In this document: positions 1-44,892 of the stretch, piece by piece
Layout of the letters: each line of letters opens with the position of its first letter
Position numbering within the stretch: position 1 is the stretch's first letter
Source: Deltaproteobacteria bacterium
GTDB taxonomy: Bacteria > Desulfobacterota > Syntrophia > Syntrophales > Smithellaceae
Length of the DNA: 44,892 bases
Assembly (NCBI GenBank): GCA_025361065.1
Contig: JANYAY010000177.1
Span: 1-44,892 of the forward strand
Direction of reading: 5' to 3'
Program-made: the position numbers and the translations under genes
The notes under the pieces: model-generated
The model's input: only the letters and a program-made list of their open reading frames with translations
The model's database searches: none
Told to the model about the DNA's origin: nothing

Positions 1-16
1 AGAAAAGGTAGCGTAA

Positions 17-97
17 GTCCGCCGCTCGCCAAAATCGAAGTAAAGGGGCTTCCGGCTACGCCTTCAGCCCCTTTACTTAAGCATAGTAAAAGCGGAC
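17..97. repeat. Nested inverted repeat upstream of the pilus operon
   Basis: A perfect 13-bp inverted repeat (38-50 against 66-78, arms AAGTAAAGGGGCT and its complement) lies inside a second 6-bp pair, GTCCGC at 17-22 and GCGGAC at 92-97. No T-tract follows on the plus strand, so it is not a canonical terminator for a gene entering from the left. Read on the minus strand it is followed by a short T-rich stretch. It may be the terminator or tail repeat of an upstream gene outside the window. The rest of 98-214 is AT-rich leader for the first pilus gene, with no clear promoter; a weak TTG...TATATT pair exists near 131-160. Confidence 0.5.
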
Positions 98-214
98 ATA
101 TCATGTGCTACAAAATAGGACTTTTCTATTTGCTCCTAACAATATTAATAAAATATATTGATAAAACAATAAAAATCATGTAAAAAATAATTACAAATTT
201 CGGGAGATGTGTTT

Positions 215-2047
215 TTGGCCACCACAGACGATATTACTTCTACAGAAAAACTGCTTGATGTGATACGTGGAAATAACACGGATGCATTTTCTGCAGTTGA
301 AAAACCAGCGAATTCCTCCTCAAAAAAATCAAAACTACCCAAAAAGGGCATGAGTTTGCCCAAGATATTTTTTACTGAAAAGAAAATATTTACTGTCGGG
401 GTAGACATAGGTCATGAATTCATCCGTTTATGCAAAACGACCAGGGCGTCTGACGGCAGGCCGGTTTTAGTTGATTATAATATTGTCGGTTATAATAGGG
501 TCGATAAAGCCTCTCCGGAATTCAAGGAAATATTGAAATCATCCCTGACTTCTTTTTGCGGCAGTCCGGCGAACTGTAATATTTGGGTGTTGATGAGTGC
601 CGCTGATGTTAATGTGCAATATATCAAAGTTCCTCGAGTAGCAAAAAAACAGTTGGAAAATGCTATATATTGGACTGCTAAGAAGGAAAATCCCTTCGAT
701 GAAAAAGATTATATGGCTGATTTTGAACTGCAGGGTGAAATTATTGATCAAGGAATTCCCAAATATTCAGTTATGTTTTATACGGCGCCGAAAGCCGAAC
801 TGGAAAAAGTTAAAAAAATATTCTCGGATATTGGAATAACCCTTACAGGCATTACCGTAACTCCGTTTGCGATTCAAAATATTCTCCGGAAGAAAGGGAT
901 GCCTTCCGAAGATGGCGCCGTAGCCAGTTTGTTTATTGGCAATGATTTTTCACGTATAGATATCTATGATAAAGAACATCTGGTTATGACGAGAGGAATA
1001 AAGACCGGCATAACCAGTATGATGGAATCGATAATTGAAGGAATTAACGAAAACGATAATGATTTAAAAATTGAAAGGGAAGATGCCAGAAAAATTCTTT
1101 TCAGCATTGGTCCTGACTCCACAAAATTAACAGAAAAAGATGCAGGGTTTGATCTAAAAAAAGAAGAAATATACGAAATGACACTGCCGGCACTGGAAAG
1201 ACTTGTCCGTCAGGTGGAAAGAACTTTAGAACACTACTCTACCGCACTTGGTTTCGAAAAAGTGGGGAAAATTTATATTTCCTCGGCAATGAATGTTTCT
1301 GAACAGATTATTCAATATATCAGTGAACAGTTAGGTATAAAAATTGACATATTTGATCCATTTACCCAGCAAATGGATCATCATGTTAATAAAACCATAT
1401 CCCTTTCGGAGAAAATGTCTCTTGTTCCAGCATTCGGGCTTTCCTGTTCTGATAATTTCCAGACTCCTAATTTCATTTTTACCTATCAGCAAAAAAACAA
1501 AGAAACGTCAATTAGAAGACTGAACAGAGGAATTTTTGCAGCATTCGTAATGGCGTTAATTATTTCTTTAACTACTTTAATTTATCAAGGTTTGGAAGCA
1601 AGGTTACAAAACAATAAACTGACAAAGTTGAAAAAAGTCATATCAAATTATAACCCTCTTTTAACCAAAGAATTAATAGAAAAAAAGTCTCGTGAATTGG
1701 CGACAAAAAGACAAATTACCAGAAAATATGCCGAGCGGTATATGAATTTAGCGGTAATTGGGGAAATTTCCAATCTTACACCGGCAAATATTCGTCTGAT
1801 CAATTTAAAGATAAATTTAGCTAATAAGACAAAAGAAAAAACAGATAAAAGTGTCGGTGATGGAATTACTTTAGAAGGATTGGTTTCCGGTGACCGTAAT
1901 ATGCTGGATTCATATCTGGCTCAATACATAATGGAATTAGGCAATTCTCCAATATTGAGCCTCGTTAAATTGGAAAAAAACAATGTTATTAACTATAAAA
2001 AAGGTAATGTGCTGCAGTTTACACTGAATGCCAGGATTGGTAAGTGA
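215..2047 (+). CDS. mshI: MshI-like PilM-PilN fusion protein, pilus inner-membrane assembly
   Basis: The N-terminal part is a PilM-type actin-like ATPase (phosphate-1 motif VGVDIG near residue 63, domain to about 420). It is followed by one membrane segment near residues 440-462 and a periplasmic PilN-like coiled segment to the C-terminus. PilM binds the PilN tail in the cytoplasm; here both are one chain, as in MshI of MSHA-type pili. The TTG at 215 is preferred over the GTG at 209 because GGGAG at 202-206 is 8 nt from 215 and only 2 nt from 209. It is the first gene of a plus-strand run and its stop overlaps the next start. About 60 residues before the actin-like fold are low complexity (Ser/Lys rich). 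The family call is strong; the exact symbol is by synteny. Confidence 0.85.
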   Translation: MATTDDITSTEKLLDVIRGNNTDAFSAVEKPANSSSKKSKLPKKGMSLPKIFFTEKKIFTVGVDIGHEFIRLCKTTRASDGRPVLVDYNIVGYNRVDKASPEFKEILKSSLTSFCGSPANCNIWVLMSAADVNVQYIKVPRVAKKQLENAIYWTAKKENPFDEKDYMADFELQGEIIDQGIPKYSVMFYTAPKAELEKVKKIFSDIGITLTGITVTPFAIQNILRKKGMPSEDGAVASLFIGNDFSRIDIYDKEHLVMTRGIKTGITSMMESIIEGINENDNDLKIEREDARKILFSIGPDSTKLTEKDAGFDLKKEEIYEMTLPALERLVRQVERTLEHYSTALGFEKVGKIYISSAMNVSEQIIQYISEQLGIKIDIFDPFTQQMDHHVNKTISLSEKMSLVPAFGLSCSDNFQTPNFIFTYQQKNKETSIRRLNRGIFAAFVMALIISLTTLIYQGLEARLQNNKLTKLKKVISNYNPLLTKELIEKKSRELATKRQITRKYAERYMNLAVIGEISNLTPANIRLINLKINLANKTKEKTDKSVGDGITLEGLVSGDRNMLDSYLAQYIMELGNSPILSLVKLEKNNVINYKKGNVLQFTLNARIGK

Positions 2048-2586
2048 AAATGGATATTTCTAAATTTAATATTCCGGAAAAAAGTATTTCCTATCTGGTT
2101 ATTTGTGTCGGTATTATTACCATAATTTGTTTGCTGGGTATATATCCTTTGTATCGTTATAATACGAGTTTGACTGATAATATAAGAGAAATAAATTATC
2201 AGATAAAAGAGCAGAATGATCTTATGCCCCAATATTTAGTGTTAGTTAAAAATTTGGAAAAGAAAGAATCTCAGCTTTTACCACTTCCGAAGAGAACAAA
2301 AATATCTCGCGAGCAAGCCGGCAAATTTCAAGAAGAATTCAGAAAAATCGCCTCTAAATCCGGAATCATGACTGTTTCTTTGACACCGGATCTGACTACT
2401 TTGACAACTGATAGCCAATATATTCTGAACAATGCTGTTGTTAAAGGAGAATTCATGAATTTTCGTAAAATGCTCATTGATATGGGGAGTGTTCCATATC
2501 TGGACAGTATAGACGAAATTCTTATCCAGCAATATCCGGATGCAATAGAATATAGAATGAAAATATCGATAGAAACGGGAAAATGA
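2044..2586 (+). CDS. mshJ: PilO/MshJ-like pilus assembly protein
   Basis: This is a 180-residue bitopic protein with a short cytoplasmic N-terminus, one transmembrane segment at about 17-37 (hydrophobic, Ile/Val rich), a coiled-coil stretch (about 40-80) and a compact alpha/beta periplasmic domain. This is the PilO architecture. PilO pairs with PilN and links the inner-membrane platform to PilP and the secretin. The GTG at 2044 overlaps the preceding stop by 4 nt (GTGA) and has AGGA at 2033-2036, which favours it over the ATG at 2050. Sequence conservation in this family is low, so the call rests on topology and position between the PilM/N fusion and the PilP-like gene. Confidence 0.78.
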   Translation: MKMDISKFNIPEKSISYLVICVGIITIICLLGIYPLYRYNTSLTDNIREINYQIKEQNDLMPQYLVLVKNLEKKESQLLPLPKRTKISREQAGKFQEEFRKIASKSGIMTVSLTPDLTTLTTDSQYILNNAVVKGEFMNFRKMLIDMGSVPYLDSIDEILIQQYPDAIEYRMKISIETGK

Positions 2587-2603
2587 TCTGAAAGTAAACA
2601 ATT

Positions 2604-3092
2604 ATGCCCAAGTTAAATAAAAGAGAAATTATAATTGTAGTACTGATGGCTTGCGCTGTTTTATTTGCTGTTTATGAAATATTTATCGCCGGTTCAGCGG
2701 GGAAAAAAGCAGCATTAGTTCAAACGGGAATCAATGATACAAGCAGCAATATCGCCGCTGCTTTAATAGATCCTTTAGCAACTGTTAATGCTTATATAAT
2801 AACCCGCGCTGAAGCCGATTGGCAAAAAAATCCTTTTATGGAAAGAAATTCCTACAAAGAATGGACAGCCAGAGAAGGTGCGGCAGTTAGCAATACTTCA
2901 GCAGTAAAAATTATTTATTCCGGTTATCTTGATGTCGGTAAAAAGAAGATGGCGATTATCAACGGGATGGAATATGGCCCGGGAGAGAAATTAGAAATGG
3001 ATGGCTATGTTTTAAAAGAAATAAGGCCTTCCAAAGTAATTATCCGTAACAGAAATACCGGAAGCGATTTGGATATATTTATACAAGAATAA
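2604..3092 (+). CDS. mshK: PilP/MshK-like periplasmic linker protein
   Basis: The product is a 162-residue protein with an N-terminal membrane anchor (about 8-28), a flexible middle region, and a small beta domain in the last 60 residues resembling the homology region of PilP/GspC. That domain contains the recurring pattern of an 'ING..Y..GE' turn followed by 'V..I....V', typical of these domains. In this family the beta domain contacts the N-domains of the secretin, which is encoded next. It starts 17 nt after the previous gene. The product is longer than typical MshK and lacks a visible lipobox, so it is anchored by a membrane helix rather than lipid. The assignment rests on domain shape and gene order. 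Confidence 0.68.
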   Translation: MPKLNKREIIIVVLMACAVLFAVYEIFIAGSAGKKAALVQTGINDTSSNIAAALIDPLATVNAYIITRAEADWQKNPFMERNSYKEWTAREGAAVSNTSAVKIIYSGYLDVGKKKMAIINGMEYGPGEKLEMDGYVLKEIRPSKVIIRNRNTGSDLDIFIQE

Positions 3093-3159
3093 ATTCAGAA
3101 ACTCAGTGAGAATTTATGCGGAATATTTGCAATCCCGCATGAATCTTGAAAATGAATTA

Positions 3160-3179
3160 CCGATATCGAATAATATCGG
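3160..3179 (+). other. Small hairpin in the leader of the secretin gene
   Basis: A perfect 7-bp stem (CCGATAT at 3160-3166, ATATCGG at 3173-3179) with a 6-nt loop sits in the 133-nt gap before the secretin gene. There is no T-tract, so it is not a convincing terminator. It might act as a processing or mRNA-stability site that sets secretin dosage relative to the upstream genes. Confidence 0.3.
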
Positions 3180-3225
3180 GATATAATTTAACAGCATAAA
3201 AATTTAGCATTGGAGGATTATCACC

Positions 3226-4848
3226 TTGAAATGCTCGGCAATTAGCAGAAATATTGTCAGATTTGTTTTAAGTATCTTTTTCTTAACAATATGTTGGGGT
3301 TGCTCCGGCGAACTCAATAGTACAAAAAAAGACCCCATCTTTGAAAAATGGAGTACATTGGCGGAAAATTCTCAGGGTCACTCCCCTGTGTCGCAAACGA
3401 AAAAAATAGATATATCAGCACTATCGGCCAAACAGATATCATCTTCTTTAATGGGAACATCCGCCAAACAGCTGCCTAATAAGAAAATCAATTTAAGCAT
3501 GCGGCAAGCGGAGCTCAAATCAGTATTGCGGGCATTAGCCAGATCTGTTGATTTGAATATCATTGTAAAAAACGATGTTAAAGGTGAAATCAGTGTCGAT
3601 TTCCGGGGAATCCCCTGGAGTCAGGCCTTTACGGGATTACTTAATACTTACGGGTTATCCTATATCTGGGAAGGCGATATTATTCGCGTAATGACTAACG
3701 AAGATATGGATTTGGATATAAAACAAAAAATAAGCAGACGGGATACTTTATGGGTAGAACCGCTTTTGCCGCCTGTTCTTGTTAATATTGATTATGCCGA
3801 TGCCGAAAAACTCGCAAAAACACTTCAGGATTTTTTAACAAAAGATAAAGATGGCAAACCACGCGGTTCAGTGAACAGAGATGAGCACAGTAATTCGCTG
3901 GTGATTTCAGCCATTCGTGAAGATTTAATCAAGATGCTGCCGATAATTGAAAAGATAGATAAACCGACACCGCAGATATTAATCAAAGCCAATATTGTGG
4001 AAACGACCAAATCGGTAGCCCGTGATTTAGGAATTATGTGGGGTGGAAAGTATAACACCGGTGATTATACCGCACGGGGTGGCGGTACCCGCCTGAGTTC
4101 AACTGCCGATATCAATCCGATAGCCGGCGGTCCCGTGGGTATAGGAGGAACGGGTTTTGCTTCTAATTTTCAGGCTTCCAATCTCACAACCACAGCATCC
4201 GGTTCATTGGCTCTTTTATTCGGAGCAATAGGCGGAAATATACTGGAAGTTCAATTACAGGCATTGCAGAAGGAGAGCAAACTGAATATTCTCTCCAGTC
4301 CTTCCATAACGACATTGGATAATCAGTTGGCATTTACCGAAAATGGGCAAAGAGTGCCTTTTGTAACATTAACGCAGACTGCCGGCAGTGCGCCGACACA
4401 GACGGTGACTTTTGAGAATGCTGTCCTGAGACTGGAAATTACCCCGCATGTCATTGACGGAAAAAATCTGAAAATGAAGATTCTGGTAAAGAAAGACGAA
4501 CTTGATTTTTCGCACGCTGCCGGCATGCTGGGCAATCCCATTATTTTGAAGAAACAAACTGAAACCTCTCTTATAATTAAAGACGGAGACACAATAGTTA
4601 TTTCCGGCTTGACTAAACAAACCAAATCTGATGCAGAAGCCGGCTGGCCCTGGCTCAAGGAGATACCTGTATTGGGCTGGCTCTTTAAGGCAGATGGTAA
4701 GAGTGATGCCATGGAAGAAGTCCTTATCTTTATAACGCCTCATATTTTACAGGTTGCCGACGCAAACTCCAAAGCGAATTCAGAAGGCGTTAGTGCCAAT
4801 GAACAAAATACGGATACAAAAGCTGGAACTGCTCAGACTGAAAAATAA
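3226..4848 (+). CDS. mshL: Type IV pilus secretin, MshL/PilQ family
   Basis: This is the outer-membrane channel through which the pilus passes. The N-terminal signal ends near Cys26 (CWGC, a weak lipobox match). An STN-like short domain follows at about residues 90-165, then a NolW/N1-type domain at about 185-250. The C-terminal secretin domain (about 345-515) shows the late motif 'PVLGWLF' and the terminal 'EEVLIFITPHIL' strand. A Gly/Thr-rich insert near 280-340 is the expected gate region. The last 25 residues are polar and disordered. The TTG at 3226 is chosen because GGAGGA at 3212-3217 is 8 nt upstream. Its position after the PilP-like gene and before the AAA protein matches mshK-L-M order. 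Confidence 0.92.
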   Translation: MKCSAISRNIVRFVLSIFFLTICWGCSGELNSTKKDPIFEKWSTLAENSQGHSPVSQTKKIDISALSAKQISSSLMGTSAKQLPNKKINLSMRQAELKSVLRALARSVDLNIIVKNDVKGEISVDFRGIPWSQAFTGLLNTYGLSYIWEGDIIRVMTNEDMDLDIKQKISRRDTLWVEPLLPPVLVNIDYADAEKLAKTLQDFLTKDKDGKPRGSVNRDEHSNSLVISAIREDLIKMLPIIEKIDKPTPQILIKANIVETTKSVARDLGIMWGGKYNTGDYTARGGGTRLSSTADINPIAGGPVGIGGTGFASNFQASNLTTTASGSLALLFGAIGGNILEVQLQALQKESKLNILSSPSITTLDNQLAFTENGQRVPFVTLTQTAGSAPTQTVTFENAVLRLEITPHVIDGKNLKMKILVKKDELDFSHAAGMLGNPIILKKQTETSLIIKDGDTIVISGLTKQTKSDAEAGWPWLKEIPVLGWLFKADGKSDAMEEVLIFITPHILQVADANSKANSEGVSANEQNTDTKAGTAQTEK

Positions 4849-4920
4849 AACGCCATAGAAAAAAAGATTTGAATAATAATCGATAGCCTAATATTTAAGT
4901 GATGAGATTAAAAGTGCAAA

Positions 4921-6492
4921 ATGGAGTATTACAATCTTCTCAATTTAAAGAAAGAACCATTTTCCAACTCGCCGGAGCCGGAATTTTTATTTCAATCACC
5001 GCAATACACCGCTTGTCTACAGAAACTGGAATTGGCCGTTCGTTTGCGCCGGGGCCTGAATGTTGTAATCGGAGATATCGGAACAGGAAAAACTACTCTG
5101 TGCCGCAAACTTATTCAAAGCTTCAGCGCTACCCCGGAAGATTCGGAAAAAATTGAAACTCATCTATTACTTGATCCTTCGTTCAATAATGCCGTTGATT
5201 TCCTGAGAAATGTTGCCGTCATACTGAACATTAAAGATATAGATGGCAAAGAAAATGAATGGCAATTAAAGGAGAAAATCAAGGATTATCTTTTCATAAA
5301 AGGAGTGAACGAAAATAAAACTGTTGTTTTAATTATTGATGAAGGACAGAAAATTCCGGAGAATTGTCTGGAAATTTTACGGGAATTTCTTAACTACGAA
5401 ACAAATGACTTCAAATTACTGCAAATAATCATCTTTGCCCAGGAAGAATTCAAAACAATAATAAAGAAACGGGAGAATCTTACTGATCGGATCAACCTTG
5501 TTTATTACCTTCAGCCTTTGAACTTTGCGCAAATGCGCGCCATGATCAGATACAGGATCAGTGTCGCCAGAAATATGGAAAGCGGGCCGGAATTATTCAC
5601 CCCGGGGGGAATATTGGCAATATATTTGTCAACAAAGGGTTACCCGCGAAAGGTTGTTTCTCTGTGCCATCAAGTTCTTTTAATGCTGATTATTCGGGGA
5701 GAGAAGAAAGCCGGCTTTTTTTTTGTAAGAAAGTGCTGGAAAGAGATGATCACACCCCTGCTGAAGAAACAGAAATGGGCGGCAGCTAGCCTGATAATTA
5801 TTATAGTAACAGTTATTGCTGCAGGAGTATTTGTTCTACTGGATAATGGTATCAACCTTTACCCGCAGTCAAGTGTGCCTAAAATTGCACCGGAAACTCA
5901 ACAAAAACCGGTAGCCATGATTCCTGCAACACCGGCGGTAACTCCAGCTCCTTCTCCGTCAGAGTTAATTATTCCGGAAAATAAAAATGAAGAAAGAAAG
6001 ATGCCTGCAAACCTCGGAATATTATCTATGAAAAAAGGGGGGAATCTTTGGCGAACAATCAAAAATATATACGGTGAGGTTAATACGGGCATTATTGATA
6101 AGATAAATAAAGCTAATTCCCATATTAATAACAAAAACAAAATATTAGTAGGGGAAAGAATAACTATTCCGGCAATTCCTGCAAAGATTAAACCTATTGG
6201 GGAAGGAAGTTTAATTGTCATACTGAAAAAAGGGAAAGATATAAAATCTATTTATGACTTTTTTTATGAAAATTTAAATAATAAAAATATGCCGCCAACT
6301 GTATTTTTCTCATTCTGGAATAATAAAAATGGGCTGATATTTACGGTTGCCATTGATAAAAGCTTTAATAATATTCAAGAAACGCAGATAGCAATCAGTA
6401 AATTACCTGATCAGATTGCTCGCGAAGCAAAAATTATGTCCCAATGGAATGAAAATACTATTTTCTTTAACAATCATGTATTTAATCGTTGA
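4921..6492 (+). CDS. mshM: ExeA/MshM-like AAA ATPase with membrane span and LysM-like domain
   Basis: The cytoplasmic AAA domain has Walker A GDIGTGKT at residues 51-58 and Walker B 'VVLIIDEGQ' near 133-141. Next come a transmembrane helix at about 289-310, a Pro/Ala-rich periplasmic linker, a LysM-like segment at about 370-420 ('LWRTI...ING..I' pattern, 'GERITIP' end) and a C-terminal region of unknown fold. ExeA/GspA proteins use ATP and peptidoglycan binding to help insert secretins through the cell wall. MshM proteins are usually shorter and lack the periplasmic module, so this copy is an ExeA-style version in the mshM position. The start is the ATG with the full conserved family N-terminus; its ribosome binding site is weak. 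Confidence 0.85.
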   Translation: MEYYNLLNLKKEPFSNSPEPEFLFQSPQYTACLQKLELAVRLRRGLNVVIGDIGTGKTTLCRKLIQSFSATPEDSEKIETHLLLDPSFNNAVDFLRNVAVILNIKDIDGKENEWQLKEKIKDYLFIKGVNENKTVVLIIDEGQKIPENCLEILREFLNYETNDFKLLQIIIFAQEEFKTIIKKRENLTDRINLVYYLQPLNFAQMRAMIRYRISVARNMESGPELFTPGGILAIYLSTKGYPRKVVSLCHQVLLMLIIRGEKKAGFFFVRKCWKEMITPLLKKQKWAAASLIIIIVTVIAAGVFVLLDNGINLYPQSSVPKIAPETQQKPVAMIPATPAVTPAPSPSELIIPENKNEERKMPANLGILSMKKGGNLWRTIKNIYGEVNTGIIDKINKANSHINNKNKILVGERITIPAIPAKIKPIGEGSLIVILKKGKDIKSIYDFFYENLNNKNMPPTVFFSFWNNKNGLIFTVAIDKSFNNIQETQIAISKLPDQIAREAKIMSQWNENTIFFNNHVFNR

Positions 6493-6607
6493 TAGTAAAC
6501 AGAATTGTTGGATAAAATAACTGATGGTATGTATTTTATCATTAAAACTCATTATTTTAAATCAGTATAATTGAGCTCTTATGATAAGGGAATTCTTCGG
6601 AGGTTAA

Positions 6608-8311
6608 ATGAAAGCAAAAAAACGTTTAGGTGAAATGCTGGTAGAAAATGGAATTATAACCGAAGAAAAGCTACAGCAAGCTCTTATTGACCAGAAGAAA
6701 ACCGGTCTCAAACTAGGTCAATTCTTAATCAGACAGAGTACGGTTAACGAGCAGCAAATTATTGATTTATTAAGTCGACAGCTTAAAATTCCCAAATATC
6801 ATCCGGATAGTTATCCAATAGATATGGATTTAGTTCGTCTCATCCCGATCGATATTGCCCAGAAGTTACAAATAGCTCCTTTGAAAAAAAAGGGACGCCT
6901 GCTAACAATTGCCATGGTTGATCCGCTGGATATAAGCGCAATGGATACACTGGAAGTGCTGACCAATGTTGAAGTTGAACCTGTTGTTTGTTCGGAAAGA
7001 GAAGTCAATCAACTCATCAGCAGCATTTACGGAATGCAATCCGGTCTGGGAAATTTAATGGAAACGATGGAAATCGAATCCCAGCAGGATGTCCAGGAAG
7101 AAGAACAAAGTAAGGAAGAATTTCAAGTTGCCTCGTTGCAGGATATGGCCGGTCAAGCCCCGGTAATTCGCCTGGTGAATTCCATTTTCAGCCAGGCAAT
7201 TCGTGAAGGAGCCAGTGACGTTCATATCAGTCCGCAGCAAAACAGCATTCAACTGCGTTTTCGGATTGACGGTAAGCTCCATGATGTTCCCTCACCGCCG
7301 AAATCATTGTCGCTGTCGATTATTGCCCGGATAAAAATACTCGCCAATATGGATATTACAATTTCCCGCATCCCTCAGGATGGTCGATTTACACTAAAGA
7401 TGGAAAACAAGGAAATCAATGTTCGTGTTTCTTCCATGCCGACGATCTATGGAGAGAATATGGTGCTGCGGCTTTTAGATATGAGTGCAGGGGTCTATTC
7501 TCTGGACCGGCTCGGGATGATTAAGGAAGACCGCGACAAAATTGCCACTATGGTGCGCAAAGCTTATGGCATGATTTTAAGTACCGGACCGACGGGAAGC
7601 GGCAAAAGTACCAGCCTTTACTCTATTTTAAACGAAATCAATCGCCCCGATACCAACATTATTACACTCGAAGACCCGGTCGAGTACAGGGTTGCCAATA
7701 TTCGTCAGGTTCAGCTCAACCGTAAGGCTGGTATGACATTTGCGGGTGGTCTGCGGGCAATCCTTCGTCAGGATCCCGATGTTATCATGGTGGGAGAAAT
7801 AAGAGATTCGGAAACCGCGGCCGTTGCCATTCAGGCAGCTCAAACAGGCCACCGTTTACTCAGCACTATCCATACCAATGATGCAGCCGGCGCAATTACC
7901 CGCTTTGTCGATATGGGAATTGAACCTTTTCTTGTTGCTTCAGCGCTTCTCGTTTCTTTTGCCCAGCGCCTTGTCCGAACAGTTTGCCCCTATTGCAAGG
8001 AGTCATACAGACCGCCGCAGATCGCCCTGACCGCCTGGGGGCTGGATAAAGTCGAAAATGCCAATTTCCAGCATGGCAAAGGTTGTTTTCAGTGTATGAA
8101 TACAGGCTATAAAGGAAGAACAGGCATCTTCGAGGTTCTGGTCAATGATGAAGGCGTTCAAGAGCTGATCATGCAAAGAAAATCGGCCCAGGAAATCACG
8201 CGTATGGCAGTGGCAGAAGGGAAGCTGCGGACTTTGAAGGAAGATGCCGCTGATAAAGTTATCAGGGGAATCACAACCATGGAGGAAGCCGCCTCGGCGG
8301 TTATGGTGTAA
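6608..8311 (+). CDS. mshE: Pilus extension ATPase, PilB/MshE family, with MshEN c-di-GMP motif
   Basis: The product is a 567-residue hexameric secretion ATPase. The MshEN domain (about 1-140) begins with R6-L7-G8, L11, L22, L26 and Q29, the spacing of the c-di-GMP-binding motif defined in MshE. The second half-motif (35-58) is degenerate, with Lys for Arg and Ser for Gly. The catalytic core has Walker A GPTGSGKS near 328-335, the Asp box, and Walker B 'VIMVGEIRD' near 391-399. A zinc site is formed by CPYC (about 460-463) and CFQC (about 493-496). GGAGGT at 6599-6604 supports the start. It is followed by the platform gene 3 nt after its stop. It is the motor for pilin polymerisation and the most likely direct second-messenger input to this pilus. 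Confidence 0.93.
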   Translation: MKAKKRLGEMLVENGIITEEKLQQALIDQKKTGLKLGQFLIRQSTVNEQQIIDLLSRQLKIPKYHPDSYPIDMDLVRLIPIDIAQKLQIAPLKKKGRLLTIAMVDPLDISAMDTLEVLTNVEVEPVVCSEREVNQLISSIYGMQSGLGNLMETMEIESQQDVQEEEQSKEEFQVASLQDMAGQAPVIRLVNSIFSQAIREGASDVHISPQQNSIQLRFRIDGKLHDVPSPPKSLSLSIIARIKILANMDITISRIPQDGRFTLKMENKEINVRVSSMPTIYGENMVLRLLDMSAGVYSLDRLGMIKEDRDKIATMVRKAYGMILSTGPTGSGKSTSLYSILNEINRPDTNIITLEDPVEYRVANIRQVQLNRKAGMTFAGGLRAILRQDPDVIMVGEIRDSETAAVAIQAAQTGHRLLSTIHTNDAAGAITRFVDMGIEPFLVASALLVSFAQRLVRTVCPYCKESYRPPQIALTAWGLDKVENANFQHGKGCFQCMNTGYKGRTGIFEVLVNDEGVQELIMQRKSAQEITRMAVAEGKLRTLKEDAADKVIRGITTMEEAASAVMV

Positions 8312-8314
8312 AGT

Positions 8315-9538
8315 TTGGAAAATTTTAATTATCAGGCAATTGATGAAAGCGGTGCAAATGTATCCGGAACAATAGAGGCCGAGTCGCCGGATATGGTTGA
8401 GAAAATCCTTCTGTCGAGGGGATATATTCCTTCTCAGGTAACACCGGCTCTCAAGTCTGGGAGTGGCTACTCTTTTTTAGACAGAATAAAGGAGAATCTG
8501 TCTGCCGTTAAAATTTCCGACCTGATTCTTTTTACCAAACAGTTTCGTTCGATGATGCAGGCCGGCATTCCGATCATCAGGCTTTTACTTGTTCTCGAAA
8601 ATCAGACACAGAACAAGACACTAAAGCTTGTTATTTCGACAATCAGCCAGGATATCAAATCAGGTTTATCACTCCACGACGCAATGAAGAAACATCCTGC
8701 AATTTTTTCTCCACTTTATCTCAGTATGATCAATGCCGGAGAGATAAGTGGTGCTATTCCCGATGTTCTGGCCAAGCTGATTGACATAATTGAACATGAG
8801 GCAAAAATAAAATCGGACATCAAAGCAGCATTACAATACCCGATTATCGTCGTCGTTGCCCTGATCATTGCTTTTTTTGTCCTGCTGACGTTCGTTATTC
8901 CCAAATTCGCCACTATATTTGCGAAAGCCGGAATCGAACTGCCTATGCCCACCAAGGTAGCAATGTTTCTCTATCATGGCATATCTAATTACTGGTACAT
9001 CCTCATCACTTTGGTAGTAGGGATAATTATCGGTTTGAGCATGTTTTTCAAGACACCGCAGGGACGTTATGTCCGGGATGCTTTCATGCTGAAAATGCCG
9101 CTTTTCGGACCATTGTTTCAGAAGGCGGCAATGTCCAGGTTTGCCAGCATATTTGCCATTTTACAGTCCAGCGGTGTTCCCGTGATTAGGACAATGGAAG
9201 TTCTCTCCGGAACAATCGGCAATGCAGCCATTTCCCGTGAATTCGAACGTGTAAGTGAACGCATAAAGGAAGGGAAGGGCATTTCCGGCCCCTTGAGTTC
9301 GGCAAAATATTTCACACCGATGGTGGTGGACATGGTGGCCATCGGCGAGGAATCGGGTAATATTGAAGAAATGATGCGGCAGGTTTCGATTCATTATGAC
9401 GATGAAGTTGCTTATGCAGTCAAGGGTCTTGCCGATGCTATCGGTCCAATTCTGATGGTTGGTCTTGCAGCCGTGGTTGGTTTTTTTGCCCTTGCCATTT
9501 TCATGCCTATGTGGGATTTGACCAAAATGACTAAATGA
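8315..9538 (+). CDS. mshG: Inner-membrane platform protein, PilC/MshG/GspF family
   Basis: This full-length 407-residue protein has the two tandem T2SSF domains of the family (cytoplasmic four-helix bundles at about 70-195 and 270-390) and three membrane segments, near 170-195, 222-245 and 375-400. It couples the ATPase encoded immediately upstream to pilin insertion. The start is a TTG 3 nt after the ATPase stop codon, so translation is probably coupled to it. It is the last of the seven assembly genes; a 238-nt gap follows before the pilins, consistent with separate transcription of the structural subunits. Confidence 0.92.
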   Translation: MENFNYQAIDESGANVSGTIEAESPDMVEKILLSRGYIPSQVTPALKSGSGYSFLDRIKENLSAVKISDLILFTKQFRSMMQAGIPIIRLLLVLENQTQNKTLKLVISTISQDIKSGLSLHDAMKKHPAIFSPLYLSMINAGEISGAIPDVLAKLIDIIEHEAKIKSDIKAALQYPIIVVVALIIAFFVLLTFVIPKFATIFAKAGIELPMPTKVAMFLYHGISNYWYILITLVVGIIIGLSMFFKTPQGRYVRDAFMLKMPLFGPLFQKAAMSRFASIFAILQSSGVPVIRTMEVLSGTIGNAAISREFERVSERIKEGKGISGPLSSAKYFTPMVVDMVAIGEESGNIEEMMRQVSIHYDDEVAYAVKGLADAIGPILMVGLAAVVGFFALAIFMPMWDLTKMTK

Positions 9539-9647
9539 GATAGTTGGGGAAAAACAATTTTTATATTAGTTTTTAGACAATCTCGGGTATAGAATGCTGA
9601 CATAATTGGCTCTCGATACTTTGTTTATTTAACAAGAATCAAAAAAG

Positions 9648-9676
9648 TTGCATTTTGGGGCGATTTGATCTAATAT
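9648..9676 (+). promoter_or_regulatory. Possible sigma-70 promoter for the pilin genes
   Basis: TTGCAT (9648-9653), a 17-bp spacer and TAATAT (9671-9676) lie about 100 nt before the first pilin ATG, in the only sizeable gap of the pilus operon. The match is moderate (3/6 and 4/6). Downstream, GGATTA/TAATCC (9713-9718, 9722-9727) forms a short hairpin in the predicted 5' UTR, and a strong AAAGGAGG ribosome site precedes the pilin. I found no sigma-54 -24/-12 element here, although many deltaproteobacterial pilA genes have one. Confidence 0.35.
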
Positions 9677-9776
9677 TTATCAAGGTATAAGGTGTTGGAT
9701 CGGTGTTAGAGGGGATTACGCTAATCCGGCTTTATTATAATTAACAGTCAATAAATTTTTTAAAAGGAGGATAAAA

Positions 9777-10184
9777 ATGCTCAACACGACGCTGAAGAAT
9801 CAGAAAGGTTTTACACTCATTGAAATAATTGCTGTTCTGGTTATATTGGGAATTCTCGCTGCTGTTGCCGTCCCCAAATACCTGAGTATGGCTGATGAAG
9901 CACGTATTAAGGCTGCTCAGGGGGCAATAGCCGAGATCAAGGGTCGGCTCTCCTCTGTTCAGGGTAAATACATGATGATTAATAGCGGTACTCCTCCGAC
10001 CAATGCCGTATTGCTTACAGCTGCTACAAACGCTATGGGATATGGCTCATCGGGTAATTTCGTAAATGTAGGCGGTGATTTTGTCCTGACCGTTAGCGGC
10101 GATCCTATTCAGATCTCGGTTACCAGCGTCAGTGGTACTACTCTCTCTCCCGCTGTAAATGGTAACTTCTCGGCAGCCCAATAA
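9777..10184 (+). CDS. Major-type prepilin, first of tandem pair (MshA/PilA-like)
   Basis: This is a 135-residue type IV prepilin. A short charged leader ends at G11, with F12 as the mature first residue and E16 as the +5 glutamate (KG^FTLIE), followed by a hydrophobic alpha1 helix ending at a 'VPKYL' pattern. The C-terminal globular part is small, Ser/Thr/Gly rich and lacks the paired cysteines of classical PilA or MshA. A strong AAAGGAGG ribosome site precedes the ATG, fitting high expression. It is near-identical to the next gene, with four residue differences, and is followed by a strong hairpin terminator. Pseudopilin of a type II secretion system is the alternative; the MSHA-like order of neighbours argues for a pilus. 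Confidence 0.9.
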   Translation: MLNTTLKNQKGFTLIEIIAVLVILGILAAVAVPKYLSMADEARIKAAQGAIAEIKGRLSSVQGKYMMINSGTPPTNAVLLTAATNAMGYGSSGNFVNVGGDFVLTVSGDPIQISVTSVSGTTLSPAVNGNFSAAQ

Positions 10185-10236
10185 GGAATGCGAGGATTAC
10201 TTAAGCTTCAATTCACCGACAACAGATTAAAGATGT

Positions 10237-10275
10237 ACACTGGTTCAGATTGTCATAAATCTGAACCAGTGTTTT
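10237..10275 (+). terminator. Rho-independent terminator between pilin copies 1 and 2
   Basis: A 13-14 bp perfect stem (CACTGGTTCAGAT at 10238-10250 pairing with 10259-10271) has a 6-8 nt loop and is followed by TTTTATTT. It ends 26 nt before the next pilin start, so it would make the first pilin the most abundant transcript and attenuate the second and third. Confidence 0.82.
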
Positions 10276-10301
10276 ATTTAACAAACCTAGAGGCAGGAGA
10301 A

Positions 10302-10709
10302 ATGTTGAATATACCGTTGAAGAATCAGAAAGGTTTTACACTCATTGAAATAATTGCTGTTCTGGTTATATTGGGAATTCTCGCCGCTGTTGCCGTTCCC
10401 AAGTACCTGAGTATGGCTGATGAAGCACGTAAAAAAGCTGCCCAAGGGGCAATAGCCGAGATCAAGGGACGGCTCTCCTCTGTTCAGGGTAAATACATGA
10501 TGATTAATAGCGGTACTCCTCCGACGAATGCCGTATTGCTTACAGCCGCTACAAACGCTATGGGATATGGCTCATCGGGTAATTTCGTAAATGTAGGCGG
10601 TGATTTTGTCCTGACCGTTAGCGGCGAACCTATTCAGATCTCGGTTACCAGCGTCAGTGGTACTACTCTCTCTCCCGCTGTAAATGGTAACTTCTCGGCA
10701 GCCCAATAA
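10302..10709 (+). CDS. Major-type prepilin, second tandem copy
   Basis: This 135-residue prepilin is nearly the same as the gene before it. The residue differences are T4I and T5P in the leader, a Ile-to-Lys change after 'DEAR', and Asp-to-Glu in 'SGDPIQ'. The cleavage motif (G11^F12, E16) is intact. The ATG at 10302 is chosen because AGGAGA at 10295-10300 precedes it and it gives exactly the length of copy 1. A longer in-frame reading from 10188 would translate through the terminator hairpin and is not credible. It may be a dosage copy, or a heterosubunit if the two leaders or the Lys/Ile change alter assembly. Confidence 0.9.
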   Translation: MLNIPLKNQKGFTLIEIIAVLVILGILAAVAVPKYLSMADEARKKAAQGAIAEIKGRLSSVQGKYMMINSGTPPTNAVLLTAATNAMGYGSSGNFVNVGGDFVLTVSGEPIQISVTSVSGTTLSPAVNGNFSAAQ

Positions 10710-10766
10710 ACGGAATATGAAGATTACTCCTCTTCAGATCCCGGGCAAAATATTAAAGATATGACA

Positions 10767-10808
10767 TTGGTTCAGCATTACATAAATCTGAACCAAGGGC
10801 GTTTTTTT
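10767..10808 (+). terminator. Rho-independent terminator after pilin copy 2
   Basis: A 9-bp stem, TTGGTTCAG (10767-10775) with CTGAACCAA (10788-10796), is followed by GGGCG and seven T residues (10802-10808). It is a diverged copy of the hairpin at 10238-10271, with a larger loop and shorter stem, so it probably terminates less efficiently. It lies 15 nt before the third pilin. Confidence 0.75.
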
Positions 10809-10822
10809 AACCGAGGAAAGAT

Positions 10823-11230
10823 TTGCAAAACAATAATTTAAAAAATGAAAAAGGTTTTACTCTTATTGAAATCATTGCCGTTCTGGTCATTTTGGGGGTT
10901 CTGGCGGCCATCGCTATTCCCAAATACCTGAGCATGGTTGATGAGACTCGCACACAGAGCGCCCAGGCAGCAATTGCCGAAATTAAAGGCAGACTTTCCG
11001 CCGCTCAGGCCAAATATATGGTCAACAACGGAGGCGCCGCTCCGACTTCTCCTCAATTGTGGACCTATGCAACCAATAGCAGTGGATATGGTTCCGCAGC
11101 TAATTTGTTAAATGTAGGCAGTGATTTTGTTGCCGGCGGGCAAAGCGCCACGCCAATTCAAGTCTGGATTAGTTCCATTGGCGGTCAAACTGTCAGCGTG
11201 AATAGCACTTATACTGCTGCTGGCGATTAA
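10823..11230 (+). CDS. Third prepilin, diverged paralogue
   Basis: This 135-residue prepilin has the same leader layout (KG^FTLIE, cleavage after G11) and the same helix as its two neighbours, but the globular half differs clearly and ends in an Asn/Thr-rich tail. The start is the TTG at 10823, with GAGGAAAG at 10813-10820 as the ribosome site; no ATG or GTG in frame precedes the leader. A rare start codon plus two upstream terminators predicts lower expression than the first copy, so it may be a minor or alternative major subunit, as MshB is to MshA. No terminator follows; transcription may continue into the next gene 48 nt away. Confidence 0.88.
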   Translation: MQNNNLKNEKGFTLIEIIAVLVILGVLAAIAIPKYLSMVDETRTQSAQAAIAEIKGRLSAAQAKYMVNNGGAAPTSPQLWTYATNSSGYGSAANLLNVGSDFVAGGQSATPIQVWISSIGGQTVSVNSTYTAAGD

Positions 11231-11278
11231 AAAATCACATTAATCTAATTTATATTTAATGAGATTATTAAAATCTGG

Positions 11279-13423
11279 ATGATAAAAATACCTCAAAGCT
11301 ATGGGCAATTGTTTGAGCAAATTAGCCGCCATAGGTGTTATCTTCTAACTTTAGTTTCCCTTTTTTTTCTTGTTCTCATATATTATTTTCTGGCCTGGCC
11401 GATTGTCGGATACGATACGGATTTGTGGTATCATTTGTCCGGGGGAAGGTATTTCTGGCAAAATGGCGCTATTCTCCAGGATGCATTCTTTTCGTACATA
11501 ACGCCACCCAAAGAATGGTATAATTACTACTGGTTGTTCCAGGTTATTATCTATAAAATTTTTCAATGGTCCGGCTATTATGGATTAATAGCTTTAAGGT
11601 GTACCCTTTATTTTCTTACTGCTTTTTTTATCTATCGTCTTTTTACGAATCGCCCTAAAAATTCGACAGAATTGCTGCTGGGCATCTTTCTCTTTATCGC
11701 TTGTATTATTGCAATATTATTCAGAGAATTGCTGGTAAGGCCGCATTTATTTTCGTACTTATTCATTGTAATTTTTCTGTATATTCTGGAATGTAAACAA
11801 AATAAAATCTGGCTGCTGCCTTTTTTAGGCATACTGTGGAGCAATATCCATGGCATCGAATATCCGGTAATGCTGGCCATCGTCTTTGCTTATCTTGTGG
11901 AAACCTACTATCACCGATTTAAAAAAAAATCTGCTATCAGCAGTAAAATGAGATGGCTTTTAATCGCTGTTTTTTATACAATATTTTTCACACCCGGGAT
12001 AATTCAACTAATCCAGACTCCGTTTTCCGTATCTTTTCAAAATGCCGCTTATCAGCATCTGTATGTCCAGGAATTGCTGATTATTCCTTTCAGTAATTAT
12101 TTTGTTTTTGCTCCTGTCACACTTAATGGAATTATCAGTTCGCTGCAGAATGTAATCATCCTCTTTACCGTGGTTTGTTTTCTGATCAGTCTCTGGAAAA
12201 AGAAATTGCGCATCAGTCACGGTCTTCTTTTTTTGTGTTCATTTGTGCTCTTGGCGAGACATTCCCGCTTTGCCTATGAATTTACTCTCTTGTCCATTCC
12301 TCTCTTGCGTCATGGTATACGGTTACTTCCAGAGAATTTCCGCTTATCACAACGGGTAACCAATCTGGTTTTACCGGTTTTGCTAATTCTTATCCCGTTG
12401 CTTATATTCAGCAATTATTTTAAAAATAAACCGTCATATCCTCTTGCCGCCTCCAACCTTCCTACCGGAGTTGCTGATTTTTTAAACACCCAGACTAAAG
12501 GTGGCAGAATTATGAATGAGCCCAATACGGGAGGATACCTTCCCTGGGCATTGGGGCCTGATTTTAAAATATATATGGACATGCAGATGACCATTTTCAG
12601 TGATAATGATTTTGCTGAAGCTAATAATTTTTTTCATGATGCCAATGTATTTAAAAAAATTATCCAGAAATATGATCCTTCCTTTATTTCTGTTTCCCTC
12701 ACCAGACCTCGTTTCCAGCGGATAGCGGCAAGCGATGGACAATTTGTACCTGTCTTTTTTGACCAGAAAGAAGCGCTATATGTGAAAAAATCTCAGCATG
12801 AGGAAATAGCCAGAAATTATGAGCTGAAAACAATTGATCCTTTTACTTATCGAGACATCAAATATAAGGACCTGAGCGAAGAAAAACTCCAACAAATATA
12901 TGACGAAGCATTGAGAATGCACAATAAAAACCATGCTAATTATAGCACCAATCATATTCTTGGCAGCATAACAATTATCCGGGAGCAGTATGATCAAGCC
13001 CTTTCCTATGCCGAAAATATAATTGCGTACTATCCGGATATGTCTCATGGCTATGCGTTAAAAGCCGATGCCCTGTTCGGAAACAAACAATATGAAAAAG
13101 CAGCCTGTTTGTATAAAAAAGCATTGGATATGGGACAAACAGCATTAGAAAATAATGTCTTTCGGAATTTATATGCAGCTTACGTAAAAATGAAGAAATA
13201 TAAGGAAGCATATCGAGTCCTTTCGAAATATGTTAATCCTTTTGATCTCAATGCTGACTATAAGGATATTTATGACCTGGGAATGTCTGCCGCAACTGTC
13301 GGAAAGATAAGAGAAGCAGTCACTTTTCTTAAAATCGCCCGATTGAAAATGCCGGCAACAGATAAAGAGTATCTGCAAAAAATAGGGGAGAGTCTGAAAA
13401 TGCTGGGTGAGGATATGAAATAG
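11279..13423 (+). CDS. GT-C-like polytopic membrane protein with C-terminal TPR repeats
   Basis: About ten to twelve hydrophobic segments fill residues 20-375. An acidic first-loop motif, 'YDTDLWYH' (D46, D48), and an 'RPHLFSY' element near 155 are patterns seen in bacterial GT-C-fold integral membrane glycosyltransferases. Residues 375-530 are a soluble domain, and 535-714 contain TPR-like helical pairs ('A..Y...A..L' repeats). Enzymes of this class use polyprenyl-phosphate sugars and act on the periplasmic side. Lying directly downstream of the pilins on the same strand, it is a reasonable candidate for pilin O-glycosylation, but no acceptor can be read from the sequence. The ribosome site is weak. 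Fold-level call only. Confidence 0.6.
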   Translation: MIKIPQSYGQLFEQISRHRCYLLTLVSLFFLVLIYYFLAWPIVGYDTDLWYHLSGGRYFWQNGAILQDAFFSYITPPKEWYNYYWLFQVIIYKIFQWSGYYGLIALRCTLYFLTAFFIYRLFTNRPKNSTELLLGIFLFIACIIAILFRELLVRPHLFSYLFIVIFLYILECKQNKIWLLPFLGILWSNIHGIEYPVMLAIVFAYLVETYYHRFKKKSAISSKMRWLLIAVFYTIFFTPGIIQLIQTPFSVSFQNAAYQHLYVQELLIIPFSNYFVFAPVTLNGIISSLQNVIILFTVVCFLISLWKKKLRISHGLLFLCSFVLLARHSRFAYEFTLLSIPLLRHGIRLLPENFRLSQRVTNLVLPVLLILIPLLIFSNYFKNKPSYPLAASNLPTGVADFLNTQTKGGRIMNEPNTGGYLPWALGPDFKIYMDMQMTIFSDNDFAEANNFFHDANVFKKIIQKYDPSFISVSLTRPRFQRIAASDGQFVPVFFDQKEALYVKKSQHEEIARNYELKTIDPFTYRDIKYKDLSEEKLQQIYDEALRMHNKNHANYSTNHILGSITIIREQYDQALSYAENIIAYYPDMSHGYALKADALFGNKQYEKAACLYKKALDMGQTALENNVFRNLYAAYVKMKKYKEAYRVLSKYVNPFDLNADYKDIYDLGMSAATVGKIREAVTFLKIARLKMPATDKEYLQKIGESLKMLGEDMK

Positions 13424-13426
13424 ACT

Positions 13427-15085
13427 ATGGCCAATATACCGGAATTAGAGGATAAATCGGCAACCGTCATGCCTCCGAGAAGCAATAGTTTTCTCTTATC
13501 GGGCAAAAAAAAGTACTTCTATATATCTATTTTTTTTCTTATTTATCTTATTATCGGGGTTTCTATTTATAAAGATTATGGTATTTCCTGGGATGAGCCA
13601 ACACATCGGGAAATCGCCGCGGTCACGGCGAAATACCTGGCATCAATCTTTACGCCTGATTACCACCCGCCGGAGTTTGCTTCCCTGCCACCTCTCGCGG
13701 ATTACTCGGCCAAACAGTATGGAGTTATATTTGATTTACCCATGTACTTTGCCGATATCCTCCTGGGTTATAAAGGTGCAACGCCTGAAGCATATTACAT
13801 GCGGCATTTATGCACATTTATCCTGTTTTATCTAAGCGCCTTTTTTTTCTTCTTAATTGTTAAAAACAGATTTAAAAGCTGGGAATTGGGACTTGTAGCG
13901 TGTCTTTTTCTAATACTGAGTCCCCGTATTTTTGCCGACTCCTTTTATGGCAAAGACATTGTATTTCTTTCTTTGGTTATTATATCCATCTATTTCTTCG
14001 TAAATTTCCTGACAAGACAAACATCAATTAACTCCATTTTGTTTGCCTTGGCTACTGCTCTGACCGTTGATCAGCGAATAACAGGAATATTTATTCCCTT
14101 TCTGGCAGTTTTTATAACTGGCATCGATATCGCAAAAGCAAAACAGCCTTTTCATAATTTACCGAAAAAACTCTCGCCAATATTTATTTACCTGATTTCG
14201 TTTTTTCTTTTTATGGTGCTTTTCTGGCCTTACCTCTGGGCTGATCCGGTGGGAAATTTCATTAATTCTTTTTCTGTCATGAACAGATTCCCCCTTACTT
14301 ATGATGTTCTCTATCTCGGCACATTCGTTAAATCAAATGAGGTGCCGTGGCATTATATTCCAATATGGATGCTGATCTCAACGCCGTTAATGTATACATT
14401 TTTCTTTTTACTTGGTTTCCTGGGGATCATTAAAGGAATTATCCAAAAGGGGATAGGTCTTTATGCGAATGAAAACGAACAACAGGATTTTCTTTTTTTT
14501 CTTCTATTCATTATGCCGCTTACGGCCGTAATTATTCTCAACTCGGCGCTTTATGACGGCTGGCGGCACATGTACTTTATTTATGCGCCTTTTCTTCTTA
14601 TTGCCATGACAGGATTGGCCAAAGTGATCAATCTCGTGAAGGAGAGGCGATCCGGTCGCGAGCTTTGCGCAGCCATTTTCATAGCGTCTGTCATTGTGTT
14701 TAATATTATCTCTACATCATATCAGATGATCAAGTATCACCCCTTCCAGAATGTCTATTTTAATGTCTTGGCGGGTAATGACGCCGGGCAGAAATTTGAG
14801 CTCGATTACTGGGGATTATCTTTTCGCCAGGGGCTGGAATATATCGTTAAAAACGATAAAAGACCTCTGATAAAATTATCAACCAATGTGCCTCCGCCAT
14901 TGATCAATAACGCTGTATTTCTGGAAAGACGCGATATTAATAGACTACGGTTATCCAGTATTTATCAAGCGGATTATTTTCTCACCAATTACCGCTGGCA
15001 TCCGGAAAAATATAATATAAATAATGAAGTATTTACCATTGTAGTGGATAATCAAAAAATAATGTCCGTATTCCGGCTGCGTTGA
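13427..15085 (+). CDS. GT-C/GT39-like polytopic membrane glycosyltransferase
   Basis: The protein has 552 residues, a polar N-terminus of about 28 residues and then about ten to twelve membrane spans. The first periplasmic loop carries 'ISWDEPTH' (D56, E57), the acidic pair typical of dolichyl-phosphate-mannose-protein mannosyltransferase-like (GT39/PMT) enzymes. 'GWRHMYFIYAP' near 385 is another conserved-looking element. It begins 3 nt after the preceding GT-C/TPR gene, so the two are co-transcribed and may act as a pair. It is convergent with the minus-strand sugar operon, with only 23 nt between stop codons and no terminator visible. Substrate is unknown. Confidence 0.62.
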   Translation: MANIPELEDKSATVMPPRSNSFLLSGKKKYFYISIFFLIYLIIGVSIYKDYGISWDEPTHREIAAVTAKYLASIFTPDYHPPEFASLPPLADYSAKQYGVIFDLPMYFADILLGYKGATPEAYYMRHLCTFILFYLSAFFFFLIVKNRFKSWELGLVACLFLILSPRIFADSFYGKDIVFLSLVIISIYFFVNFLTRQTSINSILFALATALTVDQRITGIFIPFLAVFITGIDIAKAKQPFHNLPKKLSPIFIYLISFFLFMVLFWPYLWADPVGNFINSFSVMNRFPLTYDVLYLGTFVKSNEVPWHYIPIWMLISTPLMYTFFFLLGFLGIIKGIIQKGIGLYANENEQQDFLFFLLFIMPLTAVIILNSALYDGWRHMYFIYAPFLLIAMTGLAKVINLVKERRSGRELCAAIFIASVIVFNIISTSYQMIKYHPFQNVYFNVLAGNDAGQKFELDYWGLSFRQGLEYIVKNDKRPLIKLSTNVPPPLINNAVFLERRDINRLRLSSIYQADYFLTNYRWHPEKYNINNEVFTIVVDNQKIMSVFRLR

Positions 15086-15108
15086 AGGCATAAATAAAGA
15101 GACAAAAT

Positions 15109-15540
15109 TCATTTACGGAATGAGTAACGGGAGTGCGCTAGATAGCTGATAATTACGGTAATCGGTATGAGCAGGGCTCCGGATATTTTGGGCTCAATGC
15201 CCATCACTTCTACCAAAAACGGCAACAAAATCAATCCCAGGACCATACTCAATAAGTAGGTTGAACAAAAGCGGGCAAACTCAACAATAATAGCCTTACC
15301 GCGGGCATTGGATTTGAAGGTTATGTATTTGTGAAAAACATAGGCGTTGATAATTGCCAGGATATTCGACAGGATTGCCGCCGACATATAGGCCAGATAT
15401 CTTTTAGAAAAGAAGAAGGTGAAAAGGATGTCCAGCCCGACAAAAGCTAAATAACCAAAAATTGTATTCCATATACCCACTAAGAAGAAGCGCCCTTTTT
15501 TTTGATGCTTCCGCCACAGTTGCTTCCCTGATATTCTCAA
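15109..15540 (-). CDS. GtrA-like small membrane protein (polyprenyl-sugar flippase type)
   Basis: The 143-residue protein has four predicted membrane helices and the GtrA-family start 'RFFLVGIWNTIFGYLAF'. GtrA proteins partner GtrB-type polyprenyl-phosphate glycosyltransferases and are thought to flip the lipid-linked sugar to the periplasm. The partner gene lies directly upstream on this strand, 18 nt away. The TTG start has GGAG at good spacing; no ATG or GTG is available between the upstream in-frame stop and this codon. It is the last gene of the ten-gene minus-strand operon. Its presence implies that at least one sugar is added in the periplasm, matching the GT-C proteins encoded nearby. 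Confidence 0.82.
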   Translation of the reverse strand: MRISGKQLWRKHQKKGRFFLVGIWNTIFGYLAFVGLDILFTFFFSKRYLAYMSAAILSNILAIINAYVFHKYITFKSNARGKAIIVEFARFCSTYLLSMVLGLILLPFLVEVMGIEPKISGALLIPITVIISYLAHSRYSFRK

Positions 15541-15558
15541 CGATCTGCTCCACTTCGA

Positions 15559-16491
15559 TTAATCAAAATTAATTCGTTCCTTTTCGATGACGAGCGGTCG
15601 CTTAAGTACCTGGGTGTGAATTGCTCCTATGTACTCGCCGATAATCCCGATGAAAAACAATTGAACAGATGAAAAGAAAAAGAGACCGATTACCAGAGGC
15701 GCGATGCCGACGGAAAAGTTGTCCCAGAAGACCAGCTTGTAGATGAAATATCCGAGAGCTACCATCAGGCTAAGCATTGCCACGGCAAATCCTGTCATCG
15801 TTGCCAACCGTAGCGGTACCTTGGAATGGTTAGTGATGCCCAGCATAGCCAAGTCGAAGAGAGTATAGAAATTGTTTTTTGTAATCCCCCGCTTTCTGAC
15901 CGGCTGATCGTATAAAATAACTGCGCGCTCATAACCAATGTCGCAAATGAGTCCCCGGAAGTACGGATAGGGATCATCGATCTGCCGTAAAATTTCAATG
16001 ACCTTTTGGTCATAAAGGCCGAAGCCCGTGAAGTTCTTGATTATGTCGATCTCAGACAATGTTCCGATAATTTTGTAGTATAGCTTCCGTATGGCAAAGA
16101 ACAGGGGTGATTCCTCACTTTTTGCCTTAACTCCGATGACGATCTTATAGCCTTCCTCCCATTTCTTGATGAAGGCCGTTATCATCTCCGGAGGGTCCTG
16201 CAAATCAGCTGCGATACCGATGACCGTGTCCCCCTTTGCTTGCAGGAGGGCGTGATAAGGAGAACGGATGTGGCCGAAGTTTCTTGCATTAATTATTACT
16301 TTTACATTTTTGTCATGCTCGGCAATTTGTCGTAATATGTCAACAGTCCTATCTTTGGAGGCATTATCGATAAAAACATGTTCATAGCGATAGTTATCCA
16401 ATGAAGACATGACCTTTCTAACTCGCTCATAAAGCTCTTGCACATTATCCTCTTCATTGTAACACCCTGTAACCACACTTATGAATTTCAT
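15559..16491 (-). CDS. GT2 polyprenyl-phosphate glycosyltransferase (GtrB/ArnC type)
   Basis: This is a GT-A family 2 enzyme of 310 residues with 'VVTGCYNEEDNV' at 6-17, 'IDNASKD' at 41-47, 'ADLQDPPE' at 95-102 (metal-binding DxQD form) and two C-terminal membrane helices at about 230-255 and 265-290. Enzymes of this kind transfer a sugar from its nucleotide donor to undecaprenyl phosphate on the cytoplasmic face. The downstream GtrA-like gene supports this role. In this operon the likely donor is the CDP-sugar made by the upstream genes, which is unusual because characterised GtrB enzymes mostly use UDP-sugars. AGAGGATCGG precedes the ATG. Donor identity is inference. Confidence 0.83.
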   Translation of the reverse strand: MKFISVVTGCYNEEDNVQELYERVRKVMSSLDNYRYEHVFIDNASKDRTVDILRQIAEHDKNVKVIINARNFGHIRSPYHALLQAKGDTVIGIAADLQDPPEMITAFIKKWEEGYKIVIGVKAKSEESPLFFAIRKLYYKIIGTLSEIDIIKNFTGFGLYDQKVIEILRQIDDPYPYFRGLICDIGYERAVILYDQPVRKRGITKNNFYTLFDLAMLGITNHSKVPLRLATMTGFAVAMLSLMVALGYFIYKLVFWDNFSVGIAPLVIGLFFFSSVQLFFIGIIGEYIGAIHTQVLKRPLVIEKERINFD

Positions 16492-16520
16492 ATAGTCCGA
16501 TCCTCTAGAGATTAATAATA

Positions 16521-17600
16521 TTATAAGCCACGATTATAAATGACGTTTTTTAATTCTTCGTCATAGGCATAAGGGCTGTCGATCGTGTCGATCATGATCG
16601 GTTGATCCTTGGCGCAGGCCTTAAGCAGAACCTCGCCGCGCATGAGTTCTCGGCAGGAAATCTGTCCTTTTTGGAGCGGAATAGCCAGATATACATCCTG
16701 ATCGTAAATAGCATGGCCCTCCGGTAGATCATGCCGGGCGTAAACTCCCCTGACTAATGAATTCAGGTATTGCATTTCCTTTTCCGGAGGAATTCTTTTT
16801 TGTGTTCCCGGCATACCGCACATCTCTTTGGCCTTTTTATATGCCTTGAACCAGCCATCAATCTGGGTGGGAAGGGAACAGTAAGGTGAAACAGGTATCC
16901 CCTCAGTTTCAATATCAATGTGCCTTTCGAAGGTTCTGGCCCCTTTTGCATAGGCGATCGTCATAGAAGTATTCCAGTCATGATATTCATGTGTGGATAG
17001 ACCTATCGTATGATTCGGGTATCGCTGTTTAAGATAATCGATCTGGTTGAGCTCCAGTTCGGAATCCTCTGTAGGATAAATAGCTACACAGTGGTTAATG
17101 GCTAGGGGGATATTCCTGTTTTCGAAGAAGGTAACCAGATCGTCCAGGTCTTTAGATGATGACCCACCCGTCGACACGATAACGGGTTTCCGTTTTGATC
17201 CGATCTTTTCAATCAGAAACCAGTCATTTAAATCGGAACTGGCAAGTTTTAATATCTGCACACCGAGATTCACGCAAAGGTCAACAGATCTTTCGTCAAA
17301 TGGCGTTGCCATGGAAATACAGCCATTTTTCCTGATGGCATTGATCAGGGTTGCAAAATTATCCTCTGTCATCATGGTATCAAGTGTCTTTTTGATATAG
17401 CGGATATCTATTCGGTCATGGAAATCCTTATGAATAAAAGTTTCAACATCACGGAATTGTAGTTTGATAGCTGCCCGAATATTGTTGAAGCGCACGATAC
17501 GACCATAATCGGTAATAATTTTCAGACCTCTATCAACATGGCCAAGATGGTTATTGGCCATTTCCAGAACAAACAGGTCTTCAAAAATATCTTTACTCAT
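16521..17600 (-). CDS. NeuB-family PEP-dependent sugar synthase with SAF domain
   Basis: The protein has a TIM-barrel NeuB domain (about 10-275) and a C-terminal SAF antifreeze-like domain (about 285-345), the full architecture of sialic/legionaminic acid synthases. Visible family elements are 'EMANNHLG' near 13, 'IKLQ' at 45-48, '[10 protein letters not shown]' near 97, 'KLASSDL' near 118 and 'HCVAIYPT' near 170. Several core positions are altered: the usual SDHT segment reads STHE, and the EKHF segment reads ERHI. No NeuA activator or NeuC/hydrolysing epimerase is encoded in the window, so a standard nonulosonic acid route is not supported. It follows the ThDP enzyme gene by 21 nt and has GGGAGGT before the ATG. 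The family is clear; the substrate is unknown. Confidence 0.82.
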
Positions 17601-17621
17601 GATACCTCCCTCTTCGTCATA

Positions 17622-19424
17622 CTATTCCAGCGGTTCAATAAGCATATTCTTTAGAAATTCTTCACGTTCCAAGAATGGATACATATCCTCCAGAGGCGAG
17701 GAAATAATTTTCCCATCGGGTAGTTGCCGCGAGCTCATGCGAGGCTCAAACTGCTGATTCGGATCAAGCATGACTTCACAAAGTGCTGGTCCCTCAATAT
17801 TCAGAAATGCCTTCATTTTAACTTCAAAATCGGCATATTCAAGTCTTTCCACGGACAAACCGTAAGCCTTGGCAATTTTAATTATGTCCGGGAAACAAAT
17901 TCCACTTTGCGGACTTTCACCAAGCAGGCGACCAAAAAAATTAGTTTGTGAAATCCTTATAGATAAGTAGCCACCATTATTGAATACGAATATTTTGATA
18001 GGTAGTTTACGGCTAGCAATCGTCGCCAGTTCCTGGATATTGAGCTGAATGCTTCCATCGCCTGCAAAACAAATGACGCGTCGCCCGCCTCCGGCTATGG
18101 CCGCCCCGATGGCCGCTGGCAAGTCGTAACCCATTGATGCGCTCCCCGAGTTGGAAAAGAGACGCTGCCCTTTTTTTATCTTTGCAGCCTGGAAGGGGAC
18201 AATGCAAGCAGATCCGTTAGCCGTGACAACGATATCATTTTCATGCAAATCATTAAACAGACATTCCACAAAAAAATAAGGGTTGATGTAATCTCTAAAG
18301 ACTTTATGTTTTGGCAGCACAACCGGGTAGTTCTTTACACGTTCCCGGCACCATGACAGCCATTTTGTATGGACTGATGCATCATAGCCATTGGCGTCAA
18401 TCTGACGATTCATCTCTTCTAGGAAAAGCCGGGCATCACAATGAATAGCTAGATCGGGTTTTACTGTTGGTTTGTTGAGTTCTGCGATATCAGCGTCGAC
18501 CTGAATCTTGAAAGCCTCCCGGGCAAAGGCCGACCAGTTGTAACTGACTTGGCGGATGTTAAGGCGGCTACCGATGACGAGTAACGTATCAGCATTCTGA
18601 ACGGTAAAATTGCCGGCACGGGTCCCAATAGTTCCAGGTCGTCCGCAAAATAGCGGGTCATCTGTGGCAATGAGGTCATGCGTCCAGGCTGTCGTTACAG
18701 GAATGCCGAGTTTATGAATAACCTTATCGAAAATATCGACAGCATCAGCCAGACGGACGCCTGTTCCCGCCATGATGACCGGTCGAGGCGAGGACTTCAG
18801 ACGGTTTAGAACATCGCGGCATTGCTGAGAAAGATCGTCCAGCTTCCAGGTTGGCTTATTTTCATAGGGATCATAAGCGACAAGAGATGTTTCGTCGACT
18901 ATTGCAGATTGAACGTCAATGGGTATATCCAACCAGCATGGTCCTGGTCTGGGCGATGCGGCCAGATGGAGCGCTTTCTCAAGGTGATAACGGATAGACA
19001 ATGGGTCATCAACAAGTACCGCGTATTTGGTAATCCCGCGGACAAGACTAATTATGTCGACCTCCTGATCACCGAGTTGCCGAAGTCCCGGGATATGATA
19101 AGTGGCAAGGCATGTTTCCCGCTTTACTTGACCGGAAACGATTAGCATTGGAATGGAATCAGTCCAAGCACCATAGACGCCGTTTAATGCATTGATGCCA
19201 CCGGGACCGGTAGTAACGTTTATGATGCCTATTCCACCGGTGATCCTTGCATACCCTTCAGCCGCCATCGCACAGGCCTGTTCATGGTGCTGAAAGATAC
19301 AGGCGATGCGCTCCTCCCGGCCGAAAGCATCGTTAAGAAACATGGCACCACCGCCGGTCAACATAAAAACATGATGAACGCCTCTATCGGCAAGAGTTCT
19401 GGCAATATAATCAGCAACGCGCAT
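17622..19424 (-). CDS. Acetolactate-synthase-like ThDP enzyme, candidate YerE-type sugar C-acyl transferase
   Basis: The 600-residue ThDP-dependent enzyme has the three-domain acetohydroxyacid-synthase fold. The catalytic glutamate lies in 'HHEQACAMAAEGYAR' (about residue 48), a central domain covers about 195-330, and the ThDP motif GDGS near 453 is followed about 25 residues later by NN. There is no regulatory subunit or ilvC nearby. It sits in a CDP-3,6-dideoxyhexose operon, the setting of Yersinia YerE, which adds a two-carbon acetyl unit from pyruvate to C4 of CDP-4-keto-3,6-dideoxyglucose on the way to yersiniose. That role is inferred from context. The ATG at 19424 has AGGA 11 nt upstream; the TTG at 19427 is the alternative. 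Confidence 0.75.
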   Translation of the reverse strand: MRVADYIARTLADRGVHHVFMLTGGGAMFLNDAFGREERIACIFQHHEQACAMAAEGYARITGGIGIINVTTGPGGINALNGVYGAWTDSIPMLIVSGQVKRETCLATYHIPGLRQLGDQEVDIISLVRGITKYAVLVDDPLSIRYHLEKALHLAASPRPGPCWLDIPIDVQSAIVDETSLVAYDPYENKPTWKLDDLSQQCRDVLNRLKSSPRPVIMAGTGVRLADAVDIFDKVIHKLGIPVTTAWTHDLIATDDPLFCGRPGTIGTRAGNFTVQNADTLLVIGSRLNIRQVSYNWSAFAREAFKIQVDADIAELNKPTVKPDLAIHCDARLFLEEMNRQIDANGYDASVHTKWLSWCRERVKNYPVVLPKHKVFRDYINPYFFVECLFNDLHENDIVVTANGSACIVPFQAAKIKKGQRLFSNSGSASMGYDLPAAIGAAIAGGGRRVICFAGDGSIQLNIQELATIASRKLPIKIFVFNNGGYLSIRISQTNFFGRLLGESPQSGICFPDIIKIAKAYGLSVERLEYADFEVKMKAFLNIEGPALCEVMLDPNQQFEPRMSSRQLPDGKIISSPLEDMYPFLEREEFLKNMLIEPLE

Positions 19425-19456
19425 CAAAAAATTTTATCCTTTCCTCAATGATCCGG

Positions 19457-20605
19457 CTATCTTTTAACCGCATACATAACAAGATCGAAGCCGTTGTATG
19501 CATGCAGACGGAGATAAAATTCGTATCCACAATCCCATTGGCGGATCATGAGCGGAATTTGCCACAGGTCGGCAGGCCGATGATAAACACAGATCGCCAG
19601 TCCCGGGATATTTTCTCTTATGGTTTTCCTTGCCCCCAGTAAGGCATCCAATTCTGCTCCTTCCACGTCCATCTTGATCAGATTAGGCCGGAAATGGGGA
19701 ATCACATCGTCCAGAGCAACACATTGAACGATAGTATTGCCCAGGGGACACAGCTTTGCAGACTCACCAATTCCAGAGGTGAATGCAATTCGATCTGTTG
19801 ATGCGTAAACACCGCATGGCCAAAGGGCGATGTCATCGATCATATATTCCTTTTCTCGTATAAAATTAGTTAGTTTCAGAAAGTTATCCGGATCGGGTTC
19901 AAAGGCAGCCAATGCTTCTATTGGAATACCCATATCGAGAAATTGTCTGATGGTATCCCCGTTATAAGACCCACAATCGATAAAACGGAGCGGTTTTTCC
20001 CAGGTTGGGATGTCAGCAGGGACGTACTGACATCTCCGATCAGGGATGGAGGGGGTATCAAAGTTTCCCGTTATCCGATACTTTAGAATATCCCGATAAA
20101 GATTTCTGCTGGCATCATCATCCCAGACGGAAAAACATTCCCGGATGGCGTCTTCTTGTTGCCGGTAATAAGATCTGGACGTTAGCCAATAGCGGTCTCC
20201 AATTTCATCACCGCAAAGGTCGAACAAAATTACAGGCGTTAATGCATTAAAATAACCGTACGTCTTCAGACTTTCAATGATCGGATATATTTCCACATCC
20301 CGGTTGTGCACGGCCAGGACAACAGGGATATTAGCTTTTTCTTCTTGTGAAATGCGAGAATCGTCAGGTCTAAGAATCGGTATGTCTTGATAATGATCAC
20401 CTGATTTTGCGTTTTGGTCCAGAAAAGCGATCACAGAGAATCCTTTGCGGACAGTAGCGAGAAAAACATCTTTCCCGAAATTGCCGGCACCGTAAATGAT
20501 AAGCTTGTTTCCCATCAACTGTAAGTCTGGATTGACCTTTACATTTCTGATTGCCGTTAAAATATCATTTATATCTGCAGCCATAAGAGAACCATAATCA
20601 CTCAT
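19457..20605 (-). CDS. FkbM-family methyltransferase with N-terminal Rossmann-like domain
   Basis: The C-terminal half (about 205-370) is an FkbM-type SAM methyltransferase: 'FIDCGSYNGDT' near 212 is the SAM-binding loop and 'KMDVEGAELDAL' near 306 is the family signature. FkbM enzymes O-methylate sugars and polyketides. The first 110 residues are a separate Rossmann-like module with 'IIYGAGNFGKDVF' (G39, G41, G44). A similar module occurs at the C-terminus of the methyltransferase encoded just upstream. The start overlaps that gene's stop by 4 nt (ATGA). Expected product chemistry is an O-methyl sugar; the site is unknown. Confidence 0.8.
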   Translation of the reverse strand: MSDYGSLMAADINDILTAIRNVKVNPDLQLMGNKLIIYGAGNFGKDVFLATVRKGFSVIAFLDQNAKSGDHYQDIPILRPDDSRISQEEKANIPVVLAVHNRDVEIYPIIESLKTYGYFNALTPVILFDLCGDEIGDRYWLTSRSYYRQQEDAIRECFSVWDDDASRNLYRDILKYRITGNFDTPSIPDRRCQYVPADIPTWEKPLRFIDCGSYNGDTIRQFLDMGIPIEALAAFEPDPDNFLKLTNFIREKEYMIDDIALWPCGVYASTDRIAFTSGIGESAKLCPLGNTIVQCVALDDVIPHFRPNLIKMDVEGAELDALLGARKTIRENIPGLAICVYHRPADLWQIPLMIRQWDCGYEFYLRLHAYNGFDLVMYAVKR

Positions 20606-21795
20606 AAAAGTAATAAGACGTCATTAGATAATCCCATCTGCCGGATAGTTTCGGAAATCTCCTGCTGATGAAGAAGCGTTGTTATTAAAATGGGTGAATC
20701 ATAGCAGCGAATCTCTTCAGGAGTCCGAACTGGGATTTTCCCAAAATATTTTCCCTGATTGATCGGGTTTCCATCTACAAAGGCCACTATCCCGGCATTT
20801 CCTAATGCCGGGTCTGTCAACAGCTTCATCATCAATTGCCCCGTACCCCAGAGAATAATTTTGGAATGGCATTGGAGAATATTTGCAAGATTTCTCTCAA
20901 TAACATTCAGCATCTCTTGAGAATCAGCAATATAGGCGTTTATTTTAGATTGTAATTCACCATCTCTCTGCAGGTTTGCTGCTTGCTTGAAGTAAGAATC
21001 TTTCAACCAGAGGCTGTATATGACCGGATAAGGCTTATCGGGTGAGGATTCGATCAGGTGTTCCCCCTGTTCGCTGAGGACGAATCCATGAGACTTCATC
21101 AGATTGGCGCATGTAATAGCTGAAAAATGGTTGATATGTTCCGTATTAAATTCTTGGAAAGGGGAAAAAATGGTGTCCGCATATCGGGACGCATCCGGAA
21201 GTTCAATATAAATCTCCCCATCCGTAGCCATCCGCAAACTGAGAGAACGGATAGCCCCCTGCAAATCTGCAACGTGTTCAAGGACATGCGATAAAATTAC
21301 TCGATCAAATGATGCAATATTATCCGGTAGATGAAAAAGAGATCCGACAACGGCACTAACACCTGTCGCCTTGGTATTTTCAACGCATCGTGCTGATGGA
21401 TCGATACCACAAAGGTTTTCATACCCTAATTTTCTTAGCTGATGGAGAAGTCCGCCATTAGCACATCCAACATCGATAATAGACTTTGTCCTATCCGTCC
21501 AGACCCTTGTTAGATATTCTGCTGTTTGTTCTAACCTCCTTACATCCCAATAACTTATTCCCCCACCAGTGGATGTTCCTTTATCTTCATACTTCGAAAA
21601 GGAAGCGTAGAAGGCATCATAGTCCTGCTGGGCAGGGGGGGAGTCCGCATAAATAAAATCACACTCGGGACAAATGACTACGTCGTATCCCGCGGATAAC
21701 GGGTGCCCCTGAGGCAAGACAAAGTGCTGCCTATGCAAAACTTCGACATCTTGATTTTCACAGATTGGGCACTTCCTAAATGATGTTTTCTTCAT
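20602..21795 (-). CDS. Sugar C-methyltransferase, TylC3/NovU-like architecture
   Basis: Three parts are visible. The N-terminal zinc-type region has C9-x2-C12 and C42-x2-C45. The SAM domain has 'IIDVGCANGG' near 106-115 and 'SHVLEHV' near 172-178. The C-terminal Rossmann-like domain begins at 'IILWGTGQL' near 314. This is the layout of deoxysugar C-methyltransferases that act on 4-keto-sugar nucleotides (TylC3, NovU family), where the product is a branched-chain sugar. The gene sits in an operon that makes a CDP-4-keto-deoxysugar, the right kind of substrate. It is translationally coupled to the FkbM gene. The methylated carbon (C3 in known cases) cannot be inferred here. A general methyltransferase is the fallback. 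Confidence 0.75.
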   Translation of the reverse strand: MKKTSFRKCPICENQDVEVLHRQHFVLPQGHPLSAGYDVVICPECDFIYADSPPAQQDYDAFYASFSKYEDKGTSTGGGISYWDVRRLEQTAEYLTRVWTDRTKSIIDVGCANGGLLHQLRKLGYENLCGIDPSARCVENTKATGVSAVVGSLFHLPDNIASFDRVILSHVLEHVADLQGAIRSLSLRMATDGEIYIELPDASRYADTIFSPFQEFNTEHINHFSAITCANLMKSHGFVLSEQGEHLIESSPDKPYPVIYSLWLKDSYFKQAANLQRDGELQSKINAYIADSQEMLNVIERNLANILQCHSKIILWGTGQLMMKLLTDPALGNAGIVAFVDGNPINQGKYFGKIPVRTPEEIRCYDSPILITTLLHQQEISETIRQMGLSNDVLLLL

Positions 21796-21809
21796 TCTTC
21801 CTTTTAAAC

Positions 21810-22697
21810 TTATTTGTCTAGGAGAAGACTATTCCGATCAAGAAGATCGCGGCGATCCCTGTACCATTGATAAAGACCATCAATTGCGGCGAATCCGTTG
21901 TCAATCTTGCTGATTTCCGGAATTTCCACTTTTAATCTTTCATTGCAACCACTGTATTCTATGCCCATTCCTGGTTTAGCGATGCAGATGTCCAGTTTCT
22001 TTCCTGATATTTTCAAAACTTTTTCGGCCAGAGTTTTCAGTTCTATTGTGTCGTCCGGTGTTACATTGTATACTCTGTGGTGTGGTTGATTTTCTATAAA
22101 ATGGCGAACAACCATTACGAGATCGTCCACATAAATATAATCAAAACGCCTATTCTGTTTGATGGTCAGCGGCAGATCGAACAGAGCTTTACAGATCATA
22201 TTGGAAATAAAACGAATCTGCCAGTCCTCGTATTTTCCAAAAACACCAAAAGGCCGCAACTCGATAACATTATCTATCTGTTCGGCATATTTTGCACAGA
22301 GATACTTGGAATAGCCCGTTTCATCTATTGGCATATGGACATCAAAGTAATCTTCTGTCATCTTCGGCTGGTAGTGTCTCATGTCGTAAACAGCCCCGGA
22401 GGTTAGCAGAATCATTTTCTCGTAACAATCCGATTTCCTCAACAGATTAATAAACATCCTTGTATTACTGTAAATCAGTTGTGTGGGATCTGGGGTGTTG
22501 CGGTGTCCGGGTTTGGTAGCACAATGGATTACCACATCTATATCGTGTGTCCGGAAAAAACTATTGACGTCATCCTCATCCAGAAGTTCCAGTTCATGAT
22601 GCAGGGGGGCAATAATTTTATATTTGCCGGATAATTGTTCGACTAAATTTTTACCGATGAAACCGCTGCCGCCGGTAATGAAAATTGTTCTACTCAT
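21810..22697 (-). CDS. NAD(P)-dependent sugar-nucleotide reductase/epimerase (extended SDR)
   Basis: This is a 295-residue extended short-chain dehydrogenase/reductase with the nucleotide-binding motif GGSGFIG at about 9-15, serine in 'LTSGAVY' (about S100) and the catalytic pair Y132-x3-K136. Its position right after rfbF/rfbH fits a ketoreductase that completes the CDP-deoxysugar, like the abequose and paratose synthases or YerF, which reduces the acetyl branch of yersiniose. Sequence alone does not separate these. The ATG at 22697 is preferred to the TTG at 22700. It lies 6 nt after the cytidylyltransferase stop. Confidence 0.72.
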   Translation of the reverse strand: MSRTIFITGGSGFIGKNLVEQLSGKYKIIAPLHHELELLDEDDVNSFFRTHDIDVVIHCATKPGHRNTPDPTQLIYSNTRMFINLLRKSDCYEKMILLTSGAVYDMRHYQPKMTEDYFDVHMPIDETGYSKYLCAKYAEQIDNVIELRPFGVFGKYEDWQIRFISNMICKALFDLPLTIKQNRRFDYIYVDDLVMVVRHFIENQPHHRVYNVTPDDTIELKTLAEKVLKISGKKLDICIAKPGMGIEYSGCNERLKVEIPEISKIDNGFAAIDGLYQWYRDRRDLLDRNSLLLDK

Positions 22698-22703
22698 CAA
22701 CTG

Positions 22704-23483
22704 TCACCACGTCTTCCACGGGGCGTTGCCCGATTCCCACAGGGCTTCGAGATAGCGCAGATCGCGGGCGGTATCCATGCACTGCCAGAAGCCTTGATGC
22801 TGATAGCCGCAAAGTTTGCCTTCCGCAGCTATTGTTTCCAGGGGGGCATGCTCCCACATGACGTCACCATGAATATAATTCAGTGCCTCCGGCTCAATTA
22901 CGAAAAATCCCCCGTTGATCCAGCCTTCGTGAAGAGTGGACTTTTCCTGAAAATGGCGAATCTTGTTTCCCGCAAATTCCACTGCGCCAAAGCGGGCGGG
23001 AGGACGGACTGCCGTCAGCGTGACAAGAGGATTCTGCTCTTTATGAAAGCTTAAAAGTTCATCCAGATTGACGTCACAAACTCCGTCTCCGTAGGTCATC
23101 ATGAAGGTTTCATTGCCAATCAGCCGGCATAACTTCTTGAGCCTGTCGCCGGTCTGCGCGCTCAGCCCGGTATCAACCAGATGAACGGTCCATTTATCTC
23201 CATTATTCTTGCTGATCGTTTGTACCTGGCCATTGTCCAGGGTAATGGTAAAATCCTGACCAAGCGTATAGAAATCAAGGAAATATCGTTTGATCATCTC
23301 GCCTTTATATCCCAGCGCCAGGATGAATTCATTAAAACCATAGCGGGAAAAGTGCTTCATAATATGCCAGAGAATGGGTTTACCTCCGATTTCAACCAGA
23401 GGCTTGGGACGGATCTCTGTCTGCTCGGCCAGACGGGTTCCCATACCACCGCACAATATGACTACGCGCATCTTCTTTTTCAC
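22704..23483 (-). CDS. rfbF: Glucose-1-phosphate cytidylyltransferase
   Basis: The product makes CDP-glucose from CTP and alpha-glucose-1-phosphate, the entry step of all CDP-3,6-dideoxyhexose routes. The nucleotidyltransferase signature CGGMGTR is at 11-17 with KPL at 27-29, and the family-specific '[13 protein letters not shown]' follows. Length (255-259) is typical of RfbF/DdhA. The GTG start at 23483 overlaps the rfbH stop (GTGA); the ATG at 23471 is an alternative that begins exactly at the conserved strand. It is the third gene of the operon, after rfbG and rfbH. The assignment is secure given the neighbours. Confidence 0.93.
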
Positions 23484-24835
23484 TTTCTTGTAAAGAAAAA
23501 TATTTTTTGCAGTATATAATCGAGCATTTCTTGTGTCAAGCCCGGATAGACACCGATCCAGAAGACCTGATTCATAACAAAATCGGATTTCGGCAGGGTA
23601 CCAATTTTACGACAGACAATATCTTGGAAGGCCGGTTGACGGGTGAGGTTCCCGCCAAAAAGCAGTCGCGTGTCGATTTTACAGTGGTCGAGATAACGGA
23701 TCAGATCATTGCGCGTAAAGGGAGCGTCCGCTCTTATAGCCAGGGGAAAGCCGAACCAACTTGGCTGCGAATGTTGCGTAGCTTCCGGTAAAATGAAAAA
23801 TTCCTGGAGTTCTTTTAATCCTTCATAAAGAATCTGAAAGTTTTTCCGCCGCAGTTCAACAAATCGAGGCAATTTCTTCAATTGCGACACCCCCAGCGCC
23901 GCCTGCATATCGGTCAGCTTCAGATTATATCCTATATGGGAATAAATGTATTTATGGTCATAACCCGCGGGAAGATCACCCAACTGTTTATCAAATCTTT
24001 TTTTGCAGGTGTTATTATGACCTGTCTCGCACCAGCAGTCACGGCCCCAGTCACGGAAAGACTCAATCAATATTTTCAGCTCAGTGTCGCTCGTGGCAAC
24101 GGCCCCGCCTTCTCCCATTGTAATATGGTGAGCCGGGTAGAAGCTGAAGGTGGAAACGTGGCCGAAGGAGCCGGTAAAAAGCATTTCCTTTTTGCTTTTC
24201 TGGGCTATGTCAGATGATTGAGCCAGATAGGTTGCCCCCAGCGCATCGCAATTGTCTTCAATTAACCAGAGATCATGCTTTTGACAAAAAGCAATTACGG
24301 CCTCAACATCAAAAGGGTTGCCGAGAGTGTGCGGCAGAAAGACAGCCTTTGTCCGCGGACTGAATGCTTCGTCCAGTTGCGAAACATCAATGTTATAGGT
24401 TGGAATATTTATATCCACAAAAACGGGTGTCAAACGATTTTGCAAAACGGGATTGACGGTTGTCGGAAAACCGGAAGCCAGTGTTATTACTTCATCGCCC
24501 GGCGTCAGGCGTCGTTCCTTTAATTTAGGAGATGTCAGGCAGGACACAGCCAGCAGATTGGCCGATGATCCGGAATTGCAGAGGATCGCATGTTTTACGC
24601 CCAGATAGTTGGAAAACTCCGTTGCGAAAGTGCCGGCAAACCGGCCGGTCGTTAACCAGAAATCTAAAACAGCTTCCATCATGTAAGTCATATCCTCGGC
24701 ATCGAAGACCTTGCCGGAGACCGGTACCGGTGTTTGCCCGGGAATGAATGGCGCATTTTGCAGCGGTTCATGGGCAGCCCGGTAGAAATTTCTGACCGCA
24801 TCCCGGACATCATTTCTTAGTGCGTCATTGTCCAT
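23480..24835 (-). CDS. rfbH: CDP-4-keto-6-deoxyglucose 3-dehydrase (E1), RfbH/DdhC
   Basis: This is a PMP- and [2Fe-2S]-dependent dehydrase that removes the C3 hydroxyl to give the 3,6-dideoxy sugar. Diagnostic features are the aspartate-aminotransferase-like fold in which the usual PLP lysine is replaced by histidine ('[13 protein letters not shown]', His near 236-237), plus the iron-sulfur cysteines C267-x-C269-x7-C277 and C196 in 'IEDNCDALG'. Length is 451 residues. ATG at 24835 is chosen with GGGAGA just upstream; it overlaps the rfbG end by 19 nt. The partner reductase E3 (DdhD/RfbI type) that supplies electrons is not encoded in the window. Confidence 0.93.
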
Positions 24836-25929
24836 GATAATCTCCCGGCTTGCGCCTGTTCTGCATAATACTGAATTTGCCGGACGCAAAGATTATACAT
24901 GTCGGCTGCCTCCGACTTCCGGTAAAATTGTTTATACCATTCAACTGTAATAACAACCGACTGATCAATCGATAGTGTATTGTGCCAATCCAGCCGGGTC
25001 ATCGCTTTATCACAACAAAGCTTAAGTGTGGCAGCTTCATGAACGGCCGCGAAATCGGATACATCGAGCCAATTACCACAACCCCAGGCATCGATCAGAC
25101 GATCGACGATATCGGCAACCGTTAAATGCTCAGATCCGCCCGGCCCGAAATTCCAGCTGCCGCTGTAATTTTCCGGATTATCCCACAATAGTGCACCAAC
25201 CCAGAGATAACCACTGAGCAGTTCCAGAACATGTTGCCAGGGACGAATGGAATGCGGATTCCTGATATCAATGGGATGGCCGGAGCTTATGGCACGGACG
25301 CAATCGGGAATCAAACGGTTCTGACCCCAGTCGCCACCGCCAATGGCATTGCCCGCCCGGCATGATGCCGTGCCGATCTGTCGCTTTTTGCAGGCCGGAG
25401 TATGGAAAAACGACCGGAGATAGGAAGTAAAAATTATTTCGGCACACCCTTTGGATGCGCTGTAGGGGTCACTACCGCCCATGGCGTCATTTTCCCGGTA
25501 ACCCCAGACCCATTCGCGGTTTTCATAACACTTATCACTGGTGATGTTTACCAGAACCTTAACGCTGGGTGTCAGGCGGACTGCTTCCAGAACATTTACC
25601 GTACCACCGACATTAGTATCAAAGGTCAGTTTTGGCTGTTCATAGGATGTCCGGACAACAGCCTGAGCGGCAAGATGAAAAACGAAATCCGGTTGAAATT
25701 GGTCGAAAACCGTCTTCATGGCGGCATAATCACGGATGTCTCCGTAGATGTGTTTAATATGATTATTCAGCAGACAAGCTTCAAAATTATTCGGCTCACT
25801 GGGAGGTTGCAGAGAATAACCTGTAACCTGTGCTCCCAGCTCTTTCAGCCAGATAGCCAGCCACGATCCTTTAAAACCGGTATCGCCGGTAATAAGGACT
25901 CTTTTATTCTTATAAATATTCTTAAACAT
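24817..25929 (-). CDS. rfbG: CDP-glucose 4,6-dehydratase
   Basis: An extended SDR with the motif GDTGFKGSW at 15-23 (the 'GFKGSW' form is characteristic of CDP-glucose 4,6-dehydratases), the YxxxK pair in '[10 protein letters not shown]', and 370 residues. It converts CDP-glucose to CDP-4-keto-6-deoxyglucose, the substrate of the RfbH enzyme encoded next. It is the first gene of the ten-gene minus-strand operon; the promoter must lie in 25930-26130, shared with the divergent glycosyltransferase. The ribosome binding site is weak (GAGA). Together with rfbF and rfbH it proves a CDP-3,6-dideoxyhexose branch. Confidence 0.94.
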
Positions 25930-26062
25930 GATTTTCTCGTTAGATTAATTTCTCAGACATTGCAAAAATGGTTTAAATCATAAATCATTTTAAACGGGGA
26001 CACTGTAATGGGGAGATGCTTTTGTGTCAAGAAAATTTCCAGTGGAAAATCATTCTTTTTCT

Positions 26063-26091
26063 TTGACTTACGATTTTACCCGGTGTAATTT
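26063..26091 (+). promoter_or_regulatory. Probable sigma-70 promoter of the 26137 operon
   Basis: TTGACT (26063-26068), a 17-bp spacer and TAATTT (26086-26091) lie in the 207-nt divergent gap between rfbG (minus) and the glycosyltransferase at 26137 (plus). The -35 hexamer matches 5/6 and the spacer is ideal. The rest of the gap shows no other clear signal; a minus-strand promoter for rfbG should be there but I cannot name it. Confidence 0.5.
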
Positions 26092-26136
26092 GCCATGAAT
26101 TATACTGACAAACAATTAATCGATAGATAGGAGTTT

Positions 26137-26826
26137 ATGAAGCTTACCGTAGTAATCCCTTGTTATAATGAAGCAGGCACAATTGAAAAAATTATTGATG
26201 CCGTATTGCATTCTCCTTATCCGGACAAGGAAATCATTGTCGTGGATGATTGCTCGACAGACGGGACAAGGGAAATCCTGCAAGAAGAGATTGAAACAAA
26301 GATCAGCCGGGTTATTTATCGACCGGCAAATCAAGGGAAAGGTGCCGCTTTAAGGGAAGGGATTCGTCTGGCGACCGGAGATATTATTATCATTCAGGAT
26401 GCTGATCTGGAGTATGATCCTGCCGAATATCCCAAAATGATCCAACCGATTATTAATGACAAAGCCGATGTCGTGTTCGGTTCGCGATTCATGGGTGGCC
26501 AACCGCACAGGGTCGTGTATTTCTGGCACCGGGTGGGCAACGGTTTAATTACGCTGATCTCCAATATGTTGACCAATCTCACCCTGACTGATGTCGAGAC
26601 CTGTTATAAAGCGTTCCGGCGGGAAATAATCCAATCGGTGACCATTGAAGAAGACAGGTTTGGTTTTGAACCGGAAATTACCGCGAAGATATCGAAAATA
26701 AAATGCCGGATATATGAAGTCGGGATTTCCTATTATGGTCGTACTTACGAGGAAGGTAAGAAAATTAATTGGCAAGACGGAATCCGGGCCCTGTATTGCA
26801 TCATTAAATATAATCTATTGAGATGA
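26137..26826 (+). CDS. GT2 glycosyltransferase, DPM1-like (polyprenyl-phosphate sugar synthase)
   Basis: This soluble GT-A enzyme of 229 residues has 'VVIPCYNEAGTI' at 5-16, 'VVDDCSTDGT' at 35-44 and 'QDADLEYDP' at 87-95 with the D88-A-D90 metal site, plus a late 'VETCYKAFRRE' segment typical of dolichol-phosphate-mannose-synthase-like bacterial proteins. There are no C-terminal membrane helices, so it depends on the membrane partner encoded next. It likely makes a polyprenyl-phosphate hexose that serves as donor for the GT-C protein downstream. AGGAG precedes the ATG, and a good sigma-70 promoter sits 50-75 nt upstream. Confidence 0.83.
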   Translation: MKLTVVIPCYNEAGTIEKIIDAVLHSPYPDKEIIVVDDCSTDGTREILQEEIETKISRVIYRPANQGKGAALREGIRLATGDIIIIQDADLEYDPAEYPKMIQPIINDKADVVFGSRFMGGQPHRVVYFWHRVGNGLITLISNMLTNLTLTDVETCYKAFRREIIQSVTIEEDRFGFEPEITAKISKIKCRIYEVGISYYGRTYEEGKKINWQDGIRALYCIIKYNLLR

Positions 26827-26841
26827 GAAAGACCAATTAAA

Positions 26842-28383
26842 GTGAAAAGTGTTCTGATCTTTGTCCTGGCAATTTTTTTGCGATTTATCCACTTATCCCA
26901 GATTTATAAGACTCCTCTGTTATCTCCTGATTATGTTCCCGATACTTTGCCCTTTATGATCATTGCGGAGAAAATTATTGAAGGCAATTTTTTCTATACA
27001 ATTCCCCTGAACATGAACGTTTTATATTCTCTTTATCTGGTTCCCTTTGTTTTATTGTTCCGGGAAAGCCTGATTGCAGCGGTTACGGCTCAGCTGATTA
27101 TTGATGCAGTCTCGGCAGTCATTGTTTACCTGATCGGCCGCAGAATCTTCGGTGTAAAAACCGGACTACTGGCGGGTGTTATTTACGCGGTTTATGCGCC
27201 TTTGATCTGGTTTGCCGCAACACCTGCAGGGGAATCAATAACAATATTTTTTCTGCTTATATCGTTCTATTTGTTAATCAAAGCTATCGATTTAAAACAA
27301 CATAATATTTATTACTATCTCTCGGGAATCGCGAGCGGTATTGCGAGTCTCGGCCGTCCCAACATCATTATCTCCTCTATCCTGGTTATGGCGGGAATTG
27401 TATTATATAATTATCGGGACAAGGCTAATTACCACTCCATAGTGCGTTATGCACTAGGCATCATTTTTATTCTTCTTCCTTTCAGTTTGAATAATTATTT
27501 TCTGGAAAAATCTTTTTCACCTTATCCGTCCAAGGGAGGAATTCATTTTTACATCGGTAATCATCCTGGCGCTAAAGGTATATATGAATTAATCCCGGGA
27601 ATGTCGAACAGGCCATACCTTTATATGGATGAAGTTCAGTCGATTGCCTCATTAAATGCTGGAAAAGAATTAAATGCAAACCAGGCCGATAAATACTGGT
27701 ATCAGCGCGGGATAGATTTTTTTACCAATAATCCGGTTGAGGCAATCAAACTAATGGGAATAAAAGTTTTACTCTTTATGAACAATAAAGAGCTCGCGAC
27801 AAATCTCGATTATGACTTCAGCCGGGATTTTTCCACCGTATTGAAATACGTAATTATTCCTCCGGGATTTCTTTTGGCACTGGCGCTAATGGGAATCATT
27901 ATAATTCCCAATAATGATCGGAAAACAGTTCTTCTTAAGTTATTATCAGCGGGGCTGATTATATCAACAATAGTGTTCTTTGTTTCCGATCGCCTGAGAA
28001 TTGTCAGTATTCCTATTGTTATAATATTGGCAGCTCAATATATATTTATGCTTTATGATTTCATTCGCCGGAGAGAAAAAATCAGGATCACTCTTGCCGT
28101 GCCGGCGACAATTATGTTGATTGTAATTGGCTTTCTGCCTCTGAGCATATTCAATATAAAGACCGACAACACAACATCGTTTGCCTATAATCAATACGGT
28201 ATATATTTGCTCAATAGAAATAAAGCCGCTGAGGCAATTGGGGAATTTCAAAAGGCCATAAAATTGAATTACCTGAATCCCGAACCATATTATTATTTAT
28301 CCTCTATATATAACAAGAAAAAGCAATATCCGGAGGCTTGGGAATTTAAAAACAAAGCAATAAAATTCGGCTATAAAGAATGA
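26842..28383 (+). CDS. GT39-like membrane glycosyltransferase with short C-terminal TPR
   Basis: The 513-residue protein has about ten membrane spans up to residue 440 and a short C-terminal TPR pair (about 445-510, 'NQYGIYLLNRNKAAEAIGEF' start). Acidic residues D30 and D34 lie in the first periplasmic loop, and 'YAVYAPLIWFAATPAGE' resembles the second conserved region of ArnT/PMT-like GT-C enzymes. It is 15 nt downstream of the DPM1-like gene, the classic pair of donor synthase and periplasmic transferase. The start is a GTG. It is convergent with the next gene, with 20 nt between stops and no obvious terminator. Confidence 0.62.
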   Translation: MKSVLIFVLAIFLRFIHLSQIYKTPLLSPDYVPDTLPFMIIAEKIIEGNFFYTIPLNMNVLYSLYLVPFVLLFRESLIAAVTAQLIIDAVSAVIVYLIGRRIFGVKTGLLAGVIYAVYAPLIWFAATPAGESITIFFLLISFYLLIKAIDLKQHNIYYYLSGIASGIASLGRPNIIISSILVMAGIVLYNYRDKANYHSIVRYALGIIFILLPFSLNNYFLEKSFSPYPSKGGIHFYIGNHPGAKGIYELIPGMSNRPYLYMDEVQSIASLNAGKELNANQADKYWYQRGIDFFTNNPVEAIKLMGIKVLLFMNNKELATNLDYDFSRDFSTVLKYVIIPPGFLLALALMGIIIIPNNDRKTVLLKLLSAGLIISTIVFFVSDRLRIVSIPIVIILAAQYIFMLYDFIRRREKIRITLAVPATIMLIVIGFLPLSIFNIKTDNTTSFAYNQYGIYLLNRNKAAEAIGEFQKAIKLNYLNPEPYYYLSSIYNKKKQYPEAWEFKNKAIKFGYKE

Positions 28384-28403
28384 TAATGCAATAGCATCTA
28401 TAA

Positions 28404-30467
28404 CTAAAGCCTGTTGTTATTAACTATTTTCTTGATTAAATTATAGTCGGGAAAGAAAATTTGCAGATTTCTCTGCCGGAAGTTCTCATTCATATAAACA
28501 AACAAAGACTTATTGCCCCGGAGGCAAAACAACTTAGCCAATTCCTGTTTAAGCGGTCCTTGATCATTTATTGCCGCATAAAGTTCAATTAAAGCAAGAT
28601 TTGCCAAACGGTTATTGGGGGAAAAATATTGGTAGCGTTTCCAGAGAGAAATTGCCGCTGATAAATTTCCTTTATGCCGGGATGTCTGGGCTAACACTGC
28701 CAGGGGGAAGGGCTCGGCTGAATTATTTTGCAAAATTGATTTTGCATATAGTTCTGCTGCTGAAAAATCATTCTCCCGCAACAGGATCAGACAAAATAGT
28801 TCATTTAATTCGGAATTATGGGGATATTTCCCTAAAGCCGATTTAACAATAGTATGAGCAAGAGAGAATTCATTTCTTAACATGTGTATTTTGACTATGT
28901 GAACTGTATTAGAGATATAAAACGGTAAAATTTTCTGGGAGCTTTCAAAGTAGGGAAGGGCCGTGTCATATTTTCCATCGACGAATTTATACAGACCTAA
29001 ATTATGTTCTTGCACCGCTCGTGCGTATATGCCGCCAAAATTATTCAAAGACATGGCTTTTTCATATTCGAATAAAGCTTTGTCTCTCTGATTTTTGATT
29101 ATGTAGGCATTGCCTAAATTGGAGTGGGGACGGCTTAATTGAGGATATTTTTCGCTGTTATCCAACCAGAGGCGGAAATCATCAGCTACAATAGCATTGC
29201 GCAGATAAGTCATATTTCCCATGCCCGCAATAATAATTATTATGCCCACGGCACAGGCAAATTGGATAGATTTTTTATCGGAGAAGAAATCAAGGGCAAA
29301 AATGCATAATTGCGCGGGGGGAACGAATAAAAGCATGGCCGGAATATAGTTGCGATGCTCAAAAATTAATTCCAGGTTGAAAAATGAACCTTCTATAAGA
29401 TGGTTTAAAAAATAAAAAATTATACAAAAGGAAAGAAGAGGGCGCTTTTTCGCCAAATAAAAAGCAAAACCAATGACTGTCAGGATCAATAAAATAGCCG
29501 GCAGTGTTGTCCAGGGCTGGAAGAGAAAACGAGAAACATCGATATCATAGAGTAGCGTTAAACGGGAATTAATGGGGAAAAATAATAGCGACAGATAAAA
29601 AATGATCACCCGCGGTTCAGTCAAAAGTCTCTGGACCATTGTGAAATCGCGCATTTTATAATCATCAAAGATAGTAGAGAAATCAACATAGATAAAACCG
29701 GTAATAATGATAATTGTTACGGGGAAGAAAAATATCTTTACATATTTCTTAATGCTGTCTTTGCTCACTCCCTGTATTAGCAGAAGATCATATAATAAAA
29801 TGCCGACCGGGAGCATTGCCGCGTTTTCTTTGGAAAAGACAGAGGCGAGACCGGCCAGAGCGCATAAAATAAAAAAGAAAACGCAATGATTAAATTTTTG
29901 AGCTGTCCGGCCTTTCAGGTAAAAATACATAGACATAATATAAAACAGTCCGGCCAGCGCAGTCATGCGTTGGACAATATAGGTGACCGAAGTGACTAAA
30001 ACCGGATTAATTGCCCAGAAGAATGTTGCGAGAAGAGCAATCGGATATGCCGTATAATTGTATTTATCTCTGAGCAGGGGCAGTTTCAGCGTATTGTAAA
30101 TGAATAAAAACAGAAATAACGCCGCCAGATAATGAATGGCAAAGTTTATCACATGATAACCGAAAACATTTGTACCGTCGAAATAGTAGTTAACGGCAAA
30201 GCTAAGAAAAGATAGAGGTCGAGACAGCCGCTCCTGTGCTAATCCGTACAGGCAATTTTTAATATTTTCCCAGGAAAATGATTTAATCTGAATATAGGGG
30301 TTATCGACGATATTTAAAAAATCGTCAAAATGCCAATCACCATAAAAACTGTTGGAATAAATAATCAGCAGAAAAATAAATAATGAAATGCCGGCAAAGG
30401 CATATTGGTAGTCCAGGCGAAATTTCAATTTGAATGGTAATGCAAAACCGTTTTCTTGAGAAATCAT
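28404..30467 (-). CDS. TMTC-like polytopic membrane protein with C-terminal TPR domain
   Basis: The 687-residue protein has about ten to eleven membrane helices in residues 25-415. The first-loop motif 'WHFDDFLNI' (D48, D49) and the following 'RLSRPLSFLSFAVNY' are the pattern of bacterial relatives of TMTC/PMT O-mannosyltransferases. Residues 435-687 form a long TPR array. TMTC proteins in eukaryotes O-mannosylate secreted proteins, and bacterial homologues are mostly uncharacterised. It is the third GT-C+TPR protein in the locus. It is the last gene of the minus-strand series that begins at 39366, separated from its upstream neighbour by 318 nt holding a MITE-like element. Function as a protein O-glycosyltransferase is inference. 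Confidence 0.6.
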   Translation of the reverse strand: MISQENGFALPFKLKFRLDYQYAFAGISLFIFLLIIYSNSFYGDWHFDDFLNIVDNPYIQIKSFSWENIKNCLYGLAQERLSRPLSFLSFAVNYYFDGTNVFGYHVINFAIHYLAALFLFLFIYNTLKLPLLRDKYNYTAYPIALLATFFWAINPVLVTSVTYIVQRMTALAGLFYIMSMYFYLKGRTAQKFNHCVFFFILCALAGLASVFSKENAAMLPVGILLYDLLLIQGVSKDSIKKYVKIFFFPVTIIIITGFIYVDFSTIFDDYKMRDFTMVQRLLTEPRVIIFYLSLLFFPINSRLTLLYDIDVSRFLFQPWTTLPAILLILTVIGFAFYLAKKRPLLSFCIIFYFLNHLIEGSFFNLELIFEHRNYIPAMLLFVPPAQLCIFALDFFSDKKSIQFACAVGIIIIIAGMGNMTYLRNAIVADDFRLWLDNSEKYPQLSRPHSNLGNAYIIKNQRDKALFEYEKAMSLNNFGGIYARAVQEHNLGLYKFVDGKYDTALPYFESSQKILPFYISNTVHIVKIHMLRNEFSLAHTIVKSALGKYPHNSELNELFCLILLRENDFSAAELYAKSILQNNSAEPFPLAVLAQTSRHKGNLSAAISLWKRYQYFSPNNRLANLALIELYAAINDQGPLKQELAKLFCLRGNKSLFVYMNENFRQRNLQIFFPDYNLIKKIVNNNRL

Positions 30468-30558
30468 ATTTATCTTTTTCTATTACTCCGTTATCCAGAC
30501 TAATTATGGATTCCCACCTTCGAGACGGTGTCGTAACTTTACCTGCATTTCCCCCGCT

Positions 30559-30701
30559 GGAGACTGCGTTGTAATTGATGTTTCGTCATTCCGTGCAAGC
30601 GTAGCGCGACACGGAATCCAGTATTATCAGTAAGTTCTGGATGCCGATTTTCATCGGCATGACACTATTGATAGCCCTTTTGCTATTACGAAATAGTCTC
30701 C
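30559..30701. mobile_element. MITE-like palindromic element (family A)
   Basis: This 143-bp non-coding element fills most of the 318-nt gap at 30468-30785. It has imperfect terminal inverted repeats (GGAGACT...GTAAT at the left, ATTACGAAATAGTCTCC at the right). Inside are two hairpins: CATTCCGTG/CACGGAAT at about 30587-30619, and ATGCCGA/TCGGCAT at about 30640-30660. The stretch at 30581-30610 is identical to 44863-44892 at the window edge. No transposase is present. A 67-codon minus-strand reading frame (30586-30789) merely translates the repeat. The remainder of the gap shows no gene. Confidence 0.7.
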
Positions 30702-30785
30702 TGGCGGGGAATAAGGTGGTGGATGTGTTTATTTCGTCCACGGTTTTTGTCCAAGTTCCTTTTGGAAATGCAATATCCACCTCCG

Positions 30786-31760
30786 TCACTTCTTGACACC
30801 TCCGCCAGCGGAGGATATTGAAGATTGCTTTTTCGTTGCATAACGATTCAGAAGAAAAAATAATAAAGCAAGAAATAATTCAACAACCGTGATGATGATG
30901 CGGGTAAGAATTGTTGCAAAAATCACGACTGGTTTAGAGATGAGGGCAGGGAGGATAAGGAAAACAATGCCTTCGCGGACACCGATTCCAGCGGGGGCAA
31001 AGATAGCCGCCACACCGATAAGTGATGCAATATAATAAACACTGGTTATGATTAAAAAGTAATTCCACCCGATGGAATAAAAACAATTAAAGGCGAAAAA
31101 AAGTCCCAGACCGTAAGGTAAGCCGACTAACATATTGGCTCCTACGAGTTTAAGCAGGAGACCATAGGAAGGCAAATCATTCAATGGTTCGCGTTTTATC
31201 AGATGTAAGGCCAGATCAGTTATTTTTTTAAGAATTGGCGGATATAAAATTAAAAGAAAAAAGCAGGCTAAACTCAAAGCAATCCACCGAAGAGAAGATG
31301 ATGATGTCCATTCCGGGATGAAAGCAATAGATATCAGGACTAAGAGGCTCGATGCGGTCATTGTGGTAATGAATTCCACACCGGTGGCTACAGCTATTGT
31401 TCTTTTAGAAACTTCCTGGTGAATATCCATGCGGATCAGGACGATCCCTATTTTGCCGGGTATATATTTGCCCAGCTGCGAAAGACTCCAGGCGTTTGCC
31501 GCTGCCAGGAAAGAGAATTTAATGCCAAAAGAGCGGGCTAAAAAAAGCCAGATTATCAATTGAACTAAATAGGCGACTACGGTGAAAAAAAAGCTCAGAA
31601 AAAGATATAACCAATTCAACTGATAATTAAATTTGGCAAGATCATTAACAGCAGTAAAGACATAATAAGAGACACCGGCTAGAACCGCTGTAAAAAGTAT
31701 CCGGCTGTACCAGCGTTTTATCAGAGGAGATTTGTCGGCATTATCGTTATGCATAGTCAC
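30786..31760 (-). CDS. UPF0104/YbhN-like integral membrane protein (LPG-synthase-TM family)
   Basis: The product has 324 residues and about eight membrane helices, with the family's conserved 'SLSQLGKYIPGKIGIVLIRM' region near 90-110 and 'PAGIGVREG' near 235-245. The family includes the flippase-like domain of lysyl-phosphatidylglycerol synthases and archaeal AglD-neighbour proteins; in glycan clusters it is suspected to move polyprenyl-linked sugars. Starts at GTG 31760 or ATG 31754; neither has a strong ribosome site. The C-terminal codons lie in a GC palindrome (CCTCCGCCAGCGGAGG), perhaps a repeat end that added the last residues. It belongs to the minus-strand series and follows the methyltransferase by 38 nt. 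Confidence 0.78.
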   Translation of the reverse strand: MTMHNDNADKSPLIKRWYSRILFTAVLAGVSYYVFTAVNDLAKFNYQLNWLYLFLSFFFTVVAYLVQLIIWLFLARSFGIKFSFLAAANAWSLSQLGKYIPGKIGIVLIRMDIHQEVSKRTIAVATGVEFITTMTASSLLVLISIAFIPEWTSSSSLRWIALSLACFFLLILYPPILKKITDLALHLIKREPLNDLPSYGLLLKLVGANMLVGLPYGLGLFFAFNCFYSIGWNYFLIITSVYYIASLIGVAAIFAPAGIGVREGIVFLILPALISKPVVIFATILTRIIITVVELFLALLFFLLNRYATKKQSSISSAGGGVKK

Positions 31761-31798
31761 TTTCTTTTGTTGGCGGAAAGCCTCAGTTCAGGTGCGCC

Positions 31799-32617
31799 TT
31801 ATTTTTTCCCTATTAAATAAAATGACCATAAGGTAGGTAACTTTTTATTTTTTAATAAATCATCGAGAACAGTCATTAGGCGGAAAAAACCACGCATCCA
31901 CTTCTGCGGCAGAGTTTTGGTCAGAAGATAAATCAAGAGAAAGAAAAAAGTTGTTGCCGGAATGCGCTCCTCCCGGATGATGCTGCCACCGACTTTATCA
32001 ATGGCGGCGGGTATTTCGGAAGCGGAAAAACATTTGCCACCTGTATTAATGTTGTCCGTTTTACGCATTAGCTTTGTCAGTCCGCAACAAGTCTGAAATG
32101 TAATTCCCGATTTGTCAGGTTCGATAAGAATTATTTTTCCAGCAGGATTCAGATGAGCAAATAAAGAAGATAATGTTTCTCTTAATTTATTTTCCGGCAG
32201 ATACATGAGCACGGTGACGACAATAATATAATCGAAAGTTCCTATTTCCCGGGGGATTGCATCCACAGCTCCGATAAACGCGTCTCTTCCGGTGTTTTTT
32301 CGATAGAGTTTTACGTAATTCGGACTGATATCCATTCCGCTGATTTGAGCCTGCGGAAACTTTTTGACAACAGGCAGGGATAATCGGCCGTAACCGCAAC
32401 CGACATCGAGAATTCTCATTGTAGCTTTACTGTCTTTGATGCATTGCAAAATGAAGTTGAGATGGCTTAGATGAAAATGTTCGTTAGCCATATCGGGCAT
32501 GCCCCGGAAAAGAACACCTTTCCAGGTCGCGCCGTAATCGATACTTCTTTGCTCCCAGGCGGCACAATCCCTTTTTTCCGGATGATTATCTTTTCCCATA
32601 TTATTTTGTGCTGGCAC
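31799..32617 (-). CDS. Class I SAM-dependent methyltransferase
   Basis: The Rossmann methyltransferase core includes 'MRILDVGCGYGRLSLPV' (SAM loop), 'ISGMDISP' (ribose-binding acidic residue) and 'FDYIIVVTVLMYLPE' (motif III). About 272 residues in total, with a C-terminal helical extension. The GTG at 32617 is chosen because GGAGAG lies 7 nt upstream; a TTG at 32641, which overlaps the aminotransferase stop by 4 nt (TTGA), is also in frame and would add 8 residues. In the operon it follows the DegT aminotransferase, so an N- or O-methylation of the amino sugar, or methyl capping of a glycan, are options. Substrate not readable. Confidence 0.78.
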   Translation of the reverse strand: MPAQNNMGKDNHPEKRDCAAWEQRSIDYGATWKGVLFRGMPDMANEHFHLSHLNFILQCIKDSKATMRILDVGCGYGRLSLPVVKKFPQAQISGMDISPNYVKLYRKNTGRDAFIGAVDAIPREIGTFDYIIVVTVLMYLPENKLRETLSSLFAHLNPAGKIILIEPDKSGITFQTCCGLTKLMRKTDNINTGGKCFSASEIPAAIDKVGGSIIREERIPATTFFFLLIYLLTKTLPQKWMRGFFRLMTVLDDLLKNKKLPTLWSFYLIGKK

Positions 32618-32637
32618 GAAGAATCTCTCCGGACATG

Positions 32638-33783
32638 TCAAATATCACGAAAATAACGATTTAATGTCTCAATGATGAAATCTATTTGTTCATCCTTAAT
32701 GCCAACATACAGGGGCAATGTCAATTCATGGCCGGCGATATATTCCGTTTGGTTCATATTTTGCGTTTTAAAATATTGCCGGTGAAAACTGAAATTATGG
32801 ACAGGTGGATAATGAATGCTGGTTTGAATACCGACAGAGCGCAGATAAGCCATCAAAGCCTGCCGATCAATGGATTCATCCAGGAGAACAGGGAAAAAAT
32901 GAAAATTCGCTTCTGCATGACGGTCTCCAAAAGGCAATTTAATTGAGGCTAATTTCTTTAATCCGGTTTTATAACGCGAGGCAGCCAGCCTGCGATATCT
33001 GTTGCCGTCCTCCAACTTTTTTAGCTGGACTCTGCCTAAGGCGGCGTGAATTTCGTCCAGACGGTAATTATAACCGAGAGCGGTAATATCGTAGCTGAAG
33101 GCATGTCCGCGATGGCGGTCAACGGTACCGCTGGTCATCCCATGGGAACGGATAATTTTTATTCGTTCGGCGTATTCATCATTATTTGTGCAGATCATGC
33201 CTCCTTCGCCGGTGGAAATGTTTTTATTGGAAAAAAAGGAAAAACAGGAAATATCACCGATTGCACCTAATTTCTTTCCCTGGTAAGTGGAACCGGGAGC
33301 ATGAGCGGCGTCTTCAATAACGGCAAGTTTATGAGATTGTGCTATTTTTATAATTTCATCCATTTTACAGGAAAAACCGCCGTAATGCATGACAACAATG
33401 GCTTTTGTATCTTTGGTTATTTTTTTGGCGATTTGTTCCGGTGATATTGTCCAGTCCGAAAGTGAGGCAATATCGGCGAACACCGGTATTCCGCCGGTAT
33501 AGATAATTGCATTGGCCGTGGCCGCAAAAGTAAGCGAGGGGCAAATGACTTCACTGCCCGGCATAACATCCGCGACAATATTGGCCAGATGCAGGGCAGT
33601 AGTGCCGCTGCTGACGGCCAGGGCATGTCTGACACCGCAAAAGTCGGCAAATTCCTGCTCGAAAGCTTCAACTTCCCCTCCCATCGTCAACCATTTGCTG
33701 CGCAAAACCCGTAAAACGGCTTCTTCTTCCTCCTGTCCGTAATTAAGATCGAAAAGAGGAATTACCGGATTGGCATTATTCAT
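32638..33783 (-). CDS. DegT/DnrJ/EryC1/StrS PLP-dependent sugar aminotransferase
   Basis: This is a full-length 381-residue sugar aminotransferase with the PLP lysine K187 in 'FFSNKNISTGEGG', the cofactor aspartate in 'VIEDAAHAPG' (about 158) and the substrate-loop 'GYNYRLDEIHAALG'. These enzymes aminate keto-sugar nucleotides. Two keto-sugar sources are encoded upstream: the LegB-like dehydratase (4-keto) and the Gfo/Idh domain of the fused protein (3-keto), so it may be the PglE/LegC-type or the WbpE/WlbC-type partner. Its start overlaps the nucleotidyltransferase stop (ATGA) and its stop overlaps the methyltransferase frame. Confidence 0.9.
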   Translation of the reverse strand: MNNANPVIPLFDLNYGQEEEEAVLRVLRSKWLTMGGEVEAFEQEFADFCGVRHALAVSSGTTALHLANIVADVMPGSEVICPSLTFAATANAIIYTGGIPVFADIASLSDWTISPEQIAKKITKDTKAIVVMHYGGFSCKMDEIIKIAQSHKLAVIEDAAHAPGSTYQGKKLGAIGDISCFSFFSNKNISTGEGGMICTNNDEYAERIKIIRSHGMTSGTVDRHRGHAFSYDITALGYNYRLDEIHAALGRVQLKKLEDGNRYRRLAASRYKTGLKKLASIKLPFGDRHAEANFHFFPVLLDESIDRQALMAYLRSVGIQTSIHYPPVHNFSFHRQYFKTQNMNQTEYIAGHELTLPLYVGIKDEQIDFIIETLNRYFRDI

Positions 33784-34478
33784 AAAAAGTCCTTGATTTT
33801 GTCGTAATCTTCGATTGCCTGTTCGTAATCATCCGGCCTGCCTATATCCATCCAGTATCCTGCGTAGGGATGACAATATATCTTCTTTTTCTTTGTGAGA
33901 AGCCGGCAGACCAGATCAGGAAAATCAAAACGTCCCTGTTCGGGAATATAGGAGATAATTTGCCGGGAGAGAATATAAACGCCCATGCTGACGTTTAAAT
34001 CATAAGATGGTTTTTCGGAAAATTTTGTTAACCTCATATCTTGGCTATATTCCATTGTTCCGTAGTTTATAGTTTGTGTACGTTTGGAAGTCGCTATAGT
34101 CAAATCGGCCTTTTTATTCTTATGGAGAAGAAAGAGCTTTTTAAAATTGATATCGGTAAGAATATCTCCATTCATCATTAAAAAAGTATCTTCAATATTT
34201 TCAATATGGCGGATGGGCGCCGCCGTACCCAAAGGTTCTTTTTCAATAAAGTATTCGATCGGAATTCCCCATTTTTCTCCATTACCGAAAAAGGCCATAA
34301 AAAGGTCAGGCTGATGGCCGATAGCCAGAGTGATTTTATCAAATCCGTTTTTCTTCAGCTGCTTGATTACAACTTCTAAAATGGGGCAATCGCCGATGGG
34401 CATCAAAGGCTTCGGCAAAACTGTAGTATAAGGTTTTAAACGGGTGCCTTTACCTCCGGCGAGTATTATTGCCTGCAT
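33780..34478 (-). CDS. Sugar-phosphate nucleotidyltransferase
   Basis: This is a compact 232-residue NTP-transferase domain with GGKGTRL at 8-14, KPL at 23-25, 'MNGDILTD' near 102 (metal-binding Asp) and the closing 'GYWMDIGRPDDYEQA' segment. It lacks the hexapeptide or CBS domains of longer relatives. Close families are mannose-1-phosphate guanylyltransferases and the guanylyltransferase of the GDP-linked legionaminic acid route (PtmE, whose CBS domains are absent here). It sits between the LegB-like dehydratase and the aminotransferase. Nucleotide and sugar specificity cannot be decided from sequence. Confidence 0.85.
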   Translation of the reverse strand: MQAIILAGGKGTRLKPYTTVLPKPLMPIGDCPILEVVIKQLKKNGFDKITLAIGHQPDLFMAFFGNGEKWGIPIEYFIEKEPLGTAAPIRHIENIEDTFLMMNGDILTDINFKKLFLLHKNKKADLTIATSKRTQTINYGTMEYSQDMRLTKFSEKPSYDLNVSMGVYILSRQIISYIPEQGRFDFPDLVCRLLTKKKKIYCHPYAGYWMDIGRPDDYEQAIEDYDKIKDFL

Positions 34479-34487
34479 TCATAACAC

Positions 34488-35468
34488 CTATTTTATGTAG
34501 ATATCGGGTTTATAAGAATCGATGTGCTGTTTAATCCATTCAATTGTCTCCCGAAGTCCCTGCTCCAGGGAATACTGGGGACGCCATTTAGTCTTTTTTC
34601 TGATCTTACTGTTGTCGCAATAAAGACGTTGGACTTCGCTTAACGCCGGACGTTTGCGTTCCGGTGAAGTCTGAAATTTAATTTTGACGTTGCAGATGCG
34701 GGCAATTTCCAGGGCCAGATCTTTTACGGATATTTCCGCCCCGTTGCCGATATTAGTTACTTCTCCGCTTAGTTTTCCGGTTTGGGCAATATTTATAAAA
34801 CCATCCACCGTATCATTAACAAATGTCAAATCGCGAGTCGGAGTGATATTGCCCAAATTCAAGATGGTGTTACCCGACAATATTTGACTGATAATGGTGG
34901 GAATAATTGCCCGGGATGATTGACGGGGTCCATACGTATTGAAAGGCCGGACAATTTTAACCGGCAGTTGAAACGACAGCCAGTAGCTTAAAGCCAGTTG
35001 ATCGGCGGCAATTTTCGAAGCGGCATAAGGCGATTGACCCACCAGCGGGTGTTTTTCGGTAATGGGGACAAATTGAGCGGTTCCGTACGTTTCGCTGGTG
35101 GAAGTTATCACTACATTTTCCAGGCAGGCCCAACGGGCATTTTCCAGGATATTATAAGTGCCCTCGATATTTGTCTTGATATAAGCGAGCGGTGAATCGT
35201 AGGAATAGGGGATGCCGATCAGCGCGGCTAAATGAAATACTTCTTTACAACCCTGCATGGCCTTACGGACAGAATCATAATCACGAATGTCACCGGCATA
35301 AATTTCGATTTTCTTCAGATAAGGAGATTTTTCGAGCCATCCCCAATTGCTATGGGAATTATAACGGACAAAAGCACGAACGTCGTATCCCAGCTTAGTG
35401 AGTCTTTCCGTAAGGTGGCTGCCGATAAAACCACCGGCGCCGGTTACCAATACTTTTTTTGCAGTCAT
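34488..35468 (-). CDS. LegB-like NDP-hexose 4,6-dehydratase (extended SDR)
   Basis: The 326-residue SDR has GAGGFIGS at 10-17, 'STSETYGTAQ' near 122-131 and Y148-x3-K152 in 'SPYAASKIAADQ'. The segments 'VRYNSHSNWGWLE', 'AALIGIPYSYDSP', 'NTYGPRQSSRAIIPTI' and 'TPTRDLTFVNDT' closely follow the LegB/UDP-GlcNAc 4,6-dehydratase subgroup. The product is expected to be UDP-4-keto-6-deoxy-GlcNAc (or its GDP counterpart), the substrate for a DegT aminotransferase such as the one encoded two genes downstream. It starts 2 nt after the glycosyltransferase stop. Other legionaminate genes (LegI/NeuB type, NeuA type) are not beside it, although a NeuB-like gene exists 17 kb away. Confidence 0.82.
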   Translation of the reverse strand: MTAKKVLVTGAGGFIGSHLTERLTKLGYDVRAFVRYNSHSNWGWLEKSPYLKKIEIYAGDIRDYDSVRKAMQGCKEVFHLAALIGIPYSYDSPLAYIKTNIEGTYNILENARWACLENVVITSTSETYGTAQFVPITEKHPLVGQSPYAASKIAADQLALSYWLSFQLPVKIVRPFNTYGPRQSSRAIIPTIISQILSGNTILNLGNITPTRDLTFVNDTVDGFINIAQTGKLSGEVTNIGNGAEISVKDLALEIARICNVKIKFQTSPERKRPALSEVQRLYCDNSKIRKKTKWRPQYSLEQGLRETIEWIKQHIDSYKPDIYIK

Positions 35469-35470
35469 AA

Positions 35471-36634
35471 TTAATTATTTAGTTCCCTTATTTTGTCGTA
35501 AATTATTCTTGCTCCCGCTTCCACGGATAAGATTGAGGACAGTTCTTCATAGCGCTGTTTATTATAAAAAGTACTGCGCAGTTTAAAATCGCTCATTTTC
35601 ATTAAGGCGCAAGCAAGTTCTGCATCGTCTTCAGCAGGGACAACATAACCTAAATTGTATTTTTCGGCAAGAAAACCCATGTCGCCAACATTACTGACCA
35701 CAAATGGCTTACCTGCGGAAATTCCTTCGGACAGAACCAAAGGGATACTTTCACTCCGCGAAGGTATGACCAGACAATCAATATTGCTGATCAATTCGGC
35801 AACATCACCGTCTCCAATCATGCCGGTCAATATCACGTTGTGTTCCAGAGATAAACCCGTAATCATTTTTTCCAGTTCTTCTTTTTCTTCTCCCGCCCCG
35901 ACCAGATAACAGCGGAAAACAATTCCTCTACGGAAGAGAATTGCACAGGCCTTAATCAGAATATCCTGGCCTTTAACCGGATGCAGTCTTCCGATACAGC
36001 AGAAGGTAAAACGATCTTCATCCTGCCGGCGTCGATAGGTTCCGGTTCCTGTTTTGTTTTCCAGCTTTCTGGACGTTGCGGCAAAAAGACATTCTTTACC
36101 GGCGGCAAGAATTGAAGTTTTCCGGCACAGATCGAAACCGTCAGCGAAAAGCAATATGCTGTTTGCAGTAATTCGTTTGATCAAAGGACGAATCAAGGGA
36201 TGGTCTGCGGCAATATAAACATCCGAACCCAATGCCCGGCAGGCATAAGGAATCCCGTAAAATAAGGACAGCATCCGGGCAATGAAACCTGCCGGTATCA
36301 ACCATTCGGCAAAGATTATATTCGGCTGCCAGTTACGGCAGATACGACGTCCGGCGAAAAAACCGTTTACTAAATATTGCAAAACAAGAAAAATTCCCGC
36401 AGTTCGCTTTCGGATCAGTTCCACGAGCGGGATGTCTCTGCCGTTCCAGCCAAACCAGGTGACGTCACAGCCCGCCCACAATGATTCATAGGCGGTGTGC
36501 GAACTCTCACAGTTTTGGGTGAGAACATGAACTTGGACTCCCAGAGCATTAAGGGCGCGGATAGTATCCGGAATGAACATGCCGGCGATACTGTCATGGC
36601 GCGGGAAGCTGCTGGTGATTAGCAGTATCTTCAT
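35471..36634 (-). CDS. GT4-family glycosyltransferase
   Basis: A GT-B fold enzyme of 387 residues. The N-terminal 'ILLITSSFPRHDSIAGMFI' is the GT4 start with an early glycine loop. The C-terminal donor domain has 'FCCIGRLHPVKGQDILI', 'LVGAGEEKEEL' and the 'PSRSESIPLVLSEGISAGKP' EX7E-type motif. It acts at the cytoplasmic membrane face in glycan assembly. The ATG at 36634 is chosen: it begins the conserved first strand and overlaps the upstream stop (ATGA). A longer reading up to 36856 only translates the antisense frame of the neighbouring gene and is Arg/Cys rich. Confidence 0.88.
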   Translation of the reverse strand: MKILLITSSFPRHDSIAGMFIPDTIRALNALGVQVHVLTQNCESSHTAYESLWAGCDVTWFGWNGRDIPLVELIRKRTAGIFLVLQYLVNGFFAGRRICRNWQPNIIFAEWLIPAGFIARMLSLFYGIPYACRALGSDVYIAADHPLIRPLIKRITANSILLFADGFDLCRKTSILAAGKECLFAATSRKLENKTGTGTYRRRQDEDRFTFCCIGRLHPVKGQDILIKACAILFRRGIVFRCYLVGAGEEKEELEKMITGLSLEHNVILTGMIGDGDVAELISNIDCLVIPSRSESIPLVLSEGISAGKPFVVSNVGDMGFLAEKYNLGYVVPAEDDAELACALMKMSDFKLRSTFYNKQRYEELSSILSVEAGARIIYDKIRELNN

Positions 36635-38223
36635 TTCAGTATTTGCAAACCTTTTTTGGTCTTCAATGTATATTTGTTGCCGCACTGACTGCACTGGTAT
36701 TTTGTATTCAGCCTGCATCCGCAGGCGCACATCCAGCCGCCGGGCCTTGCCGGATTTCCTGTCATCAAAGCGAAATCCGGTACGTCTTTGGTGACGACTG
36801 CACCGGCGCCGATAAAAGCATAGCTTCCTATCGTGTGACCGCAGACAATCGTACAATTGGCGCCCAGGGTTGCACCTTTTTTCACATGGGTCGGTTTAAT
36901 CTCCCCCATCCTTTTAATTTCCGCACGGGGATTAATTACATTCGTAAAAACTACCGACGGGCCGCAAAAAACATCATCTTCCAGAGTTACGCCCTTGTAA
37001 AGGGAGACATTGTTTTGAATTTTGCAACCCCTTCCCACGGTAACATCCGGGCCGATAACGACATTTTGGCCAATAGAACAATTATCGCCGATTTTCGATC
37101 CGGATATTATGTGGGAGAAATGCCAGATCCTGGTTTGTGCGCCTATTTCCACACTATCATCAATCTGCGCGGTAGAATGAATATAACTATTTTCTTTATT
37201 GCCGGAAGGCAACGCCTGATCCTTTTTTAAAATAATTCTTAAGCCATTTTCCTTTAAAGAACGCTCCGCGGCATTTAAAACCTGCAAAACGCGCAATCCT
37301 TCTTCGCCGTCGGTTCGTGCCTTTTTCATATTCCTGATGCAATCAAGGAAATGCGCGCATTCTAACTTTAACGGCTCCGCGTAAGGAATCGCAACTCTCT
37401 CCGGTATTCCGCGGGTGGGGACAGGAATGTTATTCTCCCAGGTAACATGATGAGGATAGATAAGCAGTTTTTCTTCCCAGGGCAGGGTATCGTCGAAAAC
37501 AGCCATCTTTTGGTCACCGACAACCACCAGTTTCTGATCTTTGAAGGGATGCAGCCAGGAAACGAATATGTGAGCTTTAAGTCCTGAGGAAAATTCCAGA
37601 TGAGTGGTTGTGACATCAGCGATTTTTTTATGCAAATAATTTCCGCCGGTAGCCAGAACGCTTTCCGGTTCTTCACCGGCCAGGGCAAGAATCATGGAAA
37701 TATCATGCGGGGCAAAAGACCAGAGAATATTTTCTTCCCGGCGGATCTTTCCTAAATTGAGACGGTGGGAATAGATATAATTAATGCGCCCCAAATCTCC
37801 GCGGAAGGCTTGATCCTTCAATTCCACAAAGGCGGGGTGATATTGCAGGAGATGGCCGACCATCAATATCAATTTATTCTTCCGGGCTATAGCAATAAGT
37901 TCTCCGGCATCTTTTTCGGAAAGAGTCAGCGGCTTTTCGACAAAAACATGTTTGCCGGCGAGTAATGCTTCGCGGGCCAGCCCAAAATGCGTTTCGGCCG
38001 GAGTGGCAATGACGATCGCTGGAATATCCTTTCGGGCAAGAACGTCCGGGAATGAATAAATCAAATCACAGGAAGGATAGAGTTCCTGCATTTGTGCAAG
38101 TGATGCCGGGTTTTTATCGCAGATCGCTTTGAGCGCACCCAGTTCAAAAAAATTCCGGACTAAATTTGTACCCCAGTTTCCCGCGCCGACAACAGCAACG
38201 GAAGAATATTTACTTTTTTTCAT
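36631..38223 (-). CDS. Fused Gfo/Idh/MocA dehydrogenase and hexapeptide acetyltransferase (WlbA-WlbB-like) with zinc-ribbon tail
   Basis: Residues 1-325 are a Gfo/Idh/MocA oxidoreductase (G13-x-G15-x2-G18; EKP at 96-98; 'GHLLQYHPAF' after it). Residues 345-495 are a left-handed beta-helix N-acetyltransferase of the WbpD/WlbB kind ('IDDSVEIGAQTRIWHFSHI', then repeated hexapeptides). The last 32 residues hold C499, C501, C503, C511 and C514, a zinc-ribbon-like tail. In the Wlb/Wbp routes the separate enzymes oxidise C3 of UDP-GlcNAcA and acetylate the 3-amino product, with a DegT aminotransferase between them; such an enzyme lies downstream. The fusion would join the first and last steps. UDP-GlcNAc C6-dehydrogenase is not in the window. 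Confidence 0.87.
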   Translation of the reverse strand: MKKSKYSSVAVVGAGNWGTNLVRNFFELGALKAICDKNPASLAQMQELYPSCDLIYSFPDVLARKDIPAIVIATPAETHFGLAREALLAGKHVFVEKPLTLSEKDAGELIAIARKNKLILMVGHLLQYHPAFVELKDQAFRGDLGRINYIYSHRLNLGKIRREENILWSFAPHDISMILALAGEEPESVLATGGNYLHKKIADVTTTHLEFSSGLKAHIFVSWLHPFKDQKLVVVGDQKMAVFDDTLPWEEKLLIYPHHVTWENNIPVPTRGIPERVAIPYAEPLKLECAHFLDCIRNMKKARTDGEEGLRVLQVLNAAERSLKENGLRIILKKDQALPSGNKENSYIHSTAQIDDSVEIGAQTRIWHFSHIISGSKIGDNCSIGQNVVIGPDVTVGRGCKIQNNVSLYKGVTLEDDVFCGPSVVFTNVINPRAEIKRMGEIKPTHVKKGATLGANCTIVCGHTIGSYAFIGAGAVVTKDVPDFALMTGNPARPGGWMCACGCRLNTKYQCSQCGNKYTLKTKKGLQILK

Positions 38224-38262
38224 TTTATACTCACAATAATCTTATATTTGCAGATTATATTT

Positions 38263-39366
38263 CTAAGATTTATACAACCTTTCATTATCCTGAATATCCA
38301 TCCACATGGCAAATAAAAGCGATTGGAAGCTGCCGGTAAAGAGAAAGAAGAAAGCCAGCATTGTCAACGGAGAAACCGCTTCCCCCGATAAAACCAGGGA
38401 AACAATTTTAAAGGCATAAGGCAGGGAACAAAGACCAAGTATGAAGGAAAAGTGATAAAGTAAAAATAAAGGATGAAAATCACGAAACAGGTATTTAACC
38501 CATAATCTTTTGAAAAAAGACTTGAGTAACAGCCAGGAGATATGAGGAATTACTTGAGTTACATTCATCTTGGACATTTCACCGACGTTGTAAACAGGTT
38601 TGATTTTGACTTCTTTGAGCGTACAAAAAGCGATGTTGAGTTTAACCAGCATATCATTGGGCATACCATATCTTTTATAAATATCATGCAGTGTGATGGC
38701 ATTGAGGGCGTCAAGAGAGATAGCCGTATAACCGGTCTGAGTATCGGAAACATGCCAATATCCGGAAGATATTTTTGTTAAAATGGATAAAATGGAATTG
38801 CCGAAAAAGCGGGTTTTGGGAATAACGAGACGGGCGCTGCCATGAATCAGGCGGTTACCTTTGACATAGTCAATATCTTCGTTTATTACGGGCAGGCAGA
38901 TTGACTTCAGTTCCGCAGGGTCCATCTGGCCGTCACCCGCCATTACCGCAGTGCAATCAATACTATTATCCCGACACCATTTGTAACCACGGGCAATAGC
39001 TGAACCCACACCGCCATTTTGCAGGTTATTAATTAAAATGACCCGGTCGGTTGCCTGATTATTATTAACGACACAAGAAGCAATAAAGTAATCAATGTCT
39101 GCCTGCTGTTGTTCTTTTAATAATTTTTCAGCGCGGTTATATTTATTTTCCGGATGTGGAGAGATAGCAATTTCCCGGCGGGCAAGAGCAGGCAGATTAT
39201 TCTTGTTTATATATTCACAGACTATATCGGCTGTTTTATCTGTGGAGCAATCGTTGACGATAATTATCCGGTCCACGAAATCGGGGATTGTTTCTATCAC
39301 CTGGCGAATTTGTTTTTCTTCGTTATATGCAGGAACAACAACAGCAATTGTTTTGTTCATTAACAT
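38263..39366 (-). CDS. GT2 glycosyltransferase with C-terminal membrane helices
   Basis: The GT-A domain occupies about 1-265: 'VVVPAYNEEKQI' at 9-20, 'IVNDCSTDKT' at 36-45 and 'MAGDGQMDP' near 147-155 (DxQMD metal site). It is interrupted by a polar insert at about 60-115. Two membrane helices follow at about 295-320 and 330-355. This resembles polyprenyl-phosphate glycosyltransferases with an inserted loop. GGAG lies 8 nt before the ATG at 39366, the first gene of the minus-strand series. The 89-nt gap to the divergent stretch holds its promoter, which I cannot pin down. Confidence 0.83.
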   Translation of the reverse strand: MLMNKTIAVVVPAYNEEKQIRQVIETIPDFVDRIIIVNDCSTDKTADIVCEYINKNNLPALARREIAISPHPENKYNRAEKLLKEQQQADIDYFIASCVVNNNQATDRVILINNLQNGGVGSAIARGYKWCRDNSIDCTAVMAGDGQMDPAELKSICLPVINEDIDYVKGNRLIHGSARLVIPKTRFFGNSILSILTKISSGYWHVSDTQTGYTAISLDALNAITLHDIYKRYGMPNDMLVKLNIAFCTLKEVKIKPVYNVGEMSKMNVTQVIPHISWLLLKSFFKRLWVKYLFRDFHPLFLLYHFSFILGLCSLPYAFKIVSLVLSGEAVSPLTMLAFFFLFTGSFQSLLFAMWMDIQDNERLYKS

Positions 39367-39494
39367 TTGTACAACTCCACTTTTGAAATTTATTTAGACT
39401 TACTATTTTTATTTTTATTTGTCCAAAATAATTTCATCATAATATTTGAATTTACTTGATATTCCTCGGTGAAGATAATATCATCAATCAACCA

Positions 39495-39583
39495 CGTCGC
39501 GAGCTCGCTATAGAGGTATGCAATGAATGTCATTATATCGCGAGCGAGCTCACGAGAATTAACACTCGTCCCGCTAAAGCGGG
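39495..39583. repeat. Palindromic repeat remnant before the sigma factor gene
   Basis: GAGCTCGC near 39501 and GCGAGCGAGCTC near 39539-39551 form an inverted pair, and CCCGCT-AA-AGCGGG (39570-39583) is a tight hairpin just downstream. The stretch 39367-39653 otherwise holds no gene that I can support; reading frames across it translate the palindromes. It may be a degenerate copy of another intergenic repeat family, and could also fold in the 5' UTR of the sigma factor mRNA. Confidence 0.45.
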
Positions 39584-39653
39584 ATTAAACTACAATGATG
39601 GCCGAAGATATCCGTCTGCAACAGTTAATTTTCCCGGTTTACTGGACACAGAA

Positions 39654-40205
39654 ATGACGATGGATCAGAAGACAGAAGCGGAGATTATTGCGCGGATATT
39701 AAACGGAGACAGGCAGGCTTATGCCCTGCTCGTCGACGACTATAAAGTCCAAATCTATAATCTGGCTTTCCGGATGACCGGGAATTATCAGGATGCCGAT
39801 GATCTAACCCAGGAAGCATTTATCAAAGCATATAACAATCTCTGGCGATTCGATCAGAAAAGAAAATTTTTCAGTTGGTTATACACAATTTCCCTGAATT
39901 GTATTCGCAATCATCTGAAGAAAAATAAAAGTATCCAGGTTTTAGACCATACAAAAAAGGATCAATATAATGAAGAGCAATCTCCCGAATCTCAGATCAT
40001 TGCCACCCAGGAATCAAACAAAATAGATTCAGCACTTTTAACTTTAGATCAGGAATTAAGAGGTCTACTGATAATGAAATATCAGCAGAATTTGTCTTTT
40101 GAAGAGATTGCCGAAATTGTTGAAAGGTCAATTAGTTCCGTTAAAATGAGAATTTACCGTGGTCTGGAGCGATTAAAAAGACTGATGACAGAAGAACAAA
40201 TGTGA
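39654..40205 (+). CDS. ECF-family RNA polymerase sigma factor (RpoE-like)
   Basis: About 183 residues with sigma region 2 ('YNLAFRMTGNYQDADDLTQE', then 'WLYTISLNCIRNHLKK') and region 4 ('QNLSFEEIAEIVERSISSVK' helix-turn-helix, then 'YRGLERLK'). The region-4 boundary carries the usual 'LLIMKY' strand. The ATG at 39654 (or 39660) is chosen because upstream in-frame codons run through a palindromic repeat and do not resemble a protein. The next gene encodes a membrane protein with an anti-sigma-like N-terminus, and minor pilin genes follow, so the regulon may include pilus or envelope genes. The stop codon lies within a 9-bp direct repeat flanking a MITE-like element. Confidence 0.9.
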   Translation: MTMDQKTEAEIIARILNGDRQAYALLVDDYKVQIYNLAFRMTGNYQDADDLTQEAFIKAYNNLWRFDQKRKFFSWLYTISLNCIRNHLKKNKSIQVLDHTKKDQYNEEQSPESQIIATQESNKIDSALLTLDQELRGLLIMKYQQNLSFEEIAEIVERSISSVKMRIYRGLERLKRLMTEEQM

Positions 40206-40333
40206 TGGTCTCGTAAAAAGTCAAATTTATCCTTTTTTGTCATTCCCGCGAAGGCGTGAATCTAGTCGTTTCAATATGTTCTGGATACCGGCCTTCGCCG
40301 GTATGATAGTTTTTCTATTTTTTACGAGACCAT
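40206..40333. mobile_element. MITE-like element, copy 1 (family B)
   Basis: The 128-bp element has 16-bp perfect terminal inverted repeats (GATGGTCTCGTAAAAA from 40204, complement at 40319-40334) and two internal hairpins, the clearer built on ACCGGCCTTCGCCGGT near 40287-40302. It is flanked by CAAATGTGA at 40197-40205 and 40334-40342, a possible 9-bp target-site duplication that contains the stop codon of the sigma factor gene. No coding capacity. Confidence 0.78.
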
Positions 40334-40342
40334 CAAATGTGA

Positions 40343-40471
40343 CGACCTCGTAAAAAGTCGGAAAAGCCTCAGAATTGTCATTCCGGCGAAAGCCGGAATC
40401 CAGTTATTTAATCATGTTATGGATTCCCGCCGTCGCGGGAATGACATCTTGGGGACTTTTTACGGGTTCAT
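40343..40471. mobile_element. MITE-like element, copy 2 (family B)
   Basis: The 129-bp element has imperfect terminal inverted repeats (about 14 of 16, outer form GACCTCGTAAAAAGTC) and two strong internal hairpins: ATTCCGGC/GCCGGAAT near 40380-40399 and GGATTCCCGC/GCGGGAATG near 40431-40443. It is flanked by CAAATGTGA at 40334-40342 and 40472-40480. The first 53 nt recur at 44790-44842 with one mismatch. Together with copy 1 it fills most of the 326-nt gap between the sigma factor and the membrane protein gene; 40481-40531 is the ancestral spacer with a GGGGAG ribosome site. Confidence 0.78.
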
Positions 40472-40531
40472 CAAATGTGACTTTTTCAGAGCATTGGTTG
40501 TATATTGGTTATATAGTTTGGGGAGAAGTTA

Positions 40532-41128
40532 ATGGAAGAACACGAAGAAATAGCCGAAATTATAAGAAAGATACCTCTCGTTCATCCACCGGAGGCTCTT
40601 ACGTCTCAGATTATGGCTCGGATCGGTGATTTACAACACCAACGTTTTTATATTATCAAGAATTATCTGACAAAACCTCGACAATCAGGATTTAATCCCG
40701 TGGCGGCGATGAAGGACGGCACTACAAGAGAAGAATGTTTTCTCTATTTCATGATGGCGGGTTTTACGCATTTAATTCTGGCATTAGTGCTGTTTTGGGG
40801 ATTCAGGAATTTCCACCTGGAAAATCAAACAATCTTCTGGTTGAGAATTCAGCCGCAGATTGTTTTGTTTCTGACAGGTTTGCTGATTATTGCCGGGATA
40901 GCATTGCTTGTAGGCCCGATCGGCATCAAATTATCCATACTGATGTCATCTGCTTATTTGTCAATTGTGTCTTTCAATGGCATCTTGCTTATCAGCCTGG
41001 TCAATGAACCAATTTTTCGCATACCTGTTATCGGGTTGTTTGGTGCAACTTTTTTAACCGGTATTTTTTTAATATTAATTATCAAAAAGCATTTAGAAAA
41101 AAATTATTTGGAAAAGAGAATATTATGA
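40532..41128 (+). CDS. Putative membrane anti-sigma factor, four membrane helices
   Basis: The 198-residue protein has a cytoplasmic N-terminus of about 70 residues that includes 'HPPEALTSQIMARI', a motif common in short anti-sigma domains, then four transmembrane helices (about 72-92, 106-128, 134-155, 165-186) and a basic tail. I see no HxxxCxxC zinc anti-sigma motif. Position directly after an ECF sigma gene is the main evidence for the anti-sigma role. GGGGAG is 6 nt before the ATG. Its stop overlaps the start of the first minor pilin gene (ATGA), so regulator and minor pilins are translationally coupled. No close family recognised. Confidence 0.6.
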   Translation: MEEHEEIAEIIRKIPLVHPPEALTSQIMARIGDLQHQRFYIIKNYLTKPRQSGFNPVAAMKDGTTREECFLYFMMAGFTHLILALVLFWGFRNFHLENQTIFWLRIQPQIVLFLTGLLIIAGIALLVGPIGIKLSILMSSAYLSIVSFNGILLISLVNEPIFRIPVIGLFGATFLTGIFLILIIKKHLEKNYLEKRIL

Positions 41129-41631
41129 TGCGTCGAAGGATGATGATACATCACCTGCATATGTCCCCAAAGGCAAAAGGGAATTATTTTTTCGGGGTAA
41201 AGGGCTTTACGCTCATCGAGATCTTAGCAGTGCTGATCCTTATATCAGTGATAACTGCTATTGCTGTAGGCCGGATGAACTTTAATGTTAATTTGCCGGC
41301 CGAAACGGATAAATTTAAGTCTAATTTGCGTTATGCCCAACACATTGCTTTGAGCTCCGATCAAAATAATATGTGGAGTGTAACAGTAGCCGATCGTTCT
41401 TATTCACTGACCCGCACGAACAGTACAAATAGCGTGAATATACCGTTTCCCGGCGGGGGTGGTGATTCCACGATTAATTTCCCGGGAGGTGTAAATACCG
41501 GCGGGACCAGCACTGTAATCAATTTTGATCGTTGGGGCAGTCCCGGCAATACTACCATTACAATACCAATGACTGACGGCATTGATACAAATGTTATTAC
41601 TGTAACGAGAAGGACGGGATTTATACCATGA
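41125..41631 (+). CDS. mshC: Minor prepilin, GspH/FimT/MshC-like
   Basis: A 168-residue prepilin with a long basic leader of about 27 residues ending in G, followed by FTLIE and a hydrophobic helix, then a beta-rich domain with a Gly/Thr-rich tail as in GspH. The ATG at 41125 overlaps the preceding stop by 4 nt; ATGs at 41128 and 41161 are alternatives giving a shorter leader. First of four minor pilin-like genes whose order matches mshC-D-O-P. GspH/FimU-type subunits join the priming complex at the pilus tip. Confidence 0.82.
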   Translation: MMRRRMMIHHLHMSPKAKGNYFFGVKGFTLIEILAVLILISVITAIAVGRMNFNVNLPAETDKFKSNLRYAQHIALSSDQNNMWSVTVADRSYSLTRTNSTNSVNIPFPGGGGDSTINFPGGVNTGGTSTVINFDRWGSPGNTTITIPMTDGIDTNVITVTRRTGFIP

Positions 41632-42074
41632 AAGACAGAAAGCTAAGAGGGTTTACGCTGATTGAAGTTATCATCGCGCTGGTTTGCATTTCCCTGCTGG
41701 CAGTGATGATTGTTTCTTTTGGCGGTGATTTTGTATCCCGCAGCACCAATCCTGTCTCATCGTTAAGCAGGGCATCGGACCTCCAGGCAGGTATTGATAA
41801 TGTTACCCGTGGTTATTACAATCTTGCGCTTCCCATTACTCATACAACTCTTGATACATTTAAAACAAATTTGCAGAGTGATCCCGGTACCTATATTGGA
41901 GTGACCGGGGTAAACATTGATACTACTAGAACTAAATTCATTAAGTTTGATGGTACATCCTGTGCAAATGGAAGCAATTGTGAAAACGATAATAGCGACG
42001 CTGATTCTTATCTCAAAGTAACTCTGGAAAACGCTGACGGACAAAGCGTATCGACTATATTCACGGCAAGGTGA
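41628..42074 (+). CDS. mshD: Minor prepilin, GspI/PilV/MshD-like
   Basis: A 148-residue prepilin with a very short leader (MKDRKLRG^FTLIEV), a helix to about residue 30, and a globular part with one Cys pair near 'GTSCANGSNCEN' that could form a disulfide. The start overlaps the preceding stop (ATGA). The 'FTLIEVIIAL' form of the helix is typical of the GspI/PilV class. It is part of the minor-pilin cluster that primes assembly. Confidence 0.8.
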   Translation: MKDRKLRGFTLIEVIIALVCISLLAVMIVSFGGDFVSRSTNPVSSLSRASDLQAGIDNVTRGYYNLALPITHTTLDTFKTNLQSDPGTYIGVTGVNIDTTRTKFIKFDGTSCANGSNCENDNSDADSYLKVTLENADGQSVSTIFTAR

Positions 42075-42077
42075 TTG

Positions 42078-42593
42078 ATGATTATGAAAAGAAACAGAGA
42101 AAAGGGGTTCACATTAATTGAAATTATTGTATCACTTGTCCTTCTGGGCATAGTTGCTTTAATTGCCGGTATGGGATTTGTTACCGTTATTCGAGGTTAT
42201 GTCTTCGCCAAAATGAATGCGGAAATGGTGGCAAAAGGTCAGACGGCAATTACGCGCATGGTAAAAGAACTGGGAGATTGCTCTATTACTGCCGGAACTG
42301 GAACATCTGTTACTTTTACCCGCCCCAATGACGCCACAGCCTATACTTTTTCCTGGGCCGGCGCCGGGAACCCGCTTTTGCTTGGCGATTCTACCGGTAG
42401 TGCCGATACCCTGACGGACCGGGTGAATAATTTTACCCTTAACTATTATAATAACAGCGGTACTGAGCTTTCGCTTCCGCTTTCAGCAGCCGACGTAGCT
42501 ATTACTTCACAGGTTCAAATAACACTGCGATTGATCAGTTATGATAATATGATGCAAACTTTTACCAACAGAGTATATACAAAAGTTCAATAA
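42078..42593 (+). CDS. mshO: Minor prepilin, GspJ/PilW/MshO-like
   Basis: A 171-residue prepilin with leader ending in KG^FTLIEI, a hydrophobic helix, and a larger beta domain. The 'AITRMVKELGD' stretch just after the helix is a hallmark of the PilW/GspJ class. AAGGTG precedes the ATG at 42078; an in-frame TTG at 42075 and ATG at 42084 are alternatives. It begins 3 nt after the preceding stop. Confidence 0.8.
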   Translation: MIMKRNREKGFTLIEIIVSLVLLGIVALIAGMGFVTVIRGYVFAKMNAEMVAKGQTAITRMVKELGDCSITAGTGTSVTFTRPNDATAYTFSWAGAGNPLLLGDSTGSADTLTDRVNNFTLNYYNNSGTELSLPLSAADVAITSQVQITLRLISYDNMMQTFTNRVYTKVQ

Positions 42594-42646
42594 TTATAAT
42601 GGTCAGATAGAAGAGGAAAATGATCGTTCGGAAATAGGGAGAATAT

Positions 42647-44482
42647 ATGCGCAAACAAAAAGGAGAAATTTTGCTGGCTCTGATTGTAGCTATGGTGGTC
42701 ACAGCAATATTGTCGGCCGGTATCGTCGTAATAACTGATTCGACAAATATGAGTGCGGCTAAATCTTCTAATTTTACCAAAGCTCTATATCTGGCCGAGG
42801 CAGGGGTCAGGATCGGGACGAATCAGCCGCAGGGATCAAAGGTTACGTACACCCTTTCGGACAGCAATCAGCTGATCAATGTTAGTGTTCTAGCTGGAGG
42901 CAGCAGCGTTGTCTCGACGGGTGTGGTGAATCCGGGAACGGTTTATGAGGCCAGAATGACGATAACCCGGGTCACCGGTGGCAGCGGGGGTAATAATCCG
43001 GGTAATGATACGCGCGAGAATAATCAAAATGTGCTAAATATAAATGCCGCAACTTTTAATAACTTGAGCGCCTTCAACCTTGCCGGCATTTCCAATCGGG
43101 TGGGCATTCAGGCATTTCTGGCAACCGGGGGTAGTCATGTTTACTGGGCGGCATTAAGTGGTATGGCGACAAATCGTGTGGAAGATTCGGAAAATCCCGG
43201 TTGTTATATCGGTTTTTTATTTGTTCCCATAGCTAAAACTTATGTTGATGTTTTGCGCAGTTCATATAGTACCTATGGAAGTGTTTCCTATGAAATACAG
43301 ACAAAAGTAGGTTGGGATAGTCCCCTGCGTTATGCCGCGCAGGGGATTAATTTCCGCTGGCACGAACATCCCAATTGGCCGGGCAAATATCAGGGATATG
43401 GCGTAAGTTTTATGATATTTAACTCCAGAAATCAGTGCAGTACCAGCCCTGACTATATACCGAATAATATCAAACCGGGACCGGACCCCGCGAACCCGAA
43501 TTCCCTGTCGGGAAGGCTGCTGCTGGTACTGTGGAAACAATCGGTAAATACCGGGTCGGGAGCAATAAGCAGAAAATGGCTGGCTTATGCCGAGCTGGGA
43601 AATCCCACCGGTATTTGTAAGCCTCCCAAAATAAGGAGGATATCTGACGGTCAGTGTGTCGATCCGGGCTTAGATACCTCCGCCGATAATGATCCGCTGG
43701 TTACCGGCTGGCAGGATAATAATGATGGCCGGGTAACCGATGATGCCAGCATTGGTGTGCGCATTGACGATGTCGTCTGGGGAACAACCCATTATAACGA
43801 AATAAAAGTATTTTATGGAGATGCCTCTCCTTATGCCCGCAGTACAACTTCCGATGCATACGCAACAAATACATCCAGAAGGAAATATGCTCCGCAATGG
43901 GTAGACGGCCAGTATTTTACGACGTGGCCCACCCATTACTTTGAAAATTTATCTTCCTCCGACAACACACTTACTTATTGGTCATATAGTCCCTGGTTTG
44001 CATCGTCTTCCTATACTCTTACCGGATTTAAAGGTGATCCCGAAAACGTTATACCGACAACGAGAACCCCGCGTAATCACTATACTGTCCATGCAGCCGG
44101 CACTTCGGGGTTAACCGAGCCGGTATGGCCGACAACTGCCGGAACTAAGTTTGTTGACGGATCGGTGGAGTGGGAAACAGAAGATACTAAACGACCGAAC
44201 GAAACATCCGGTAGTTTGAGAGTGGATTATTTTACTGTGCTTTCGGCCAATCCGCAGGGGTTGGCGGCGCCAGACGATACGAGAGTAGTTTGGATACTGA
44301 ACCCGGCGGCGACGGAGATTACACTGGGCAGTGATAACAGCACCATTAAGACATACGAGTTTGCCCTGGATTCTTTTCCTACCACGCGGGCAGAATTAGG
44401 CCTGCACGGTTTTGTTAATTCGGACGCCAGGGTGATTGCTTTTGACGATCTGTCATTTATCATCATGGGAAAGAAGGAATAA
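42647..44482 (+). CDS. Large PilX/MshP-like tip minor pilin with adhesin-like C-terminus
   Basis: The N-terminus resembles PilX/GspK-type pilins: a short leader to G6, then E7 and the hydrophobic 'ILLALIVAMVV' helix, followed by 'ALYLAEAG' at 46-53, the usual class hallmark. At 611 residues it is three to four times the size of a typical MshP. The C-terminal 550 residues are Asn/Gly/Ser/aromatic rich, with a segment near 484-510 matching the 'GTSG-TEP-WP-T-GT...DG-V-W' pattern found in phage tail and carbohydrate-binding modules. It may combine the MshP and MshQ roles, a tip-located adhesin. It follows the other minor pilins by 53 nt. Confidence 0.7.
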   Translation: MRKQKGEILLALIVAMVVTAILSAGIVVITDSTNMSAAKSSNFTKALYLAEAGVRIGTNQPQGSKVTYTLSDSNQLINVSVLAGGSSVVSTGVVNPGTVYEARMTITRVTGGSGGNNPGNDTRENNQNVLNINAATFNNLSAFNLAGISNRVGIQAFLATGGSHVYWAALSGMATNRVEDSENPGCYIGFLFVPIAKTYVDVLRSSYSTYGSVSYEIQTKVGWDSPLRYAAQGINFRWHEHPNWPGKYQGYGVSFMIFNSRNQCSTSPDYIPNNIKPGPDPANPNSLSGRLLLVLWKQSVNTGSGAISRKWLAYAELGNPTGICKPPKIRRISDGQCVDPGLDTSADNDPLVTGWQDNNDGRVTDDASIGVRIDDVVWGTTHYNEIKVFYGDASPYARSTTSDAYATNTSRRKYAPQWVDGQYFTTWPTHYFENLSSSDNTLTYWSYSPWFASSSYTLTGFKGDPENVIPTTRTPRNHYTVHAAGTSGLTEPVWPTTAGTKFVDGSVEWETEDTKRPNETSGSLRVDYFTVLSANPQGLAAPDDTRVVWILNPAATEITLGSDNSTIKTYEFALDSFPTTRAELGLHGFVNSDARVIAFDDLSFIIMGKKE

Positions 44483-44511
44483 GAGCGCAAATATTCCCGG
44501 AGGTTATGTTC

Positions 44512-44781
44512 ATGAAAAATAATATTCTCATAGTCGGCTCTGTTATAATTTTATATTTGCTGGTTTTAGCGCTGCCCGGTGCAGCTCTGGTCTCCTTACC
44601 TGAGGATGCCGGTATAAACTACAAGACGATGACAATTGTTGATTCATCCAAACTCAAAGCCCGGGGCATGAAGAAGGCGCAAAATGGTAATGCTGTGACA
44701 GTTGTGCCGGCAGGAGACGGGAATTTGTTCATTACCAATACGGCAACCGGGGAAAGAATAAAATGGATATATTCCAAATAA
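44512..44781 (+). CDS. Small secreted or membrane-anchored protein of unknown function
   Basis: An 89-residue product with an N-terminal hydrophobic segment (about 5-25) ending near 'LPGAA', which could be a signal peptide, followed by a basic, small beta-rich domain. I do not recognise a family. GGAGG at 44499-44503 is 8 nt from the ATG at 44512 and only 2 nt from the ATG at 44506, so 44512 is preferred. It is 29 nt after the large minor pilin gene, so it is probably a pilus accessory or periplasmic factor. Followed by repeat DNA. Confidence 0.7.
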   Translation: MKNNILIVGSVIILYLLVLALPGAALVSLPEDAGINYKTMTIVDSSKLKARGMKKAQNGNAVTVVPAGDGNLFITNTATGERIKWIYSK

Positions 44782-44789
44782 TCAATCTT

Positions 44790-44842
44790 TGACGACCTCG
44801 TAAAAAGTCAGAAAAGCCTCAGAATTGTCATTCCGGCGAAAG
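44790..44842. mobile_element. MITE-like family B, left-end fragment
   Basis: These 53 nt match the left part of the element at 40340-40392 with a single mismatch, then break off inside its first internal hairpin. No right terminal repeat follows in the window. Confidence 0.75.
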
Positions 44843-44892
44843 AGACTGTGTCATAATTACCATTTCGTCATTCCGTGCAAGCGTAGCGCGAC
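44842..44892. mobile_element. Family A repeat joined into the family B fragment, cut by window edge
   Basis: From GAGACTG onward the sequence matches the left end of the family A element at 30560-30610 over 51 nt, with 7 mismatches clustered early and the last 30 nt (44863-44892) identical to 30581-30610. This indicates that a family A element inserted into a family B copy; the rest lies beyond the window. Confidence 0.7.

Follow-up and report, generated by a model that had tools for sequence, protein, structure and literature searches.

Among the described systems closest to the locus analysed here, SigW/RsiW of Bacillus subtilis and other pairs of ECF sigma and class I anti-sigma factors are encoded by adjacent genes, and the anti-sigma factor is a membrane protein. 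The minor pilin operons of MSHA-type and other type IV pili (mshC/D/O/P/Q; with PilY1) encode minor pilins followed by a large tip-type protein, and the MSHA type includes an MshE-type ATPase with a c-di-GMP motif. As an analogy only, in PilS/PilR and FlgM/FliA the regulator of the appendage genes responds to subunits or to assembly. In class I anti-sigma domains, helices 1–3 bind sigma4, with helix 1 as the published sigma4 contact, and helix 4 makes contact with sigma regions 2.1/2.2 and accounts for most of the coevolution signal (PMC7406223). Minor pilins sit at the tip of type IV pili and prime their assembly (PMC7541494).

The locus described here shares the adjacent genes and the membrane protein with SigW/RsiW, but its membrane protein has four TM helices instead of one, carries no more of the anti-sigma domain than its helix-4 end, lacks a zinc motif, and is encoded in a pilus-tip operon that is the single predicted target. 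It shares the order of minor pilins and large tip-type protein, as well as the ATPase, with MSHA-type operons, but an ECF sigma gene and an anti-sigma-derived gene head its minor pilin operon. Unlike PilS/PilR and FlgM/FliA, it has neither a kinase nor an exported anti-sigma factor, but an ECF sigma factor with a membrane-bound, anti-sigma-derived protein. Based on the comparative sequence analysis below, we propose, with a probability of roughly 0.75, that a dedicated ECF sigma/membrane anti-sigma module governs the pilus-tip (minor-pilin) operon of an MSHA-like type IV pilus. The components are individually of known kinds; what appears to be undescribed in the literature searched is their combination, the four-TM protein with helix 4 only, and the dedicated promoter-like site. 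The first-pass annotation knew of no such arrangement in MSHA systems, and a search of the literature on ECF sigma factors with minor pilins or MSHA, in papers other than the 2021 ECF re-classification, yielded no description of the pair.

The window, that is, the whole stretch of 44,892 nt that was analysed, is an entire contig of a draft genome. Its genes of interest are as follows:

209–9538, + strand: MSHA-like core genes (MshI, J, K, L, M, E, G-like), named partly by gene order
9777–11230, + strand: three pilin genes of the MSHA-like locus
39654–40205, + strand: ECF sigma factor gene (Pfam regions 2 and 4)
40532–41128, + strand: gene for a four-TM, anti-sigma-derived membrane protein of 198 aa
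41125–41631, + strand: mshC-like minor pilin gene, its start overlapping the stop of the four-TM gene
41628–42074, + strand: minor pilin gene, with an ATGA overlap with the preceding pilin gene
42081–42593, + strand: minor pilin gene
42647–44482, + strand: large pilin-like protein of 611 aa, a probable tip or MshP/MshQ-type subunit

The ATPase of the core cluster was identified as MshE-type with a c-di-GMP motif (NF053729, 64.5 bits against a cutoff of 38). The MshL secretin scored below the curated model TIGR02519 (96.3 bits against a cutoff of 250.2) and passed the PilQ model TIGR02515, and we therefore refer to the pilus as 'MSHA-like'. Two of the pilin genes beside the core cluster (9777–10184 and 10188–10709) form a near-identical tandem pair, apparently a recent duplication. 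Between these pilin genes and the minor pilin operon lie 28 kb (11279–39366) of mainly polysaccharide and glycosyltransferase genes, and a comparable stretch is present in a genome of the same genus (G003). Pfam detected the prepilin N_methyl motif in the products of the genes at 41125, 41628 and 42081. The 611-aa protein has a hydrophobic N-terminus with a sub-threshold N_methyl match (Pfam) and homologues at the equivalent place in relatives, and would be located at the pilus tip.

The sigma gene was correctly called in the first-pass annotation, and its coordinates and reading frame, like those of the neighbouring genes, were confirmed. Pfam detected Sigma70_r2 (4.8e-18, residues 26–92) and r4_2 (6.2e-11, residues 122–174), and the protein has the ECF (group IV) layout of regions 2 and 4 only, joined by a short linker; SigW is the closest to it among solved structures (PDB). 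A conserved element precedes the gene in the window's family:

39418–39484, + strand: conserved sigma70-like element upstream of the sigma gene

The element consists of TTTGTCCAAA (39418–39427) followed by TTGATA (39456–39461)-N17-TATCAT (39479–39484). It was found in about half of the listed sigma upstream regions, and its core, TTGAATTTACTTGATATT, has a single mismatch-free occurrence in the genome. We take it to be a putative promoter of the sigma gene.

The four-TM protein of the window, searched alone, gave no meaningful match in Pfam, NCBIfam or a PDB fold search. Its AlphaFold2 model (33 sequences in the alignment, mean pLDDT 89.6) comprises short N-terminal helices at residues 2–13, 23–35, 38–47 and 56–62, followed by four long membrane helices with almost no periplasmic domain; the four-TM domain gave no informative fold match. 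A profile of the four-TM family, searched in the phylum, matched the end of the anti-sigma domain (positions 3–60), and nearly all of the genes that it matched adjoin a sigma gene, several of them with zf-HC2. In the alignment, the end of helix 3 and helix 4 are retained, including PP ahead of a T-x-x-V/I-M-A-R-type motif:

40589–40636, + strand: segment matching helix 4 of class I anti-sigma domains (PPEALTSQIMARIGDL), codons 20–35 of the four-TM gene

One family member, L038, has all four N-terminal helices, together with the same TM domain and the same gene position, 4 nt after sigma. It matched the NCBIfam anti-sigma models NF010501 and NF052375, both below their cutoffs, and its best PDB match was RsiW both by sequence, weakly (E 0.54), and by fold (probability 1.00 over 69 residues, with a weak E of 0.28). 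The rows returned by VIA-align for the L038 model were generic helical bundles without RsiW, which is no evidence against the likeness to RsiW. Thus the anti-sigma-like N-terminus noticed in the first reading stands as descent, on family homology, but not as a whole domain: helices 1–2 of the four-helix class I domain are missing in the window protein, as in most family members. Since only the helix-3 end and helix 4 are retained, we class the protein as anti-sigma-derived and not as a class I member. Judged by its family, it is the descendant of an anti-sigma factor that kept the region-2 hook and lost most of the rest, and it presumably still functions as an anti-sigma factor, binding and inhibiting the sigma factor. 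Beside other sigma genes, in L113:1790-2419 and L150:1390-2076, a similar anti-sigma-like N-terminus is joined to a carbohydrate-binding-type domain (AMPK1_CBM / CBM48) at the C-terminus.

Among 119 relatives, the four-TM protein was found in 37 genomes by single-sequence search and, by profile, in the locus of one more (G072), and the sigma factor in 39 (E <= 1e-30). The sigma factor was present in 36 of the 38 genomes with the four-TM gene, and the remaining two are fragmented drafts. The two genes adjoin each other in most relatives, a putative cognate pairing, and an mshC-like pilin gene directly follows the four-TM gene in most loci with sufficient flanking DNA. Carriers include drafts of Smithella and Syntrophaceae, a Desulfobulbaceae draft, Desulfovibrio drafts and the isolate Desulfatibacillum alkenivorans DSM 16219. 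The closest relative, G001, has two loci with sigma, four-TM and minor pilin genes (L031 and L056), the second at an MSHA-like cluster. The conservation of the pair with mshC-like minor pilins, on which the first-pass annotation had staked its proposal, was thus found, with the genes nearly always adjacent.

Pilus loci without the pair do exist, as would be expected if sigma and the four-TM gene were chance neighbours of the pilin genes, but an arrangement conserved in dozens of genomes from several families refutes this, and we rejected it as having next to no probability. In G003, a conserved neighbouring glycosyltransferase gene is followed directly by the mshC-like pilin gene (L235), and in G102 the major pilin gene is followed by the minor pilins (L239). 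The pilus gene order is therefore kept in relatives without the pair, which, as far as gene order tells, occupies a fixed place as an optional module and is not a requirement of the pilus.

The same data bear on whether the four-TM protein has lost sigma binding and persists as an accessory membrane protein of the pilus that carries an anti-sigma remnant, the sigma factor being controlled through its own expression. The loss of helices 1–2, including the published sigma4 contact in helix 1 (PMC7406223), from most family members agrees with such a loss, as does the separate conserved element upstream of sigma; however, the helix-4 motif is the best conserved stretch of the cytoplasmic region of the family, and the two genes are almost always retained together. 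We consider the loss of binding unlikely and retain the reading of a functional sigma/anti-sigma module.

When the junctions between sigma and the four-TM gene were listed side by side, the pattern TGTGACT-N14/15-TTGTATA emerged. In the window, the junction contains the following elements:

40206–40480, strand not assigned: two tandem MITE-like repeats, bordered by CAAATGTGA, between the sigma and four-TM genes
40476–40504, + strand: promoter-like site TGTGACT-N15-TTGTATA, the proposed target of the sigma factor

The gap between the two genes is 326 nt, of which the tandem repeat copies make up 275 nt. The 9-mer CAAATGTGA occurs at 40197, 40334 and 40472, in the manner of a target-site duplication. 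Its first copy contains the sigma stop codon and its last copy overlaps the promoter-like site, so that the insertions left the site intact. The repeat is dispersed, with 43 matches across the genome, and a further partial copy seems to begin near 44790. As the corresponding gap in the congener G001 is only 48 nt, sigma and the four-TM gene probably lay close together until the insertions occurred, with an ancestral gap of about 50 nt.

The site ends 27 nt upstream of the four-TM start codon. The exact pattern was found in 34 of the 119 relative genomes, mostly as a single copy, with 37 matches in total compared with 4 for a reversed control pattern. All 34 site-bearing genomes have the sigma or the four-TM gene, and the site occurred in none of the 78 genomes with neither (Fisher p ~3e-23, a value that overstates the association because relatedness was left uncorrected). 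The genome of the window contains one such site, even when the pattern was relaxed to TGTGACTTTT plus GTA at the correct distance; a one-mismatch candidate on contig C16 was discarded because it overlaps a coding ORF. Where other DNA separates sigma from the four-TM gene (L074, L076 and L078), the site stays with the four-TM gene. No site was found in the pilus loci without the pair (L235 and L239), nor at the opposite end of the contig, where the core genes and the pilin genes beside them lie. Desulfatibacillum and Desulfovibrio carry TGTGACTTTT upstream of sigma, together with a degenerate −10 part. With respect to positive autoregulation, which ECF sigma factors show commonly but not universally, the site lies at or upstream of the sigma start in some relatives and downstream of sigma in the window. 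Additional exact copies of TGTGACT-N15-TTGTATA were detected in L227 (G076:C36) and at L039:8398-8426 (G113:C56), near toxin-antitoxin-like or unknown genes, and give no indication of a wider regulon.

Typical ECF promoters have AAC at −35 and CGT at −10 (PMC8103513), and the proposed site carries GAC and (T)GTA at these places. In one family of loci (L102:3075-3103; also L104, L099, L126 and L090), TTGTATA extends into what appears to be the sigma start codon (TTGTATATG), so that a transcript from the site would lack a leader or begin within sigma, an awkward arrangement for a promoter. This overlap, and the resemblance of the site to a loose sigma70 promoter (GTGACT, TATATT), would suit an ordinary promoter of the sigma70 type or a site bound by some other regulator, with the ECF sigma factor acting elsewhere. 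Against this, the presence of the site strictly tracks that of sigma and the four-TM gene, loci with the same pilins but without sigma have no site, and the invariant TGTGAC and GTA core at fixed spacing suits an ECF promoter better. We therefore give little credence to a sigma70 promoter or foreign binding site; the pattern is consistent with an ECF promoter read by this sigma family.

The first-pass annotation had linked the pair to the tip genes through the ATGA overlaps. Both overlaps are real: the TGA of the four-TM gene overlaps the pilin ATG at 41125 (TTATGATG), and the TGA of that pilin gene in turn overlaps the next pilin ATG, at 41628. A start at 41125 implies a 26-residue leader, a long one for a prepilin, and the mshC-like pilin of the window may thus start at a later ATG; among relatives, a possible pilin start lies between −25 and +10 of the four-TM stop in 31 of 36 testable loci. 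However, start/stop overlaps are commonplace in operons and say little about sensing by themselves. The link to the tip genes holds up through the shared promoter-like site, and not on the basis of the overlaps.

In the mechanism that we propose, the sigma factor would be made from its own promoter, probably of the sigma70 type, and free sigma would transcribe a single operon from TGTGACT-N15-TTGTATA, with the four-TM anti-sigma-derived gene first, then the minor pilins and then the large tip-type protein. The retained helix-4-like segment may hold the sigma factor at the membrane via region 2. Each burst of tip-subunit synthesis would also raise the level of the inhibitor, a negative feedback predicted because the inhibitor gene is the first gene of the sigma-activated operon. 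As the core genes and pilins at the other contig end are without the site, only the tip subunits would be controlled. The restriction of the site to genomes with sigma or the four-TM gene suggests that the pair turns the tip genes of this adhesive pilus on and off in many relatives of sulfate-reducers and syntrophs.

The near-absence of a periplasmic domain makes it more likely that the four-TM protein reads a signal in or at the inner membrane than a ligand from outside. Any such signal would be sensed by the membrane helices, and unassembled pilins are the obvious candidate. The first reading went further, suggesting that the pair senses pilus assembly or surface contact, with the minor pilins or the assembly process signalling directly to the four-TM protein. 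The constant adjacency of the four-TM gene to minor pilins, the plausibility of a membrane signal, the position of minor pilins at the tip and their priming of assembly (PMC7541494) and the effect of a specialised minor pilin on surface sensing in Caulobacter (PMC12607857) all point this way; yet co-regulation explains the adjacency equally well, and the four-TM domain has no informative fold match. We regard direct sensing as a possibility of rather modest weight. A bolder proposal, that the protein represents a new type of anti-sigma factor with four TM helices and a helix-4 hook only, which reads minor pilins or the pilus base in the inner membrane and matches the supply of tip subunits to assembly, is more speculative still, and we hold it to be doubtful.

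Under the proposed control of the tip operon by its own sigma factor, regulation of the minor pilins alone, and not of the major pilin or the motor, could determine the number of pili started, since minor pilins prime assembly. A sigma factor whose only target operon includes the gene for its inhibitor would, if true, give a clean example of transcription control specific to an appendage. The four-TM family suggests that an anti-sigma domain may be reduced to hardly more than a single helix, with a bearing on the question of its essential part. Relatives with the pair and relatives without it offer a natural contrast which, together with the predicted promoter, would provide a directly testable system.
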